A DNA stretch of 64,000 bases from Clostridiales bacterium (GTDB taxonomy: Bacteria; Bacillota; Clostridia; Saccharofermentanales; Saccharofermentanaceae), in NCBI GenBank assembly GCA_017451265.1, contig JAFSPU010000004.1, positions 60,576-124,575 on the forward strand. Direction: 5' to 3'. The number at the start of each line of letters is the position of its first letter. Position 1 is the first letter of the stretch. The notes beneath the pieces were generated by a model. It saw only the letters and a list, made by a program, of their open reading frames with translations. It did not search any database and was not told the DNA's origin. The translations under genes were made by a program, and so were the position numbers. Of the stretch, positions 1-64,000 are shown piece after piece.

Positions 1-1
1 T

Positions 2-2083
2 CCTATATCTTTTACAGCCGTAAAATACCATATTTCATTCAAAAGCAAAGGGAAATCTGATTTCCAGAAAATCTTTCCGTATCTACGAGTCGTTCTCGGT
101 TTTATGGGCTTCTATTATGTATTGACTTTAGGTACTACATATCCTCATGCGTTATTTGTTACTTATTATTCTTTTGGGCCATGGACAGTGTTCTTCAGGC
201 TGGTTGGGGCATTTGTTATTTTGGCTTCGTTCATAATAGATTGGCCGGCCCTTATCAGTGCAATAAGAGAATTCCCGTCTTCGTATCCAAGAATGTATAA
301 GGTTACATTTGTTATATTTATATCTTTATTGTCATGTATGATTCTTGAGTATCAGGTCGGTAGCAAGATGAGAATGGATTCCAATATGGTGATATTTAAT
401 ATCCTATATTGGCTCTTAATTCAAGTGTTCTTTGATGTGATAACAAGGAATGTAAAGGTTGGGGCCTTTGTGAGTTTGGGATTAGCTTATCTTATTGGTT
501 TAGCCAATGATATTGTTTATCAGTTCCGAGGAAACTATATTATGTACGGTGACCTTACGGTAGTAAGGACAGCGTTGGAAGTTGCTGGAAACTACACATA
601 TAAGCCCGGCTTCTGGTTTTGGTTGGCGATTGTATTGCTGATATCGGGAATCGCCGTTACAGTGTTTCTTAAGTTCTCCAAGCGAGAGAAGCCTCAGTTA
701 AAGGAGTTACTTATACGTTTAGGAATCACGATTGCCCTAGTTGCAGGCGTTGGAGTCGCATTTACTACCGGATGGTTATACAACAATGTTTTCGGAGTGG
801 GATGGGATTATAATACCAACGTAATGCATACAGGGTACATCCCGTATTTCCTGAGCAATATGAACTCCATAGCTAGTGTTACGCTTGATGGCTATGAGGC
901 AGATTTGGCTTTACAGGCACTAGACTCGGCTTCTATTCAAGTGGGAGAGCATGCTTATCCTAATATAATTATCATTCAGAATGAGGCGTTCTCTGATTTA
1001 TCGATCCTTTTTGATATTGAAACTAATGCAGACTATATGCCTTTTATTCACAGCCTTACGGATAATACACGTAAGGGGTATCTGAACATGTCCTTGACTG
1101 GCGGACCAACTGCAAATACAGAGTTCGAGATATTGACTCGTTCTACATTGGGTTTCCTGCCGTATGGTGCAGTACCCTATACGCAATATGTAAACGATGA
1201 TCTGCCTACTGCAGTTCAGGTTTTGAGAAATCAGGCGGTACCTTATCATACAGTCGCATATCACCCGTATTATTCTTCCGGATACAGCCGCACGAATGTC
1301 TATAATCACTTTGGGTTTGATGAGATAGTATTCGAGAACAATTTCAGAGAAGACTTTCCTGAGGCTGATCTTCCTCGCGATTATTTGAGCGATTCCGCCG
1401 ATTACAGAAGGGTTGAGCAGATGTATGAGGAGTTCAGAAGTCAGTCTGACGATCCGTGGTTCTGCTTCAATGTAACTATTCAGAATCACGGCGGGTATAC
1501 TCAGGTTTATGAGCCGGCAGCAGAAGACAGGATATATGTTACTAACTTTGAAGCTACAGATTCTCTTAACAGCTATCTGTCTTTGATCAAGACCAGTGAT
1601 GATGCTTTCCGCGAGTTGATAGAATACTTCTCGCAGTGTGATGAGCCTACTATTATCGCTATGTACGGAGATCACCAACCTACTCTCGATAATGAAACAT
1701 ACGAGCTGTTGGAACCTTATGCTAAGGGTCCTATTTATCAGTACTATGTACCGTACATTATCTGGGCAAACTTTGATATCGAAGAAGCAGATACGCTTGG
1801 AGACTTGGAGAACGAGCCTGTTCTTAATACCCTGTCTACGAATTATTTTGCGAGCACGGTGTTCGAGACTGCAGGTGTTGAACTTTCTGATTACGACAGA
1901 TACCTTCTTGATCTGCATGAAGATGTGCCCGCAATAACGGCTATCGGCATTTGGGACAGTGAAGGTAACTATTATTCTTCGCCTTCGTTGACTCCATACG
2001 CGGATGAACTGACCGCTCTTCAAATGGTTCAGTACAATCTGATCTTCGATGATGAGAACAGATTGACGGACCGATTTGAGTAA
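2..2083 (+). CDS. LtaS-like membrane phosphoglycerol transferase / sulfatase-fold protein (5' partial)
   Basis: Membrane enzyme of the LtaS branch of the alkaline-phosphatase superfamily; relatives polymerise or decorate cell-surface polymers with glycerol phosphate on the outer face of the membrane. The frame is open without a stop from base 2, so the true start lies left of the window. The ATG at 104 falls inside a hydrophobic stretch and is probably internal. About six hydrophobic helices are followed by an extracellular catalytic domain. That domain shows NIIIIQNEAFSDL, then GGPTANTEFEILT with the likely catalytic Thr, and GDHQP as a metal-binding motif near the C-terminus. A terminator follows. 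The substrate is not decidable; a second, divergent family member lies at 52103-54301. Confidence 0.85.
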   Translation, partial: PISFTAVKYHISFKSKGKSDFQKIFPYLRVVLGFMGFYYVLTLGTTYPHALFVTYYSFGPWTVFFRLVGAFVILASFIIDWPALISAIREFPSSYPRMYKVTFVIFISLLSCMILEYQVGSKMRMDSNMVIFNILYWLLIQVFFDVITRNVKVGAFVSLGLAYLIGLANDIVYQFRGNYIMYGDLTVVRTALEVAGNYTYKPGFWFWLAIVLLISGIAVTVFLKFSKREKPQLKELLIRLGITIALVAGVGVAFTTGWLYNNVFGVGWDYNTNVMHTGYIPYFLSNMNSIASVTLDGYEADLALQALDSASIQVGEHAYPNIIIIQNEAFSDLSILFDIETNADYMPFIHSLTDNTRKGYLNMSLTGGPTANTEFEILTRSTLGFLPYGAVPYTQYVNDDLPTAVQVLRNQAVPYHTVAYHPYYSSGYSRTNVYNHFGFDEIVFENNFREDFPEADLPRDYLSDSADYRRVEQMYEEFRSQSDDPWFCFNVTIQNHGGYTQVYEPAAEDRIYVTNFEATDSLNSYLSLIKTSDDAFRELIEYFSQCDEPTIIAMYGDHQPTLDNETYELLEPYAKGPIYQYYVPYIIWANFDIEEADTLGDLENEPVLNTLSTNYFASTVFETAGVELSDYDRYLLDLHEDVPAITAIGIWDSEGNYYSSPSLTPYADELTALQMVQYNLIFDDENRLTDRFE

Positions 2084-2104
2084 TATGCAATAAGTCAGCA
2101 GCAG

Positions 2105-2131
2105 ATCCGGGGGTAACACCCCGGATTTTTT
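2105..2131 (+). terminator. Rho-independent terminator after the LtaS-like gene
   Basis: An 8-bp perfect stem (ATCCGGGG 2105-2112 with CCCCGGAT 2119-2126) is followed by a T run, 20 bases after the stop codon. Confidence 0.85.
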
Positions 2132-2179
2132 ATTTACGGTCTTGTGACTGTTTGTTCACAGAACGTAACCCTGGAAATA

Positions 2180-2209
2180 TTGAAGTCACAGGGACTTGCG
2201 GTGTAAAAT
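2180..2209 (+). promoter_or_regulatory. Possible promoter of the pilin-like operon
   Basis: TTGAAG (2180-2185) and TAAAAT (2204-2209) are separated by 18 bp, 45 bp before the first pilin-like start. The match is moderate and rests on position and boxes only. Confidence 0.35.
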
Positions 2210-2253
2210 CAAATTATATAGAGGATTAGTGTTATAAAGGCGGAGGATTGTTA

Positions 2254-2961
2254 ATGGTAAGGCTGACAAACAAGGTTCACAGACGCGGTAAGCGGGCGTT
2301 CACGCTCGTTGAGCTTATCGTTGTGCTTGTAATACTTGCAGTGCTCGCCGCGATGCTCGTTCCTGCGCTAACGGGCTATATAAAGAGAGCCAGAAAGGCC
2401 AAATATATTCAGAAGGCTGATGAGGCCCGCATAGCCGCTCAGGCAATACTGGATGAGTTTTATGCTTTCTATGGTGGAGATCTCAGCGAGGCGTTAGATA
2501 GTTCATCCAATACAGCTCAGAATGTTAACTGGTGGAAAGGCGATCTAAAGAGATACGGTGATGAAGTTCTTGAGCTGATGGGTTATGGCCGCGGTCGTGA
2601 AAATGGTGAGCCATATATTCTGGTTATCGGTGTCGGACATGATGAGGCTCCCGGACTGACTGATGCTCAGCGTAATCGAATCTACTATGTTGGTTACATT
2701 GAGGACCTCGGAGAGCCATCCTTGTTTTATGTTGATGGTGAGTGGACTTATCAGTGGCCCAGGGATACCGGAGATCTTATTATGATAGGTGATCAGAAGG
2801 GCATGAACAGGAATGTACTGGTAACAGATGAAGGAAATATACCGCTGAGATTTTATGTCATCTGCAACAGACGCGGCGATGATAACATCTGGTTGGCCAG
2901 TGCCTGGTCATCAAGGGCCAATACTTTGCAAGGCAATAGCCAGGGTTATAACGGATTCTAA
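2254..2961 (+). CDS. Type IV pilin-like protein with prepilin signal (GspG/PilA type)
   Basis: Secreted filament subunit candidate. The N-terminus has a short basic leader, then AFTLVELIVVLVILAVL, the class III prepilin motif with Glu at mature position 5 and a long hydrophobic helix. Position -1 is Ala rather than the usual Gly. The rest (about 200 residues) is a globular domain I do not recognise. The start is the ATG at 2254, because GGAGG (2242-2246) is 7 nt upstream of it; the in-frame TTG at 2248 is too close to that site. It is the first of four adjacent pilin-like genes and the only one with a large soluble domain of this type. Substrate and partner proteins are unknown, and no ATPase, platform protein or prepilin peptidase is in view. 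Confidence 0.8.
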   Translation: MVRLTNKVHRRGKRAFTLVELIVVLVILAVLAAMLVPALTGYIKRARKAKYIQKADEARIAAQAILDEFYAFYGGDLSEALDSSSNTAQNVNWWKGDLKRYGDEVLELMGYGRGRENGEPYILVIGVGHDEAPGLTDAQRNRIYYVGYIEDLGEPSLFYVDGEWTYQWPRDTGDLIMIGDQKGMNRNVLVTDEGNIPLRFYVICNRRGDDNIWLASAWSSRANTLQGNSQGYNGF

Positions 2962-2963
2962 AA

Positions 2964-3419
2964 ATGAGAAGAATTAGTAAGACATCTGCCGGCCGGAGAG
3001 CCGCCGATATACTTAAGGGTAACGACGGCACGAGCATCGTGCTCGTGACTATCATTGCGATCCTTGTTATCACCGCGGTCGTTATTCTGCGTATGAGCAC
3101 CAGTTCACTGCTGGCGGGGTCTGACAGGCAGTACAGACAGGATCAGGCTTATATGCTGGCCACCAGCATGGGTAATTCCTTAGATAATCTTATCGTCACC
3201 AAGACAATAAGACTTACGGATTACACTAACCCTAATGGAACTGTGCTTATTACTGATACCCCTTCGCTTCCGAAATCTTCCGTTACAGCTACGGTAACTC
3301 CTTCCGGGGTAGGGTATGTTCTGGAAGTGGAGGCCACGGTAGCCGGCGAAACGTATATTTATTCTGCTTACTACAGCAGAGCAGGAAACTCAGATAATTT
3401 TACGAGGCAGATATTATGA
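2964..3419 (+). CDS. Minor pilin-like membrane protein without Glu5 (PilX/GspK-like position)
   Basis: A 151-residue protein with one hydrophobic helix (about residues 26-45) preceded by a polar, basic leader ending GNDG. If cleaved after that Gly, the mature protein begins TSIVLV, so the conserved Glu at +5 is missing. Loss of this Glu is typical of the tip subunit GspK in type II secretion; here the same role is inferred from the cluster only. The remainder is Thr/Ser-rich and predicted beta-rich. It starts 2 bases after the previous stop and overlaps the next start (ATGA), so translation is probably coupled. Confidence 0.65.
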   Translation: MRRISKTSAGRRAADILKGNDGTSIVLVTIIAILVITAVVILRMSTSSLLAGSDRQYRQDQAYMLATSMGNSLDNLIVTKTIRLTDYTNPNGTVLITDTPSLPKSSVTATVTPSGVGYVLEVEATVAGETYIYSAYYSRAGNSDNFTRQIL

Positions 3420-3760
3420 GGCACATAAGCAAGACCGGCAGCATACTTGCGTGTAATTCCGGCGAGACCATTGTGGAGGTTCTCGTGGCTTTCACGTTGC
3501 TGTCCATAATAATGCTGATATTCTCCCAGGGTATTGCTTTTGCATCTAATGCCGAGTACAGGGCAAACAAGAACAGGGAGAATGCCGATGAGGCGCTTAG
3601 GAGGGTTCAGTACAGGCTGGCCCAGGGTGAGCGGGATGAAACTTTTTTGCAGATAATCGGAAAGTTCGCCGACCGAGTTAAGATTGAAAGATACAGCGAG
3701 AATATCGACGGACAGGAATATGTTTTTATCCGTTATGATGTATCTCCATTGGAAGAATGA
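3416..3760 (+). CDS. Minor pilin-like protein (PilV/GspI-like)
   Basis: A 114-residue protein. Its N-terminus contains SGETIVEVLVAFTLLSIIM: Gly at -1, Glu at +5 and a continuous hydrophobic helix, which fits a class III prepilin signal. The soluble part is short and charged. It overlaps the upstream gene by 4 bp (ATGA), and the next gene starts 1 base after its stop. The size and order resemble the small minor pseudopilins of a tip complex. The specific subunit assignment is inference. Confidence 0.7.
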   Translation: MRHISKTGSILACNSGETIVEVLVAFTLLSIIMLIFSQGIAFASNAEYRANKNRENADEALRRVQYRLAQGERDETFLQIIGKFADRVKIERYSENIDGQEYVFIRYDVSPLEE

Positions 3761-3761
3761 T

Positions 3762-4571
3762 ATGAGAAGGGTAAAGGACAGTAAAGTATCCAAGAGGGCG
3801 TTGACTCTCGTAGAGCTCGTCGTGGCGATGGCGCTGACGATGATCTTTGCTGCTGCGTGCATAGCGCTCATTTACCCCATCTCCAGGCTGTATATGCACA
3901 TTAACCAGCAGGCGCGCGTGCAGGTGATCGCCGATAACGTGGTGGATGCGCTGCGTGCCGAGTGCTCCAGAACTTACATGAGTTCCCCTGACGACGTGTG
4001 GATCTCGGATTCACCCTCGGTTGCGTATACTCTCTCGAGTGTGCCGCTTCCTTCTGCCCGCGGACCGGTGCTTATGATGAGACGCAATTACAATCATTGC
4101 GAGACGATCGCGTCCTGCTACTCGCTCAACAACGACGATTTCGATGCTTATAGTGTGGTTCTGGACGAAGAGCGCGCTTCTTTGGAAGATAACGGCCAGC
4201 CTCAGACAGGCGCCAACGGATCCACCGCAAGCCGTGCCATCTACAGGATGTTCGATCCCGCCGGAGACCCTGAACACCGCGATGCCAACGAGGGTTATGT
4301 ACACTTCGGTTACTTCGAGTCTGACCCTAATGCTTCAGGTCTCATTCTTCCCATCAAGTACTACGACTTCACTAACCCGCTTTCTTTCGCGGCTTACGGC
4401 GATTACGGCGTTTACACTGTAAGCCTGATGTTCCATGACATCCAGTGCACCACAGAAGAGAACGGCAATGCTCCGGCTTATGTACTGTGTGATGTCTCGG
4501 TTATGCAGGGCGATACTGCAGTGTATACCAGAAGCGACGTCGTTTTGTGCTTTGCGTCCCCTGTCGTATAA
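3762..4571 (+). CDS. Type IV pilin-like protein (GspJ/PilW-like)
   Basis: A 269-residue protein with the prepilin-type motif ALTLVELVVAMALTMIF directly after a basic leader (SKR); Ala is again at -1. A large soluble domain of about 220 residues, rich in Asp, Ser and Tyr, follows. I chose the ATG at 3762, one base after the upstream stop. The longer frame back to 3684 would lie inside the preceding gene and put the signal motif too far from the N-terminus. It is the last gene of the pilin-like cluster. Length and order resemble GspJ, but this is not proven. Confidence 0.75.
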   Translation: MRRVKDSKVSKRALTLVELVVAMALTMIFAAACIALIYPISRLYMHINQQARVQVIADNVVDALRAECSRTYMSSPDDVWISDSPSVAYTLSSVPLPSARGPVLMMRRNYNHCETIASCYSLNNDDFDAYSVVLDEERASLEDNGQPQTGANGSTASRAIYRMFDPAGDPEHRDANEGYVHFGYFESDPNASGLILPIKYYDFTNPLSFAAYGDYGVYTVSLMFHDIQCTTEENGNAPAYVLCDVSVMQGDTAVYTRSDVVLCFASPVV

Positions 4572-4608
4572 TCAGTTGTAAGACAATCTGATCTCGGGAG
4601 GGCCTTCC

Positions 4609-5235
4609 ATGAAGATTACTTATCTCGGTCACTCGTGCTTTAAGTTCGAGAAAGACGGTTTTGCTATGATCATCGATCCGTATAAGACGGGAAGTGTTCC
4701 GGGCTACGCTCCGCTTAAGGAACACGCCAATCAGGTCCTGTCGACTCACAAGCACGCCGACCACTTCGGATGGAGCGAGGTTAAGCTCGCAGTTACCCGT
4801 GCAGACACACCTTTCATGGTCAGTTTCATCGAGACATTTCATGACGATAAAAATGGTGCGCTAAGGGGCTTTAACAATGTTATAATTGTCGACGTGGACG
4901 GGTTAAAGCTGGTGCACATGGGTGACATCGGCTGCATGCTCGATGACGAGGATCTGAAGAAGATCAAGGGCTGCGATGTGCTCATGATCCCGGTCGGCGG
5001 CTTCTATACCATCGATGCCAAGCAGGCTAAGGAGTATGTGGACAAGATCGCTCCTAAGATCACCATCCCGATGCACTACAGAGGCGCAGGATTCGGTTAC
5101 GACGAGATCGGCACCGTGGATAAGTTCACGAAGCTGTTCGAGGAGACTGAACAGGGGCAGTCCGAGCTCGTTCTCGAGAAGAAGCCCAGAGGCCACAAGG
5201 TAATAGTAATGAGAGGTAAGAAGGCAGATGTTTAA
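4609..5235 (+). CDS. Metallo-beta-lactamase-fold hydrolase
   Basis: A 208-residue cytoplasmic protein of the MBL superfamily (UlaG/UPF0173-like small class). It opens [14 protein letters not shown], the usual first strand and hairpin. It carries the metal-binding THKHADHFG motif (HxHxDH) near residue 48, a later HMGD, and a His in [10 protein letters not shown] toward the C-terminus. The substrate is unknown. A ribosome-binding site GGGAGG sits ahead of the ATG. The 3' end overlaps the UPF0371 reading frame by 8 bp, so the two are probably cotranscribed. Confidence 0.8.
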
Positions 5236-6712
5236 GGTCGGATTTGACAGCGAGAAGTACGCAGAGCTTCAGAGTAAACATATCAGAGAAAGGATAGAGA
5301 AGTTCGGCGGCAAGCTGTACCTCGAGTTCGGCGGCAAGCTGTTTGACGACCACCACGCATCAAGAGTACTTCCCGGCTTCGAGCCTGACAGCAAGATCAG
5401 AATGCTCATGAAGCTGCAGGAGGACGTAGAGATCATCATCGCCATCAACGCAGACGCCATCGAGAAGAGCAAGCGCCGCGGCGACCTCGGCATCACATAC
5501 GACCAGGACGTACTCCGTCTAATCGATGCATTTACAGAATTCGGTCTGTGCGTAGGCTCCGTCTGCATCACGCAGTACACGGGCCAGACTCTCGCAGAGA
5601 AGTTCGAGAAGAGACTGCGCCAGCTCGGCGTAAAGGTATATAAGCACTACCCCATCGAGGGTTATCCTTCCAATATCCCGCTCATCGTAAGCGATGACGG
5701 TTACGGCAAGAACGATTATATCGAGACAACTCATAAGCTCGTTGTAGTTACGGCTCCGGGTCCCGGATCCGGAAAGATGGCTACCTGCCTGTCACAGCTT
5801 TACCACGAGAATAAGCGCGGCATCAAGGCAGGCTACGCCAAGTTCGAGACATTCCCTATCTGGAGCCTCCCGCTGGCGCACCCCGTTAACATCGCTTACG
5901 AGGCTGCTACGGCCGACCTGTCTGACGTTAACATGATCGACCCGTTCCACCTTGAGGCTTACGGCGAGACTACAGTCAACTACAACCGCGACGTGGAGAT
6001 TTTCCCTGTAGTTAATGCCATCTTCGACAAGATCTACGGCGAGTCTCCTTACAAGAGCCCTACGGACATGGGCGTTAACATGGCAGGATTCGCGATAGTC
6101 GATGACGACGCATGCCGCGAGGCTTCTTAGCAGGAGATCATCCGCTGTTACTATCAGGCCAAGTGTGCTGTTAAGCAGGGCCTGTCCGACGGCTCTGATG
6201 TTAATAAGATAGAACTTCTTATTAATAAGACAGGTATAGATGTGGCTGACCGCCGCTGTGTAGGTGCAGCTATGGTGCGCGCTGATCAGACAGACGGACC
6301 TGCAGTAGCCATCGAGCTTGCTGACGGCCGCATGGTAACAGGTAAGACGACAGACCTGATGGGTCCTTCTTCCGCGGCTTTGCTTAATGCTCTGAAGCTG
6401 CTCGCAGGAATTGACCACAACATGCCTCTGATCTCACCCAATGTAATCGAGCCTATTCAGGATCTGAAGATAAATCACATGGGCAACCATAACCCGAGAC
6501 TTCATATGGATGAGACGCTGATCGCGCTGTCCATGTCAGCTACGACAAACCCGGTTGCAGAGCTTGCCATGCAGCAGCTGAATAACCTGAAGAATGCCGA
6601 TGCGCACTCCACCACAATGCTTTCCAGCGTAGATGAGAATGTGTTCAGGAAACTCGGGGTGAATATCACCTGCGAACCGGTCTACGCGACCAAAAAGCTT
6701 TATCACAAGTAA
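5228..6712 (+). pseudogene. UPF0371/DUF1846 family protein interrupted by an in-frame UAG
   Basis: The frame from the ATG at 5228 runs without gap to the TAA at 6710-6712, 494 codons, the usual length of the family as I recall it. It is broken by one TAG at 6128-6130 (codon 301). Upstream it reads [18 protein letters not shown] and contains [20 protein letters not shown], a conserved part of this family. Immediately after the TAG it continues QEIIRCYYQAKCAVKQG and ends in a conserved-looking domain. The protein's function is unknown. A single base change (from AAG or CAG) would restore the frame. Alternatives are a real nonsense mutation, a base error, or amber readthrough. No convincing start with a ribosome-binding site exists for the distal part. 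It is called a pseudogene provisionally. Confidence 0.7.
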
Positions 6713-6720
6713 TCTTATGA

Positions 6721-6741
6721 CCCGGCTGACGCCGGGTTTTA
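6721..6741 (+). terminator. Rho-independent terminator before ctsR
   Basis: The stem CCCGGC (6721-6726) / GCCGGG (6731-6736) with a TGAC loop is followed by TTTTATTTT. It separates the UPF0371 gene from the heat-shock operon. Confidence 0.8.
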
Positions 6742-6760
6742 TTTTATGCCAAAACCACTC

Positions 6761-6820
6761 TTGACATTCTTTGACTTTAAGACGATAATAGTAATATCAA
6801 AGAAAGTCAAAGTCAAAAGG
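6761..6820 (+). promoter_or_regulatory. Sigma-A promoter with CtsR operator repeats
   Basis: TTGACA (6761-6766), a 17-bp spacer and GATAAT (6784-6789) form a near-consensus promoter. CtsR-type heptads lie over and after it: TTTGACTTT within the spacer (6770-6778, reverse orientation), and tandem AGTCAAAGTCAAA at 6805-6817. CtsR is known to bind direct heptads of the (A/G)GTCAAA type, so the operon is very likely autorepressed and heat-induced. The ribosome-binding site AAAGGAGG overlaps the end of the repeats. Confidence 0.85.
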
Positions 6821-6831
6821 AGGACGCATAA

Positions 6832-7293
6832 ATGGCACGGCTCGTAGATGTTATCGAAGCAATGATTAAGCAGATGCTCGAAGAGAATAACGGCAGCGCC
6901 ACGATCAGCAGAAGTGTACTCGCAGAACAGGCGAACTGTGTACCGTCACAGGTTACATATGTCCTCTCCACGAGGTTCTCTACCGGCAACGGTTATATAG
7001 TCGAGAGCCGAAGGGGCGGCGGCGGACAGATCACGATCACACAGATCAAGCATACAAGCAGCGAGGACTGTATCAGGTCGCTTATTCAGGAGACGGGTGA
7101 CAGCCTGTCCCAGCAGGAGGCCAAGACACTGCTCATCAATGCGGTGGAGGTAAAGGCGATCGATACGAGACAAGCCACATCGATCATGTCGGCGGTCTCT
7201 GACAGGGCTCTCGCCAAGGTAGATACAGACATAAGATCACAGGTCAGGGCGGATGTATTCAGAAATGCACTCGCCGGACTGCTCATAAAGTAA
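6832..7293 (+). CDS. ctsR: CtsR, transcriptional repressor of class III heat-shock genes
   Basis: A 153-residue DNA-binding repressor of clp genes. The N-terminal winged helix-turn-helix (about residues 1-70) includes CVPSQVTYVLSTRF and the wing ESRRGGGGQITI; the RGGGG tip is the family's DNA-contact wing and contains the Arg that McsB-type kinases modify in Bacillus. The C-terminal dimerisation domain follows. It is the first gene of ctsR-mcsA-mcsB-clpC, behind a promoter carrying CtsR-type sites. AAAGGAGG precedes the ATG by 8 nt. Length is normal for the family. Confidence 0.95.
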   Translation: MARLVDVIEAMIKQMLEENNGSATISRSVLAEQANCVPSQVTYVLSTRFSTGNGYIVESRRGGGGQITITQIKHTSSEDCIRSLIQETGDSLSQQEAKTLLINAVEVKAIDTRQATSIMSAVSDRALAKVDTDIRSQVRADVFRNALAGLLIK

Positions 7294-7310
7294 GGGAAAG
7301 GAGAATGAAC

Positions 7311-7946
7311 ATGAGGTGTTCAAGATGCGGATCGCAGATAGGTAATTCATATGTAAGGTTTAACGGAGTGTTGCTGTGTGACAGCTGTGCCAGAGACCTT
7401 AAGATAGATGAGGTGTTCAGAAGACAGAACGCCCTTTTCGATCAGGCTTTCCCGATGCTGGATGAGTTCCCCGGAGTGTTCTCCTCGGGAAGTGACCTGG
7501 ACTTCGCAAATGCCAAGATCAGATGTCCCAGATGCGGAACAACTTTAAGAGAACTGGAGTCGGGCGGACAGCTCGGATGCATCGAGTGTTACAACACATT
7601 TAATGAGAGCATCACGAAGAATATCCTGAAGCTTCAGGGCAGCAGCGAATACATGGGAAGAAAGCCCGCACAGGCTTCCGAGATTGAGGCTTCGGAGGCA
7701 CCTGTACAGGAGGCTGAACCCGAGAAGAAAACTGAACCGAAAGCTGCCGCCAAGCCCGCTGCGAAGGCAGAGGCAAAAGCTGAGGCCAAGACGGAAGATA
7801 TCCTTGCCAAAGTGAAGGACGCAGACTTAAGCGAGCTCACTGACAAGGAGATAGAAGATGCCATGAAGAAGGCAGCTGAAGTGGAAGATTATGCTCTTGC
7901 TGTAAAGCTTAGAGATGAACTTAAGTCAAGAAAGGGGGAGAACTGA
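7311..7946 (+). CDS. mcsA: McsA, zinc-finger partner of McsB with UVR motif
   Basis: A 211-residue adaptor. Four CxxC pairs form two zinc fingers: CSRCGS and CDSC near the start, then CPRCGT and CIEC around residues 66-90. A C-terminal UVR helix pair (LTDKEIEDAMKKAAEVEDYALAVKLRDEL) matches the UvrB/UvrC motif shared with ClpC. Between them lies a low-complexity Ala/Lys/Glu/Pro linker (about residues 115-170). I chose the ATG at 7311, 7 nt after AAAGGAG; the ATG at 7305 is only about 1 nt from it. In Bacillus, McsA activates the McsB kinase and binds CtsR. Whether it can activate the unusual McsB encoded next is an open question. Confidence 0.92.
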   Translation: MRCSRCGSQIGNSYVRFNGVLLCDSCARDLKIDEVFRRQNALFDQAFPMLDEFPGVFSSGSDLDFANAKIRCPRCGTTLRELESGGQLGCIECYNTFNESITKNILKLQGSSEYMGRKPAQASEIEASEAPVQEAEPEKKTEPKAAAKPAAKAEAKAEAKTEDILAKVKDADLSELTDKEIEDAMKKAAEVEDYALAVKLRDELKSRKGEN

Positions 7947-7947
7947 T

Positions 7948-8966
7948 ATGTGGTACGAGAATGAAGGCAATAACAAGGACGTTATCCTCTCCACCAAGAT
8001 CGTATTAAGCCGTAACATTAAAGGCTTCCCGTTCCCTCCCAAGATGAGTGATGCTGACAGAGAGAATGTGCTCGGCATGGTAAGGCAGGCCGCAGGTTCG
8101 ATGAATCTGAATTTCGTAAGGACTGACGAGCTCGATGACAATGCAAAGGCAGACCTTTATAACCAGTTCTACTCGGGTTACGCTTTCCTGAATTCGGATG
8201 CCAAGACCGGTTACCTCATGAGCAGGACGGAAGGCCTCGGAGTTGTTATCAACTCCACTGACCATATCAACATCGTATCCATGGTTCCGGGCTCGGATGT
8301 CTACACAGCTTATAAGAGGGCGGATGATCTGGCAGTGAAGTTCGAGCAGAGCATGGACATCGCTTATACAGATAAGTACGGCTTCCTGACATCGCAGATC
8401 AAGTCTGTCGGAACAGGAATGCAGCTTCTTATGACACTCGCTCTTCCGGGTATCGAAAAGACCGAGGGCGCGGTACAGGTTCTCGCCAAGAGAGTTGAGA
8501 AATACGACTGGCAGATGATCCCCATGACGCATCATGACGGCCTGCGCGAGAGCGGCATCTATATCTTAAGCAACGTGGCCACATTAGGCGTCACTGAGCA
8601 GGAGATCATAGACAAGACACGCAAGGTCCAGGAGGATATCATCAAACTCGAGAACACCTGCCGCAAGAACATTTGCGCCAAGAAAAAGAGCATTGTGGAG
8701 GACCAGTACTACAGGGCCTACGCGGTTCTCTCCTACTGCAGGAGGATCGAGACTGCTGAGGCACTGACGCTCATCAACTGGCTCAGACTTGGCCAGAACT
8801 TTATCGATACATCAGACGCTGATCTTGACTGGAACAGGATCAACAAATTAACACAGAAAGTAAGACGTAACTATTCGGATGCAGCAGTAAAGGGCATGCG
8901 CCCCAAGGACAAGTCGTCGGCGAGGGCCAAGCTGATCCGTGACATTATGAAGGGAGGACAGGCAAC

Positions 8967-8970
<4 letters not shown>
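7948..8970 (+). CDS. mcsB: McsB-family protein, arginine-kinase fold with degenerate active site
   Basis: A 340-residue homologue of McsB, which in Bacillus phosphorylates arginines on CtsR and on proteins sent to ClpCP. The alignment frame is clear throughout (VILSTKIVLSRN, YGFLTSQIKSVGTG, ILSNVATLG, YYRAYAVLSYCRRIE), but key residues differ. The SRIRLAR nucleotide-binding segment reads TKIVLSR (residues 16-22). The NEEDH loop with its catalytic Glu reads NSTDH (102-106). The catalytic Cys of TSCPTNVGTG is Gln150. The GEGSEA loop reads HHDGLR (from about 195). The C-terminal phosphoarginine-pocket RD is also replaced. It is probably a pseudokinase or has changed chemistry. The start at 7948 follows GGGGGAG and lies 1 base after the mcsA stop. 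Confidence 0.9.
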
Positions 8971-11574
<2,604 letters not shown>

Positions 11575-11591
<17 letters not shown>

Positions 11592-12222
11592 GGAGAAACT
11601 GAAGTACTGGCAGTTCGTACTGTACGTACCGATCTATCTTCCGTTCTTCTTCCTGGTGGAGAAGACAACACATGACGTAACATACATAAACATACCCCTC
11701 GACGAATGTATCCCGTTCGTCGAGGGGTTTATCATACCTTATTTGTTATGGTTCCCTTTTATGGCGGTCGCGATCGCGTATGTATTCTTTAAGGATAAGA
11801 AGGAGTTCTTCGCGATGTGCTGGCACCTTATCATCGGCATGTCGCTTTTTATCGTGGTAAGCTTCGTGTTCCCGAACGGGCTGCAGCTTCGTCCCACGGA
11901 GTTTCCGCGCGACAACTTCTGCACCGACCTTGTGAAGTATTTGTACTCGATAGACACTTCCACGAATGTTATTCCTTCAATTCATGTATTTAACTCGCTC
12001 GCGTGCGGCATCTCTTTCGGCCGCGTGCTTTGGAGACGCGGACATAAAAAGACCGCCATCGCTTCTTACACGATGGCGGCGCTGATTTGTATTTCTACTA
12101 TGTTTGTTAAGCAGCACTCCGTGGTGGATGTGGCTGCCGGTCTGCTGTTATCAGGCTGCTGCTTTTTCCTTCTTAGAAGGCTTTACAAGAACGAAGCAGA
12201 CGATAAGAGCAACAACGTATAA
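11575..12222 (+). CDS. PAP2-family membrane phosphatase
   Basis: A 215-residue polytopic protein with about six hydrophobic helices. PAP2 signature elements are visible late in the chain: LRPTEFPRDNF (loop containing the RP pair), PSIHVFNS (variant of PSGH) and KQHSVVDVAAG (HxxxD), consistent with a lipid phosphatase or phosphotransferase acting on the outer leaflet. PSIH instead of PSGH is typical of the inositol-phosphorylceramide-synthase-like branch. The start overlaps the clpC 3' end by 17 bp with a weak ribosome-binding site. The last 72 bp overlap the 3' end of the convergent MFS gene. Confidence 0.8.
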
Positions 12223-13398
12223 AGCTCCCGTAGCATACAGAACTGACTGATAACCTGTGGCATTGTCACCGACGCGCTCGATGATAGCTGTTGCCATCTG
12301 GTTTCCTGTGAGACCTGCGACAGCCCATGCAGAGAGGCACATGCCGTGAACTGCGGAGATGGACTTCATACCGAAGTGGTCTGAAAGGAGCGTAGGAACG
12401 TTGGAGAAGCCTCCGCCGTAACCTGCGTTAACTGCGATCAGGAGTGCAACGCACAGAACAACGATCTTGTTCTCGATACCGTGTGTGAGGATAGTTGCGC
12501 CTGTGAGTGCGATGGACATGATGAAGATGATCTTGTAGATCGTGTTTCTGTCCTTGAATGTATCAGCCCATGCGGAGAAGCCCAGACGGCCTGCTGCATT
12601 TGCGATAGCTGTTACGGAACCCAATGTGGCAGCTACACCTGTTGTAAGTCCGACTGCTGTGAAGATCGCCTTCTCCTGTGAGATGAGTGCGAGACCGCAG
12701 TGGATGTTGATGTAGAACATGATCCAGATTCCGATGAATGTCTTGTTTGTGAAAGAGAACTTGAAGTTCTTGCCGAGTGTGGCGAAGAACTCCTTGATGC
12801 CGCCCTCCTCGTGAGCCTCTACCCAGTCGGCAGGCTTTCTCAGGAGAAGGTGTCCGATGAACATCATTACGCAGTAGATGCCGCCCATGATGAAGAACAT
12901 GTAAGCGGGGTTGTTGTCGAATGTGTTAAGGAAAAACTGCATGATAGGTGTGGCGATGGCCTTGGCAAGACCGAAGCCTGCTACTGCAAGACCTGTTGCA
13001 AGACCCTTACGGTCCTTGAACCACAGCATGAGCGTCTTAACGGGTGAAAGATAACCTGTTCCGAGTCCGATACCCATGATGCATCCGTAGCACAGGAAGA
13101 TGAGGGGGAGTGACTTGAGCAGGATAGCTGCGCCTGTTCCGACCATACCTGTAGTGAAACAGATGGTGGCGATGAGTGATGATTTCTTGATGTCCTTCTC
13201 AACTACGTCGCCAAGGAAAGCGGCAGACATACCGAGGAAGAATATAGCGAGCGAGAATGCCCACTGTACTGAACTTTTCTCAGCGCCGATGTATTCTGCG
13301 ATTTCCTTCGAGAATGTGCCCCAGCAGTAAACTGTACCGATACTGCAGTGCAGAAGGAGAGCAGGGATAGCAGCGCAAACCCATTTATTATTGCTCAT
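12151..13398 (-). CDS. OFA-type major facilitator superfamily transporter
   Basis: A 415-residue, 12-helix transporter of the oxalate/formate antiporter-like (OFA) MFS family. It begins MSNNKWVCAAIPALLLHCSIG, followed by the family-typical GTVYCWGTFSKEIAE. LMLWFKDRKGLATGLAVAGFGLAKA corresponds to the MFS loop between helices 4 and 5. Members move small monocarboxylates; the substrate is not predictable here. The start at 13398 has AGGAGG 6 nt upstream; an upstream in-frame start would lack such a site. The promoter is flanked by a long inverted repeat. The C-terminal 23 codons overlap the PAP2 gene on the other strand. Confidence 0.88.
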   Translation of the reverse strand: MSNNKWVCAAIPALLLHCSIGTVYCWGTFSKEIAEYIGAEKSSVQWAFSLAIFFLGMSAAFLGDVVEKDIKKSSLIATICFTTGMVGTGAAILLKSLPLIFLCYGCIMGIGLGTGYLSPVKTLMLWFKDRKGLATGLAVAGFGLAKAIATPIMQFFLNTFDNNPAYMFFIMGGIYCVMMFIGHLLLRKPADWVEAHEEGGIKEFFATLGKNFKFSFTNKTFIGIWIMFYINIHCGLALISQEKAIFTAVGLTTGVAATLGSVTAIANAAGRLGFSAWADTFKDRNTIYKIIFIMSIALTGATILTHGIENKIVVLCVALLIAVNAGYGGGFSNVPTLLSDHFGMKSISAVHGMCLSAWAVAGLTGNQMATAIIERVGDNATGYQSVLYATGALYVVALIVCFVLVKPSKKEKAAA

Positions 13399-13413
13399 AA
13401 GGAGCCTCCTTTT

Positions 13414-13459
13414 AATTGCAATCACGTAATAATATATAATTTATCCGTGATTTGCAATT
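13414..13459 (-). promoter_or_regulatory. Promoter of the MFS gene inside an inverted repeat
   Basis: On the minus strand TTGCAA (plus 13452-13457), a 17-bp spacer and TATTAT (plus 13429-13434) form a promoter. Arms AATTGCAATCACG (13414-13426) and CGTGATTTGCAATT (13446-13459) are complementary apart from one extra base and bracket the -10 region. This looks like an operator, with the regulator unknown. Confidence 0.5.
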
Positions 13460-13486
13460 AACAGGAGTGTTACTGTTTTCTAACGA

Positions 13487-14533
13487 TTAGCGTTTGTCCT
13501 TATCGATGAACTCAAGTGCGGCTGTCGCAACTCCGACATAGATGAGGATCTGGATGGCCAGCATCTGCCAGCACTGTATGATGACTGCGGGCTCGGATGC
13601 ATACTTTTCCTCTTGGTTAAACTCACCGGATTTCTTCTCGATGTAGTAACCGCCGCTCTGGCTTTCAATGGCTGTGATGAATTCGTCGAACTGGATCTCT
13701 TTATCGTCGGGAATGGAATTCAGCAAGATAACCATCTCCGGGTCTTCAGAGAAGTCAGGGGAAGAGAGCATGAATGTCTTCAGCTGGCCTGCAGTGATGG
13801 ATCCGTTACGCATCTTCTTCATGCTCTTCCAAAGCGCGGTCATGGGCAGGTCGTTGTACTGCCCCTGTGCGCATGTAGCCGTAAGGCCCCACTTGGTGAT
13901 GGTGTAATCAGTGAGAAACGTGATGCTGTCAGGCAGGGAAAAGAAGCCGCCTGAGAATACGAGCTGGAAGATAAGCAGGAATGGCATTACCGTCATGGCT
14001 GTAGTCGTATTGCGGACAAAAGACGATACCAGCAGGCTCATCATGTCTGCAGCGAATGTGGTGAGGAAGATCGTGATGCCGAGGTCGAGCATTATGTTTC
14101 CTGTAACAAGACCTTTAGGTTCCTGCGGGAAATTCACACCCATCTTTGCGAGAACGAAGAGGGTGATGATAGTCTGCATAAGGCACATGAATGCCTGATA
14201 GATCGTGTGCGCAGTGATGTAAGAACTGATGTGAAGTCCGCTTCTGTGCTCACGCTTGACGATGGCGCGCTCGCGGCAGACATTCTGGATCGAGTTGAAG
14301 AAGCCGTTCCATACGCAGATACATGCAATGGCGAAGGAGCCGAGCAGCGTACCCTCCATGGTGGTAAACAGACCGTTCTTCATGACAAGTGCAACGAGAC
14401 CCGCGATGAGCGCCGCGATAGGCATTACTTTCCAGTCGTTCTGGAAGATGAACATTCTGAAGAACTTGCCGAGGTAGATCCCGGTCTGATATATGCGTCC
14501 CTTATGCTTAATGTCTTTTATCTCTTTGTTCAT
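13487..14533 (-). CDS. ABC-2-type permease, ABCG-like half
   Basis: A 348-residue permease with about six membrane helices and an ABC-2/ABCG-like arrangement: a re-entrant EHRSGLHISSYITAHTIYQA helix after the first pair, then SSFVRNTTTAMTVMPFLLIFQLVFSGGFF. A larger extracellular loop separates the last two helices. It partners the ATPase encoded immediately upstream; the genes overlap by ATGA at 14530-14533. The direction suggests an exporter, with unknown substrate. No separate terminator is evident before the MFS promoter region. Confidence 0.85.
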   Translation of the reverse strand: MNKEIKDIKHKGRIYQTGIYLGKFFRMFIFQNDWKVMPIAALIAGLVALVMKNGLFTTMEGTLLGSFAIACICVWNGFFNSIQNVCRERAIVKREHRSGLHISSYITAHTIYQAFMCLMQTIITLFVLAKMGVNFPQEPKGLVTGNIMLDLGITIFLTTFAADMMSLLVSSFVRNTTTAMTVMPFLLIFQLVFSGGFFSLPDSITFLTDYTITKWGLTATCAQGQYNDLPMTALWKSMKKMRNGSITAGQLKTFMLSSPDFSEDPEMVILLNSIPDDKEIQFDEFITAIESQSGGYYIEKKSGEFNQEEKYASEPAVIIQCWQMLAIQILIYVGVATAALEFIDKDKR

Positions 14534-15906
14534 GCTGTAGCCCCCTCGTACTTTTCGGCGATAACTGCTTTCGCGGCTTCTTCGCATGTCTTGCCCTCAT
14601 CCACAAGCCTTGCGATGTGGGAGTACATTGCCACGAATTCGTCTGCACGGCCTTCGCCGCCCTCTTCCTTTTGGTTGATGGTGCGCAGTATTGCCTCCAT
14701 CGTGCCGCGTGCGAAGAATTCCTTCGCGGTTGCGACAGGACCGTAGAAGGCAAGTCTGCCCGTGCGTGTGGAGTCCTTTGCGAGGACTATGACGTCATCG
14801 AAAAGGTCGATAACACGGTCCGGGGTGTGAGTGATGACGATTACGATCTTGCCCTGGTCCGCGATGTCACGCAGCTTCTCGAAAAGGCCGCGGGCAACAA
14901 CGCCGTCGAGACCCGAGTCAGGCTCGTCGAGGATGAACAGGTCGGGGTCGGAGATGAACTCGATGGCGATAGACAGACGCTTCTTCTGGCCGCCGGAAAG
15001 CTTTTCTACCAGGGTGTTCTGGAGCATGGACAGACCGAAAGACTCAAGCATATCCTGCACGCGCTGCTTCTTGTCCTTGACGGACATGTCTGCAGGGAGG
15101 CGGATGTTGGCTGCGTCTTCAAGAGTCTTCAGTACAGTGTCGTTGGCGCGCATCAGTTCCTGCTGGGGAACGAAGCCCAGGTTGTACTTAACCTGATCGT
15201 AGTGGCTGTAGACGTTGATGTCGTTGATGGTGATGGAGGCGTCAGCCTTCTCGTAGCCTGTTACGGCGTTAAGGAAGGTAGTCTTTCCGGCGCCGGAACC
15301 TCCGAGGAGAAGTACCATGTGGCCCTTGGGGATAACCATGTGAATATCCTTGAGCAGGACATTGGTCTGGAAAGCTGTGCGGGCTGTTCTTGCATTGATG
15401 TTGACGGAGAGGCCTTCAGCTTCCTCGTCCGCGGTGATACCGGAAAGCTCTGCGCCCTCGTCTTTATCCGTTGCGAGCCTTGAAGGCTGGAACTTCTTTG
15501 ATAAACCCCAGTGCAGTGCAACAATGTCTGCGAAGAGCATCCAGAGGAGCACCCATGTTCTTCTGCGATTGAAAGTATCGCACGTACCGATGTTAAGCTT
15601 GATTGCCTGAACGAAGTTGATTATGAGGCAGATAACCTGCACCAGGCTCAAGATGAGCAGTATAGCGCCGGGAACGCCGTCGATGAGCATCGTTAGGGCT
15701 AAAAGATAGGTTATTACCTCGAGAAATGCGAGTATACGACCCTCTTGCTCTCTTCTGGCACAAAGTCCGCGGCAGTACATACGGTAGCCGGGGATGAATG
15801 ATTTCCACCATTCAAGACCGCACTTTTTGAAGAAAGGCATGTAGAACAGACCTGAGATTATTGACAGGATAATAGTCTCCATCCAATTGGAAGTGATACT
15901 ATACAT
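14530..15906 (-). CDS. ABC transporter ATP-binding protein, ABCG-like, with N-terminal membrane segment
   Basis: A 458-residue protein. The first ~150 residues contain several hydrophobic helices with a YRMYCRGLCARREQEGR loop, and a charged linker follows. The C-terminal ATPase domain has Walker A GGSGAGKTT, Q-loop FVPQQELM, signature LSGGQKKRLSIA, Walker B LFILDEPDSGLD and switch His in VITHTPD. The arrangement DSGLDGVVARGLFEKLRD resembles the ABCG/White family, normally a single chain with its permease; here the permease is a separate gene. The start at 15906 follows a G-rich ribosome-binding site (GGGGGG); the frame further upstream lacks one. Confidence 0.87.
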   Translation of the reverse strand: MYSITSNWMETIILSIISGLFYMPFFKKCGLEWWKSFIPGYRMYCRGLCARREQEGRILAFLEVITYLLALTMLIDGVPGAILLILSLVQVICLIINFVQAIKLNIGTCDTFNRRRTWVLLWMLFADIVALHWGLSKKFQPSRLATDKDEGAELSGITADEEAEGLSVNINARTARTAFQTNVLLKDIHMVIPKGHMVLLLGGSGAGKTTFLNAVTGYEKADASITINDINVYSHYDQVKYNLGFVPQQELMRANDTVLKTLEDAANIRLPADMSVKDKKQRVQDMLESFGLSMLQNTLVEKLSGGQKKRLSIAIEFISDPDLFILDEPDSGLDGVVARGLFEKLRDIADQGKIVIVITHTPDRVIDLFDDVIVLAKDSTRTGRLAFYGPVATAKEFFARGTMEAILRTINQKEEGGEGRADEFVAMYSHIARLVDEGKTCEEAAKAVIAEKYEGATA

Positions 15907-15948
15907 AGAATAACCCCCCAAATAACTTAACAAAATTAATTTACAAAT

Positions 15949-15999
15949 ATTATAATACGAGCACTGTCGACAGAAATGCAACACATGCTTTGCTATAAT
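15949..15999. promoter_or_regulatory. Divergent promoter region with palindrome CTGTCGACAG
   Basis: The plus strand has an extended -10, TGCTATAAT (15991-15999), for the acyltransferase. The minus strand has TATAAT (plus 15949-15954) for the ABC genes. Between them CTGTCGACAG (15964-15973) is a perfect 10-bp palindrome and could serve both directions. Confidence 0.5.
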
Positions 16000-16031
16000 A
16001 ATGAAAAATTATTGTTAACGGAGGCCATTAG

Positions 16032-17336
16032 ATGGCAAAGAAGCCTTATGAATACGATATCGGATGCGTGCCGAGCAACTGGTGGTATCACTGCATCGGC
16101 GAGAATATCCTGGTAACACTCATCTCCTGGTTCACAGGCATTAAAGTTAAGCCTGATCAGGACTACCTCAAGGAGGAGGGCCCGATCATAGTAGTTGCCA
16201 ACCACCAGTCTTACCTGGACCCGATGGTTACGAGCAAGCTCACCCGCGGACGCGCAGGAAACTTCGTTACGGGCGAGTTCGTTTTCCGTAAGAACCCCTG
16301 GGGCCACTGGTTCCGTCTGGGCGGTGCCATCCCCAAGAAGCAGTTCGTGGTGGACACCATTGCGGTGAAGGCCATGATGAAGGTCATGAAGCGTAAGGGT
16401 GTGCTTTTTATTTACCCCGAGGCGACCCGTTCCGTTGACGGCTCCACGATCACCTTTGACGACGGCGTGGCCAAGATGGCAAAGAAGGCCGGCGCTGCAA
16501 TCTACATCCAGCACATTCACGGCGCGTACCTCACCATGCCTCGCTGGGGCAAGGGCCTTTCCATCCGCAAGGGCAAGATCACGTCCGAGTTTGCGCACAA
16601 GCTGCCGGGGTCCAAGGTAAAAGAGATGAGCGCGGAGGAGATCCAGCAGTTCATCCTCGACGGCATCAAGTATGACGAGAACGATTACAGCCGTGAGTTC
16701 CACCCCGTGCACAAGGGCAAGAACCTGGCACGCGGCCTCGAGAATATCGGCTATATCTGCCCCAAGTGCGGTAAGGATTTCACCATGCAGTGGGCAGGCA
16801 AGGGCAAGAGTGACTGTGTGTGCTGCACCTCTTGCGGCAACACCATAAAGTATCTGCCTACGGGCCTTCTCGCGCCGGCTTCGGAGGCCGACAAGAGCTT
16901 CGAGGACCTCCACAAGTGGACCGAGTGGGAGAGGGAGAAGGTGCAGAACGAGATCGCAGCGGGCGACTTCCGCATGGAGCTTGACGCTGACCTTCACAAG
17001 ATGTTTGACCCGCTCACATGGGCCAAGACCGGTAACGGCAAGGTTACGATCACTTCTACGCAGATCATTTACGAGGGTACGGACTGCGATTCTGCTGACG
17101 GCATCCCCTACAAGAAGGGCAAGCCTATGAGAAAGTACAGGAACCGCACGCTTGACGGCGTCTCCAAGCCCGTGACACAGGTCTTCGAGATCGCCACCAT
17201 GAGAGGCCTCGTGGCCAAGTACGGCAAGTGTTTCGAGATCTACAACAAGGACGGCGAACTGTTCAGGTTCTACGTGGACGGACAGCAGGTTTATAAGGTT
17301 CACCTCGTCGTGGAGTTATTGGGCAAGCAGCTTTAA
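16032..17336 (+). CDS. 1-acylglycerol-3-phosphate acyltransferase-like protein with zinc ribbon and C-terminal extension
   Basis: A 434-residue protein. The N-terminal half is a PlsC-type acyltransferase: NHQSYLD (NHx4D-type catalytic motif, near residue 58), FVTGEFVFRKNPWGHWFRLGGAIP, and FIYPEATRS (variant of the EGTRS motif). It differs from ordinary PlsC (about 240 residues) by an extra 190 residues: a four-Cys zinc ribbon (CPKCGK ... CVCCTSCGN, about 246-272) and a beta-rich C-terminal domain I do not recognise. CGGAGG precedes the ATG. It is transcribed together with the CPBP protease gene 12 bases downstream. Substrate assignment to phospholipid synthesis is inference. Confidence 0.82.
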   Translation: MAKKPYEYDIGCVPSNWWYHCIGENILVTLISWFTGIKVKPDQDYLKEEGPIIVVANHQSYLDPMVTSKLTRGRAGNFVTGEFVFRKNPWGHWFRLGGAIPKKQFVVDTIAVKAMMKVMKRKGVLFIYPEATRSVDGSTITFDDGVAKMAKKAGAAIYIQHIHGAYLTMPRWGKGLSIRKGKITSEFAHKLPGSKVKEMSAEEIQQFILDGIKYDENDYSREFHPVHKGKNLARGLENIGYICPKCGKDFTMQWAGKGKSDCVCCTSCGNTIKYLPTGLLAPASEADKSFEDLHKWTEWEREKVQNEIAAGDFRMELDADLHKMFDPLTWAKTGNGKVTITSTQIIYEGTDCDSADGIPYKKGKPMRKYRNRTLDGVSKPVTQVFEIATMRGLVAKYGKCFEIYNKDGELFRFYVDGQQVYKVHLVVELLGKQL

Positions 17337-17348
17337 AAGGAGGCTCTT

Positions 17349-18173
17349 ATGGGTAAGAAGGCTGATCATCCGGTATTTGATCATGGGATCATCAGTTATT
17401 TTCTTCTGTGCGTGAGCACGATGATAGCGGTTTCCGTCGGCTCTATCATCGCGGAGGTCGTGGCAAAGCTTTGCTTTCCCTCGTTCGATCAGGACGCAGC
17501 AGGAGGCATAGGCGCAACTATAGGTGCATTGTTTATTGCACTGATCTTCCGCCTTTATTTTTACAAAGACGGTTACAAGGGCATCCTTAACGGACACAAG
17601 ATCGGCTGGGCTTTCCTCATGATGCTGCCCTTCCTTGCAGTTCATTACACGGGAAGCTTCATAAGCTGGGGACAGTTCGGTCTGTCCGGCAAGTTCGTAA
17701 CCGCGCTGCTTACGGCACTTGCTCCCGGATTCGGAGAAGAGATGGCTTTCAGAGGCCTCGGAGTTGCTAACTTCATGAGGCGCGCCAAGGACGGCAAGAG
17801 CATAAGGGTTATATTCTGGCTTTCTTCCGTCGTCTTCGGCCTTGTGCATATCACGAATATCACTGCAGGCGGAGATCCTTTCTCCTGCGCAGTACAGTCA
17901 GTTTATGCGATCGGCGTAGGAATGCTGTTCTGTGCCGTTTATCTGCGCACGGGCAACCTCTGGCCCACGATCATCGCTCACGCAAGCGTCGACTACCTTG
18001 AGTTCCTCCGCGGAGACCTTGAGTCCTCCGGCGGCGTAATGACAAGCCTGGGAGTCGGCGACTGGGTCACAGTAGCGGCCTGCGTGATCGCAGCTGTTGT
18101 AGCTCTGATCCTCATAAATAAGAAGCATGATGAGGAGATTATCGAGCTCTGGAACAAAAAATGGGGACATTAA
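17349..18173 (+). CDS. CPBP-family intramembrane metalloprotease (CAAX protease-like)
   Basis: A 274-residue polytopic protein. CPBP signature motifs are in order: GEEMAFRGLG (EExxxR, near residue 132), FGLVHITN (FxxxH) and TIIAHASVDY (HxxxD). These carry the active-site residues of Rce1-type glutamate/metal intramembrane proteases. Bacterial relatives often process or give immunity to small peptides, but nothing here identifies a peptide substrate. A strong AAAAGGAGG ribosome-binding site lies 12 bp after the acyltransferase stop, so the two form an operon. Confidence 0.85.
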   Translation: MGKKADHPVFDHGIISYFLLCVSTMIAVSVGSIIAEVVAKLCFPSFDQDAAGGIGATIGALFIALIFRLYFYKDGYKGILNGHKIGWAFLMMLPFLAVHYTGSFISWGQFGLSGKFVTALLTALAPGFGEEMAFRGLGVANFMRRAKDGKSIRVIFWLSSVVFGLVHITNITAGGDPFSCAVQSVYAIGVGMLFCAVYLRTGNLWPTIIAHASVDYLEFLRGDLESSGGVMTSLGVGDWVTVAACVIAAVVALILINKKHDEEIIELWNKKWGH

Positions 18174-18176
18174 GCC

Positions 18177-18205
18177 TTTATAATCGGCCTAAAAGCATAT
18201 ATAAT
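18177..18205 (+). promoter_or_regulatory. Promoter of the pgk-tpi fusion gene
   Basis: A consensus TATAAT (18200-18205) lies 17 bp after TTTATA (18177-18182), 54 bp before the start codon. Confidence 0.55.
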
Positions 18206-18259
18206 ATTACGCGGTAATAAAGCGGCTAACGCTTAAATAAATAATAGGAGTGTGGCATC

Positions 18260-20209
18260 ATGGCACAGTATCTTAAGAAGAATGTTGAAGATTTGGATGT
18301 CAGCGGCAAGAGAGTCATCGTAAGAGTTGACTTCAACGTACCGCTCGACAAGGAGACAGGAGCTATCACAGACGATAAGCGTATCACTGCAGCTCTCCCT
18401 ACAATCAAGTATCTCGTAGACAATAATGCGAAGGTTATCCTCGTATCACACCTCGGACGTCCGAAGAACGGTCCTGAGGCTAAGTTCTCCATGAAGCCCG
18501 CAGCTGACAGACTCGCAGAGCTCATCGGCAAGCCTGTTACTCTCGCAGCTGACGTTATCGGTGAGGATGCAAAGGCTAAGGCTGCTGCACTCAAGGACGG
18601 CGAGATCCTCATGCTCGAGAACGTAAGATTCCACAAGGAAGAGACAAAGAACGATCCTAAGTTCGCTGCTGAGCTCGCTTCCATGGCTGACCTCTATGTT
18701 AACGACGCTTTCGGTACAGCTCACAGAGCTCACGCTTCCACAGCAGGACTTGCTAACTTCCTTCCTTCTGCTTGCGGTTACCTCATCCAGAAGGAGATCG
18801 ACGTTATCGGAGGTGCTCTCGACAACCCTGCAAGACCTTTCGTAGCTATCCTCGGCGGAGCTAAGGTTTCCGACAAGATCGGCGTAATCACAAACCTCCT
18901 CGACAAGGCTGATACAATCATCATCGGCGGCGGTATGGCTTACACATTCATCGGCGCTATGGGCGGTACAATCGGTAACTCTCTGTTTGAGGCTGACAAG
19001 GTTGACCTCGCTAAGGAGCTCATGGCTAAGGCTGAGGAGAAGGGCGTTAAGCTCCTCCTTCCTGAGGACACAGTTGTTGCTGATGACTTCTCCAACGACG
19101 CTAACTCCAAGATCGTTCCTACAATGGAGATCCCTGACGGTTGGGAGGGTCTCGACATCGGACCTAAGACAATCGAGAAGTTCTCTGCTGCTATCAAGGA
19201 AGCTAAGACAGTTATCTGGAACGGCCCTGCAGGCGTATTCGAGTTCGATAACTTCGCAGTAGGTACAAAGGCTCTCGCAAAGGCTATCGCTGAGTCTGAT
19301 GCAATCTCCATCATCGGCGGCGGTGACTCCGCAGCTGCTATCCAGAAGCTCGGCTTCGCTGATCAGGTTACACACATCTCCACAGGCGGCGGCGCTTCTC
19401 TCGAGTACATCGAGGGTAAGGTTCTCCCCGGTATCGACTGCCTCTCCGACAAGGAGAACGGAAGAATCTTCGCAGCCGGTAACTGGAAGATGAACTGCGG
19501 TATCCCTGCAGATGCAGTTAAGCTCATCTCTGAGCTCAAGCCTCTCGTTAAGGACGCTAAGTCCAGAATCGCTCTCGGCGTTCCTGCTACAGCACTCGCT
19601 GCTGCTGTTGAGGCTGCTGCTTACTCCAACATCAAGATCGCTGCTCAGAACTGCCACTTCGAGGAGAAGGGTGCATTCACAGGCGAGATCTCACCTCTGT
19701 GGCTCGCTAAGATGGGCGTTAACTACTGCATCATCGGTCACTCCGAGAGAAGAGAGTACAACGCTGAGACAGACGAGACAGTTAACAAGAAGGCACACGC
19801 TCTTCTCAAGTACGGTGTAAGACCTATCATCTGCTGCGGTGAGTCTCTTGCTCAGAGAGAAGCAGGCGAGACATTCGACTGGATCAAGGGCCAGATCGTA
19901 GGCGCTTTCAAGGATATCCCTGCTGACAAGCTCTGCCAGATCACAATCGCTTACGAGCCTATCTGGGCTATCGGCACAGGTAAGACAGCTACTGATGAGC
20001 AGGCTCAGGAAGTTTGCGCATTCATCAGAGGCGTTATCGCTGAGCTCTACTGCCAGAAGTGCGCTGACGCTATGACAATCCAGTACGGCGGTTCCTGCAA
20101 CGCTAAGAACTGCACAGGTCTCTTTGCTCAGAAGGACATCAACGGCGGTCTCGTCGGCGGTGCTTCACTCAAGGCTGAGGACTTCTCCGTAATCTGCAAC
20201 GCAGGCTGA
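18260..20209 (+). CDS. Phosphoglycerate kinase-triosephosphate isomerase fusion
   Basis: One uninterrupted 649-residue chain carries two glycolytic enzymes. Residues 1 to about 400 are phosphoglycerate kinase: [43 protein letters not shown]. From about residue 404 it is triosephosphate isomerase: AGNWKMN (catalytic Lys), IIGHSERR (His near 494), [14 protein letters not shown] (Glu near 566), ending [10 protein letters not shown]. All catalytic residues are intact. Codon use is strongly biased (CTC, GCT, ACA, AAG), as expected for an abundant protein. It has its own promoter and a strong terminator. A comparable PGK-TIM fusion is known from Thermotoga maritima. GAPDH is not in the window. Confidence 0.96.
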
Positions 20210-20232
20210 TTAGTTGAATAATTAAGAATTTG

Positions 20233-20265
20233 AAAACCGCCTGTCCTTCGGGGCAGGCGGTTTTT
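20233..20265 (+). terminator. Strong Rho-independent terminator after pgk-tpi
   Basis: A stem of about 12 bp (AACCGCCTGTCC with GGGCAGGCGGTT, one G-T pair) closed by a TTCG tetraloop, followed by TTTTT. Confidence 0.93.
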
Positions 20266-20298
20266 ATATGCTGGTTTGCCCCTCGTTAGTGCTCTCTC

Positions 20299-20502
20299 GA
20301 TTGCGGTATTTGATAATTTAGAATTCCGCAACCAGATATTGATGGTTTTGATTGCGTTTTTTTGATTATTTAAATTCCGCAACCAGAATGAAGATAATCT
20401 GATTGCGAAAAATGAAATCTTGAAAATCCGCAATCAAAATGATGTGTTTTTGATTGCGTAATTCTTGAATTTAGAAGAACGCAACCAAAGTGGGCTATCG
20501 GA
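20299..20502. repeat. Four tandem 51-bp palindromic repeats
   Basis: GATTGCG begins at 20299, 20350, 20401 and 20452, an exact 51-bp period. Each unit carries an inverted partner CGCAACCA or CGCAATCA about 30 bases on. Units are degenerate elsewhere, with AT-rich centres. The unit 3/4 junction forms a perfect 11-bp hairpin (CGCAATCAAAA with TTTTGATTGCG). The last unit runs into the stop codon of the neighbouring minus-strand gene. Together with the pgk-tpi terminator this fills the 285-bp gap; nothing else is visible there. The function is unknown. Confidence 0.85.
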
Positions 20503-21286
20503 AGTTTTCCTCAATCATAATATCCAGAATTCGAAGATCAAGCGGGGACCGGTTACTCTCCATTGTAGTAAAAAGCCTGTTGCCTAAGATGATTCCGTTT
20601 GATGTATAGTTGTTGATGCGCCGGATAGCTTTATATGCATAGTCTTCATCGCCCATTTTACCGAGATGTTCATAGTACAGTTCTTTACGGTCGCTTAATC
20701 TCAAAATAGTAAAGTCAGGATGGATGATTTCTCCGCCAACCAGAAGGGGACATTCATATTTATATGGGATACCTCTGGAATAAAGTCGGTTGGCAATCAA
20801 CTGCTCCGATTTTGACCTGACTCTTTCTCCCCGTTCGGTCTCAAAGAATGGATCACCTTCATAGAACCCCTTACGCTGATACGGTTGTTTAAGCCACTTA
20901 TCAACAAGTTGCTTGTCGGTTAATCTGACGGGCTTTATAAGTACTTGCCTTGCTTCGGGAAGAGACTCATATATATTTTCGAATGATCTGTCAGGCATTC
21001 TGCCTAAAAACTGCTGAATTATCGCATGCTCTGTTTCGGCAGCGCGTAGGATCTTAAGATCATAAGATCTTTGAGCCAAAGAGCAGACAAGATCCTTATC
21101 GTAGACGGGAATCCTTTTGTCAATATCATGGCCTTTACAGTCAGTGTAGTAGTAGGTATTTCCCTGCCGGTTATGAATGCGCAAAGATCCTGAAGGCAGA
21201 GAAGCAAGATTCTTCTTTACAGAAATTATGATCTTATCCAATTCCTTCAGTCGGTGTTCAAGTTTTTCTATCAAATCCCTATTCAT
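20495..21286 (-). CDS. PD-(D/E)XK nuclease-like protein of unknown role
   Basis: A 263-residue protein. The N-terminal third is a charged helical segment with a small conserved-looking YYYTDCKGHD patch. The C-terminal part has the pattern RSKSEQLIANRLYSRGIPY, then HPDFTI and YYEHLG. This fits a nuclease fold of the PD-(D/E)XK superfamily (Glu in SKSE, Asp in PDF, Glu in YEHLG), as found in stand-alone Clostridia proteins and helicase tails. The usual E-x-K lysine is not where expected, so activity is uncertain. Base composition is more AT-rich than neighbours, suggesting transfer. The stop is TAG, rare in this window. It is directly flanked by the 51-bp repeats. Confidence 0.65.
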   Translation of the reverse strand: MNRDLIEKLEHRLKELDKIIISVKKNLASLPSGSLRIHNRQGNTYYYTDCKGHDIDKRIPVYDKDLVCSLAQRSYDLKILRAAETEHAIIQQFLGRMPDRSFENIYESLPEARQVLIKPVRLTDKQLVDKWLKQPYQRKGFYEGDPFFETERGERVRSKSEQLIANRLYSRGIPYKYECPLLVGGEIIHPDFTILRLSDRKELYYEHLGKMGDEDYAYKAIRRINNYTSNGIILGNRLFTTMESNRSPLDLRILDIMIEENFR

Positions 21287-21424
21287 ACAGGGATTATATT
21301 AGCCGTGGATTAAGAAAGATATGCTTTAAGAAAAATAGGGAAAAATACGGGGGTTTGGGAAAGAAAATCGTTGATTTTACTGCGTTTGAAGGGTGCAGGT
21401 GGGAAAACGGGCATAAAAACCGAC

Positions 21425-21451
21425 AAAAAAGCTGCCCCGCGGTGAGGCAGC
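21425..21451 (-). terminator. Terminator of the transhydrogenase operon
   Basis: On the minus strand GCTGCC...GGCAGC (plus 21446-21451 with 21431-21436) is followed by TTTTTT (plus 21425-21430), about 33 bp after the pntB stop. Confidence 0.85.
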
Positions 21452-21483
21452 CTTTCCGTGGATCGCCGGGAATTTAATCAGTT

Positions 21484-22881
21484 TCAGCCGTCAAACTCCG
21501 ATACCAGCGCGGAGACGGTCTGCTTGGCATCGCCGTAGATCATTGCGGTGTTGTCGTTGGTGAACAGCGGATTCTCGATGCCTGAGAAGCCGGTGCCCTT
21601 ACCTCTCTTAAGTACGAATACCGTGCGTGCTCTGAAAGCTTCTACTACGGGCATACCGTACAGCGGTGAGGACTCGTCGTTGACGGCGGACGGGTTGACT
21701 ACATCGTTCGCGCCGATGACGATGGCAACGTCGACATTATCCATCTGGGGATTGATGTCGTCGGAAGTCTTAAGCATCTCGTAAGGCACGTTGGCCTCCG
21801 CGAGCAATACGTTCATGTGGCCTGGCATACGTCCTGCAACAGGGTGGATGGCAAAGTTGACCTCAGTGCCGTTGTCTTCCATCTTGTCACACAGTTCCTT
21901 AACTGCGTGCTGTGCCTGCGCAACAGCCATACCGTAGCCGGGTACGATGACGACATTCTTTGCGGCCTCGAGTACGAGGTAAGCGTCCTCGACCGACATT
22001 GCGCGTGGTTCCTTCTGCTCGCCGGAAGCTGCAGCGGAAGACTTCTTGGCGCCGAAGGACTTGAACAGCAGCGAGAAGAACGAGCGGTTCATGGCCTTGC
22101 ACATGATGAGCGTCAGGATGAGGCCGGAAGTACCTACGAGACAGCCGGATACGATGAGCACCGTGTTGCCGATAGGGAAGCCCGCGAAGGCAGCTGCGAG
22201 ACCGGACAGCGCGTTAAGGAAGGAGATGATAACGGGCATGTCGCCGCCGCCGATGTTGATTACGAGTGTGAAGCCCAGCACGAGGAAGACGGCTGTGGTG
22301 ATAATGATGCCGACTACACCTGCTGCGCCGCCGTAAGCGACTGCGTACAGGATGATGCCGATGAGGCCGATAACGCAGAGTGCGCCGTTAAGAGCGTTCT
22401 TGAACGGGATCGGCTTGGCCTTCTTGAACATCTTGCCCGAAAGCTTGCCCCATGCGACTACGGAACCCGTGAAGGCTACGGCGCCGATGGCGATGGTGAG
22501 TCCGAGTGTGACTGCCGTGAAGGAATCCTCCGTGACGCCCGCGATGTTCTGTGACAGCGCAACGAGCATGGAAGACAGACCGCCGAAGCCGTTAAACAGC
22601 GCAACGAGCTCGGGCATGCCTGTCATCTCGACCTTGCGGGCCCAGATGAAGCCGACGACGGAACCTGCGATAAGCGCGAGGAAGATTATAAGGTAAGCGA
22701 CAAAGCCGCCGCTGATTACGTCCTGTGAGATAAGAACGGAGATGACGGCGATAAGCATACCGACCGAGGAGTAAAGGTTACCCTTACGGGCGGTGTCGGC
22801 CTTGCCGAGCTTCTTGATGCCGAGCACGAAGAATATGCACGACACCATGTAAAGAATGATACAGATAAGGTATGTGCCCAT
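21484..22881 (-). CDS. pntB: NAD(P) transhydrogenase subunit beta
   Basis: A 465-residue membrane subunit of the proton-translocating transhydrogenase that links NADH and NADP+ reduction to proton flow. About nine hydrophobic helices (domain II part) come first. The cytosolic NADP-binding domain III follows: VPGYGMAVAQAQHAVKEL, FAIHPVAGRMPGHMNVLLAEA, VIGANDVVNPSA and KRGKGTGFSGIENPLF. Length is normal. The start is adjacent to the pntAB stop (overlap of 1 base). Confidence 0.95.
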   Translation of the reverse strand: MGTYLICIILYMVSCIFFVLGIKKLGKADTARKGNLYSSVGMLIAVISVLISQDVISGGFVAYLIIFLALIAGSVVGFIWARKVEMTGMPELVALFNGFGGLSSMLVALSQNIAGVTEDSFTAVTLGLTIAIGAVAFTGSVVAWGKLSGKMFKKAKPIPFKNALNGALCVIGLIGIILYAVAYGGAAGVVGIIITTAVFLVLGFTLVINIGGGDMPVIISFLNALSGLAAAFAGFPIGNTVLIVSGCLVGTSGLILTLIMCKAMNRSFFSLLFKSFGAKKSSAAASGEQKEPRAMSVEDAYLVLEAAKNVVIVPGYGMAVAQAQHAVKELCDKMEDNGTEVNFAIHPVAGRMPGHMNVLLAEANVPYEMLKTSDDINPQMDNVDVAIVIGANDVVNPSAVNDESSPLYGMPVVEAFRARTVFVLKRGKGTGFSGIENPLFTNDNTAMIYGDAKQTVSALVSEFDG

Positions 22882-23186
22882 TACTTCTTACTCTCCTTTT
22901 TCTTAAACATTCCGAGCATCCTGTCGGTTACGAAGTAGCCGCCGATAACGTTGATGGTGGCGAAGAATACTGCGACTGCACCGAGAATGATGCCGACCAC
23001 CTGGCTCTCACCGGTGTTGATCGCGCATGCCGCGATGGCGCCGACGATGGTGATGCCGGAGATGGCGTTGGTGCCGCTCATGAGCGGCGTGTGAAGCTGC
23101 GAGGGAACCTTGGAGATGAGTTCGACTCCGAGGAAACCTGCGATTATGAAGATGAAGATCAAAAGCATGATAGTCTCAATATCCAT
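22881..23186 (-). CDS. pntAB: NAD(P) transhydrogenase small membrane subunit alpha-2
   Basis: A 101-residue membrane subunit with three to four helices (GVELISKVPSQLHTPLMSGTNAISGI is diagnostic). It completes domain II in transhydrogenases whose alpha chain is split. The start is the ATG at 23186, 7 nt after AGGAGG; the in-frame TTG at 23192 is too close to that site. The gene order pntAA-pntAB-pntB matches the three-subunit bacterial type. Confidence 0.94.
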   Translation of the reverse strand: MDIETIMLLIFIFIIAGFLGVELISKVPSQLHTPLMSGTNAISGITIVGAIAACAINTGESQVVGIILGAVAVFFATINVIGGYFVTDRMLGMFKKKESKK

Positions 23187-23188
23187 GA

Positions 23189-24316
23189 TCAAGCCTCCTT
23201 AAATCTCTCGTGAATTATCTGGCCGCCGGAAGTGATGAGGCAGCCCTTCATGATCTCGTCCTGCATGTTGACGGTAAGCTCCTTGGCTTCCTTGTCGTAG
23301 AAGTGCGTGAGGAAAGCGCTGATGTTGCCTGAGAGCATCTTGGACGCGTCATAAGGAACCTGGCGCTCGAGCATGTCCCCCGGCATGATGATGACGCCGT
23401 TGTCGGTGATGACTTCCTTTTCGGGGTCGGAGCCTTCGACGTTGCCGCCGGTGCTTACCGCCATGTCGACTACGATGGAGCCCGGCATCATGCGGTCAAG
23501 CACGTCCTTCTTGATAAGGAGGGGCGCCTTCCTGCCGAAGACCTTGGCTGTGGTGATCACGATGTTGGACTTCTCGCAGACCTTGGCCTGCGCTTCCTGC
23601 TGCTTGGCAACCTGCTCGGGGGTAAGCTCCTTGGCATAGCCCTGTGAGGTCTGGCCCATCTCGCCCAGATCGATCTTAACGAAGTTGGCGCCGAGGGACT
23701 TTACCTGCTCTTCTACCACGGGCCTGGTGTCGAAAGCGTCAACACGTGCGCCGAGTCTTTTTGCCGTGGCAATGGCCTGAAGTCCCGCGACGCCTACGCC
23801 GATGACGAAGACACGTGCGGGGTTGATGGTGCCCGCGGGGGTTACCATCATGGGAAGGATCTTAGGAAGCCTTGCGGCTGCGTTACATACCGCGACGTAA
23901 CCTGCGAGCGAAGTCTGTGACGACTGCACGTCCATCTTCTGCGCGAGGGTGGTCCTCGGGATCATCTCCAGGGAGACGGCCTGCACATTATTTTCAGCGA
24001 AGCCCTTGAGAAGCTCCTTCTCATTGAAGGGGTCGAGGTAGCTTATGTGGAGCGCGTCGGGCTTCATGCCGGAAGCGTCCTTGGGCTTTAAGATTCTTAC
24101 TACGATGTCAGCGTCCTTAAGCGCACCGGTTTCGTCCGAAACGAGCGCGGCACCTGCTGCCTCATAGTCTTCATCCTTGAAGCCGCTCTTGGTTCCGGCG
24201 CCCTTAACGACCGTGAATTCGTATCCCATTGCCGTCAGCTTTTTGATGTCGTCGGGGATCATGGCGACGCGCGTCTCAGCTTCGGCGGTCTCTTTGCAAA
24301 TAAGTACTTTTTTCAT
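23189..24316 (-). CDS. pntAA: NAD(P) transhydrogenase subunit alpha-1 (NAD-binding domain I)
   Basis: A 375-residue soluble subunit homologous to alanine dehydrogenase. It starts MKKVLICKETAEAETRVAMIPDDIKKL, contains SSQTSLAGYVAV, the Rossmann motif VIGVGVAGLQAIATAKRLGA and TAKVFGRKAPLLIKKD. It ends before the membrane segments, which are supplied by pntAB. GGGAGG precedes the ATG. It is the first gene of the operon and divergent from the metalloprotease. The complex could supply NADPH or balance cofactors in an anaerobe. Confidence 0.95.
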   Translation of the reverse strand: MKKVLICKETAEAETRVAMIPDDIKKLTAMGYEFTVVKGAGTKSGFKDEDYEAAGAALVSDETGALKDADIVVRILKPKDASGMKPDALHISYLDPFNEKELLKGFAENNVQAVSLEMIPRTTLAQKMDVQSSQTSLAGYVAVCNAAARLPKILPMMVTPAGTINPARVFVIGVGVAGLQAIATAKRLGARVDAFDTRPVVEEQVKSLGANFVKIDLGEMGQTSQGYAKELTPEQVAKQQEAQAKVCEKSNIVITTAKVFGRKAPLLIKKDVLDRMMPGSIVVDMAVSTGGNVEGSDPEKEVITDNGVIIMPGDMLERQVPYDASKMLSGNISAFLTHFYDKEAKELTVNMQDEIMKGCLITSGGQIIHERFKEA

Positions 24317-24460
24317 GTGTTACCTCCCTTTGTGAGGATATAGGTGTACTTGCTTATTTTATATTAATAAATCTCACATTTCTTTAATAATGTATGAAAA
24401 AGCTATAACTTAATTGCGTACTGTGTTTCCATAAATTTAACGAGATTACGCGCGCGTACA

Positions 24461-24469
24461 TGATAAAAT
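24461..24469 (+). promoter_or_regulatory. Extended -10 promoter of the metalloprotease gene
   Basis: TGATAAAAT (TGn then TAAAAT) with no good -35, 34 bp before the start codon at 24503. Confidence 0.4.
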
Positions 24470-24502
24470 TATTAAGTATAGAATGGGATAAGAGGTGAAG
24501 AT

Positions 24503-25219
24503 ATGGGTTATTTTACATACCTTATCGGGGCAGGCATCGTGTTCGTCTGGTCCATGATCGTTCAGGCCAATCTTAAGTACAAGATGAAGGAGGGTGCCGG
24601 TATGCGCGCAGGCTCCGGCAAGACCGCCAACGAGGTGGTGGAGGAGATGCTGCGTGCGCACGAAGTTTACGGCATCACCATTGAGCACAAGCCCGGTGAA
24701 CTTACAGACTGCTATTCTCCTAAGGAAGGCAAGATCTACCTGTCAGACACCACATACGGACGTGACTCCGTAACTGCCATCGCAGTCGCTGCTCATGAGG
24801 CGGGACACGCGGTGCAGGACCACGAGAACATGCTTCTGTATGAGATAAGACAGCTTCTGGCACCCGTGGCGGGAATTTCTTCGAGGCTCGGACCGTACAT
24901 CGTTATTGCAGGCGTACTGGTCTCTTCTATTGCGGAGAGCAGCAATGACTTGGGCTACATGATCGGCACCCTGGGAATTGTCGTCTACTTTGTGGCGTTC
25001 CTGTTCTACCTGTTCATGCTGCCGGTTGAACGCAACGCAAGCAACCGCGCTTTCAAGGACATGAAGGAATACGGCTGGGTCTCCAATGATCAGCTTAGTT
25101 TCGCGCGTTCCGCACTGCGCGCCGCAGGTGACACTTATGCAGTCGCACTCGCATCGTCGGCACTCACGCTTTTAAGACTCCTCGCCATCCGCGGAAGCAG
25201 GGGCAGCAGAAGACGCTGA
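24503..25219 (+). CDS. Neutral zinc metallopeptidase, YugP-like membrane protein
   Basis: A 238-residue protein of the zinc_peptidase_2 (YugP) family. An N-terminal membrane helix is followed by SDTTYGRDSVTAIAVAAHEAGHAVQ, with the HEAGH zinc motif near residue 96. Two or three more membrane helices follow, and LPVERNASNRAF carries the usual downstream ligand region. The C-terminus is basic (RGSRGSRRR). It is predicted to be anchored to the inner membrane; the substrate is unknown. It precedes the GH94 gene by 48 bp. Confidence 0.87.
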   Translation: MGYFTYLIGAGIVFVWSMIVQANLKYKMKEGAGMRAGSGKTANEVVEEMLRAHEVYGITIEHKPGELTDCYSPKEGKIYLSDTTYGRDSVTAIAVAAHEAGHAVQDHENMLLYEIRQLLAPVAGISSRLGPYIVIAGVLVSSIAESSNDLGYMIGTLGIVVYFVAFLFYLFMLPVERNASNRAFKDMKEYGWVSNDQLSFARSALRAAGDTYAVALASSALTLLRLLAIRGSRGSRRR

Positions 25220-25267
25220 CACATCTAAACGCAAACACATTCATTCAAATAAACGGAGGTATCGCAC

Positions 25268-27874
25268 ATGAGCTACGAGTACTTAGGCAAGGACGGGGAA
25301 TTCAAGTTAGTTAATCCCGACAACTGGAGTTATCTTTATTTCCCGGACGGCGCTGCATCAGGCATGATGGGCACGGTCACACCCGAATTCGGAGGCGACC
25401 TTAAGACCAGCCAGAACACATTTATCCTGGAGCCCGTAAGTTCCGACAACCTCCATAACAACAGGTCCACGAGAAACTTCTGGATCAAGATCGAGAACGG
25501 CACTTTAGTCTCTGCAATGGGTAACTCCGCAAGGCAGCACGCTCTTAAGGGCGCACCCGGCGGCGATGAGGTTACGCTTTATGCAGGCATGCTCTACCAG
25601 AAGGTGGAGAGGACGATCGGCAGCACAGGCCTCAAGGCTGAGGTTACGACTTTCGTTCCCGTGGAGACGAGCGATAAGATCGAGCTTACCAAGGTGAAGA
25701 TCACCAACGCTTCACCCGAGCCCATCACCTTCACGGCTACTGCAGCTGTACCGATCTACGGCAGATCTGCCGACAACATCAGAGACCACAGAAACGTTAC
25801 TTCCATGCTTAACCGCATACACACGAGCAAGTACGGCGTCGTCAATGACCCGACTCTCACTTTCGACGAGAGAGGCCACAGGGCAAACGAGGTGGAGTAC
25901 GGCTTCTTTGCAGCTGAGGGCGAGGGCATTGCGCCGGTAGGTTTCTGCCCGCTGATGGAGGACTTCATCGGCGAGGGCGGCACTCTCGATAACCCGAGGT
26001 TCCCCGCCACAGGCGTACCCAAGTGCCAGATTGGCGACAGGATCGACGGCTTCGAGGCCATGGGCGCATGCATCTTCGAGAAGGAGACGCTCGCTCCCGG
26101 AAACAGCACTGAGTATGTTATGGCGCTCGTTATTGGCGAGAGGGGCAAGACGGATGACGTTGCCTTAAGATACCTTTCCGCCAAGGTCTTCGACGCACAG
26201 CTGTTCCAGAACAAGACTTACTGGAGGCAGAAGGTTAACGTAAGACTTCACACTGGCGATAAGAACTTCGACAACTGGATGTACTGGGTCGGAATCCAGC
26301 CGATCCTGCGCCGCATCTACGGCTGCTCGTTCCTGCCGCACCACGACTACGGCAAGGGCGGAAGAGGCTGGAGAGACCTTTGGCAGGACTGCCTGGCGCT
26401 GATCATAATGGACCCCGCTGACGTAAGAGGAATGCTCGTAGATAACTTCGGAGGCGTGCGCACAGACGGCACCAACGCCACCATCATCGGCACCGGAAGC
26501 GGCGAGTTCATCGCAGACAGAAACGGCATCACGAGAGTGTGGATGGATCACGCCATGTGGCCTTTCATGACGATGGACCTCTACATCAAGCAGAGCGGCG
26601 ACATCGGCATCCTTAACGAGACCGCACCTTACTTCATCGACAGGCAGGCAATGAGAGGCGAGTGCCTCCTGGAGAGCGACCCCGGCGCAAAGTGCGAGGG
26701 CACAGTACTCGAGCACCTGCTCCTGCAGAACCTGGCTGCCTTCTTCGATGTAGGCGAGCACGGCAACATGAAGCTCAGAGGCGCTGACTGGAACGACGCT
26801 CTCGACATGGCAAAGGACAAGGGTGAGTCTGTGGCCTTCACTGCAGCATACGCAGGCAACTACAGAAAGCTCGCGCAGATCCTCGACAAGTACGCCGAGA
26901 CTAACGGCGACAAGGTAAGCCTCGCTTCCGAGCTCGATTCACTGCTCGGCACTGCAGGCGGAAGAGACACTCTCATGAAGTACTGCGATGTCGTTAAGAA
27001 CGGCTTCGCAGGAAGCAAGAAGGAGTTCTCACTTAACGAGCTTGCACGTGACCTTGAGGCCAAGGCAGACGCACTTGCGGACCACATCAGAGAGACCGAG
27101 TGGTTCACGGATGAGCTCGGCCTTTCAAGATTCAACAGCTACTACGACAACGACGGCAAGCCGCTTGAGACTAACGGTGACAAGGCAGGCAACCCCGCCA
27201 TGATGATAACGGGCCAGGTGTTCACGGTAATGAGCGGCGTCGCTTCCGATGATCAGGTCAAGGCGATAATCGAGTCTGCCGACAAGTACCTCTACGATGA
27301 GGCTGCCGGCGGCTACAGACTCAACACAGACTTCCATGAGATCAAGACAAACATGGGAAGAATGTTCGGCTTCGCTTACGGTCAGAAGGAGAACGGCGCG
27401 GTATTCTCACACATGGCTGTCATGTACGGTAATGCACTTTACACCAGAGGCTGCAAGGAGGCAGGCTGGAAGGTTATCGGCTCGCTTTACAGACACGCGG
27501 CTGACTTCGAGTCCTCCAAGATCTACCCCGGCGTGCCTGAGTATTTCGACCCGAAGGGAAGAGGTGTTTACCACTACCTGACAGGCGCTGCTTCATGGCT
27601 GATCCTCACGGTTCTTAACGAGATCATGGGTGTTAAGGGTGAGTTCGGCGACATGAAGTTCGAGCCCGGACTTCTCCCTTCGCAGTTCGACAAGAACGGC
27701 GAGGCAGGCGTGTCCTTCGAGTTTAACGGTGTGCCCGTCAACGTCACTTACGTCATGGACGGCGGCTGCGATACTGTCGCGAAGATCGAGGTCGACGGCG
27801 AGGTTGTTTCCGAGGGCGTTAACGTTCTTCCTAAGGACAAGATCGGCAAGCAGATCAGGGTAACACTTAAATGA
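25268..27874 (+). CDS. GH94-family glycoside phosphorylase (cellobiose phosphorylase-like)
   Basis: An 868-residue cytoplasmic enzyme. An N-terminal beta-sandwich (about residues 1-290) is followed by an (alpha/alpha)6 catalytic domain. HHDYGKGGRGWRDLWQD (about 360) and LRGADWNDALD, with the general acid Asp near residue 507, match the catalytic region of GH94 phosphorylases. These cleave beta-glucosides or related disaccharides with phosphate to give a sugar 1-phosphate. The chain is somewhat longer than classic cellobiose phosphorylase and its N-terminus differs, so the disaccharide is unknown. No signal peptide is seen. ACGGAGG precedes the ATG. It overlaps the hydrolase gene by 4 bp. Confidence 0.85.
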   Translation: MSYEYLGKDGEFKLVNPDNWSYLYFPDGAASGMMGTVTPEFGGDLKTSQNTFILEPVSSDNLHNNRSTRNFWIKIENGTLVSAMGNSARQHALKGAPGGDEVTLYAGMLYQKVERTIGSTGLKAEVTTFVPVETSDKIELTKVKITNASPEPITFTATAAVPIYGRSADNIRDHRNVTSMLNRIHTSKYGVVNDPTLTFDERGHRANEVEYGFFAAEGEGIAPVGFCPLMEDFIGEGGTLDNPRFPATGVPKCQIGDRIDGFEAMGACIFEKETLAPGNSTEYVMALVIGERGKTDDVALRYLSAKVFDAQLFQNKTYWRQKVNVRLHTGDKNFDNWMYWVGIQPILRRIYGCSFLPHHDYGKGGRGWRDLWQDCLALIIMDPADVRGMLVDNFGGVRTDGTNATIIGTGSGEFIADRNGITRVWMDHAMWPFMTMDLYIKQSGDIGILNETAPYFIDRQAMRGECLLESDPGAKCEGTVLEHLLLQNLAAFFDVGEHGNMKLRGADWNDALDMAKDKGESVAFTAAYAGNYRKLAQILDKYAETNGDKVSLASELDSLLGTAGGRDTLMKYCDVVKNGFAGSKKEFSLNELARDLEAKADALADHIRETEWFTDELGLSRFNSYYDNDGKPLETNGDKAGNPAMMITGQVFTVMSGVASDDQVKAIIESADKYLYDEAAGGYRLNTDFHEIKTNMGRMFGFAYGQKENGAVFSHMAVMYGNALYTRGCKEAGWKVIGSLYRHAADFESSKIYPGVPEYFDPKGRGVYHYLTGAASWLILTVLNEIMGVKGEFGDMKFEPGLLPSQFDKNGEAGVSFEFNGVPVNVTYVMDGGCDTVAKIEVDGEVVSEGVNVLPKDKIGKQIRVTLK

Positions 27875-28833
27875 ACAGAGAAGACGGAATCTTTAAGGCT
27901 GCATGCGGCGGAGGCAACGAGATAGCTTACAGCTGGTGCAAGCCGGATGACATGGATACTAAAGAGATCAGGGGAGTGATCCAGATCTGTCACGGCATGG
28001 CGGATCACTTCTCAAGATATCTGCAGATGGCGGAGTACTTAACGCAGCAGGGATTCATCGTAGGCGGCATGGACATGATGGGTCACGGCGCCACCTACCA
28101 GCTTAATGCCGAGCGCGACATGCCTAAGGGTTACTTCGGCGATGCTCCGGATTCTGCGATGTGTATTCTCAAAGACGAGATGGAGTTCCACAGGCTCACC
28201 AAGGAAAGATTCGGCGATACACTCCCGTACTTCCTTTACGGTCACAGCATGGGCTCATTCGTAGCGCGCAATCTTTACATCACACCGGAGTACAGCAAGG
28301 AGTTCGAAGCATTTGTCTTCGCTTCCACAATGGGTCCGAATCCGGCTGCGGGCGCAGGCCTTACTCTTACAAATATTATGAAGGTTTTCGGGCGTAAAAG
28401 AGCACCGGGCAAGCTTGTGAATAAGATCGCTTTCGGAACTTACAACAAGAAGATCCCGAATCCCAAGACGGACTACGACTGGGTTACGAGTGACGAAGCC
28501 GAGGTGCAGAAATATATGCAGGATGACCTTGCGGGATTCCTGTTCACCAACAAGGGCTTCGCGGATCTGTTTACGCTTGTTATCCGCATGCAGAAAAAGG
28601 ACGCTTATGATAATGTCCCTCTTGATAAACCCGTTATGCTCACATACGGTGAAGACGACCCCGTCGGCAGTTACGGAACGGGTGTGCGGCAGGTCATCGA
28701 GATCTTAAGATCGAAGGGCGTAAAAGTTACGGAGAAGAACTACGGACACTACCGTCATGAGATTCAGAACGAGAGTGTCAGATGGGACTACTTCAAAGAC
28801 ATAGCAGATTTTTATAACAAGGCGACTGAATAA
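27871..28833 (+). CDS. Alpha/beta hydrolase (serine aminopeptidase / monoglyceride lipase-like)
   Basis: A 320-residue cytoplasmic hydrolase. The family pattern runs QICHGMADHFSRYLQMAEYL, then MDMMGHGAT, nucleophile GHSMGS (about residue 127), acid GEDDPVG and the late His in YGHYRHEIQNE. This is the S33/monoacylglycerol-lipase-like branch. The natural substrate is unknown. It is translationally coupled to the GH94 gene (ATGA) and to the thioesterase (taATG). Confidence 0.85.
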   Translation: MNREDGIFKAACGGGNEIAYSWCKPDDMDTKEIRGVIQICHGMADHFSRYLQMAEYLTQQGFIVGGMDMMGHGATYQLNAERDMPKGYFGDAPDSAMCILKDEMEFHRLTKERFGDTLPYFLYGHSMGSFVARNLYITPEYSKEFEAFVFASTMGPNPAAGAGLTLTNIMKVFGRKRAPGKLVNKIAFGTYNKKIPNPKTDYDWVTSDEAEVQKYMQDDLAGFLFTNKGFADLFTLVIRMQKKDAYDNVPLDKPVMLTYGEDDPVGSYGTGVRQVIEILRSKGVKVTEKNYGHYRHEIQNESVRWDYFKDIADFYNKATE

Positions 28834-29255
28834 TGAAACAAATCAAACCTTACGAGCACGTTGTGCAGTACTACGAGACAGACCAGATGAAGGTCGTTCA
28901 CCACAGCAATTACATCAGATGGTTCGAAGAGGCCAGAATCGACTTCTTCGAGCAGATCGGATTGGGTTACAAGGAGTGTGAACAGAAGGGAATATTGAGT
29001 CCCGTCACTTCCGTCAGTGCGCGTTACAAGACGCCCACGGAGTTCTACGACACGGTTGTGATCAGGATACGCTTCACGAAATACACGGGGGTACGTCTCA
29101 CCATCGAATACGAGGTTACTGACAAGGCAAAGGGCACCGTAAGGTGTACCGGTCAGAGCGAACACTGTTTCGTCACGACCGACGGCAAGATAGTATCGGT
29201 AGCCAGGAACAACCCTGAGATGGATGCGACGATCCGTGAGTATTTGGAGGAATGA
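28833..29255 (+). CDS. Acyl-CoA thioesterase, 4-hydroxybenzoyl-CoA thioesterase fold
   Basis: A 140-residue hotdog-fold protein. YYETDQMKVVHHSNYIRWFEEARIDFFEQIG is the YbgC/4HBT signature with the catalytic Asp in ETD. It hydrolyses or transfers acyl groups from CoA or ACP; the acyl group is unknown. The start overlaps the hydrolase stop by one base. Confidence 0.9.
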   Translation: MKQIKPYEHVVQYYETDQMKVVHHSNYIRWFEEARIDFFEQIGLGYKECEQKGILSPVTSVSARYKTPTEFYDTVVIRIRFTKYTGVRLTIEYEVTDKAKGTVRCTGQSEHCFVTTDGKIVSVARNNPEMDATIREYLEE

Positions 29256-29257
29256 AT

Positions 29258-30169
29258 ATGACAGATGTAGCTATCATAGGTGCAGGTACGGCGGGACTTA
29301 CCGCTGCAATCTATGCGAGACGTGCGGGTGCTTCCGTAACGATATTCGAAGGTGAAGCCCCCGGCGGTCAGATTATCAACACACCCGAGATCGACAACTT
29401 CCCGGGAATGCCCGGCGTGTCCGGATATGAGTATGCCAACAAGCTTTACGAGCAGGCACAGTCTTTCGGGACTGAGTTTGTTTTCGACAAGGTAAAGAAG
29501 GTGGAGGGAAGCCTGGAGGAAGGCTTTGTGCTTACGACCGAGTACGGCACCGTGTGCGAGGCAAAGACCATCATCATTGCGAGCGGAGTTAAGCGCCGCG
29601 AGATGGGCCTTGCGGGCGAGCAGGAGTTCACGGGAAGAGGCATCTCATACTGCGCCACATGTGACGGTGCTTTCTTCAAGGGCAAGACCGCGGCCGTGTT
29701 CGGAGGCGGCAACACCGCAGTCGAGGATGCCATCTACCTCGCGGGCATCTGCAAGAAGGTTTATATTATCCACAGAAGGAACCAGTTCCGTGCTGATCAG
29801 GCTCTCGTTGACGAGCTCCTGGCGCACGATAACGTCGAGACGAAGCTGTCTTATACGGTGTCCGCGATCCACGGTGACGATAAGCTCACGAGCGTAACAC
29901 TCACTTCAGTCGAGGGCCGTGACGAGGAGCTTGTTACGGACGCTCTGTTTGTCGCGATCGGACTGATCCCCGAGAACGGCGTGTTTAAAGATATCGTGGA
30001 ACTCGATGACGCGGGTTATGTCGCCGCGGACGAGACTTGCGAGACTTCAACTCCCGGCGTGTTCGCGGCAGGCGACTGCAGGACCAAGGATGTGCGTCAG
30101 CTTGTTACCGCTGCTGCTGACGGAGCTGTGGCTGCCGTGGCCGCTTCAAGGTTGAGCCGCGGCGGGTAA
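29258..30169 (+). CDS. trxB: Thioredoxin reductase
   Basis: A 303-residue flavoenzyme. FAD-binding GAGTAGLTAAIYARRAG is at the start. The redox-active CATCDGAF follows, then the NADPH-binding GGGNTAVEDAIYLAGICKKVYIIHRR and the C-terminal FAD motif GVFAAGDCRTKDVRQLVTAAADGAVAA. It reduces thioredoxin with NADPH. The ATG at 29258 is 7 nt after TTGGAGG; the ATG at 29252 is too close. It is the last gene of the GH94 operon and is followed by a terminator. Thioredoxin itself is not in the window. Confidence 0.95.
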   Translation: MTDVAIIGAGTAGLTAAIYARRAGASVTIFEGEAPGGQIINTPEIDNFPGMPGVSGYEYANKLYEQAQSFGTEFVFDKVKKVEGSLEEGFVLTTEYGTVCEAKTIIIASGVKRREMGLAGEQEFTGRGISYCATCDGAFFKGKTAAVFGGGNTAVEDAIYLAGICKKVYIIHRRNQFRADQALVDELLAHDNVETKLSYTVSAIHGDDKLTSVTLTSVEGRDEELVTDALFVAIGLIPENGVFKDIVELDDAGYVAADETCETSTPGVFAAGDCRTKDVRQLVTAAADGAVAAVAASRLSRGG

Positions 30170-30212
30170 GAATCGCCTTTTAAGGATTTTTTAAATATTA
30201 GTTTTTTATCAT

Positions 30213-30242
30213 AAACGCGTTCGGTATAGGAACGCGTTTTTT
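30213..30242 (+). terminator. Rho-independent terminator after trxB
   Basis: A perfect 10-bp stem (AAACGCGTTC 30213-30222, GAACGCGTTT 30230-30239) followed by T residues. Confidence 0.9.
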
Positions 30243-30270
30243 CATGGGAATAAAAGGGAATATTTGATTT

Positions 30271-31638
30271 ATGAGAAACAATGAGATTCAGGCAGATTCG
30301 AATAAGTGTCCGGCATGCGGTGGTAATCTTATCTTCTCGGTCGAGAATCAGGCACTGACCTGTTCCTTCTGCGGCGGTGTTTACAGCCCGGAGAAACTGT
30401 ATCTGCTGAAGACGATCACTCCGCTCGACCAGGAGACTGCTGATGAGACCGAAGAGGATAAGCACGAGATCATCTGCAATTCATGCGGTGCCAGGATTGT
30501 CGCGGAAAAGAACACGAGCGCCACATCCTGCGCGTTCTGCGGTTCGCCGTCGGTTATTACACAGCGATTGTCGAAGAAGTTCCGCCCGCAGTATCTGATT
30601 CCGTTTAAGATAACGAAGGAAGAAGCACTTACGAAGATCGATGAGTTCGCCCGCGACGGAGATTATGTTCCGAGGCAGTTTTTTAAGAACATGGAGAATA
30701 AGACAGTCACGGGTATATATATTCCGTTCTGGCTTATGGACGCGCGCTGTGATATGCATACCATGGGTACCGGATACAAGGAAGACTTCAAGAGCAAAGA
30801 CAGGTATCTGGTTAAATCCGATATAAACATAAGACTGAAAAACGTTCCTTTCGATGGAGCGATAAACATGAAGGACGATCTGATGGAGGCGATAGAGCCT
30901 TATGACTGCACTGATGTAAAAGAGTTTAATACCTCATATCTTCAGGGCTTCTATTCACAGCGCTATGACCTTTCTGTGGATAAGCTGTCGGACCGCATAC
31001 TCGCGCGTCTTCAAAGATACGGTAAAGAGGCGGCAGCTGCATCTTTAAAGGGATACGACAGCTTCGAATGCGGAGCGTGTGCCGTAACTCCGGATATTCA
31101 GGAGCAGAGGTATGTGCTCTTTCCGGTGTGGCTCATGACATATGAGTATAAGGACTCAGTGTATCAGATTGCAGTTAATGCACAGACGGGCAAAACGGAC
31201 GGCGACCTTCCGGTAGATACCGCGAAAAGAAATCTGCGTCTTTTCCGGTATTACTTTGTGAATGTGCTGATAGGTGTTTTGATGGTTACGCCTGTGGCTG
31301 CGTTTATATATGCGGCAGTAAAGATTCTTCTCGGGATATATGAACCCATGTATGTAGCTGTGATGGCGGGTGCGGTATTCATCCTCATCATGTTCCTTAA
31401 AATAATGGATTCCAGTTTCAGCAGATTCAGCATCTTTAACCCTCTAAGGAGGGTGACAGGTGCCGTGGTAAAGAGCAGACTTGAGGTAAAGAAGAAGCTG
31501 CTCGGAAACACAGATGTGTTTATGGGTAAACGACCGTTATTCGATGTGTATTATGATGAGTCTTATAAAGCCGATATCAATACTGAGGAAACCTTCAGAG
31601 GGCACGAGTCCATCCTGGCCGACGAGAGAAGATCCTGA
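30271..31638 (+). CDS. Double zinc-ribbon membrane protein of unknown function
   Basis: A 455-residue protein common in Clostridia genomes but without a known role. Two zinc ribbons are at the N-terminus: CPACGG/CSFCGG (about residues 14-36) and CNSCGA/CAFCGS (about 70-90). A roughly 200-residue beta-rich domain beginning near PQYLIPFKITKEEAL follows. Two membrane helices lie near residues 325-375, and a charged tail ends the chain. AAAGGG precedes the ATG. Its stop codon abuts the stop of the convergent sensor-kinase gene with no bases between (TGATCA, 31636-31641). Confidence 0.75.
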   Translation: MRNNEIQADSNKCPACGGNLIFSVENQALTCSFCGGVYSPEKLYLLKTITPLDQETADETEEDKHEIICNSCGARIVAEKNTSATSCAFCGSPSVITQRLSKKFRPQYLIPFKITKEEALTKIDEFARDGDYVPRQFFKNMENKTVTGIYIPFWLMDARCDMHTMGTGYKEDFKSKDRYLVKSDINIRLKNVPFDGAINMKDDLMEAIEPYDCTDVKEFNTSYLQGFYSQRYDLSVDKLSDRILARLQRYGKEAAAASLKGYDSFECGACAVTPDIQEQRYVLFPVWLMTYEYKDSVYQIAVNAQTGKTDGDLPVDTAKRNLRLFRYYFVNVLIGVLMVTPVAAFIYAAVKILLGIYEPMYVAVMAGAVFILIMFLKIMDSSFSRFSIFNPLRRVTGAVVKSRLEVKKKLLGNTDVFMGKRPLFDVYYDESYKADINTEETFRGHESILADERRS

Positions 31639-32919
31639 TCACAGATATATCAGCACTTCTGTGGTATTATCTTCAATCCTCATCATGATATCGCCGCCCA
31701 GGGTGCGGATGATGGAACGGGCTTCGAACAGGCCGATGCCGGAGCCCTCTTTACCGTCGGAATTGGAGCCTCTCCAGTAACAGTTAAAGACGAACGGGAT
31801 CTCGCTTTCGCTGAGCGATGTGCCGTTGTTTCTGATACTTATGAAGGTCATGTCGTCCTGACGGTACATCTTCATGGCAATGCCGGTGCCGTCACCATAT
31901 TTGATCGCGTTCTCCATTATCTGCGTGATGCATCTTACCACGGCCTCGAAGTCGCTCGTCACCATCGGGTTGCCCTGCAGTTCGATGCTGAAGGGAATGT
32001 TGCTTACTTTAAGTCTGTTACTGAAGTCATCCGCGACTCTGGACTTGATGTCAGCAAGATAGAATGAATTAATCTCAGGTTCATACGAACTCTTGAGTGA
32101 TCCGGGATCGTCGAGCATTTCGCTTACTAGCTTTGCGATGTCGTCTGCATTCTTGCCTATCTTCTGTGCGATCTCTTTATCTTTTTCATCGGGCACGCCG
32201 TCTCTGTAAAGACCTGTCTCGATGGCTTCGGAATAGAGCTTTATGTTTGCCGCGGGAGTCTTGATGCCGTGCGCGATAACGGACACGAACTGCTTCCTGT
32301 CATACAGAAGGCGGCCGATCTGACGGCGGTCTGCTTCAAGCTTTTCGTTAAGCATATTCATTCCCCAGACGTACTTGCCGAACAGACGGTTCTTCGTCTC
32401 GGGAATTCCTTCGGTTGATATGCCCTTGGAAAGCTTTTCCGGGTACTCGGAGAAGTCGCGGAAAGGGCGCAGGATCTTACGGTCAACTATTACCGCGAAG
32501 ATGATAAGGGGTACTACAGAGATCAGCAGTGCAGCCTCAATTAGGACGATGACCTTGGCGTTAGGACCAGAATTGTAAGTGTAGGTGACGAAGCCTTTTG
32601 TTGAGCCGTTTTCGCCCTGAAGCAGCCATACATAAGTGTTGTTGCTGCCGTTCGAAGGCGTGGGGAAAGAGGACTCATTAAAGTACGTTACTTCGATCGT
32701 ATCCGCGATGTCTTCCTGTGCGAAAGTATTCTCGAAAGAGTCCGTGCTCGTGCTTCCGGTCTCGTTTATCTGTGCTGTCATTCTGTTCATGAAAGCGGTG
32801 CGGTTGTTCGCGGTGTTCTTTGTAAGCCCGGAGCCTAAAAAGTACAGCACGGTGCCGCAGATAACGAAGTACAGGACTGCAGCCAGAATGTACTTGCGGT
32901 ATTGCTTCATATCATTCAC
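31639..32919 (-). CDS. Sensor histidine kinase, partner of the OmpR-type regulator
   Basis: A 426-residue membrane kinase. One helix is near residues 11-30, an extracellular domain of about 90 residues follows, and a second helix lies near 125-145. A HAMP-like stretch leads to the H-box FVSVIAHGIKTP with the phosphorylated His. The ATPase domain has N-box IMENAIKYGDGTG and GSGIGLFEARSI. It overlaps the regulator gene. The start at 32919 (giving MNDMKQ) or at 32910 (MKQ) cannot be decided, as neither has a clear ribosome-binding site. It is the last gene of the five-gene operon and likely senses the substrate handled by the ABC pair. Confidence 0.88.
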   Translation of the reverse strand: MNDMKQYRKYILAAVLYFVICGTVLYFLGSGLTKNTANNRTAFMNRMTAQINETGSTSTDSFENTFAQEDIADTIEVTYFNESSFPTPSNGSNNTYVWLLQGENGSTKGFVTYTYNSGPNAKVIVLIEAALLISVVPLIIFAVIVDRKILRPFRDFSEYPEKLSKGISTEGIPETKNRLFGKYVWGMNMLNEKLEADRRQIGRLLYDRKQFVSVIAHGIKTPAANIKLYSEAIETGLYRDGVPDEKDKEIAQKIGKNADDIAKLVSEMLDDPGSLKSSYEPEINSFYLADIKSRVADDFSNRLKVSNIPFSIELQGNPMVTSDFEAVVRCITQIMENAIKYGDGTGIAMKMYRQDDMTFISIRNNGTSLSESEIPFVFNCYWRGSNSDGKEGSGIGLFEARSIIRTLGGDIMMRIEDNTTEVLIYL

Positions 32920-33583
32920 CGAACTTGTAGCCTACGCGCCACACGGTCTTGATGTACTTAGGTTCCTTGGGGTCATCCTCGAGTTTCTCGCGCAGCCATC
33001 TTATGTACACGTTAAGTGAGCTCATCTCGGTGTCGCTGTAGTAGCCCCACACCTGGTCGAAGAGCTCATTCTTGTCAATGACCTTGCCCTTGTTCTGCAT
33101 GAGGTACACGAGTATGTCGAATTCTTTGCCCTTGATCTCGACGGGGTTTCCGCCGCGGGTCACGGTGCGCCCCTTGATGTCAACTGTTAGGTCTTCGTAG
33201 GTCAGCGTACGCTCGTTGTCTTCGCCGTAAGCGCGCCTCATAGAGGCCTTTATCTTGGAAAGAAGAACAGGGACGGAGAAGGGCTTTGCGATGTAGTCGT
33301 CCGCACCCGTATCCATCCCCAGTATCTTACTGTCGTCGTCTGTCCTCGCGCTCATCATGAGCACGGGCATGTTGTGTTCTTTTCGTATCTTGGCAAGAGC
33401 CGTGAAACCGTCCTGCCCCGGGAGCATAACGTCCAGGAGCAGCAGTTTGTATGTGTTGTCGGTGAGCTTATCGAGAGCCTCCTCGGCGGACTTTACCCAC
33501 TCGGTGGAATAACCCGAGTTGGATACGAAGTCATATATGAGCTGGCCGAGTTCTTCGTTATCTTCGATAAGCAGAATGTCCAT
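32912..33583 (-). CDS. Response regulator, OmpR/PhoB family
   Basis: A 223-residue regulator. The receiver domain has the acidic pair IEDNEEL and phospho-acceptor Asp in LLLLDVMLPG, then ADDYIAKPF with the conserved Lys. The C-terminal winged helix includes KEFDILVYLMQNKGKVIDKNEL and YIKTVWRVGYKF. It pairs with the downstream kinase (8-bp overlap). Likely targets include its own operon promoter upstream of 38184; this is inferred from Bce-type systems. Confidence 0.92.
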   Translation of the reverse strand: MDILLIEDNEELGQLIYDFVSNSGYSTEWVKSAEEALDKLTDNTYKLLLLDVMLPGQDGFTALAKIRKEHNMPVLMMSARTDDDSKILGMDTGADDYIAKPFSVPVLLSKIKASMRRAYGEDNERTLTYEDLTVDIKGRTVTRGGNPVEIKGKEFDILVYLMQNKGKVIDKNELFDQVWGYYSDTEMSSLNVYIRWLREKLEDDPKEPKYIKTVWRVGYKFGE

Positions 33584-33589
33584 GCGTGA

Positions 33590-34993
33590 TCAGTCCCAGT
33601 CCTGATAGTTTCCTATATCAACGAATACGGGGTGGTCAACTACGCCTTCAACGCCCGTAAATGCTACCTGTACGTTGCCTGTATGATAGTCTACCAGAAT
33701 CATCTGAGTCAATATATCACGGTGGACGTTCTCTATGGTATTCATGCCGTAAAGCTCCGTGTCTACGATCTCCTGCGTCATCATGTTTTTTAGTGCGGCG
33801 ATGTCGAAGACGCCCCCGTCGCGTACCCATTCGTTGTACTTACTGAACCTTACAAGATTGACCGCACTGTTACTGATGAGGTCACGGTTGTCCTGCGATA
33901 CAAAAGAGTTGACCAGACACAGACTGTCGGGAGAATCCCATGTAAGGTCGCTCATCAAAGGAGTGCCGGAATCCCTTGTGACAGAGTGTCCGTGTCCTGT
34001 CTCCACGAGCTGTGCCGGAGCATCTTCTGCAGCCAAAGCTTCATTGCCGTCGGTCACCATGATGATGTGTGCGAATGTGTAGCTGCCGGAATTATCGTAG
34101 AGGTATTGTGCCGCATCGTGAGCATTATCATACTCTTCCAGAACATGACGCAGCGCCCATGTGTAGCATGTTCTTCCCTCACTGATATAAGGTTCTTCAC
34201 AGTCGGCGTCAAGTGTTGCGACTAATACTCCATCATGATTGATCCCCGTTATGACATCGAGGATGCCGAGGAAGCCGATGGAAGTGAAGGATTTCTCGCC
34301 GTTAACGACGTGAAGGACGCAGTGGATACGCGCCATTTGATTCTCGCTTCCGAGAAGCCATTCGAGGCATCTTACGGTAAGCATGTCGCCTGTTTCTGTC
34401 TTGCTTCCCCATAGTGCGAGGCCTGAGCATGCAGTAGGGCGCAGGGCATCGCCGACCATCTGCATGAGCATCATCTCCTCGACAGAGATCTTGTTATCCG
34501 GATATATGCCGTGCCAGTCTCCGCACAGAGTCTCGGCAAGACCGGATATCTCCTGCTGATAACGCTCATCAAGCGAGTAATAGAGCGTGAACATTCTGTC
34601 TTCCACAGGCGTGTAATCGTCGGAGATATCAGGGAACGCCATGCGGATGTTCTCGAATATGTAAGACTCGAGTGATTCGTCGAAGTCCGGGTAGACGCTT
34701 CTGATGGCCGTGGCATAAGCGGAGCCCGCCTGATACGGTGTGCATGAGGTTTCGTCGAGTGTCACTTCAAAATAGGAATCGAAGACCGTTATATGGCAGA
34801 TTCCGTCATCTGTCGTGTATTCACCTATAGCGGTCTCGACTGTGCCTTCGTCTGTATAAGGCTCACCTTCGGCATTGTAGTTCCCTACGGGAGAGACGGG
34901 TTCTTCAAGTCCTGTCTCAAGCGTTGCTACGGGATTGCTGCAGGCGGTTATGAGTAGGCACAGAAGCGCGATGGGTATAAGTTGTTTTTTCAT
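33590..34993 (-). CDS. Lipoprotein with C45/Ntn-hydrolase-like domain
   Basis: A 467-residue lipoprotein. The signal peptide and lipobox LITAC place the lipidated Cys at residue 18. A ~150-residue N-terminal region is followed by TACSGLALWGSKTETGDMLTVRCLEW, which resembles the autoproteolytic Cys start of C45 peptidases and linear-amide Ntn hydrolases; the candidate nucleophile is Cys189. SPDSLCLVNSF and DNRDLISNSAVNLVRF look like the family's C-terminal part. Known members hydrolyse amide bonds of penicillins, acyl-amino acids or acyl-homoserine lactones. The start at 34993 is chosen because it gives a proper signal peptide. It sits between an ABC transporter and its two-component system, which suggests a role in detoxifying an external amide compound. 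Family assignment is moderate. Confidence 0.68.
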   Translation of the reverse strand: MKKQLIPIALLCLLITACSNPVATLETGLEEPVSPVGNYNAEGEPYTDEGTVETAIGEYTTDDGICHITVFDSYFEVTLDETSCTPYQAGSAYATAIRSVYPDFDESLESYIFENIRMAFPDISDDYTPVEDRMFTLYYSLDERYQQEISGLAETLCGDWHGIYPDNKISVEEMMLMQMVGDALRPTACSGLALWGSKTETGDMLTVRCLEWLLGSENQMARIHCVLHVVNGEKSFTSIGFLGILDVITGINHDGVLVATLDADCEEPYISEGRTCYTWALRHVLEEYDNAHDAAQYLYDNSGSYTFAHIIMVTDGNEALAAEDAPAQLVETGHGHSVTRDSGTPLMSDLTWDSPDSLCLVNSFVSQDNRDLISNSAVNLVRFSKYNEWVRDGGVFDIAALKNMMTQEIVDTELYGMNTIENVHRDILTQMILVDYHTGNVQVAFTGVEGVVDHPVFVDIGNYQDWD

Positions 34994-34997
34994 GTCA

Positions 34998-35762
34998 TCA
35001 CCATCCCATCTCATCGAGCCAGTTCTTAAGCTTTCGCTCGCGTGCGGAAGTCTCGTTCTCATCCCGCTGCTTTCCGAGGTTAAGCTCTCCCTGAATGTTA
35101 CCGTCGACGAGGCAGATAACTCTGTCGGAACTCGCGGCTACCTTCTCACTGTGAGTTACCATGAGAATCGTGGTTCCTTCTGCGTTAGCTTTTCGAAGTT
35201 CGCGCATGACTTCCGTGGAAGCCTTGGAGTTAAGTGCTCCCGTGGGCTCATCTGCGAAAAGTATTTTCGGCGAGTTTATAAGTGCTCGGCAAAGGCACGC
35301 GCGCTGCAGCTGCCCGCCAGAGACTTCGCAGATCTCGTTGGTAGCGATGTCGTCGATGCCTAAGTTGTGCATGAGTTTGCGGGCTCTGTCGTTGACCTCG
35401 TCCTTGCTTCGTGGATTGGCCTGATAGCCCGGAAGGATGATGTTATCCATGATGCAAAGCTTCTTAAGCATATACATCTGCTGGAAGACAAAACCCATTT
35501 TGTGAAGGCGGAGGTCAGTAAGCTGCTTTGTGTTCATCCCGGCCATGTCCTCTCCGTCGAAGATGACGCTTCCCGATGTCATCTTATCCATGCCGGAGAG
35601 TGTGTAGAGCAGGGTGGATTTACCCGAACCCGAAGGACCCATGATCGCGGTAAACTCTCCCTCGTGAAGCTTGAAGTCCACGTTCTGCAGAACGTTGTTG
35701 CTGTAGCCGTTTACGATGTATGTTTTGCATAGTTCTTTTGATTCCAATACTGTATCAGTCAT
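34998..35762 (-). CDS. ABC transporter ATP-binding protein (BceA/MacB/LolD type)
   Basis: A 254-residue ATPase. Walker A GPSGSGKST, Q-loop FVFQQMYML, signature VSGGQLQRACLCRAL, Walker B ILFADEPTGALN and switch His in MVTHSEK are all present. LNSKAS at the D-loop is typical of the MacB/BceA class. It partners the large FtsX-like permease encoded immediately upstream (8-bp overlap). In Bce systems the pair removes peptide antibiotics from their lipid targets and signals to the kinase. Confidence 0.93.
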   Translation of the reverse strand: MTDTVLESKELCKTYIVNGYSNNVLQNVDFKLHEGEFTAIMGPSGSGKSTLLYTLSGMDKMTSGSVIFDGEDMAGMNTKQLTDLRLHKMGFVFQQMYMLKKLCIMDNIILPGYQANPRSKDEVNDRARKLMHNLGIDDIATNEICEVSGGQLQRACLCRALINSPKILFADEPTGALNSKASTEVMRELRKANAEGTTILMVTHSEKVAASSDRVICLVDGNIQGELNLGKQRDENETSARERKLKNWLDEMGW

Positions 35763-38184
35763 TTCTGATCCTCCATAATTCGACAGAGTTTACTTTCTTC
35801 AATACGATCGCCGTGACGGCGGCAATTACCACGATGAGCACGAGCGGGAAAAGAATGTAATAGTTGAGTACATTTGGTAGTGTCTTAAATGCCATAAGGT
35901 TGCCTAAATAGAAGTAGATGACCCTGAGTGCCGCGTACATGATAGTTCTTACGAACAGCACAGAAAGAAGAGCCGACATGATAAGGATTATCAGTACTCT
36001 TAATATTTGCCATGCCTTGATGCTTCCCGTACCGAATCCGTTGCACTTAAGAAGCGCGATCTCGGGGACTTCATCGAGGATGCTTACGGACAGATAAAGT
36101 ACTGTCACGAGTGCCATCATGAGAACGAGCAGCGGGATTATTATGTGTATCAGATACGTGAACATGGCGTTGTTGCCGCTCAGTTCATACACGACTTCTT
36201 CCTGCCTGTCCCTGATGCCGGCATGCCCGTACATCTGTCTTAACTGTTCGATATACATGGGCTTATCTTCTTCCGGCGCATCGATGGCACAGCCGCACTG
36301 GATAACCTGTGAGTCGGCAATACCTTCGAAGGAAGGACTCATGATGAATGTCATGTATGCTTCGGGACTGTCATGTGTTCCGGTGACTATGAAATCTTCG
36401 GATACGTGGTCGTAAGATATGCCATCATCATTGTATTTGTTGTATTCGATGGTAACCGTATCGCCGATGTCGATGCCGTTCAGATAAGCGTGATATGCAT
36501 CGACTTCAACCTCGTTCGGCAGCTCCGGAAGAACACCCTCGTAGAGCTCATGGTTATAGCCTTCCGGAAGATTGAATCTTATGAGGCAGTCCGTGGTGAT
36601 GCCGTCATGCGTTACTCTCGGATCGCCCACGGCATACTGAAAATAACTGACGTGAGCCGGGATGCCCGATGATTCGATCTCTTTGTTAATAAGGTCGTAG
36701 GCGCCCCTTAAGCTGCCGCCTCTGTCGATGTATTTGTCCATTACGTCATCCGGCAGATCAAGCGCGAAGTCGAAGTGCGGACGCTGCCAGTATTTCTCGA
36801 TCCAATATGCGGTATTGGTCGAGTTGTTGGCCTCGTACATTACGATGCACAGCGATATTCCTATGACGTATGAGATGATTAGAAAAGAGTATCTCTTGAT
36901 CTTTGTAAGGATGTCCGTCAGGGCAAGATACAGAGGGATGTTGATGTTCTTTATCTTGTGAAGGAAGAATCCCGGAAGAGCCTTGAATCTCTCGCCTCTG
37001 TTCTCTCCTGCGATGACGTCCATGATGCTGATCTTCTTCATTTTCCGAAGTGCCGAGGATACAAACAGGATTATAAGCAGGAAGATCAGCAGTGATGCGG
37101 CCGATGCCACCACTATCGTGGCAGGTGCATCGGGTTTAAGCTGCGCAAAGGCCATGTACTTTATGTAAAGACCCGCGATGTGGATGCCGCCGAAGAAACC
37201 TACTACCGTGCCAGCGAGGGAGAGGGCAAGATATTTCGCCGCGAAAAGCCAGTTAAATGACACTGACTCAACTCCTAACGCCTTAAGCGTGCCGAGCTCT
37301 TTCTCTTCATTTTTGACAGCCGTCTTAATGGTGAACGTTACGGTCATGAATACCATGACTATGAGGAACAGTGAGACTATCATCATGATCGCATTCATGG
37401 CAATCGTGGAATCCTCGTTCTGGTTGAATTCCAACAATGACGAAGACATTATCACTTCGCCAAACTGATCCTTCATTCCGTTAAAGTCGGATATGACAGC
37501 CGTGATGTCGACGTTCTTTGCGCCTTCGGTGAGATCAGCGTAATACACATCCCTTACAAGAGGGGAGTCGTTAAGAAGAACCTGATAATCTTCGCTGTTA
37601 AAGAACAGTCTGAAGTACCCGTTAAGCGCCGGATCCTTTGTAAATGCACCGATGGTAAATTCATAGATGTTTCCCATCTGTGTGGAGATATAGACCTTAT
37701 CTCCTGCCTGAAGCCCGGCGAGTGAACGGATATACTGCGGAACGGCGATCGTTCCGTACGGCAGATCGAAGAAGTTGCCGTCCATGTCTGTGACCTTATC
37801 GTGATCGGCAGACAGATCAAAAGCATAGTAGCGTCCGTTTACTATCGTGCTGTAGGAATCTTCATCTACTGACTCAAAATCCACGGCATTCGGATTAAAT
37901 ACGATCGTCTGACCTAACTCGACATCGACAACATCGTCACGGTTATTGAACCATTCGATGATCCTATCCCGGCGTTCTTCTGTTCCGTCCAGATCTCTTT
38001 CCGAGACGATGAACAGATCTGCCGCATTGACCTTGTCCTCGGTAACTCTGATACCAAATGTGTTTGCGTACAGAAGTATCGCGCTTGCTACGGTCAGAAT
38101 CGAAGCGAAACACATGAACAGGAGAAGGATGATATTCAATCCTTTTTTATCTGCCAGGTCTTTCTTTAACATCCTCCAAAACAT
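35755..38184 (-). CDS. ABC permease with two FtsX domains (Bce-like)
   Basis: An 809-residue membrane protein. One helix at the N-terminus (LNIILLLFMCFASILTVASAIL) is followed by a ~220-residue extracellular domain. An FtsX-like three-helix block comes next, then an internal helix (FLIISYVIGISLCIVMY) with a second large extracellular domain, and a final FtsX block. The repeated three-helix pattern fits MacB/FtsX family exporters. The start at 38184 is preceded by AAGGAG at a rather long distance (about 12 nt); upstream in-frame Met codons also exist. It is the first gene of the operon. The extracellular domains are larger than in classical BceB, so the ligand may differ. Confidence 0.85.
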   Translation of the reverse strand: MFWRMLKKDLADKKGLNIILLLFMCFASILTVASAILLYANTFGIRVTEDKVNAADLFIVSERDLDGTEERRDRIIEWFNNRDDVVDVELGQTIVFNPNAVDFESVDEDSYSTIVNGRYYAFDLSADHDKVTDMDGNFFDLPYGTIAVPQYIRSLAGLQAGDKVYISTQMGNIYEFTIGAFTKDPALNGYFRLFFNSEDYQVLLNDSPLVRDVYYADLTEGAKNVDITAVISDFNGMKDQFGEVIMSSSLLEFNQNEDSTIAMNAIMMIVSLFLIVMVFMTVTFTIKTAVKNEEKELGTLKALGVESVSFNWLFAAKYLALSLAGTVVGFFGGIHIAGLYIKYMAFAQLKPDAPATIVVASAASLLIFLLIILFVSSALRKMKKISIMDVIAGENRGERFKALPGFFLHKIKNINIPLYLALTDILTKIKRYSFLIISYVIGISLCIVMYEANNSTNTAYWIEKYWQRPHFDFALDLPDDVMDKYIDRGGSLRGAYDLINKEIESSGIPAHVSYFQYAVGDPRVTHDGITTDCLIRFNLPEGYNHELYEGVLPELPNEVEVDAYHAYLNGIDIGDTVTIEYNKYNDDGISYDHVSEDFIVTGTHDSPEAYMTFIMSPSFEGIADSQVIQCGCAIDAPEEDKPMYIEQLRQMYGHAGIRDRQEEVVYELSGNNAMFTYLIHIIIPLLVLMMALVTVLYLSVSILDEVPEIALLKCNGFGTGSIKAWQILRVLIILIMSALLSVLFVRTIMYAALRVIYFYLGNLMAFKTLPNVLNYYILFPLVLIVVIAAVTAIVLKKVNSVELWRIRND

Positions 38185-38300
38185 TATGAAGGCACGCTCC
38201 TTTTGCATTTTATGTGTGCATTCTATCGGTCGAATTATTAAGAAATCCTTAAATGGCGGCACGAGGTTGTTTCCCCGCGGTTTTATATTTAAAAGAAAGA

Positions 38301-38309
38301 TGGTATTAT
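38301..38309 (+). promoter_or_regulatory. Extended -10 promoter of tyrS
   Basis: TGGTATTAT (TGn then TATTAT), 38 bp before the tyrS start. No T-box leader is present: the distance is too short and no T-box motif is seen. Confidence 0.45.
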
Positions 38310-38347
38310 ATCGGGCGTGTTAATCTTTATCGCGGAGGGGAAAAGCG

Positions 38348-39583
38348 ATGTACAAGAATGTTTTCGATACGCTTGAGGAGAGAGGTTATTTCTCCCAGGC
38401 TACACATAAGGAAGAGATCTATGACTTGCTGAGTAAGCCCGGAGTGAGCTTCTATATCGGCTTCGATCCGACTGCTGACTCGCTTCACGTAGGACATTTC
38501 GTTCAGATGATGGTAATGAGCCATATGCAGCAGGCAGGCCACAGACCGATCGCTCTCATGGGCGGCGGTACTGCCATGATCGGCGATCCTTCCGGAAGAT
38601 CCGACATGCGTCAGATGATGACAGTCGAGACCATCGACCATAACGTGGAGTGCTTCAAGAAGCAGATGGGCACAGTCGTTGATTTTACTGACGGCAAGGC
38701 GCTCATCGTAAATAACGCTGACTGGCTTAGAAACCTCAACTACATCGAGTTCTTAAGAGAGATTGGAACACACTTCTCTGTAAACAAGATGCTTACAGCC
38801 GAGTGCTACAAGGCCCGTCTCGAGAAGGGTCTTTCCTTCCTGGAGTTCAACTACATGCTCATGCAGGGCTACGACTTCTACTACCTGCACGAGAAGTACG
38901 GCTGCAACCTTGAGTTCGGCGGCGACGACCAGTGGTCCAACATCCTCGCGGGCATGGAACTCGTAAGAAGGAAGAAGGGTGATTCCGTTTACGGCCTCAC
39001 ATTCACGCTCCTCACCAACAGCGAGGGTAAGAAGATGGGTAAGACTGCCAAGGGTGCGGTCTGGCTCGATGCCAACAAGACTCCCGTTTACGATTTCTAC
39101 CAGTACTGGAGAAATGTCGATGACGCTGATGTAATCAAGTGCATGAAGCTTTTGACATTCCTGCCCATGGACGAGATCAACGAGTATGCCAAGCTCACCG
39201 ACTCCGCCATCAACGAGGCAAAGAAGAGACTCGCTTACGAGGTTACTGCTATCATCCACGGCAAGGAGCAGGCAGACATCGCAAAGAAGACTGCAGAGGA
39301 CCTCTTCGAGAACAAGGGCGGTAAGTCCGAGGACATGAAGACGACCGAGATTTCTTCCGCTTCTCTTGCTGAGGGCGTTGACCTTGCGCAGGTGCTCGTG
39401 GAGGCAGGCGTATTCAAGTCTAACGGTGAGTGCAGAAGAATGATCGACCAGAAGGGCGTTTACCTTAATGACGTCGTAGTGGCAGATAAGTTCTATAAGC
39501 TTACTGAGAAGGATTTCGACAAGGACGGCGAGGCCATCGCGCGTAAAGGTAAAAAAGTTTACCACAGGCTTAAAATAGTTTGA
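38348..39583 (+). CDS. tyrS: Tyrosyl-tRNA synthetase
   Basis: A 411-residue class I synthetase charging tRNA-Tyr. [13 protein letters not shown] contains the HIGH-type motif. [12 protein letters not shown] binds tyrosine, [13 protein letters not shown] is the KMSKS-type loop, and a C-terminal S4 RNA-binding domain ([20 protein letters not shown]) follows. Length and motifs are complete. CGGAGGGG precedes the ATG. Confidence 0.96.
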
Positions 39584-39659
39584 TAAATGTGGTATCATAA
39601 CTAAGTCTGTATGTTAGACGACTCTGTTTAACAACTAAATCAAAGGAAGGTATAGAACT

Positions 39660-40187
39660 ATGAAGATGATGAAGAAGGTTGTCTCTGTTGTTCTTCTCGG
39701 CGCAATGGCTTTCTCCGTTGCAGGCTGCGGAAAGAACTATCAGGTAGTCTCCAAGAAGGACTTCACTAATGCTCTCGAGGAAGTTTGTGACCTTGATGAG
39801 GACGATTGGTATGATTACACAACATACTATTCACACTCAGAGCACGACATCGACTGCTACGACGGTGATTTCCACTACGAGTGGATCCAGTTCGACAGCA
39901 ACAAGCATGCTATGGACTTCTTCGAGGATCATTTCTACGATGATTATCAGGACATGATGGATGATAAGGACTTCGACGGAAGAACATCCAGCAGACTCAC
40001 AGACTCCGAGGGTTACATCCTCCTGAACGGTGAGAGCCACAGTGATGATTTCTACGATGATGATCTCTACGGTGGTATCTTCTGCAAGGAAGACGTTGTT
40101 GTTATCGTTCTCGTTAGAAGCGACAGAGACAGAGATATCGATACAGTTAATGAGTTCCTCAGAGCTATCGGTTATCCTCACCCCTGA
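39660..40187 (+). CDS. Small acidic lipoprotein of unknown function
   Basis: A 175-residue secreted lipoprotein. The signal peptide ends VAGC (lipid-modified Cys23). The mature part is extremely rich in Asp and Tyr, with runs such as DEDDWYDYTTYYSHSEHD and DDFYDDDLYGG, so it carries a strong negative charge. I recognise no family. Its own terminator follows. AAAGGAAGG precedes the start. Acidic, aromatic surfaces could bind cations or cell-wall polymers; that is speculation. Confidence 0.75.
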   Translation: MKMMKKVVSVVLLGAMAFSVAGCGKNYQVVSKKDFTNALEEVCDLDEDDWYDYTTYYSHSEHDIDCYDGDFHYEWIQFDSNKHAMDFFEDHFYDDYQDMMDDKDFDGRTSSRLTDSEGYILLNGESHSDDFYDDDLYGGIFCKEDVVVIVLVRSDRDRDIDTVNEFLRAIGYPHP

Positions 40188-40210
40188 TTAAAACCAATAA
40201 ATGTAAATTG

Positions 40211-40240
40211 AAAGGACCGCTCAGATGAGCGGTCCTTTTT
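40211..40240 (+). terminator. Rho-independent terminator after the acidic lipoprotein gene
   Basis: A 12-bp perfect stem (AAAGGACCGCTC, GAGCGGTCCTTT) with a four-base loop, followed by TTTTTT. It may also slow transcription from the convergent gene. Confidence 0.92.
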
Positions 40241-40262
40241 TGTGTGTTTCTTTTTGTGTTTG

Positions 40263-40916
40263 TTATGCGTAATCGTAATCGAGCTTGAGTGTAATGTTGA
40301 AGCCGGATGCGCGGACTGTGTTGTTGCCGTAATTAAAGTCGCGGAAGAGCGTCAGCGTGTGGCCGTACAGACCGTCAGCGCCAAGGACGGAGCAGCCGTA
40401 GACATCAGCTTCGCAGAATGAGGCGGAGTCATCGCTGTCGAATTTGAATCCCTGAGCTTCGAAGGAATTAACTACATCTTCCGTGTCAGTGAAGTTGACG
40501 CTGATCTCGTTAAGAAGGACGTCAGGGAAGTCCGGGTTAGGGTCGCTGTAGAATTCGGAAACGTCGTATTCATATTCATAGACCTTGCACTGTGACAGGT
40601 CCGCATCCTGACTGTCAGGATTATATACGCTGATCCTAAGGCACAGGCCGTCCTTGTTCTCATCGAGAATGTAATAGCTGTCAGAGGCGAGATATCTTGC
40701 CTGTATGGTGGGGAAGTCCTCGGGGTCCATATAGCCGGACTTATGGTTGATGTTGCCTATATTGAATCCCATGTCCAGAATTTCCTGAACGGTGATATCA
40801 AGAGTGAGAGTCTTGCCTTCGACACTGAGTGACATCTCGGGATCGAGTTTCTCGCATCCGCTGAAGATAAAAAGTGATGCCATGATCACTGCCAATAACA
40901 ATCTGAGTTTTCTCAT
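40263..40916 (-). CDS. Lipoprotein of unknown function
   Basis: A 217-residue protein with a signal peptide ending FSGC (lipidated Cys21). The mature part is acidic and beta-rich, with VEGKTLTLDITVQEILDMGFNIG reminiscent of small secreted Clostridia lipoproteins. No catalytic motif is seen. It converges on the acidic lipoprotein at 39660-40187; composition is similar (Asp and Tyr rich) but I see no sequence similarity beyond that. Confidence 0.7.
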   Translation of the reverse strand: MRKLRLLLAVIMASLFIFSGCEKLDPEMSLSVEGKTLTLDITVQEILDMGFNIGNINHKSGYMDPEDFPTIQARYLASDSYYILDENKDGLCLRISVYNPDSQDADLSQCKVYEYEYDVSEFYSDPNPDFPDVLLNEISVNFTDTEDVVNSFEAQGFKFDSDDSASFCEADVYGCSVLGADGLYGHTLTLFRDFNYGNNTVRASGFNITLKLDYDYA

Positions 40917-41003
40917 TAGTCGTCTCCTATATATAAACTGTACGATTATTATGCCTCAAACGGGCAATTATTCACAGAACGATAAATATCCCCTGATTTC
41001 CAA

Positions 41004-41032
41004 TTTACAAACGAATGTTCGCCTGATAGAAT
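41004..41032 (+). promoter_or_regulatory. Promoter placed at the start codon of the DUF4130 gene
   Basis: TTTACA (41004-41009), a 17-bp spacer and an extended -10 TGATAGAAT (41024-41032). The ATG begins at 41042, so transcription should start within about 3 bases of the start codon and the mRNA would be almost leaderless. Confidence 0.5.
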
Positions 41033-41041
41033 GAAGCCAAG

Positions 41042-41776
41042 ATGGCACACGTGATACATGACTTTACATATGACGGTACGATCGAAGGGCTGCTGTCTGT
41101 ATATCTGAAGTGCATCGCCATGAAGGTGCGGCCGCTGGATATTAAGCCGGAGTTCATGGTGAGGGGGAAGCCGTTTGAGGAACGGTATCTGTTTGTACGG
41201 ACGAATGCGGCACAGGCGGACCGTCTTTACCGTTATATGGGTCAGTGTGCGTCGGCGGAGCTGCAGCAGATGATAACGGACTGTTTCCTGACGAGCCTTC
41301 CGCGTATGGAGCTTGACCTGTATGAGCTTATAAGCCGGGGGATCCGTTTCGGTGCATGTATCACCGAAGATTATGAGGACGAGACCATGAACCGCATTCA
41401 GATGGCGATAAGAGACCTTTACCGTGAGTCTCAGACCATCATTCAGGCGCTGGATGTACGGCGGGAGGGAGGTGTGTCGGTGATGTCACTTAACCCGCGT
41501 AACTGCGTCCTGCCGCTCATCAGAAACCGCATTCTGAATGACCCCGGTTATGATGACCTTCTGGCATATGACAGGCGTCACTGCCTTCTGCTTATGAGAA
41601 ACGGATGTGAGGATGACCTGCTGGATATAAGACGCCTTCCGATACCTGATGTCAGAAATACACATGAGGTCTTCGAGACATTCTGGCCCTATGTGACCGG
41701 CGGCATGGAGGTGCAGTGCCGGCGTATCGGAGGCAGGGGGGCGGATAGTCTGTCGCCGCTCTGGCGCATTGCGTGA
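41042..41776 (+). CDS. DUF4130 / TIGR03915-like DNA metabolism protein
   Basis: A 244-residue protein. The opening FTYDGTIEGLLSVYLKCIAMKVRP matches the TIGR03915/DUF4130 family (YDG-FEG pattern). Members are usually encoded beside a radical-SAM protein and are linked by context to uracil-DNA glycosylase-like functions; no partner gene is in this window. The remaining sequence is mostly helical. The start lacks a good ribosome-binding site. Moderately sure of the family; its function is not established. Confidence 0.65.
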   Translation: MAHVIHDFTYDGTIEGLLSVYLKCIAMKVRPLDIKPEFMVRGKPFEERYLFVRTNAAQADRLYRYMGQCASAELQQMITDCFLTSLPRMELDLYELISRGIRFGACITEDYEDETMNRIQMAIRDLYRESQTIIQALDVRREGGVSVMSLNPRNCVLPLIRNRILNDPGYDDLLAYDRRHCLLLMRNGCEDDLLDIRRLPIPDVRNTHEVFETFWPYVTGGMEVQCRRIGGRGADSLSPLWRIA

Positions 41777-41786
41777 GGGCAAGAAT

Positions 41787-41810
41787 AAAGGGTGCCCGCA
41801 GACACCCTTT
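41787..41810. terminator. Hairpin between convergent genes, probable bidirectional terminator
   Basis: AAAGGGTG (41787-41794) pairs with CACCCTTT (41803-41810). Short A and T runs lie on both sides. It is between the stops of the DUF4130 and acyl-CoA ligase genes. Confidence 0.6.
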
Positions 41811-41845
41811 ACATATATTGGAAGTAAACTTAATGAAGAACTTGA

Positions 41846-44200
41846 TTATGCCTTCTTGTCGTCATCCTCGCGGATAGCTCTTCTTCTGATCTTACCGGAA
41901 ACTGTCTTCGGGAGTTCGTCTACGAACTCTACGATACGGGGATACTTGTAAGGCGCTGTCTTTGCCTTAACGTATTCCTGGATCTCCTTCTTCAGTTCCT
42001 CAGTAGGCTCTGTGCCCTTAACGAGAGTCATAGTAGCCTTAACGACGATTCCTCTTACGCCCTTCGGGTCAGGTGCACCTGTAACAGCACACTCGAGTAC
42101 ATAAGGGAGCTCCATGATAACATTCTCGATCTCGAAGGGTCCGATACGGTAACCGGAAGACTTGATGACATCGTCTGTTCTTCCGACGTACCAGATGTAA
42201 CCGTCCTCATCCTGCCAAGCAGTGTCGCCTGTGTGGTACCAGCCGTCATGCCAAGCGTCCTTGGTGAGCTCGGGTGACAGATAGTACTCAAGGAAGAGTC
42301 CCTTCGGGTGATACTTCTGTGTGTTGATGCAGATTTCGCCTGTTTCACCGGGCTTGCACTCCTTGCCGTCAGGGTCAAGGATCTTAACCTCATACAGAGG
42401 ATTCGGACGGCCCATGGAACCGAGTCTGATACCGGAGCCTACGAGGTTTGCGATAACGAGTGTTGTCTCTGTCTGGCCGAAGCCCTCCATGAGACGGATA
42501 CCCGTAGCTTCCATGAAACGGTTGAATACCTCAGGGTTCAGAGCCTCACCTGCTGTAACAGCATACTTGAGGGAAGAAAGATCGTACTTGGAAAGATCTT
42601 CCTTGATGAAGAATCTGAACATCGTAGGCGGAGCGCAGAATGTGGTGATGTGGTGCTTAGCGAACATGGGGAGGATCTCTTCAGCCTTGAATCTGTCGAA
42701 GTCGAAAGTGAAGACAGGAGCCTCGCACAGCCACTGTCCGTAGAGCTTGCCCCAGAGAGCCTTACCCCAGCCCGTGTCGGAGATGGAGAAGTGCAGGCCG
42801 TTAGGGTCTACGTTCTGCCAGTACTTTGCTGTTGTGATGTGACCGATGGCGTACATGTAAGAGTGCAGAGCCATCTTGGGGTAGCCTGTGGTACCGGAGG
42901 TAAAGAACATTACCATGGGGTCGTAACCGCAAGCGTAGTCAGCGGGACGCTCGAATGTGTCGGGGAAGTTCTTGAACTCCTCGTTGAAATCGTGCCAGCC
43001 GGGTCTGCTGCCGTTGCACAGGATGAGTGTGGACAGGCCGTAAGCAGCTGCAGCCTTCTCTACCTCATCGGCGGCGTCGTCATCTGAAGTGCAGACGATG
43101 GCCTTAACGGAAGCAGCTGAGAATCTGTACTCGTAGTCCTTGTCACGCAGCAGGTGGGTAGCAGGGATAGCTACGGCACCGAGCTTCTCCAGACCCATCA
43201 TGCAGAACCAGAACTGGTAGTGGCGCTTCAACACGAGCATTACCTTGTCGCCCTTGCCGATGCCTAAGGACTTGAAGTAGTTTGCAGTCATGTTGGAGTA
43301 CTTCTTGATGTCTGCGAAAGTGAAACGCTTCTCTGTAACGCAGTCCTTGGCAACCCAGAGCATGGCGAGCTTATCGGGATTCTTGTCAGCGATGGCGTCA
43401 ACGCAGTCGAAAGCGAAGTTGAACTTCTTGCACTCGGGCACGTTAACATCGACATCAACAAGATGTCCGTTCTCGTCGAGGATGCCGTTTAAGTACTTGG
43501 CGTAGATGGGATCCTCGAGCTCGGCAGCATCGACATTAGTCATGCTGTCAGTCTTAATCTCTGTCTTATAAGGAGGAATGTAGTCCTCGTTCTTGTCAGC
43601 GAGCTTGGGGTCGATGATGATGGCGTAGAACTCGCAGTCCTCACCGCCTACAGCGAACTCAGCGTGAGGTGTCTCAGGGTCGAAGTAGATTACATCACCT
43701 TCGTGGAGAACCTCGAAGGAGTCACCGAGCATGACCTTAAGGGAACCTCTTACTACGATGTTCATCTCCTGGCCGCCGTGAGTAACGAGCTTATAAGGCG
43801 GGTTCAGAGCCTCGTCGGAATAAGGGAGGATGACGCGGTAAGGCTCGCACATCTTGTTCTTGAATCTTGAAGCAAGACGCAGGTACTTCGTCTGGGAGTC
43901 AGCACGTCTTACGATCGGGCGTCCCTGTCCTCTTCTTGTTACTGAGTACTCAGTAAGTGAAGGGGAGAATCCTTCGAGAATGTCAGCGATGTCGACCTTG
44001 GCGAGGTTAGCGAACTTGTAGCAGAAAGTGAAGCTGAAGTCTTCCTTTCCTTCCTCGTAACGCTCATACTCCTCGGGTGTGAGTTCCATTTTCGCAGCAG
44101 CTTCCTCGAGTGAGAGACCCATGTCCTGTCTTAAGGACTTAACTCGGCCTGCGACTTCAAGCAGCTTAGCTTCGACTTCGTTGTTTAAGTTCTCTGCCAT
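41846..44200 (-). CDS. HTH-cupin-acyl-CoA synthetase fusion (AMP-forming carboxylate-CoA ligase)
   Basis: A 784-residue three-part protein. Residues about 15-75 form an XRE-type helix-turn-helix (VKSLRQDMGLSLEEAAAKMEL). About 125-190 is a cupin (GSLKVMLGDSFEVLHEGDVIYFDPETPHAEF). From about 240 onward it is an acyl-CoA synthetase: FFTSGTTGYPKMA (P-loop A3, about 435), EGFGQTETT, WYHTGDTAWQDEDGYIWYVGRTDDVI, and the catalytic Lys region TVSGKIRR. The ligase part resembles medium/branched-chain acyl-CoA synthetases (MbcS-like). The start at 44200 follows GGAGGT; an upstream frame extension runs through the T-box terminator and is not coding. A T-box leader precedes it, so amino-acid starvation probably induces it. 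Confidence 0.88.
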   Translation of the reverse strand: MAENLNNEVEAKLLEVAGRVKSLRQDMGLSLEEAAAKMELTPEEYERYEEGKEDFSFTFCYKFANLAKVDIADILEGFSPSLTEYSVTRRGQGRPIVRRADSQTKYLRLASRFKNKMCEPYRVILPYSDEALNPPYKLVTHGGQEMNIVVRGSLKVMLGDSFEVLHEGDVIYFDPETPHAEFAVGGEDCEFYAIIIDPKLADKNEDYIPPYKTEIKTDSMTNVDAAELEDPIYAKYLNGILDENGHLVDVDVNVPECKKFNFAFDCVDAIADKNPDKLAMLWVAKDCVTEKRFTFADIKKYSNMTANYFKSLGIGKGDKVMLVLKRHYQFWFCMMGLEKLGAVAIPATHLLRDKDYEYRFSAASVKAIVCTSDDDAADEVEKAAAAYGLSTLILCNGSRPGWHDFNEEFKNFPDTFERPADYACGYDPMVMFFTSGTTGYPKMALHSYMYAIGHITTAKYWQNVDPNGLHFSISDTGWGKALWGKLYGQWLCEAPVFTFDFDRFKAEEILPMFAKHHITTFCAPPTMFRFFIKEDLSKYDLSSLKYAVTAGEALNPEVFNRFMEATGIRLMEGFGQTETTLVIANLVGSGIRLGSMGRPNPLYEVKILDPDGKECKPGETGEICINTQKYHPKGLFLEYYLSPELTKDAWHDGWYHTGDTAWQDEDGYIWYVGRTDDVIKSSGYRIGPFEIENVIMELPYVLECAVTGAPDPKGVRGIVVKATMTLVKGTEPTEELKKEIQEYVKAKTAPYKYPRIVEFVDELPKTVSGKIRRRAIREDDDKKA

Positions 44201-44247
44201 TTTGTTACCTCCGTGTTTTCCGGCATTTTTACTGACGCCGAGGCAAT

Positions 44248-44512
44248 AAAAAAGCCCCAACGTTCCTCGAACGTTGAGACGAATTACCGTGTTACCACTC
44301 AACTTGTGATCCGTATATAGATCACCACTTCAGGTTCCTGTAAACCCTATGCCTTAACGCGGCCATACGGATGCGGTCTACTCGAAGTTTTACTTCATTC
44401 GGCACATCAGCTCGGAAGCGATAGTCACTTGGCAGTTTCTGTTGTCGGGATCTCAGCATCCCCGGCTCTCTGTGTACATCAACAGCCGGACCTTCTTCGT
44501 CACAGCCTTTTG
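44248..44512 (-). ncRNA. T-box riboswitch leader
   Basis: Read on the minus strand. A stem I region has CTGTGACGAAGAAG, the AGAGAGCCGGGGATGCTGAGATCCCG distal part in two pieces, and CGCTTCCGAGCTG. The T-box sequence TGAGTGGTAACACGG lies near 44290-44304, and the terminator CAACGTTC/GAACGTTG with GGGGC and TTTTTT at 44248-44276. The antiterminator can form with TTGAG/CTCAA. It overlaps nothing coding and directs into the acyl-CoA ligase gene. The specifier codon lies within AAGTGACTATCG (plus about 44421-44432); ATC (Ile) fits best, because specifiers usually end in C. That choice is uncertain. Confidence 0.85.
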
Positions 44513-44528
44513 GATATAAAACACTGCA

Positions 44529-44557
44529 ATAATAACCCCCGTGTAATTGCTTGTCAA
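44529..44557 (-). promoter_or_regulatory. Consensus promoter for the T-box transcript
   Basis: On the minus strand TTGACA (plus 44552-44557), a 17-bp spacer and TATTAT (plus 44529-44534). Transcription should start near 44521, just before stem I. Apart from the T-box and this promoter, the 456-bp gap holds only a short AT-rich stretch ahead of the next gene. Confidence 0.75.
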
Positions 44558-44656
44558 CTGCATTTTGTTTACACGACCTTAACATTCTAGATATGTGAAG
44601 ATAAAAAATAACTAATAAAATAATAGTATCTGAGTTTATGTTTAAGAGGTAACCGT

Positions 44657-46246
44657 ATGAATTATCAGAAGTATCTTGTTACCGGTGCGAGGAACCCCGT
44701 CGGAAGACTGGTCGTTCAGATGTTGTTGGCGGAAGGATGCCAGGTAAGAGTTCTGGTTCCTCCGGAATCGGATTACTCCCTCCTTAAGGGAATGGGAGCC
44801 GAGATCGCAGAAGGCGAGATCATAGATAAGGATTCGCTGAAGGATTTCCTCACCGTAGATGATCCGAGAAATTCAGCGGTTATCCATACAGAAGAGATTC
44901 TATCTATTTCCAATAACAAAAACATGGACATGCGCCGCATGAACGTGGCGGGCGCTCAGAACATGATCGATATGGCCATGCGTATGAAGATAGGCAGATT
45001 CATTTATCTCGGTTCTGCTTATTCACTCGATCCTGACACGGCACTGACAGGCGGCAAGGTTGAGTTTGACAGAAACAAGGTCGACGGTGACTATGCAGCT
45101 ACAAAGGCTGAAGCATCCGCTTATCTCATGGAGAAGATCACATTTAATAAGTTCAATGCTTCACTCCTTCTTCCTACGTTTATCATCGGTCCCGGATTCT
45201 CTGATGATTACGACATGAACAAGATCCTTAAGAAGTATCTGGAGAATAAGGTTTCGACAGTATCCGGCGGACACGCTTTCGTAGATGTACGTAATGTAGC
45301 TTCTGCTCTCGTGGCAGTCTGCGAGAACGGTCAGCCCGGCGGTACATATATCCTTAACGGTGAGTATAAGTCTGCGCAGGATTTCTTTGCTGAGGTATCC
45401 AAGCAGTCCGGTTCCGAGCAGGTTAAGGAGATGCCTAAGTGGACGCAGAGCAAGACGATGGATAAGTTCGTCAGCACATTCTGCAGAATCACCAAGAAGG
45501 ACAACCCGAAGGAAGTTTATGCTCTGTTCATGAACAACCCTGATGTTAATTATGAGAGTACAGTAGACGGACTCATGCCTGACAGTGAAGTCCGTAAGGT
45601 ACATGAGTCTCTCGTTGATGTACTTACACGTCCGGGCAATGAGGTTCTTCCTGACAGGATCGACCTGGAGAAGTCAGCTGAAGCTGCCAAGGCAATCAAA
45701 CCTGAAGAGAAGGTAGAAGAAGTAAGTAAGGTTTCCGAGGCAGTTATGAAGAGAGCGGAAGAGTCCGCTGCCAAGGCTGCTCTTTCCAATGAGGAAGCTG
45801 AGAAGAGAGCTGCAGCAGCTGCAGCCGCAAGAGAAAGAGTTCAGGCAAAGATCGAAGCTGCCAAGCTGAAGGCAGAGCAGCAGGCCGAGATTGCCAGAGC
45901 TGAGGCAAAGACAGCATCCCTCGCAAGTGAGAGCAAGAAGGATGAAGGTGACTCGCTGATCTCGAAGAACTCCATCGAAGATATCATGGCACAGAAGGAA
46001 GCCGAGAAGAAGGCTGCAAAGGCTGTGGCACCTGCACCTGCTCCTGCTCCCGTGCAGAAGCCGGCTGAAGTTACAGTCGATGATATTCCTGAAATTAAGC
46101 CGGAGCAGATCGCTCCTGCACCTGTTGCACCGGCACCTGCTCCTGCTCCTGCACCGGCAGATGACGGCGCGGGTAAGCCTTTATGGGAGAGAGCAGGCGG
46201 CGAGGAGATTTCTGAAGAGGAGATCTTCGGCGAGGATAAGTTCTAA
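44657..46246 (+). CDS. Extended SDR (NAD-binding) protein with coiled-coil and Pro-Ala tail
   Basis: A 529-residue protein. The first ~330 residues are an NAD-dependent epimerase-like SDR: nucleotide loop VTGARNPVGR, LGSAYS with YAATKAEA (Tyr-x3-Lys-like active site) and FVDVRNVASALVAV. The rest is unusual. A long Ala/Glu/Lys coiled coil (about 350-460, e.g. EEAEKRAAAAAAARERVQAK) leads to Pro-Ala repeats (APAPAPAP) and an acidic end, GGEEISEEEIFGEDKF. Such a tail suggests a scaffold or filament-associated role, or a surface tether, rather than a simple metabolic enzyme. The substrate is unknown. A terminator follows. Confidence 0.8.
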   Translation: MNYQKYLVTGARNPVGRLVVQMLLAEGCQVRVLVPPESDYSLLKGMGAEIAEGEIIDKDSLKDFLTVDDPRNSAVIHTEEILSISNNKNMDMRRMNVAGAQNMIDMAMRMKIGRFIYLGSAYSLDPDTALTGGKVEFDRNKVDGDYAATKAEASAYLMEKITFNKFNASLLLPTFIIGPGFSDDYDMNKILKKYLENKVSTVSGGHAFVDVRNVASALVAVCENGQPGGTYILNGEYKSAQDFFAEVSKQSGSEQVKEMPKWTQSKTMDKFVSTFCRITKKDNPKEVYALFMNNPDVNYESTVDGLMPDSEVRKVHESLVDVLTRPGNEVLPDRIDLEKSAEAAKAIKPEEKVEEVSKVSEAVMKRAEESAAKAALSNEEAEKRAAAAAAARERVQAKIEAAKLKAEQQAEIARAEAKTASLASESKKDEGDSLISKNSIEDIMAQKEAEKKAAKAVAPAPAPAPVQKPAEVTVDDIPEIKPEQIAPAPVAPAPAPAPAPADDGAGKPLWERAGGEEISEEEIFGEDKF

Positions 46247-46288
46247 GTATATAAGGTTTTATTTATCATAATTTAACTCTGGAGAGAG

Positions 46289-46317
46289 GGGGATGCAGAT
46301 TGTTGCATCCCCTTTCT
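46289..46317 (+). terminator. Rho-independent terminator after the SDR gene
   Basis: A perfect 9-bp stem (GGGGATGCA 46289-46297, TGCATCCCC 46304-46312) followed by TTTCTTG. Confidence 0.85.
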
Positions 46318-46329
46318 TGTTGGATAAAT

Positions 46330-46382
46330 GTCGACACTGTTGTCGACGCAGGTGAAGACAAATCGTACGTCAGTGGTACAAT
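46330..46382 (+). promoter_or_regulatory. maf promoter (extended -10) with upstream palindrome
   Basis: An inverted repeat GTCGACA/TGTCGAC (46330-46336, 46341-46347) lies ahead of a perfect extended -10, TGGTACAAT (46374-46382). The ATG is at 46390, 7 bases later, so the transcript probably begins at the start codon. No ribosome-binding site is present. Confidence 0.5.
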
Positions 46383-46389
46383 ATCACCC

Positions 46390-46995
46390 ATGAGAATCAT
46401 ACTTGCAAGTAAGTCACCCAGAAGGAAAGAGCTGATGGCGCTCATTACGCCGGACTTCGAGATCATGAGCGAAGAGGTCGATGAGCGCGCCATAGAAGAG
46501 AGTGTCCGTCAGAACGGCGGCAGTCCTTCTGATGTGCAGATCGAGCTTGCGCGTGCAAAGGCTAAGGCCGTTTTTGATGTGCTTGATGAGAAGACTCAGC
46601 AGGACGCTGTCGTCATAGGTTCCGATACGTCTGTGGTGTGCGGGGACGAGATCCTCGGCAAGCCCGCAGATAAGGACGACGCCAGACGCATGCTGACGAT
46701 GCTTTCCGGAAGAACACACGAGGTCATTTCGGGCGTGTGCGTGAAGACTGCAATGGGCGAGGAAGCTTTCGTAGAGATTACCAAGGTGAAGTTCGGTGCG
46801 CTCGATGACTACCAGAAGGAACTGATCGAGCGTTATATAAACACAGACGAGCCTTACGACAAGGCGGGCGCATACGGAATCCAGCAGGGAGGCGCACTCC
46901 TGGTCGAGACTGTAGAGGGTGATTATTTCAGCGTGGTGGGACTGCCTGTAAGAAAGCTTTCGCAGGTGCTGGAGAATCTTAACGCAGGAAATTAA
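46390..46995 (+). CDS. maf: Maf/YhdE-family nucleotide pyrophosphatase
   Basis: A 201-residue protein. ILASKSPRRKELM is the N-terminal Maf signature. SDTSVVCGDEILGKPADKDDARRML and DKAGAYGIQ follow, typical of Maf house-cleaning NTP pyrophosphatases acting on dTTP, UTP or modified nucleotides. I chose the ATG at 46390, which gives the family N-terminus. A longer frame begins in the SDR terminator. The stop overlaps the convergent GGDEF-EAL stop (4 bp). Confidence 0.9.
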   Translation: MRIILASKSPRRKELMALITPDFEIMSEEVDERAIEESVRQNGGSPSDVQIELARAKAKAVFDVLDEKTQQDAVVIGSDTSVVCGDEILGKPADKDDARRMLTMLSGRTHEVISGVCVKTAMGEEAFVEITKVKFGALDDYQKELIERYINTDEPYDKAGAYGIQQGGALLVETVEGDYFSVVGLPVRKLSQVLENLNAGN

Positions 46996-48845
46996 TCCTT
47001 CTTATAATCCTTGATATATTCGATGATGTCCTTCTTCGGAAGAGGGTCGTTAAGATACTTGCCCTGGAAGAATGTGCAGCCATATTCCTTAAGTTTCTCG
47101 AACTGCTCCTTGGAGCTTACGTTGGTGGCGTCGACAGGGATGTCGATCTCTTCAAGAAGCGAGATCATAGAGCGTGTCAGAACGTCCTGCGCGGTGCCTT
47201 CCTTAAGGTCTGCAGTGAAGTGGCCATCCAGCTTAACAAGCGAGATCGGCAGCAGCGGGATACTGTTAAGTGAAGAGTAGCCGCGGCCGAAGTTATCAAG
47301 TGACATGGTGATGCCGGACGAAGCGAAAGCATCAAGAGTATTCTGAACTTCCGATACATTCATAGTAGCTCCGTCAGACGGGATGTCGATGATTATGTTC
47401 TTAAGATTACAGCCGGCAGCTTCTGCTGCAGCGAGCAGGTCGATCTGCAGGTCTGATGCCTGCAGCTGAGTGGTGGATAGATTGATCGTCATGGTGAGCT
47501 CGGGATCGATCTCGTTAATGAGCGCGAGTGTCTCGAACGACTGCCTTAATGACAGTTCACCGAGCGCGTAGATGTGTCCGGTTTTCTCTGCGTAAAACAG
47601 GAAGTCTCTGGCCTCGATCCTGCCCTTGTCCTCACAGTCCCAGCGGGCAAAAGCCTCGAAACCCGTGAGGTTCATGTCTGCATCGAAACGCGGCTGGTAG
47701 ACCATGAAGATCTCGTCGCGGTCGAAGGCCTCATCGAAAAGCTTCTTTATCTCGCCGATGGAAAGCTGCTCCAGGAACGAGGTTCTTGCTTCGCCTTCCT
47801 TGGGCTCGTAGATCTTGGCGTCTGTATCTTCCTTTACTGCATCGTACATTGCGGCCTCAGCGTGCTGAATGAGCTCACCTGCATAGATGGCGTCTCTGGG
47901 GTACTGCGCGATGCCGGCGAAGAAGTTGCCGTCCTTCTCTTCGTTAAGAGCCTTGGAAATCTCTACTGCGTAAAGAAGCACCTCAGTATCATCCTTAAGT
48001 CTTGTTGTTATGATAGCGAATTCGTTGTTGGCGATGCGTCCGACGAAGTCCTTGGAATCTGCAGCTTCACGGAGTCTGTGTGCCATCGTCTGGATGAAAA
48101 GGTCTACGACGATGTGACCGTTGCTCTGTGAGAATCTGACCGGATCGGAAACGGTGATGTAGATGGCATAGATGGGATTAACATCGCAGGGGGTTCCCAT
48201 GTCAGATGCATCCTGGAAGGCCTTCTTATAATTCAGGATCTTGATGTCGGTATGCTCGTTGATCATGTGCCTGTTAGGCAGAGTGGTCAGAGGATCGAGT
48301 GCCATGGAACGACTGGACTCGACGGCCTCGGCATAACCCGACTTATCTGCGATCTCATCATGTCTTACGATGGTACCGGGACGGGCGGACATGGTCTTCT
48401 CGATCATGGCTGTGGTCTCGTAGCTTATGCGCTTGGCCTTCTCTGCGGAAAGCTTCTTGCCGAGCGACTCGATACGCTCACTTACACGGATGATGAAGAA
48501 CTCGAAGATGGTGTTAACGAGTATCGACAGCAGCGCAAGTCCGATGAGGACGAGCATATTGTAGTTTAAGCGGTAAGAGAACAGCGCCGTGTAAACATAG
48601 ATCTGCACCAGCGCCAGTGCGGTGGAGATCCAGTAACCCGGTATACCGAACAAGAGATTAATGAAGAAACTGCTTATGACAAGGAAGATGGAGATAATAA
48701 CCTGAGCATAGTCCACGAACAGGAACCTTTGCATAAATATACCTGCTATAAAGAGCAGGGTATAGACCGCGCATGAAACTACAAACGCTGCTCGGCTACG
48801 TATAAAAATCCGCTTCTCGTCATAATCCATGACACCACTATACAT
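46992..48845 (-). CDS. Membrane GGDEF-EAL protein with degenerate active sites
   Basis: A 617-residue protein. Four to five hydrophobic helices occupy the first ~130 residues, followed by a GGDEF-type domain and an EAL-type domain. The GGDEF motif reads IANNEF. In the EAL domain the motif is EAFARW. The catalytic ETE segment is IDIPSD, DDFG is DNFG, and the AEGVE motif is DATNVS. Both enzyme activities are therefore probably lost; such proteins often act as c-di-GMP or protein-binding sensors. The start is either 48845 or the Met at 48830, as neither has a clear ribosome-binding site. Confidence 0.85.
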   Translation of the reverse strand: MYSGVMDYDEKRIFIRSRAAFVVSCAVYTLLFIAGIFMQRFLFVDYAQVIISIFLVISSFFINLLFGIPGYWISTALALVQIYVYTALFSYRLNYNMLVLIGLALLSILVNTIFEFFIIRVSERIESLGKKLSAEKAKRISYETTAMIEKTMSARPGTIVRHDEIADKSGYAEAVESSRSMALDPLTTLPNRHMINEHTDIKILNYKKAFQDASDMGTPCDVNPIYAIYITVSDPVRFSQSNGHIVVDLFIQTMAHRLREAADSKDFVGRIANNEFAIITTRLKDDTEVLLYAVEISKALNEEKDGNFFAGIAQYPRDAIYAGELIQHAEAAMYDAVKEDTDAKIYEPKEGEARTSFLEQLSIGEIKKLFDEAFDRDEIFMVYQPRFDADMNLTGFEAFARWDCEDKGRIEARDFLFYAEKTGHIYALGELSLRQSFETLALINEIDPELTMTINLSTTQLQASDLQIDLLAAAEAAGCNLKNIIIDIPSDGATMNVSEVQNTLDAFASSGITMSLDNFGRGYSSLNSIPLLPISLVKLDGHFTADLKEGTAQDVLTRSMISLLEEIDIPVDATNVSSKEQFEKLKEYGCTFFQGKYLNDPLPKKDIIEYIKDYKKD

Positions 48846-48892
48846 TAACCGCTTGATACGCGTTTTAATAAAAAGTAAATAAAAAATTAAAG

Positions 48893-49573
48893 TTAGAGGA
48901 GATCTCTCCAGAATTCAATCGAATAGTCAGAATTGCTTGACATTTCGGCCCATGCGGCCTCATCTCCGGCGCCGATCTCATCCTTTACGGCACACGTGAT
49001 GAAGCCACCTTTCAAGGCACCCTGCAAAGCCACGGGAACGTCTTCGAAGATGACGGTGGAGTGAGGGTCAGCATGAAGTAATTTTGCCGTGTGCAGGTAG
49101 ATGTCGGGTTCACTCTTGTCGGGCAGGTGGGGCTTGTCATCGAGAGCCACGATGACGTCGAACATGTCATGTATCCCGAGGCGCGTGAAAGAGGAGTCTA
49201 TGTTCTCGCGTGTGAGTGCGGTGGCACATGCAGTTTTGAAGCCCGTTTCGCGGGCCTGCTTAAGGTACTCATAAGCCCCCTCCTTGAGGAGGACATCTTC
49301 TGCGTAGGCACGGTTAACGAAAGCTTTCCACTCGGCCATGATCTGCTCGGGGGTGTCCGGCAGGTGATAGCGGTCACGTGTGTATACCGCGGCGTCTTCG
49401 ATTCGTACGGATTTGACGTAGTCCGTGTAGTCGGGCGTTACCTCGAATCCGCGCGAGTTAAGAAAGACGGTATCCGCCTGATTCCATACAGTCATGGAAT
49501 CAAGCAGGGTACCGTCTACATCAAAAATCAAAGCTTCGGCTTTACCCTTAAGTTCTGAAAGAAAGGGAAGCAT
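48893..49573 (-). CDS. HAD-superfamily phosphatase (beta-phosphoglucomutase-like)
   Basis: A 226-residue HAD hydrolase with cap domain. LIFDVDGTLLDS contains the nucleophile Asp. CATALTRENI is the motif II region, and VIFEDVPVALQGALKGGF holds the C-terminal acidic motif. The substrate could be a sugar phosphate or phosphoglycolate. The start is the ATG at 49573, overlapping the stop of fumarase subunit beta (TGATG); the in-frame TTG at 49576 is less likely. It is cotranscribed with fumarase. Confidence 0.88.
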   Translation of the reverse strand: MLPFLSELKGKAEALIFDVDGTLLDSMTVWNQADTVFLNSRGFEVTPDYTDYVKSVRIEDAAVYTRDRYHLPDTPEQIMAEWKAFVNRAYAEDVLLKEGAYEYLKQARETGFKTACATALTRENIDSSFTRLGIHDMFDVIVALDDKPHLPDKSEPDIYLHTAKLLHADPHSTVIFEDVPVALQGALKGGFITCAVKDEIGAGDEAAWAEMSSNSDYSIEFWRDLL

Positions 49574-50184
49574 CAATGCATGAACTGAACTTTCTCAGAG
49601 ATCTCGGGAACGAGCTTCTCCTTTCGCTCGTTGAACTTGACCTTGTTGTCGTCGATCAGGTTGCCGCCGTGGCAATCGATGGAAACGATCAGGGGACCGA
49701 ACTCCTTGGCCTTGAACTTCCACATTGCCTCAGGCATGCCGAGGTCAAGCCACTCTACGCCCTCTACGTCCTCAATGCACTCCGCAGCAACTACTGCGCA
49801 TCCGCCGGGGAAGATGGTGTGTACAGCCTTGGAAGCCTTGCAGCCCTCAGTTGTCTTGGGACCCATGCCGCCCTTACCGATAACGATCTTAACGCCTGTC
49901 TCAGCGAGGAACTCCTTCTCGGCCTTCTCCATTCTCATGGATGTTGTAGGACCTACAGCAACGCACTTCCACTTGTCTTCGCTGATCTTCTTCATGATAG
50001 GACCTGCGTGGAAGACAGCCTTGCCCTTGAGGTCTACGGGGCACTCTCTGCCCTGAACGACTACTCTGTGGTGAACGTCGTCTCTTCCTGTTGTGATGTC
50101 ACCTGTGAGATAGATTACGTCGCCGATATGGATCTTCTCGATATCCTCATCCGTTACAGGTGTAGTCAGATGCCAAATACTCAT
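49573..50184 (-). CDS. fumB: Fumarate hydratase class I, subunit beta
   Basis: A 203-residue small subunit of the oxygen-sensitive [4Fe-4S] fumarase/tartrate dehydratase family. GDVIYLTGDITTGRDDVHHR, HAGPI and VGPTTSMRME, then IGKGGMGPKT are family markers. It pairs with the alpha subunit encoded upstream (4-bp ATGA overlap). It converts fumarate and malate. The symbol fumB is used here for the beta subunit, not the E. coli isoenzyme. Confidence 0.9.
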   Translation of the reverse strand: MSIWHLTTPVTDEDIEKIHIGDVIYLTGDITTGRDDVHHRVVVQGRECPVDLKGKAVFHAGPIMKKISEDKWKCVAVGPTTSMRMEKAEKEFLAETGVKIVIGKGGMGPKTTEGCKASKAVHTIFPGGCAVVAAECIEDVEGVEWLDLGMPEAMWKFKAKEFGPLIVSIDCHGGNLIDDNKVKFNERKEKLVPEISEKVQFMH

Positions 50185-51080
50185 AATGTAACTCCTTTGC
50201 TCGTGACGAAATCATATGTGAAGTCGGGGTTGATCTTGATGCAGCCTCTTCTGTGAGCCCAGCATGCAGTAGAGATACCGACTGCGAGTGTAGCAGGGTG
50301 ACGTGCAGCCTGCTCGATGTTTACGCCCATAACAGAGAGCTTACCGGAAAGTCCGCCGGGTCCGAGGCCGAGCTCGTTCAAGCCCTTCTCAAGCTCTTCT
50401 TCCATCATTGCAGCCTTGGGGTTCTCGTTATGAGATCCAACGGGTCTGAGCAATGCCTTCTTGGAAAGCTTGGCAGCAACTTCAGCGGAACCTGCGATAC
50501 CTACACCGAGAAGTACGGGAGGGCATGCGTTTACGCCGTAAGATGTCATCTGGTCGAAGATAATTCTTACGATGCCTTCATAGCCTTCAAGGGGCATGAG
50601 AACCTTAGCCATACCGGGGAGGGAGCATCCGCCGCCTGCCATGTAAACATAAAGCTCGATGTCGTCTCTGTCGGGAACGAGTTCCCAGTCAATCCACGGT
50701 ACACGTACACCTACGTTGTTACCTGTGTTGATCTCATCGAAAACCTGAACTGCATTGTGTCTTAAAGGAGCGCGCTCTGTAGCCTTGAGAACAGCCTGCT
50801 TCAAAGCCTCGGGCAGCTCATTCTGATAAGGATAGTTTGTACCGACCTTAGCGAAAAACTGGATGATACCGGTGTCCTGACAGGAAGGGCGCTTAAGCTC
50901 ATTAGCAAGCTCCATGTTGTCAGCCATAGCCTTGTAAATCGTGGGAGCAAAACCCTCAGTCTCAACCTTAGCCATCTCCTTAAGCTTCGCATCTACGTCA
51001 TCGGGAAGATGAGAACCTGCGTAGCAGATAAAGGAAGATACCAGGTCAGAGAGCTGATCTACAATCTTTTCATCGTGCAT
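50181..51080 (-). CDS. fumA: Fumarate hydratase class I, subunit alpha
   Basis: A 299-residue large subunit carrying the iron-sulfur cluster ligands. PSCQDTGIIQFF is the first Cys motif. MAGGGCSLPGMAKVL and GVNACPPVLLGVGIAGSAEVAAKLSKKALLRP contain the other Cys residues. ACGGAGG precedes the ATG. The pair suggests a partial anaerobic TCA branch. L(+)-tartrate dehydratase is the alternative, since the families are close. The symbol denotes the alpha subunit. Confidence 0.92.
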   Translation of the reverse strand: MHDEKIVDQLSDLVSSFICYAGSHLPDDVDAKLKEMAKVETEGFAPTIYKAMADNMELANELKRPSCQDTGIIQFFAKVGTNYPYQNELPEALKQAVLKATERAPLRHNAVQVFDEINTGNNVGVRVPWIDWELVPDRDDIELYVYMAGGGCSLPGMAKVLMPLEGYEGIVRIIFDQMTSYGVNACPPVLLGVGIAGSAEVAAKLSKKALLRPVGSHNENPKAAMMEEELEKGLNELGLGPGGLSGKLSVMGVNIEQAARHPATLAVGISTACWAHRRGCIKINPDFTYDFVTSKGVTL

Positions 51081-51125
51081 AGAAAAACCTCCGTCCGGAT
51101 ATTTAATCCTGAAAAAATCTTTTTA

Positions 51126-51185
51126 ATTATATCACGAAAGTCTGTCTTGTGAGACCTTGCTACTATTAAAAGAAGTAAGTATAAT
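51126..51185. promoter_or_regulatory. Divergent promoters of the fumarase operon and the alpha/beta hydrolase
   Basis: On the minus strand, an extended -10 TGATATAAT (TATAAT at plus 51126-51131). On the plus strand, TTGCTA (51157-51162), 17 bp and TATAAT (51180-51185). Confidence 0.55.
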
Positions 51186-51225
51186 AAGCCTTGCCTGATT
51201 ACACTTTACGGAGTCCCTATAAGTT

Positions 51226-52116
51226 ATGTTCCTGGACAAGTATGCTGCTAACAAACAGCGCAAGGAATTTATAAAGAACTGCACTAAGAACGATACCATG
51301 AGAATGGCGTCTGAAGTGTTGCCGACAAACTGCGACACCGAGTGCGATATCTGTTATGAGACTCCCGACATTCCCGAGCACAGACTGGACATCTATAAGC
51401 TCACGGGAACCGAAGTGGGAGACACGGCATTTTTCCTCATTCACGGAGGCGCTTTCGTTTACGGTTTCAAGGAGCTCGATAAGAACTTCGGAATGAACCT
51501 CGCGGTGTTCTCTGAATTACCTGTAGTTAATGTTAACTATCATCTTCTGCCTGCCAAGTCTATGTCAGGTGTACTGAACGATCTTTGCACGGCAGTCGAT
51601 TTTATTTCCAAAAACAGAGGCATCCGTAAGCTTCACCTCATCGGTGATTCGGCGGGCGGTTATCTCGCGGTCATGATGGGCTGCCTCCTTCGAAGCAAGT
51701 CGATCAGACATGATCTCGGAATATTCATTAATTCCGATGTCGAGGTCCTTTCAGTCAATTCCATCTGCGGAGTTTACGACGGCGACCCCAGCAAGTTCCC
51801 GGGCTACTTCTTCAAGAAGCCTGCCGGAACAGAAGGCGGCGACATCGATATCCCTGACTACATCTATGATCTGCGTGATGCCATAAGGCGTGCAGGCCTT
51901 CCCCGTACATGCCTCGTCACGGGTGACAGAGACTTCCTTCATGATTCAAATGTCAGGATGAGAGATTTTCTTAAGGAGCAGGGCATCCCTGTACAGTTCT
52001 ACGATGCTATTTCTTCCGAGACCAGAAGAGCGGAACATGTATACGCCATCTCGGATCCCGCATGGCAGGAATCACATGCGGCGCTGATGCTTATCATAAA
52101 GAATGCTGTCGGCTGA
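51226..52116 (+). CDS. Alpha/beta hydrolase, HSL/esterase-like
   Basis: A 296-residue hydrolase of the hormone-sensitive-lipase/carboxylesterase type. HGGAF is the oxyanion motif and GDSAGGYLAVM holds the nucleophile. GDRDFLHDS carries the acid and AEHVYAIS the His. No signal peptide, so cytoplasmic. The substrate is unknown. It is coupled by a 14-bp overlap to the LtaS-like gene, so a role in cell-envelope lipid handling is possible. Confidence 0.85.
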   Translation: MFLDKYAANKQRKEFIKNCTKNDTMRMASEVLPTNCDTECDICYETPDIPEHRLDIYKLTGTEVGDTAFFLIHGGAFVYGFKELDKNFGMNLAVFSELPVVNVNYHLLPAKSMSGVLNDLCTAVDFISKNRGIRKLHLIGDSAGGYLAVMMGCLLRSKSIRHDLGIFINSDVEVLSVNSICGVYDGDPSKFPGYFFKKPAGTEGGDIDIPDYIYDLRDAIRRAGLPRTCLVTGDRDFLHDSNVRMRDFLKEQGIPVQFYDAISSETRRAEHVYAISDPAWQESHAALMLIIKNAVG

Positions 52117-54301
52117 GTACATACTGGTCCTTCTCTACTACGAATTGTTATTCGGCTTCTCGGTCTTCGGATCGCAGTTCACCGGCACCATACCCGGAGT
52201 TATCTTAAGTTCACTTTATCTCGGCATACCCGTATGTCTTCTGCTGCTGGCGTTCAGGGGCAGAGTACGCATCGGCGCAGAAATCGCGGTGCGCGTGCTC
52301 ACGGCAGTTCCTTTCCTGGTGGAGTTCTTCATCTGGATGCAGTTTAAGACTGTATATGATATCAACACGGTCCTCTTCGGAGGCGGCGATGCACTCACGG
52401 GTTTCTCTTCCACGATAAAAGGACTCATCTTCAGCGCGAGCGGCATCGGCCACATCATCGCGTTCCTGCTGCCCACGCTGATCTTCATTGTAAGGCTTTG
52501 CATGGGCCGCTTCAGACCAGTCAGACTCGAGCCGTGGAAGGTGGGTCTTCTCGCGCTCCTCATCCCGGTCACGTTCTTCTCCAACATGCTCATGGTCTCG
52601 CTTAACCCCGCGTCCAAGGCGGTACATAACGAGGAGTATAACTTCCCCGCGGCCACTGAAAAGTTCGGCCTGTCGGAGGCACTCGCACTCGACATAAGAA
52701 GCCTCATGAGAGGTGACGATGACCTCGCTTTCCAGGCTGTGCAGGTGCCTGTCACTGCGCTTCCTACCGCGACTCCCACGCCTACTCCCGTGCCGGTTCC
52801 GACTGTGCCCGGCGCAACAGCTACGCCCACACCTTCGCCTACGCCTACACCGTATCCGCATGTGATGGATATCGACTTCGAGGGCATCGCCGAGACTGAG
52901 TCAGGAACCATCGCGAGCCTTGCGGCTTACTGCGCATCACTCGAGCCCTCCATGAGCAACGAGTACACAGGCCTTTTCGAGGGCAAGAACCTCATCATGA
53001 TCACGGCTGAGGCATTCACGGCTGAGGCAATCGACCCTGTAATCACACCGAACCTGTACCGCCTTGCCACACGCGGCATCAACTTCACCGATTCGTATGT
53101 GCCTGCCACAGCGGGTACCATCGGAGGCGAGTTCTCACATATCTTCGGTCTGCTCCCGCAGGACGGCGGTGTGTCGTTCTACCACATGGCGTGCAGAGGC
53201 AACACATACCTCACGATGTCGCAGAGACTCAATGCGCTTGGTTACTACGGCATGGCATTCCACAACAACGACTACCAGTACTACACACGTAACGTAACGC
53301 ATAACCTGCTCGGCTACTCCGAGGGTTACATGGGCTGGGGTAACGGACTCGAGTCTTATATCGATCCCGTCTGGCCGGAGAGCGACCTTCAGATGATGGA
53401 GGCCACGATCCCGATGTATATCGATCAGCAGCCTTTTAATATCTACTACATGTCTGTAAGCGGCCACTCGAATTACTCTCGTTATGCGAATGCACAGAGC
53501 CGCGCGCATTGGGATGACACCGCTTCACTTGAGGGACAGTGTTCGGATACGGTGCGTGCTTATATCGCATGTCAGGTGGATCTGGACCGCGCTGTGGGAT
53601 ATCTGCTCGAGCAGCTTGAGGCAGAGGGTATCCTGGATGATACAGTAATCGCGATCTGCGCCGATCACTACCCTTACGGACTTGATAATTCTTATCTGTC
53701 CGAGCTGTACGGATATGAAGTAACGAACACCGTTCTGCGTGACCATAACCGCTTGATCCTGTGGTGCGGATGTCTTGAGGATGAAGACCCGATCATCGTC
53801 GATACACCGACGATGTCTATCGATATGCTGCCGACTCTGCTTAATCTGTTCGGCATCGAATATGATTCACGTCTGCTTCCCGGACGCGATGTTTTCTCAG
53901 ACGCAATGCCGCTGTATTTCAATGCGGGTTACGACTGGAGAACAGACCTCGGAACGTATATAAGCGGACGCGCGACATTCTATCCTAATGATCCTGACGC
54001 GGAGATCCCTGAAGGTTATGTGGAGGCTGTGCGCGCGATTGTTGCCAACAGAATCAATTATTGCAGCGGAGTGCTGTCATCGAACTTCTTCCGCTATCTG
54101 TTCGGCGACCCGAACGGCGATTACACGCAGTACATCATCGACACCGAGCCGGTAAGAATTTACGAGCCGGAGGTACCTGTGGAATCCACACCGACGGATC
54201 CGTCTGCTTCTGAGACAGCCGCGCCGACAGAACCCGCACCAACAGAAACGGCACCGGTTGACCCGATGCCGTCTGATAATCCGGTTGACCAGCCCGCTTG
54301 A
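52103..54301 (+). CDS. LtaS-like membrane sulfatase-fold protein with Pro-Thr linkers
   Basis: A 732-residue protein. About five membrane helices (residues 1-175) are followed by a Pro/Thr-rich linker with repeated PTPTP units (about 218-252). The extracellular sulfatase domain has NLIMITAEAFTAE, then ATAGTIGGEFSH with the likely catalytic Thr, MAFHNNDYQYYTRN, and CADHYPYGLDN for metal binding. A second Pro/Thr/Glu-rich tail ends the chain. The metal motif is ADH rather than GDH. It is divergent in sequence from the LtaS-like protein at the left edge, so the substrates probably differ. The terminator stem is made from its last codons. Confidence 0.85.
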   Translation: MLSAEYILVLLYYELLFGFSVFGSQFTGTIPGVILSSLYLGIPVCLLLLAFRGRVRIGAEIAVRVLTAVPFLVEFFIWMQFKTVYDINTVLFGGGDALTGFSSTIKGLIFSASGIGHIIAFLLPTLIFIVRLCMGRFRPVRLEPWKVGLLALLIPVTFFSNMLMVSLNPASKAVHNEEYNFPAATEKFGLSEALALDIRSLMRGDDDLAFQAVQVPVTALPTATPTPTPVPVPTVPGATATPTPSPTPTPYPHVMDIDFEGIAETESGTIASLAAYCASLEPSMSNEYTGLFEGKNLIMITAEAFTAEAIDPVITPNLYRLATRGINFTDSYVPATAGTIGGEFSHIFGLLPQDGGVSFYHMACRGNTYLTMSQRLNALGYYGMAFHNNDYQYYTRNVTHNLLGYSEGYMGWGNGLESYIDPVWPESDLQMMEATIPMYIDQQPFNIYYMSVSGHSNYSRYANAQSRAHWDDTASLEGQCSDTVRAYIACQVDLDRAVGYLLEQLEAEGILDDTVIAICADHYPYGLDNSYLSELYGYEVTNTVLRDHNRLILWCGCLEDEDPIIVDTPTMSIDMLPTLLNLFGIEYDSRLLPGRDVFSDAMPLYFNAGYDWRTDLGTYISGRATFYPNDPDAEIPEGYVEAVRAIVANRINYCSGVLSSNFFRYLFGDPNGDYTQYIIDTEPVRIYEPEVPVESTPTDPSASETAAPTEPAPTETAPVDPMPSDNPVDQPA

Positions 54302-54322
54302 TTGAAGTCAGCGGGTCTTTTT
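54293..54322 (+). terminator. Terminator embedded in the 3' ends of two convergent genes
   Basis: CCCGCT (54293-54298) pairs with AGCGGG (54310-54315), followed by TCTTTTT. The left arm is the last codons of the LtaS-like gene, and the right arm lies in the 3' end of ribU. Confidence 0.75.
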
Positions 54323-54940
54323 GTAAGTTGAATTGATAAGTCTCGAGATCGGCTTATATACCCAGAAAGTGATGAATCCGATCAGCAGTCCCTTGAACAG
54401 ATTGAAGGGGAGGAATGCCCAGAGAACGAGGCTTGTCTTGTCTGTGATCAGGGGGTTAACTGCTGAACTCATTCCGACGATCGCTTCAGTTGAGAAATGC
54501 AGAACAGTACCGTAAAGAGGCAGTGTGATGAAGTAGTTGAAAGGTACTGCGATGATCGCCAGAACTACTGTGGCGATGAGCATGGAGCAGATAGCACCCT
54601 TTCTTGTTCTGTGCTTCTCATAGATCTTGCCTGCCGTGAATACATAGAGGCTTCCCGTGATGAAATTGCTCATCTCGCCAATGCCTGCTGTAGCTGTGAC
54701 AGGAAGGTGGATGAGGTTCTTCAGGAGTTCGATCACTACTCCGTAGATCGGACCTAATGCGAATGAACCGATGAGTACCGGAAGCTCGGAGAAATCGAAC
54801 TTAAGGAACGGGGGCATGAACGGGAGGTTGAACTCCAGATACATGAGGACAACAGACATCGCCGTGAAGATGGCAGTTACTGCGATCTTACGTGCGCTGA
54901 CGCGTGAACGGGTTACAGAATCTTTGGTAATTTCGGACAT
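54308..54940 (-). CDS. ribU: RibU, riboflavin-binding S component of an ECF transporter
   Basis: A 210-residue membrane protein with six helices. ISVRKIAVTAIFTAMS-type start is followed by LEFNLPFMPPFLKFDFSELPVLIGSFALGP, the RibU family signature, and ELLKNLIHLP. It binds riboflavin and works with shared EcfA/EcfT proteins, which are not in the window. The start at 54940 is preceded by AAGGAG, 8 nt away. The FMN riboswitch directly upstream confirms the substrate. Confidence 0.93.
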   Translation of the reverse strand: MSEITKDSVTRSRVSARKIAVTAIFTAMSVVLMYLEFNLPFMPPFLKFDFSELPVLIGSFALGPIYGVVIELLKNLIHLPVTATAGIGEMSNFITGSLYVFTAGKIYEKHRTRKGAICSMLIATVVLAIIAVPFNYFITLPLYGTVLHFSTEAIVGMSSAVNPLITDKTSLVLWAFLPFNLFKGLLIGFITFWVYKPISRLINSTYKKTR

Positions 54941-54953
54941 AAAAAACAACTCC

Positions 54954-55093
54954 TTCCATCCGGACTTTAACCGTCGGCCGCGAAGTCTCATCGCGTCAGT
55001 CCCGTCATAAGATTTAACGGGAGTTGCGGGCTTACCTTTCTGCTATTGTCTGAAGGCTCACCGCCGGTGGGGACTTACACCCCGCCTTGGATT
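54954..55093 (-). ncRNA. FMN riboswitch (RFN element)
   Basis: Read on the minus strand, the conserved RFN blocks are in order: AGGCGGGGTG, AAGTCCCCACCGGCGGT, AAGCCCGC, GCCGACGGTTAAAGTCCGGATGG. Closing stem P1 (ATCCA/TGGA) ends next to the ribU ribosome-binding site AAGGAG. No terminator lies between it and ribU, so control is probably at translation. FMN should repress ribU. The 320-bp gap ahead of ribU contains this element and the repeat at 55143-55268. Confidence 0.95.
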
Positions 55094-55142
55094 CTGTGTG
55101 TGATTATAAACTCAGCCTAGATAGTTTTGCAATAGATTTAGT

Positions 55143-55268
55143 AATGAGTGAGCAACGTTCTGCGCTGCAAGTTATTGTGGTAACGAGTGAGCGACACTTG
55201 CTCTGCTAGTTCCGCAGCCGCTTGCGGCGAGGACTTGTTTGACGCCAAGAGCAATGGCGCTCACTCGT
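55143..55268. repeat. Intergenic GAGTGAGC repeats with a long inverted pair
   Basis: AATGAGTGAGC (55143) and AACGAGTGAGC (55182) are direct copies. The second pairs with an inverted copy: ACGAGTGAGCG (55183-55193) with CGCTCACTCGT (55258-55268), and TTGCTC (55198-55203) with GAGCAA (55249-55254). A small inner hairpin, CCGCAGCCGCTTGCGG, lies at 55212-55227. The right arm covers the stop codon of the carboxypeptidase gene. It may act as a minus-strand terminator-like structure without a T run; the function is not known. Confidence 0.6.
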
Positions 55269-56127
55269 CCCACGGTAATACCTGCTCGCATCCGTAGTAC
55301 GCCTCTAACGACATGTCATTCTCATGCAGGTAGGTCGCGAGCTCTACGCCGACGTAGCGGTAGTGCCAGGCTTCGATGTCGTAGCCTGTCTCGTAGACCC
55401 ACTGCTGCTGGAAGCGTCTTACGAAGCCGAACTCATGGCAGTGCTCGTTGACCCACATGCCTGTGGTGGTCTCGCCGAACTCGTCGAGGATCTCATACTG
55501 GCCCTCGGGAGTGATGTCGAGCGCGAGTCCGAGCTGGTGTTCTGAGCGGCCGGGGATGGCGTTCTTGCGCACGGAGAAAGTGATGCCCCTGAGGTTAGTG
55601 GAGCGGTCGAAAAGATACTGCTGAATATTCGCGTCCCTGTAGCCGGACACGAGGAAGAGACCCTGGCCTGTGGCCTCAACGCAGGCGTCATACATTGCCT
55701 CCCAGGCTTCACATGCCTCGGCTCTGATCTGCTGGTTCATGGAGTGCGGCGCATCGACAAGATCCGGCGGAACGTAGTCCAGCGGGAGCGCGTAGTACTT
55801 GTTTACGAGCACTGCGATGTCTTCCGGGTTATCGACGATCTGCGCGCGAACGGATCTCGCGTCAACGAAACCGTTGTACCAAGTCTCGGTGAACTGCGGC
55901 TCCACGTACTCGGGCACGGGTGTCGGCACCGGAGTAGGGGAAGGAGTGGGCGAGGGTGTGGGACTCGGCGTGGGTGAAGGTGTCGGTGTGGGCGTCGCAG
56001 GAGCGACGGTTTCCGCAACCGTTTCTTCAGCCGGATTTATCTTGAGACAGGATGAGGTTCCGGTAAGAAAAGCGGAACCTGCGATTACGATGCAAAGAAG
56101 TTTAAGAGTACGATTACTTGCCTTCAT
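55261..56127 (-). CDS. D-alanyl-D-alanine carboxypeptidase, VanY/M15 family lipoprotein
   Basis: A 288-residue secreted peptidase that trims the terminal D-Ala of peptidoglycan stem peptides. The N-terminal signal ends TSSC (possible lipid Cys27). A (Pro-Thr/Ser)n linker (about 43-70) follows, then the M15B domain. VSGYRDANIQQYLF, the zinc motif RSEHQLGLALDI (SxHxxGxAxD) and EAWHYRYVG (ExWH) are all intact. It overlaps the nucleotidyltransferase gene by 14 bp. The linker is encoded by a GC-rich hexamer-like repeat and may vary in length. Confidence 0.93.
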   Translation of the reverse strand: MKASNRTLKLLCIVIAGSAFLTGTSSCLKINPAEETVAETVAPATPTPTPSPTPSPTPSPTPSPTPVPTPVPEYVEPQFTETWYNGFVDARSVRAQIVDNPEDIAVLVNKYYALPLDYVPPDLVDAPHSMNQQIRAEACEAWEAMYDACVEATGQGLFLVSGYRDANIQQYLFDRSTNLRGITFSVRKNAIPGRSEHQLGLALDITPEGQYEILDEFGETTTGMWVNEHCHEFGFVRRFQQQWVYETGYDIEAWHYRYVGVELATYLHENDMSLEAYYGCEQVLPWDE

Positions 56128-56857
56128 ATTCCTTGCATGTCTTCTCGTAGTTTTCTACTGTACCGATATCGATGCATGTGCCGTCACCCTTGAAAGCGTA
56201 GACGGGCATCTTCTTGTAAAGCCATGAAGGGAAGTTGCCGGGGGCATCGGGTGAGCCGCCGTCTGCGATGTATTCCTTGAATACGGGAAGGATATCACGG
56301 CCGTAAAAATATGTCGCATAGATACCCCATTCGCTCTTGGGCTCCTGAGGCTTTTCTTCCATGTCGAGAACGCGGCCGTCTTCATCGAGAACGGCAACGG
56401 CGAGCTTCTGTCTCTGGTGAAGCTCGGGTACATTGATGGCGATCAGTGTGGGTGCATTCTTCTCCTTGTAGAACTCGTACATGTGCTCGATGCTGTAGGT
56501 GAAGATGTTGTCGCCTGCGAGGACGCAGATGTCCTCATCAATGCCTAATGTGTCGATGGTGTAGATGATGTCTCCGATGGCACCTCTCTTGTTGGTGTCG
56601 TCTGTGGTGCCGTCATCAAGAACTACGATGGGAGCCTTGCCCTCACGGTCCTGAGAATCAGCCCAGTCGGAGAACTGCTGATAGAATTTTGAATTAGTAA
56701 TAAGGGCTACCTTGGTGATGCCCGGGATACTGTCGACAGAGTCCATGATGTGATCGATGATAAGTCTGCTTCCGAGAGGAAGAAGTGACTTGGGTTTATC
56801 CTTGGTGAGATGGTACAGCCTTGTGGCATAACCCGCTGCCAATAAAATCGCGATCAT
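56114..56857 (-). CDS. Sugar nucleotidyltransferase-like protein
   Basis: A 247-residue NTP transferase. It begins MIAILLAAGYATRLYHLTKDKPKSLLPLG, the nucleotide-binding signature of the sugar-1-phosphate or choline-phosphate cytidylyltransferase type. LAGDNIF carries the metal-binding Asp, and DMEEKPQEPKSEWG the substrate-side EKP motif. The activated sugar is unknown. It is cotranscribed with the carboxypeptidase, which suggests a product for the cell wall or surface polymer. Confidence 0.88.
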   Translation of the reverse strand: MIAILLAAGYATRLYHLTKDKPKSLLPLGSRLIIDHIMDSVDSIPGITKVALITNSKFYQQFSDWADSQDREGKAPIVVLDDGTTDDTNKRGAIGDIIYTIDTLGIDEDICVLAGDNIFTYSIEHMYEFYKEKNAPTLIAINVPELHQRQKLAVAVLDEDGRVLDMEEKPQEPKSEWGIYATYFYGRDILPVFKEYIADGGSPDAPGNFPSWLYKKMPVYAFKGDGTCIDIGTVENYEKTCKEYEGK

Positions 56858-56919
56858 ATAAAATCTCCTTTTTCCCTTATTCGATTTTTATCATTATACA
56901 CTACAACTAATATTATCTT

Positions 56920-56928
56920 TGTTATAAT
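56920..56928 (+). promoter_or_regulatory. Extended -10 promoter of glmU
   Basis: TGTTATAAT, a perfect TGn-TATAAT element, 37 bp before the glmU start. It lies in the 108-bp divergent gap. Confidence 0.55.
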
Positions 56929-56965
56929 TAGTGGACAAAACTTAATTGAAAGAAGACATGTCTTT

Positions 56966-58375
56966 ATGGATATATGTGCAGTAGTAATGGCAGCAGGCGA
57001 TGGTAAGAGGATGAAGTCCTCATACTCCAAGGTAGTTCATCAGGTAGCAGGTAAGCCGATCGTTAAGTGGGTTTACGATGCGCTTTGTGAAGCAGGCTGC
57101 GAGGAGCAGGTTTACATCGTAGGTGACAAGCAGGAGCAGATACGTGATGTCTTAGGTGAAGGCGTCGCTTATGTGTTCCAGGAGAAGCGCTTAGGTACAG
57201 GCCACGCCGTTATGCAGGCCGAGCCTTTCCTCGAGGGAAGAGGCGGATACGTTATCGTTCTTCCCGGCGACTGCCCGATGGTTTCCGCTAACACTATCGC
57301 CAAGGCGCTCACACACATGGAGCAGGGCGATTATGCTGCAGTAGTCATCACGGCAACTGCGGATGACCCCACAGGCTACGGAAGAGTAGTAAGAGACGAG
57401 AACGGAAATGTTTTAAGAATCGTCGAGCACAGAGACTGCAGTGAGGAAGAGCTTAAGATCAGAGAGATCAACTCCTCTATGTATGTGTTCAAGACATCAC
57501 TTCTTCTGTCCGCACTCGGTAGACTTTCTGCAGAGAATGCGCAGAAGGAATATTACCTCACAGATACGATCGACATCCTCATCAAGGACGGCGGAGTTGT
57601 AGGCTCAGTCATCTGTGACTTCGAGGATACTCTCGGCGTAAACGACCGCTACCAGCTCATGCAGGCAAGCAAGATCATCAACAAGAGAGTCTTAAGAAAG
57701 CACATGATGAACGGCGTCGAGATCGTCGACGAAGATACCACATGGATCCACTCTGCGGTCGAGATCGGAAGAGATACCATCATCCTTCCCGGCACGAGAC
57801 TCATGGGCAACACCATCATCGGTGAGGACTGTATCATCGGTGAGAATACGAGACTTGACGGAGTGCAGGTTGGAAGCGGAACGACTATCGATTCCTCCAT
57901 CTGCTCCGAATCTGTCATCGGTGCTGACTGCCGTATCGGACCGTTCTCCCACATCAGACCCGGATCGCTCATCAGAGATCATGTTACGATTGGCGCTTAT
58001 GTTGAGATCAAGAGCTCCGAGATCGATGAGTACACCAGAGCAAGACACCTTACTTACATCGGTGACTCCAAGGTCGGTAAGAACGTTAACTTCGGCTGCG
58101 GCACAGTAACATGTAACTACGACGGTGTTGATAAGGTCGGATGTACGATCGAGGACAACGTCTTCATCGGCGGTAACTCCAACATCCTTGCATCCGTAGT
58201 CCTCGGACACGACAGCTACATTGCTGCAGGCTCCACCATCAACAAGGACGTTCCTGCACTCGGCCTCGGAATCGCGAGATCGCAGCAGGAGAATAAGGAA
58301 GACTGGGTAGCGAAGAAGAACAGACTCCGCGGAGCCAACTACATCAAGCTCGATACCCGCCGCTCGGAGCTGTAA
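56966..58375 (+). CDS. glmU: Bifunctional UDP-GlcNAc pyrophosphorylase / glucosamine-1-phosphate acetyltransferase
   Basis: A 469-residue enzyme making UDP-GlcNAc for peptidoglycan. The N-terminal uridyltransferase has VVMAAGDGKRMKSSYSKVVHQVAGKPIV and VLPGDCPMV. From about residue 255 a left-handed beta-helix of hexapeptide repeats forms the acetyltransferase, with RPGSLIRDHVTIGAYVEIKSSEI, HLTYIGDSKVGKNVNFGCGTVTCNYDG and a final IARSQQ. Length is complete. It is the first gene of a glmU-pth-mfd operon. Confidence 0.97.
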   Translation: MDICAVVMAAGDGKRMKSSYSKVVHQVAGKPIVKWVYDALCEAGCEEQVYIVGDKQEQIRDVLGEGVAYVFQEKRLGTGHAVMQAEPFLEGRGGYVIVLPGDCPMVSANTIAKALTHMEQGDYAAVVITATADDPTGYGRVVRDENGNVLRIVEHRDCSEEELKIREINSSMYVFKTSLLLSALGRLSAENAQKEYYLTDTIDILIKDGGVVGSVICDFEDTLGVNDRYQLMQASKIINKRVLRKHMMNGVEIVDEDTTWIHSAVEIGRDTIILPGTRLMGNTIIGEDCIIGENTRLDGVQVGSGTTIDSSICSESVIGADCRIGPFSHIRPGSLIRDHVTIGAYVEIKSSEIDEYTRARHLTYIGDSKVGKNVNFGCGTVTCNYDGVDKVGCTIEDNVFIGGNSNILASVVLGHDSYIAAGSTINKDVPALGLGIARSQQENKEDWVAKKNRLRGANYIKLDTRRSEL

Positions 58376-58381
58376 TAGCGC

Positions 58382-58927
58382 ATGTCCGATGCATGGCTTA
58401 TCGTAGGCCTCGGAAACCCCGGGGACAAATACGCATATAACTGGCATAACTGCGGCTTTCTGGCCATAGACATGCTCGCCGAGCGTAACGGCGTGCGCGT
58501 GGACAGGACGCAGTTTCATGCTCTTTTCGGCAAGGGTAAGATCGGCGGACATGACGTGTTTCTGATGAAGCCGAAGACTTACATGAACAACTCGGGTGAG
58601 GCTGTCGGCCCCTTCGCAAACTACTACAAGATAGACCCGTCGCACATCATCATTGTGTATGACGACATCGACATCGAAGTCGGAACGATACGCGTGAGAG
58701 CCAAGGGCAGCGCGGGCACACATAACGGTATGAAGTCGGTCATCGCGCACCTGGGTACGCAGGAGTTCCCTCGCGTCAGGATAGGAACGGGACCTGTGCC
58801 GGAGCACATGGATCTCATCACTTACGTGCTCGCCGACATCCCCAAGGACTTAAGGCAGAAGATGTATGATTCCTTCGAGGAAGGCTGCAAGGCCTGTGAG
58901 GACATCGTTAATGGCAAACGAGATTAA
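58382..58927 (+). CDS. pth: Peptidyl-tRNA hydrolase
   Basis: A 181-residue enzyme that releases tRNA from stalled peptidyl-tRNA. LIVGLGNPGDKYAYNWHNCGF contains the catalytic His. KPKTYMNNSGEAV, the conserved Asp in YDDIDIEVG and GSAGTHNGMKSVIAHLGTQEFPRVRIG follow, all family markers. It starts 7 bases after glmU and overlaps mfd by 17 bp. Confidence 0.97.
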   Translation: MSDAWLIVGLGNPGDKYAYNWHNCGFLAIDMLAERNGVRVDRTQFHALFGKGKIGGHDVFLMKPKTYMNNSGEAVGPFANYYKIDPSHIIIVYDDIDIEVGTIRVRAKGSAGTHNGMKSVIAHLGTQEFPRVRIGTGPVPEHMDLITYVLADIPKDLRQKMYDSFEEGCKACEDIVNGKRD

Positions 58928-61900
58928 AGAAATACTCGAAAAGATAAGTCTTGATAAGACACTTACGGCTGCCGTAGAGCAGGCCGAACGCACAGGAGGT
59001 CCCGTAAATATTACGGGGCTTTGTGAGCAGCAGAAAGGCTACATAATCGCGGCACTTGCATACAAGTACGACAAGAAGCCGGTGGTGATCGTGTCTGATG
59101 TAACGCGCGCCAAGTCGCTTATCGGAGGCCTGGCACCCTTCACGGGTTCCGATATCCCGGTGCTTAAGCCCGCGGAGCTTTCGCTCGTCTCGGCTGTGGC
59201 TTCTTCGCACGAGAACGAGAGCGAGCGCACGGGCGTCATCGCCAAGCTTCTTAACAACGACCTCGACGCTGCAGTTATCTGTGCGCCTTCGCTGCTTAAC
59301 AAGATGCCCCCCGCGGACGAGTTTAAAAAGAAGTTCATCACGCTCACCCTGGGAAAGGCGTACGATCCGGTCAAGCTCACTTCTGACCTTTCACTGCGCG
59401 GTTACGAGAGAGTCGGCATGGTATCGGGGCAGGGTGAGTTCTCGGCAAGAGGAGATGTCATCGACGTGTTCCCTCCGGACATGGATCAGCCTGTAAGAAT
59501 CAGTTTCTTCGACGACGAGATCGATCAGCTGAAGACATTTAATCCGGACGACCAAAGGTCGATCGAAGGCCTTAAAAAGGTCGTGATCGCACCAGCTTAT
59601 ATCTACACTTTCAGCGAAGAGGACCGCGGAAGATGCGCGGACGATATGCTGCATGCCGCGGCCGAGGACATCAACAAGATGAATGCGTCTTCCGGCAGAA
59701 CGACAGGTGAGATCCTGGAGAAGAACTGCCTCGCTGACGCTGAAGCGATCAGGCAGGGAATGAGGATATCTGCGCTCGCAAGGTGGCTCGGGGTGGTTAA
59801 CAAGTCCCCCAGAAGCATACTCGATTATGTCGACCATAAGCGCATGATGCTTTTCGTGGATGAGTTCTCTGAGGCCAGAAGCCGCATGGACGGCTACACC
59901 GCAGACTTTGTTGCGAGCATTAAAAGTGCATATGAATTGGGGCAGGCGCCTTCCTGTTCCTACGAGTCCGTCTTCAGGATCCCGGATGCCATGAAGCATC
60001 TGGATTCCAGGCAGGGCACGGTCACGCTCGCGTGTCTCAAGTCTTCGCTGAGCGGCCTCCCCGGAGGACAGACCATTAGCTGCCCCGGCATGTCCACGGA
60101 CAATTTCGTAGGGCGTGACGACAGCCTTATCAACTACATAAAAAACGGCGCCGGCGCTTACGGCTCCGAGATCATATTCATGATAACCGGAACGCAGAGG
60201 TGCGATTCATTCAGGAACAGAATGCTCGAGGGAGGAGTCGACGTGCGTGTTGTAAGCCGCGCGCTTCCTTCAGGCTTCGAGTACCCTGCGGCGAAGCTCG
60301 TCCTCATCGGAGAGCAGGAGATCTTCGGCAGCGAGAAGAAGCATGTGCCGAAGAAGAACGGCGGCGCGAGGATCACCTTCTTCGGTGACGTTGCCCCCGG
60401 TGACTACGTCGTACATGATGTGCACGGTATCGGTCTTTACGAGGGCATCGTAAACCTTAAGATGGGCAAGTCCTCTCAGGACTACCTCAAGATCAACTAC
60501 GCCAAGAACGCCGTCATCTACCTGCCGGTGGACAAGATCGACAAGCTGTCGAAGTACGTCGGCCCCGGCGGCAGGGAACCGAAGCTTTCAAGCCTCGACT
60601 CCCAGGAGTGGAAGAAGAACGTGGAGAGGGCGAGGTCTTCGGTAAAGAAGCTCGCGTTCGACCTCGTTAAGCTCTATGCGGTAAGACGCGCCAACAAGGG
60701 TTTCTCGTGCGGCCCCGATGACTCGTATCAGAAGGAGTTCGAGGAGAGCTTCCCTTACGATGAGACCGCCGATCAGATCTCGGCTATAAGAGACATAAAA
60801 AACGACATGGAGTCTGCAGTGCCGATGGACCGCCTGCTGTGCGGTGACGTCGGCTTCGGCAAGACGGAGGTCGCCTTCAGGGCCATCTTCAAGTGCGTCA
60901 TGAACGGGCGCCAGGCCTTTATGCTCGCGCCCACCACGCTCCTTGCCCAGCAGCATTACGACAACTTCAAGGAGCGCCTCGGAAGCTTCCCGCTCAAGGT
61001 GGTGCTCCTTTCAAGGTTTGTTCCCGCCAATGTTCTCAAGCAGAACCTGCAGGACATCAAGGAGGGCAAGGCTGACGTCGTCATCGGCACCCACAGGATT
61101 CTTTCGGACGACGTCGTCCCGAACCGGCTCGGCCTCCTCGTAGTCGATGAGGAGCAGCGCTTCGGCGTCAACCACAAGGAGAAGATCAAGGCCATGCGCG
61201 CCAACATCGACGTGCTGACACTGACCGCGACTCCTATCCCGAGGACACTGCACATGTCAATGTCCGGCATACGTGACATCTCGATGCTGTCGGAGGCGCC
61301 GCTTAACCGCCGCCCCGTTCAGACTTACGTCATGGAATATGATGAGGAGATCTGCGTGCAGGCGTGCATGCGTGAGATCTCGCGCGGGGGCCAGGTGTTC
61401 TGGCTTCATAACAAGACGGGCGACATCGACACGGTGGCATCCCACTTGAAGGAGCTCATGCCTGACACCAGGATAGTCTATGCGCACGGCAAGATGAGCG
61501 AGCATCAGATGGAGAAGATAGTCGAGTCTTTCATAAAGGGCGAGGCCGACATACTGGTGTGCACCACCATAATCGAGTCCGGCGTCGACATGCCGAACGT
61601 CAACACCATGATCGTGGAGAAGGCGGACAGCTTCGGTCTCTCGCAGCTCTACCAGATCAAGGGCCGCGTGGGAAGATCGGACCGCCAGGCGTACGCTTAC
61701 ATCACATACCTTCCGGACAAGGACATGTCATCCGACGCCCGCAAGCGTCTCATGGCCATCCGTGAGTTCACCGAGCTCGGCTCCGGCGTTAAGATCGCAC
61801 TGCGTGACCTCGAGGTAAGAGGCGCGGGTAACCTGCTCGGCGCGGAACAGCACGGCCAGATGGACGTTATCGGCTACGAACTTTACTGCAGGATGCTCGA

Positions 61901-62408
61901 TGAAGAGATCAAGCACCTTAACGAGACCGGGGACACCGAGTTCAAGATCCCGCTGCAGGTCAATGTGGAGATCGACTTCGACTCCTACATCCCGCCCACG
62001 TATATCGAGGACGAGGCCTCGCGTATGGCCGCGTACCGCCGCATCGGCGCCATCTCGTGCAAGTCTGATGCCGATGACATCCTCGACGAGCTTACTGACC
62101 GTTACGGCCAGCCGCCCAAGCAGGTGGAGTTTCTGGCGGGAGTGGCCCTTATCAAGGCTCTTGCGGGGCAGGCCGGGTTCGAGAAGGTCTGCATCAAGGA
62201 TACCGGTGTGCTTCTGTACTTTGCCTCAGACCGCAAGGCTGACTTTGAGACCGTGAGCATACTTCTTGGCAGGCCCGAGTACCAGGGGCGCATCCTTTTC
62301 TGTGCGCAGGGCAAGCCCTATCTGCATTACAAGCCCCGTGACAAAGACAGGAGCCGCACGGCTTCAGATGCCATAGATATACTGAATATCCTGATAAATA
62401 AGGGGTAG
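58911..62408 (+). CDS. mfd: Transcription-repair coupling factor Mfd
   Basis: A 1165-residue ATPase that removes stalled RNA polymerase and recruits UvrA. The N-terminal UvrB-like region includes SARGDVIDVFPPDMDQPVRISFF. The RNA-polymerase-interacting domain follows near GDYVVHDVHGIGLYEG. Helicase motifs are LCGDVGFGKTEVAFRA (Walker A), VDEEQRFGV (DEEQ box), LTATPIPRTLHMS and QIKGRVGRSDRQAYAY. A C-terminal TRCF domain ends the chain. The start at 58911 overlaps pth by 17 bp with a weak GAGG. The stop is TAG, one of only two apparent TAG stops in the window, and a TAA follows two codons later. Confidence 0.97.
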   Translation: MANEIKEILEKISLDKTLTAAVEQAERTGGPVNITGLCEQQKGYIIAALAYKYDKKPVVIVSDVTRAKSLIGGLAPFTGSDIPVLKPAELSLVSAVASSHENESERTGVIAKLLNNDLDAAVICAPSLLNKMPPADEFKKKFITLTLGKAYDPVKLTSDLSLRGYERVGMVSGQGEFSARGDVIDVFPPDMDQPVRISFFDDEIDQLKTFNPDDQRSIEGLKKVVIAPAYIYTFSEEDRGRCADDMLHAAAEDINKMNASSGRTTGEILEKNCLADAEAIRQGMRISALARWLGVVNKSPRSILDYVDHKRMMLFVDEFSEARSRMDGYTADFVASIKSAYELGQAPSCSYESVFRIPDAMKHLDSRQGTVTLACLKSSLSGLPGGQTISCPGMSTDNFVGRDDSLINYIKNGAGAYGSEIIFMITGTQRCDSFRNRMLEGGVDVRVVSRALPSGFEYPAAKLVLIGEQEIFGSEKKHVPKKNGGARITFFGDVAPGDYVVHDVHGIGLYEGIVNLKMGKSSQDYLKINYAKNAVIYLPVDKIDKLSKYVGPGGREPKLSSLDSQEWKKNVERARSSVKKLAFDLVKLYAVRRANKGFSCGPDDSYQKEFEESFPYDETADQISAIRDIKNDMESAVPMDRLLCGDVGFGKTEVAFRAIFKCVMNGRQAFMLAPTTLLAQQHYDNFKERLGSFPLKVVLLSRFVPANVLKQNLQDIKEGKADVVIGTHRILSDDVVPNRLGLLVVDEEQRFGVNHKEKIKAMRANIDVLTLTATPIPRTLHMSMSGIRDISMLSEAPLNRRPVQTYVMEYDEEICVQACMREISRGGQVFWLHNKTGDIDTVASHLKELMPDTRIVYAHGKMSEHQMEKIVESFIKGEADILVCTTIIESGVDMPNVNTMIVEKADSFGLSQLYQIKGRVGRSDRQAYAYITYLPDKDMSSDARKRLMAIREFTELGSGVKIALRDLEVRGAGNLLGAEQHGQMDVIGYELYCRMLDEEIKHLNETGDTEFKIPLQVNVEIDFDSYIPPTYIEDEASRMAAYRRIGAISCKSDADDILDELTDRYGQPPKQVEFLAGVALIKALAGQAGFEKVCIKDTGVLLYFASDRKADFETVSILLGRPEYQGRILFCAQGKPYLHYKPRDKDRSRTASDAIDILNILINKG

Positions 62409-62473
62409 ACTCTCTAATATCACAAAAATACACATTTGTTTCTTGTCACTTTGTATATAAATAATATACATAC

Positions 62474-62501
62474 TTGAAATAAATTGTTTACAAAGTATAA
62501 T
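62474..62501 (+). promoter_or_regulatory. Promoter of the Ala-rich protein gene
   Basis: TTGAAA (62474-62479), a 16-bp spacer and consensus TATAAT (62496-62501), in an AT-rich 146-bp gap after mfd. Confidence 0.65.
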
Positions 62502-62554
62502 TTAGTTATCAGTTTGATTTTATATTTAGAGTAAGGCTAGAGGGGTGGAGAATC

Positions 62555-63829
62555 ATGGCTGGTATTATGGATGTCTTTAAAGGAAAGGGAGACGACCGTA
62601 TCGGTGCGTCTGCGGTGGTAGCTATGGCTGGAGAAGTTACAGGCAACAGACCCGGCAGTGCGCCTACTAATAACAACAGGCGTAATGGGGTTAATGTAGA
62701 TTCGCCCGCAGCATCTTATGCAAGAGAGCGTGCGGCGGCTGCAAGGGCTCAGATCGAGGCCCGTAAGGCTATGGAAGAATCTCGTAAGGCAGCTGCTAAT
62801 AACAGAGGTCCTGAGAAGCCGGAAGATAAGAAGCCCGAAGATAAGAAGCCTCAGGTAGGTCTGAAGGCTCCTATCCGCCGTCCTCCGTCAGCATCAATCA
62901 ATCACGCTCAGGCAGTAGCCGCACAGAAGGCTGAGAATGAGGCTGCAGGTAAGCCCGCAGCTACAGTAAGAGCTCTCAATACAGCTAACAAGTCACCGGC
63001 TACTATCGCTGCCGAGAAGGCTAAGCTCGAGCTCGATCAGGCTAAGGAGCGCGAGGAGCGTGCTGTTAAGGAAGCTGAGAACGCTGCTACAAAGGCAGAG
63101 GAAGCAAGACTTGCAGTTAAGAAGTCCGGCGAGGTCCGTGAGGCTGCTTTGAAGTCTGAGGAGAATGCATCCAAGGCTGCTAAGACAGCTGAGCAGGAAT
63201 ACAGCGTAGCACTCGCTGCAGCAGAGGAAGCACAGGCTGCCGCTGCAAAGGCTGAGGAAGCTGCCAAGATCGCCATTGCCAAGGCTGAGGACGCAGTTAA
63301 GATCGCTAACCAGAAGAAGACTGAGCAGGATGCAAGAATCGCAGTTGTTCAGGCTGAGGAGAAGGCAAGAAAGGCTGCTGAGGAGTTCGAGCTCGAGGCT
63401 AAGAATTCCGCTACTCACGCAGAGGAGTTCGCTAAGAACACAGCTCAGAAGGTAGAAGAGGCTAAGGCCGCTACTAAGAAGGCACAGGAAGCTTTCGAGC
63501 TTGCTAACAGAAAGAAGACAGAAGAAGACGACAGAATCGCAGCCGAGAAGGCTGAGGAAGCTGCAAGGATCGCTGCTGCTCAGGCTAGAGAGAAGGCCGA
63601 GGCTGCTCAGAAGAAGCTCGAAGAGGCTATGGCTGCTGCCCGCAAGGCTGAAGAAGAAGCACGTGCCGCTGCAGAGCTCGCTGCCAACGAGGCTAAGAAG
63701 GCTGAAGAGGCTGCTGCTCAGAAGGCTAAGCTCGAGGCTTTGGCTGCTGAGGAAGAGAAGGCTAACGAGGAGCCCGCTGAGGTTACTCCCGTCAACAAGA
63801 CAGAGGAGCCCGAGGCAGTCGCCAAGTAA
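62555..63829 (+). CDS. Ala/Glu/Lys-rich coiled-coil protein
   Basis: A 424-residue low-complexity protein. A short N-terminal region (MAGIMDVFKGKG) is followed by a Pro/Lys patch with repeated KPEDK units (about 90-100). A long uninterrupted helix of alanine and charged residues runs from about 150 to 400, with repeated AEEAAKIA-type units, and a short acidic tail ends it. No signal peptide or catalytic motif is seen. Composition resembles TolA-like or cytoskeletal coiled coils and the tail of the SDR protein at 44657-46246. Codon use is biased toward frequent codons, suggesting good expression. GTGGAG precedes the ATG. The function is unknown. Confidence 0.8.
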   Translation: MAGIMDVFKGKGDDRIGASAVVAMAGEVTGNRPGSAPTNNNRRNGVNVDSPAASYARERAAAARAQIEARKAMEESRKAAANNRGPEKPEDKKPEDKKPQVGLKAPIRRPPSASINHAQAVAAQKAENEAAGKPAATVRALNTANKSPATIAAEKAKLELDQAKEREERAVKEAENAATKAEEARLAVKKSGEVREAALKSEENASKAAKTAEQEYSVALAAAEEAQAAAAKAEEAAKIAIAKAEDAVKIANQKKTEQDARIAVVQAEEKARKAAEEFELEAKNSATHAEEFAKNTAQKVEEAKAATKKAQEAFELANRKKTEEDDRIAAEKAEEAARIAAAQAREKAEAAQKKLEEAMAAARKAEEEARAAAELAANEAKKAEEAAAQKAKLEALAAEEEKANEEPAEVTPVNKTEEPEAVAK

Positions 63830-63854
63830 GACGCCGTTACAGGTTAAGATTAAG

Positions 63855-63880
63855 AAGGCCGCTCTCCGGAGCGGCCTTTG
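63855..63880 (+). terminator. Hairpin terminator after the Ala-rich protein gene
   Basis: A perfect 10-bp stem (AAGGCCGCTC, GAGCGGCCTT) with a short, impure T tail. Confidence 0.7.
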
Positions 63881-63884
63881 TGTA

Positions 63885-63893
63885 TGTTATAAT
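63885..63893 (+). promoter_or_regulatory. Extended -10 promoter of tRNA-Arg
   Basis: TGTTATAAT, 13 bp before the tRNA. No clear -35, as the region overlaps the preceding hairpin. Confidence 0.45.
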
Positions 63894-63906
63894 TTCATGT
63901 GGAAAT

Positions 63907-63981
63907 GCCTCCATAGTTTAATGGATAGAACAGCAGTTTCCGGTACTGCTGGTACGGGTTCGATTCCTGTTGGAGGCGCCA
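63907..63981 (+). tRNA. tRNA-Arg (anticodon CCG)
   Basis: A full cloverleaf. The acceptor arm is GCCTCCA/TGGAGGC with encoded CCA. D arm GTTT/GAAC; anticodon stem GCAGT/ACTGC with loop TTCCGGT (anticodon CCG, 63940-63942); T arm ACGGG/CCTGT around TTCGATT. It decodes CGG. Discriminator base G. Confidence 0.95.
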
Positions 63982-64000
63982 AACCACACCCTCTCGCTAC

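Follow-up and report, generated by a model that had tools for sequence, protein, structure and literature searches.

In this study, a T-box leader with an isoleucine specifier was found upstream of a gene encoding a fused HTH-cupin-acyl-CoA ligase in a 64,000-nucleotide stretch of clostridial DNA (the window) from a rumen-dwelling group of bacteria. From the sequence, this attenuator probably controls a ligase that would activate 2-methylbutyrate and thereby feed isoleucine synthesis. All features described below lie on the minus strand, and coordinates are those of the window.

The leader RNA (44272..44512) matched positions 1–219 of the Rfam T-box covariance model RF00230 with 75.1 bits and an E value of 1.7e-16, and a whole-genome covariance search recovered the same leader. 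This score is under the Rfam gathering score of 93 bits, and an Rfam search at that threshold missed the leader, a result not read as absence; the other ligase leaders that were scored likewise remained below 93 bits, except for a distant one (L110, 113.3 bits). The specifier codon, ATC (Ile), at 44420..44422 and the T-box bulge, TGGT, at 44294..44297 were read by hand from the covariance alignment and the sequence. The predicted partner of this bulge is the tRNA 3′ end ACCA, with A as the discriminator base. Alignment and folding energy placed an antiterminator with the outer stem GTTGAG/CTCAAC at 44273..44303, and a terminator scan detected an intrinsic terminator at 44248..44280, with a 12-bp stem (44280-44254) followed by T6. 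Folding energies were −7.8 kcal/mol for the antiterminator and −16.5 kcal/mol for the terminator. The sequence GTCTCAAC is common to both; since the 5′ arm of the terminator is also part of the antiterminator, the two structures are mutually exclusive. All 6 antiterminator pairs were formed with a CTCA-type partner in 57 of 63 leaders, the outer pair being G-C, A-T or T-A. The fold energy of the whole leader was unexceptional (z = −1.60; 6 of 100 shuffles equally good). A ribosome-binding site, GGAGGT, is present at 44207..44212. Upstream of the leader, a sigma-70-type promoter, TTGACA-17-TATTAT (44529..44557), agrees with the consensus at 11 of 12 positions; the scan gave 2 promoter-like sites versus 2.0 in shuffled sequences, and with no excess the promoter is therefore not significant by itself. 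Thus, the T-box leader and terminator proposed in the preliminary description were confirmed by the covariance model, and the consensus promoter proposed with them stands as a match and not as a significant signal.

The specifier was ATC in all 54 aligned ligase leaders. These are the leader of the window and those of 53 loci; a 54th locus with a T-box core, L038, was too short and was excluded, and L089 and L090 were read by eye. The isoleucine codon at 44422-44420 agrees with the earlier guess, and the leader recurs before homologous genes, with a T-box core upstream of 54 ligase loci. ATC was also the specifier in 29 of 29 family loci, from genomes that are partly the same as those of the 54-leader set. 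The core is TGGTAACACGG in the window and in its nearest relatives, and TGGTACCGCGG in most other loci. In a Ruminococcus clade with the same fusion, no T-box core was present in any of 24 loci, nor was it present in L086; the 13 of these 25 loci searched by covariance model gave no T-box match either.

The controlled gene (41846..44200) was identified by its open reading frame and by Pfam, NCBIfam and structure matches, and encodes a protein of 784 amino acids. Four Pfam domains were over their cut-offs: an XRE-type HTH_3 (residues 20-73; 43982..44143), Cupin_2 (residues 140-194; 43619..43783), the AMP-binding adenylation domain (residues 270-628; 42317..43393) and AMP-binding_C (residues 690-770; 41891..42133), in agreement with the architecture proposed earlier. 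The name "MbcS-like" given to the ligase proved to be a loose label, since the fusion scored 424.7 bits versus a cut-off of 850 for the MbcS equivalog NF047394. The nearest solved structure was instead 3ETC, that of MacsMa (E = 7.4e-202, 675 bits, residues 254-781 of the window protein). Homologues were compared in a protein alignment of 75 sequences: among 80 loci, L051 was left untranslated because it starts inside the gene, and of the 80 translations (the window plus 79 loci) 5 with fewer than 740 residues were dropped. The counterparts of the MacsMa acyl-pocket residues in the fusion, W461, W478, K480, W483, C522 and G575, are conserved. In MacsMa, we take Trp237, Trp254, Lys256, Cys298 and Gly351 to be residues of the acyl pocket. 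A role of Trp259 in this pocket, and 2-methylbutyrate as the preferred acid of the enzyme, are given in passages of PMC10455477.

The route that we infer is as follows. When tRNA-Ile is charged, transcription of the leader would terminate. When isoleucine is short, uncharged tRNA-Ile would pair through its anticodon with ATC and through its ACCA end with TGGT, stabilising the antiterminator so that the ligase is made. The enzyme would convert 2-methylbutyrate, presumably released by amino-acid-fermenting neighbours, to 2-methylbutyryl-CoA; the 2-oxoacid:ferredoxin oxidoreductase of the VorB operon, running in the direction of reductive carboxylation, would yield 3-methyl-2-oxopentanoate, which a candidate transaminase would turn into isoleucine. 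Relatives with a duplicated ligase under a valine T-box probably do the same with isobutyrate, making valine. The preliminary suggestion that the ligase feeds 2-methylbutyrate into isoleucine is thus favoured by the isoleucine specifier together with MacsMa as the nearest solved relative, which, as far as sequence allows, connect the leader with an amino-acid precursor. It is also favoured by isoleucine T-boxes on ilvA and ileS, valine T-boxes on the paralog and the lack of ilvC and ilvA in much of the family, as described below.

In the same genus, 5 ilvA loci and 2 ileS loci also carry T-boxes with ATC, and the identity of one ilvA and one ileS was confirmed by NCBIfam over cut-off. All 12 loci of a paralogous fused ligase carried a T-box for valine (GTA), and these ligases formed a separate clade with a support of 100 in a tree of 118 rows; two rows (L220 and L226) are antisense frames on a very long branch, and the label "unfused" applies to 27 true rows. 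No ilvC was found in any of the 12 genomes carrying the valine-type ligase; conversely, among the matches listed, 50 of the 62 genomes without ilvC had no such ligase.

Among 82 family genomes, ilvC was not found in 62, and neither ilvA nor cimA was found over cut-off in 71. Judged by ilvA/cimA and ilvC alone, the classical isoleucine route is missing in 72 of the 82, or in 69 when cimA-like proteins under the cut-off are counted; such proteins, full-length, occur in 22 genomes of other genera, of which G024, G026 and G027 also have ilvC. VorB was present in 78 genomes (75 over cut-off) and was not found in 4, including one with both ligases (G031). The VorB of the source genome scored 547 bits versus a cut-off of 399 with NF005507, the model of the VorB subunit of 3-methyl-2-oxobutanoate:ferredoxin oxidoreductase. 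The source genome has ilvC, and ilvA was not found in its assembly, which is 69.5% complete. In its closest relatives (G042, G048, G062 and G068), ilvA was present in 3 of 4 and ilvC in 4 of 4. A strict need for the acid in the lineage of the window is therefore not supported; with ilvA kept in these relatives, the acid route may be optional there. Counts from a further set of 23 genomes were kept separate, because it overlaps with the set of 82 (G001/G048 and G002/G068 have identical ilvA coordinates). It is rather likely that, in a rumen lineage, an isoleucine T-box/2-methylbutyrate ligase and a valine T-box/isobutyrate ligase together replace the lost ilvA and ilvC, the specifier and acyl pocket having switched together after duplication, so that the specifier codon would read out the substrate of the enzyme.

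Other explanations were considered. The 2-methylbutyrate may be salvaged as a primer for anteiso branched-chain fatty acids, with the T-box serving membrane lipids and not amino-acid synthesis; isoleucine starvation would remove the usual source of 2-methylbutyryl-CoA, and an isoleucine T-box would therefore switch salvage on. The ligase product would be identical, and MbcS of Staphylococcus aureus activates 2-methylbutyrate and isobutyrate for this very purpose, according to passages of PMC10026030. However, ilvA and ileS are under the same specifier, valine-type paralogs were seen only in genomes without detected ilvC, and, in passages of a 2008 survey (PMC2494555), specifiers agreed with what the genes under their control were known to do. 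We regard this explanation as unlikely, and lipid and amino-acid uses are not mutually exclusive. Even less probable is another main substrate, such as isobutyrate, isovalerate, propionate or an aryl acid, activated as part of a broader response to amino-acid starvation. The identity of the ligase does not fix its substrate, and MacsMa adenylates C3 to C8 acids (passages of PMC10455477), but ATC is constant in the ligase leaders versus GTA in the paralog clade, and the other T-boxes of the source genome, read by eye, are for Val on ilvB and for Trp on a trpB-like gene and trpE, which argues that specifiers follow pathways.

The fused HTH and cupin had been described as a second, product-sensing control, which the sequence evidence does not support in that form. 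In a BirA-like bifunctional enzyme-repressor, the acid, free or as its CoA ester, would be sensed by the cupin, while the HTH would repress its own promoter, an arrangement compatible with the isoleucine route. Both domains are real and conserved, HTH_3 scoring 28.5 bits versus a cut-off of 23, and in 29 of 29 other family loci the HTH-cupin protein and the ligase adjoin as separate frames, as expected for a regulator-enzyme pair. Against such control, the recognition-helix stretch is acidic in all 75 homologues (net charge −2 to −6), compared with a net charge of 0, counted by hand, in two solved relatives (1y9q and 9k3w), these two standing in place of a systematic XRE control set; unfused HTH-cupin proteins also appear acidic there by eye. 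This acidic helix makes it doubtful that the fused HTH binds DNA. Inspection of the leader alignment by eye revealed no conserved operator. A GTGTAA-N22-TTACAC repeat in the window was rejected as an operator, not being kept in the closest relatives by eye. An AT-rich stretch, TGTAAACAAAA, lies 5′ of the −35 element in the closest relatives (alignment by eye). An enzyme-repressor is thus a tentative possibility, for which we see perhaps one chance in several.

If the isoleucine route is true, the cell builds isoleucine from the waste acid of its neighbours, and a tRNA-reading switch marks a candidate gene for activation of the acid and indicates what that step is for in the cell. Substrates within a large and poorly annotated family of acyl-CoA ligases could then be assigned from specifier codons, with a bearing on isoacids as feed of the rumen community and on amino-acid cross-feeding. 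The valine version in relatives makes the link between T-box and acid testable, since isoleucine and valine versions of one enzyme with matching T-boxes are an experiment with a built-in control.

Both conversions of acid to amino acid are classical rumen biochemistry: isoleucine from 2-methylbutyrate (Robinson and Allison 1969) and valine from isobutyrate (Allison and Peel 1971) are cited in passages of PMC7356843, and the same isoleucine route is proposed for Methanobrevibacter ruminantium in passages of PMC2812497. The conversion and the kind of habitat are the same as here, whereas those passages name neither a gene for acid activation nor T-box control. In titles and abstract beginnings of the open-licence literature, we recognised no report that connects a T-box with a ligase, an acid or a pathway of this kind, and none of an HTH-cupin-ligase fusion. 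MbcS of S. aureus belongs to the same superfamily and takes 2-methylbutyrate and isobutyrate; its role shown in the passages on it is fatty-acid priming, and the fusion lies well under its equivalog cut-off. The 2-methylbutyryl-CoA synthetase of Methanosarcina acetivorans, MacsMa, is alike over the whole ligase part and in its pocket residues, but is archaeal and was solved as a chain without the HTH-cupin part. The leader resembles transcription-attenuating T-boxes in its Stem I specifier, its bulge, its mutually exclusive antiterminator and terminator and its full-length model match; it differs in its target, which is here a carboxylate-CoA ligase and not a tRNA synthetase, a classical biosynthetic enzyme or a transporter.

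On the minus strand of the window, a near-consensus promoter (44557-44529) is followed by a T-box leader (44512-44272), a GGAGGT site (44212-44207) and the ligase frame, which starts with ATG at 44200, ends at 41846 and encodes 784 residues. The T-box leader with terminator proposed in the preliminary description was confirmed by a covariance-model match to RF00230 over the whole model length (75.1 bits, E 1.7e-16). The consensus promoter proposed with it was found as a near-consensus site, but such a site, taken alone, is not above shuffle expectation. Rfam at its gathering threshold gave no T-box match for this leader; the T-box was found with the same library once an E-value threshold replaced the gathering threshold. 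Its score lies below the 93-bit RF00230 gathering line, as do those of the other scored ligase leaders except that of a distant ligase locus, L110 (113.3 bits). Genome searches with RF00230 gave weak matches (E 1 or better) in 7 of 14 control genomes, some of them genomes where no T-box was expected, and matches over the cut-off in only 2 of 14; the E-value of the window T-box is far outside this zone. In the window, GTCTCAAC belongs to both the antiterminator (-7.8 kcal/mol) and the terminator (-16.5 kcal/mol). All six pairs of the antiterminator outer stem, with a CTCA-type partner, were kept in 57 of 63 leaders, the last pair varying among G-C, A-T and T-A; in the remaining 6, the crude pairing search picked another partner, and two leaders of Val-type ligases, outside the 63, were off-pattern.

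Covariance-model alignment placed the Stem I codon of the window, ATC, between GACT on its 5' side and GCTTCCGAGC on its 3' side. In one scan of genome contigs covering the best 80 of 198 ligase relatives, 54 loci had a T-box core no more than 160 bases from the start codon. The other 26 comprise L051, which starts within the gene, L086, and 24 members of a Ruminococcus clade (L062-L085). The covariance model was run on 13 of the 25 other than L051, including L067, L072 and L074, and gave no T-box match. Looking for the same leader before homologues had been suggested; a T-box core was seen at the 54 loci but not in the Ruminococcus clade or at L086. An alignment of the window leader with 53 of the 54 (L038 was left out, its leader being too short) gave the specifier ATC in 54/54, 52 by pattern and two (L089 and L090) by eye, in agreement with the isoleucine codon guessed earlier. 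ATC was also read in 29/29 loci of the family Saccharofermentanaceae, from genomes partly the same as those aligned.

The ligase contains HTH_3 (residues 20-73), Cupin_2 (140-194), AMP-binding (270-628) and AMP-binding_C (690-770) domains, all over Pfam cut-offs. The domain architecture described earlier thus stands, but the MbcS equivalog profile scored 424.7 bits, below its cut-off of 850. The fused frame at L197, from a different genus of the family, is 836 residues long and carries an insert that separates its two matched parts. W483, aligned opposite Trp259 of MacsMa (3ETC), and W461, W478, K480, C522 and G575, which we take to be neighbouring acyl-pocket residues, are identical across 49 Ile (ATC-specifier), 4 further clostridial Ile, 12 Val (GTA-specifier) and 24 Ruminococcus ligases, the single exception being C522Y in one of the 49. 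The HTH and cupin had been proposed as a second control. Both domains are present, but because net charge across the recognition-helix stretch ranges from -2 to -6 in 75/75 homologues (the window and 74 loci), a DNA-binding second layer is possible but unproven. This helix looks acidic in unfused versions too; the same stretch in two solved XRE relatives, two structures only, has charge 0 by hand count. At 29/29 further loci (L211-L239), the HTH-cupin and ligase are separate frames, and no T-box match was obtained at E 0.05; this side-by-side arrangement argues that the two parts would work together. Weak manganese-riboswitch matches, below the gathering score, were seen at L212, L236 and L237 on the strand opposite the ligase.

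An ATC T-box also precedes ilvA at five loci of the same genus (L182, L190, L192, L194, and L195) and ileS at two (L180 and L181). In NCBIfam, L182 scored over cut-off as threonine ammonia-lyase, and so did L180 as isoleucine--tRNA ligase; the L181 product opens with the same residues as L180. No T-box match was found at the ilvB-like/ilvA pairs L183, L184, and L185 of the nearest relatives or at the ilvA stretches L191 and L193. Upstream of the L192 T-box lies a gene whose product resembles the gamma subunit of a 2-oxoacid:ferredoxin oxidoreductase (NF006323 matched best, with 118.5 bits, under its cut-off of 235), and in genomes G063 and G067 ilvA is preceded, at a distance of about 2 kb, by a gene for VorB, a subunit of 3-methyl-2-oxobutanoate:ferredoxin oxidoreductase. 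L192 and L194 have the order Vor genes, Ile T-box, ilvA, with two isoleucine routes adjoining. The only Ile T-box found in the window's own assembly, which is 69.5% complete, is that of the ligase; the three others (L001, L002, and L003) precede a TrpB-like gene, the acetolactate synthase large subunit gene and trpE, named by NCBIfam over cut-offs, with specifiers read by eye as TGG, GTC and TGG, respectively. An FMN riboswitch (87.3 bits, over the gathering score) lies at 54944-55098 on the minus strand of the window.

Isoleucine genes were surveyed in 82 family genomes, the window's own and 81 at least 85% complete. Ligase matches at E 1e-100, unfused kin counted, occurred in 81, and the window leader DNA was matched in 66; most of these matches adjoin the ligase, but some are short or lie in other places. 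Over cut-off, ilvA was found in 10 and cimA in 1, with 22 full-length cimA relatives below cut-off in other genera; ilvC was found in 20, its search control recovering 14/14 known genomes. A route to isoleucine through ilvA or cimA requires ilvC. Counted from these three genes alone, 72 of the 82 genomes are missing either ilvC or the pair ilvA and cimA, as are 55 of the 62 with completeness of 90% or more and contamination of 5% or less; if cimA-like proteins below cut-off are counted as cimA, G024, G026 and G027 move over, leaving 69/82 and 52/62. VorB was matched in 78 genomes, 75 over cut-off. Judged from gene content, an acid-activating ligase under isoleucine control and a branched-chain 2-oxoacid oxidoreductase would bypass the missing steps and would be the obvious way round the missing genes. 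Several results weaken this acid-salvage reading. The Ruminococcus clade has the same fusion with the T-box absent, which counts against it, and VorB had no match in G031 (93% complete), which has both ligases, or in three more genomes. In a first set of 23 genomes, ilvA was over cut-off in 8 and cimA in 2. The closest relatives (G042, G048, G062, and G068) have kept ilvA in 3/4 and ilvC in 4/4; therefore, the window's lineage may use the acid as a less costly option, not out of need. Two indolepyruvate ferredoxin oxidoreductase alpha subunits (L187 and L188), both over cut-off, are also encoded in the window's own genome; they hint that aromatic amino acids may be made in a parallel way from aryl acids.

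A paralogous fused ligase shares 55-59% identity with the window protein. At 12/12 loci examined (L196 and L200-L210), it is preceded by a separate T-box whose specifier is GTA (Val). In a quick tree without bootstrap, the 12 Val-type ligases form one clade (support 100) separate from the main Ile clade (49 members, support 99), and the 4 further clostridial Ile ligases sit near the Val and Ruminococcus clades. The ligase of L075, on an Alistipes-labelled contig perhaps wrongly binned, falls inside the Ruminococcus clade. In none of the 12 genomes with a Val-type ligase was ilvC found, and no such ligase was among the matches listed for the 20 ilvC-bearing genomes (Fisher p 0.033, kinship uncorrected). 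The matches listed for most ilvC-less genomes contained no such ligase either, which also weakens the acid-salvage reading. G479A and L482M, directly adjoining K480 and W483, split Val (12/12) from Ile (49/49) ligases. As separators these residues beside the pocket are suggestive only, because 40 other positions also split the two by the same 95% criterion, and both changes occur in a few Ruminococcus ligases as well.

No report of the T-box/ligase coupling or the Ile/Val duplication was found in the open-licence literature, and neither acyl-CoA nor CoA synthetase is mentioned in the main text of a 2008 T-box survey (PMC2494555). The T-box itself is ordinary and the enzyme is from a known family. 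Both acid-to-amino-acid conversions, to isoleucine and to valine, are classical rumen biochemistry (PMC7356843), and a 2-methylbutyrate route to isoleucine has been proposed for Methanobrevibacter ruminantium (PMC2812497).
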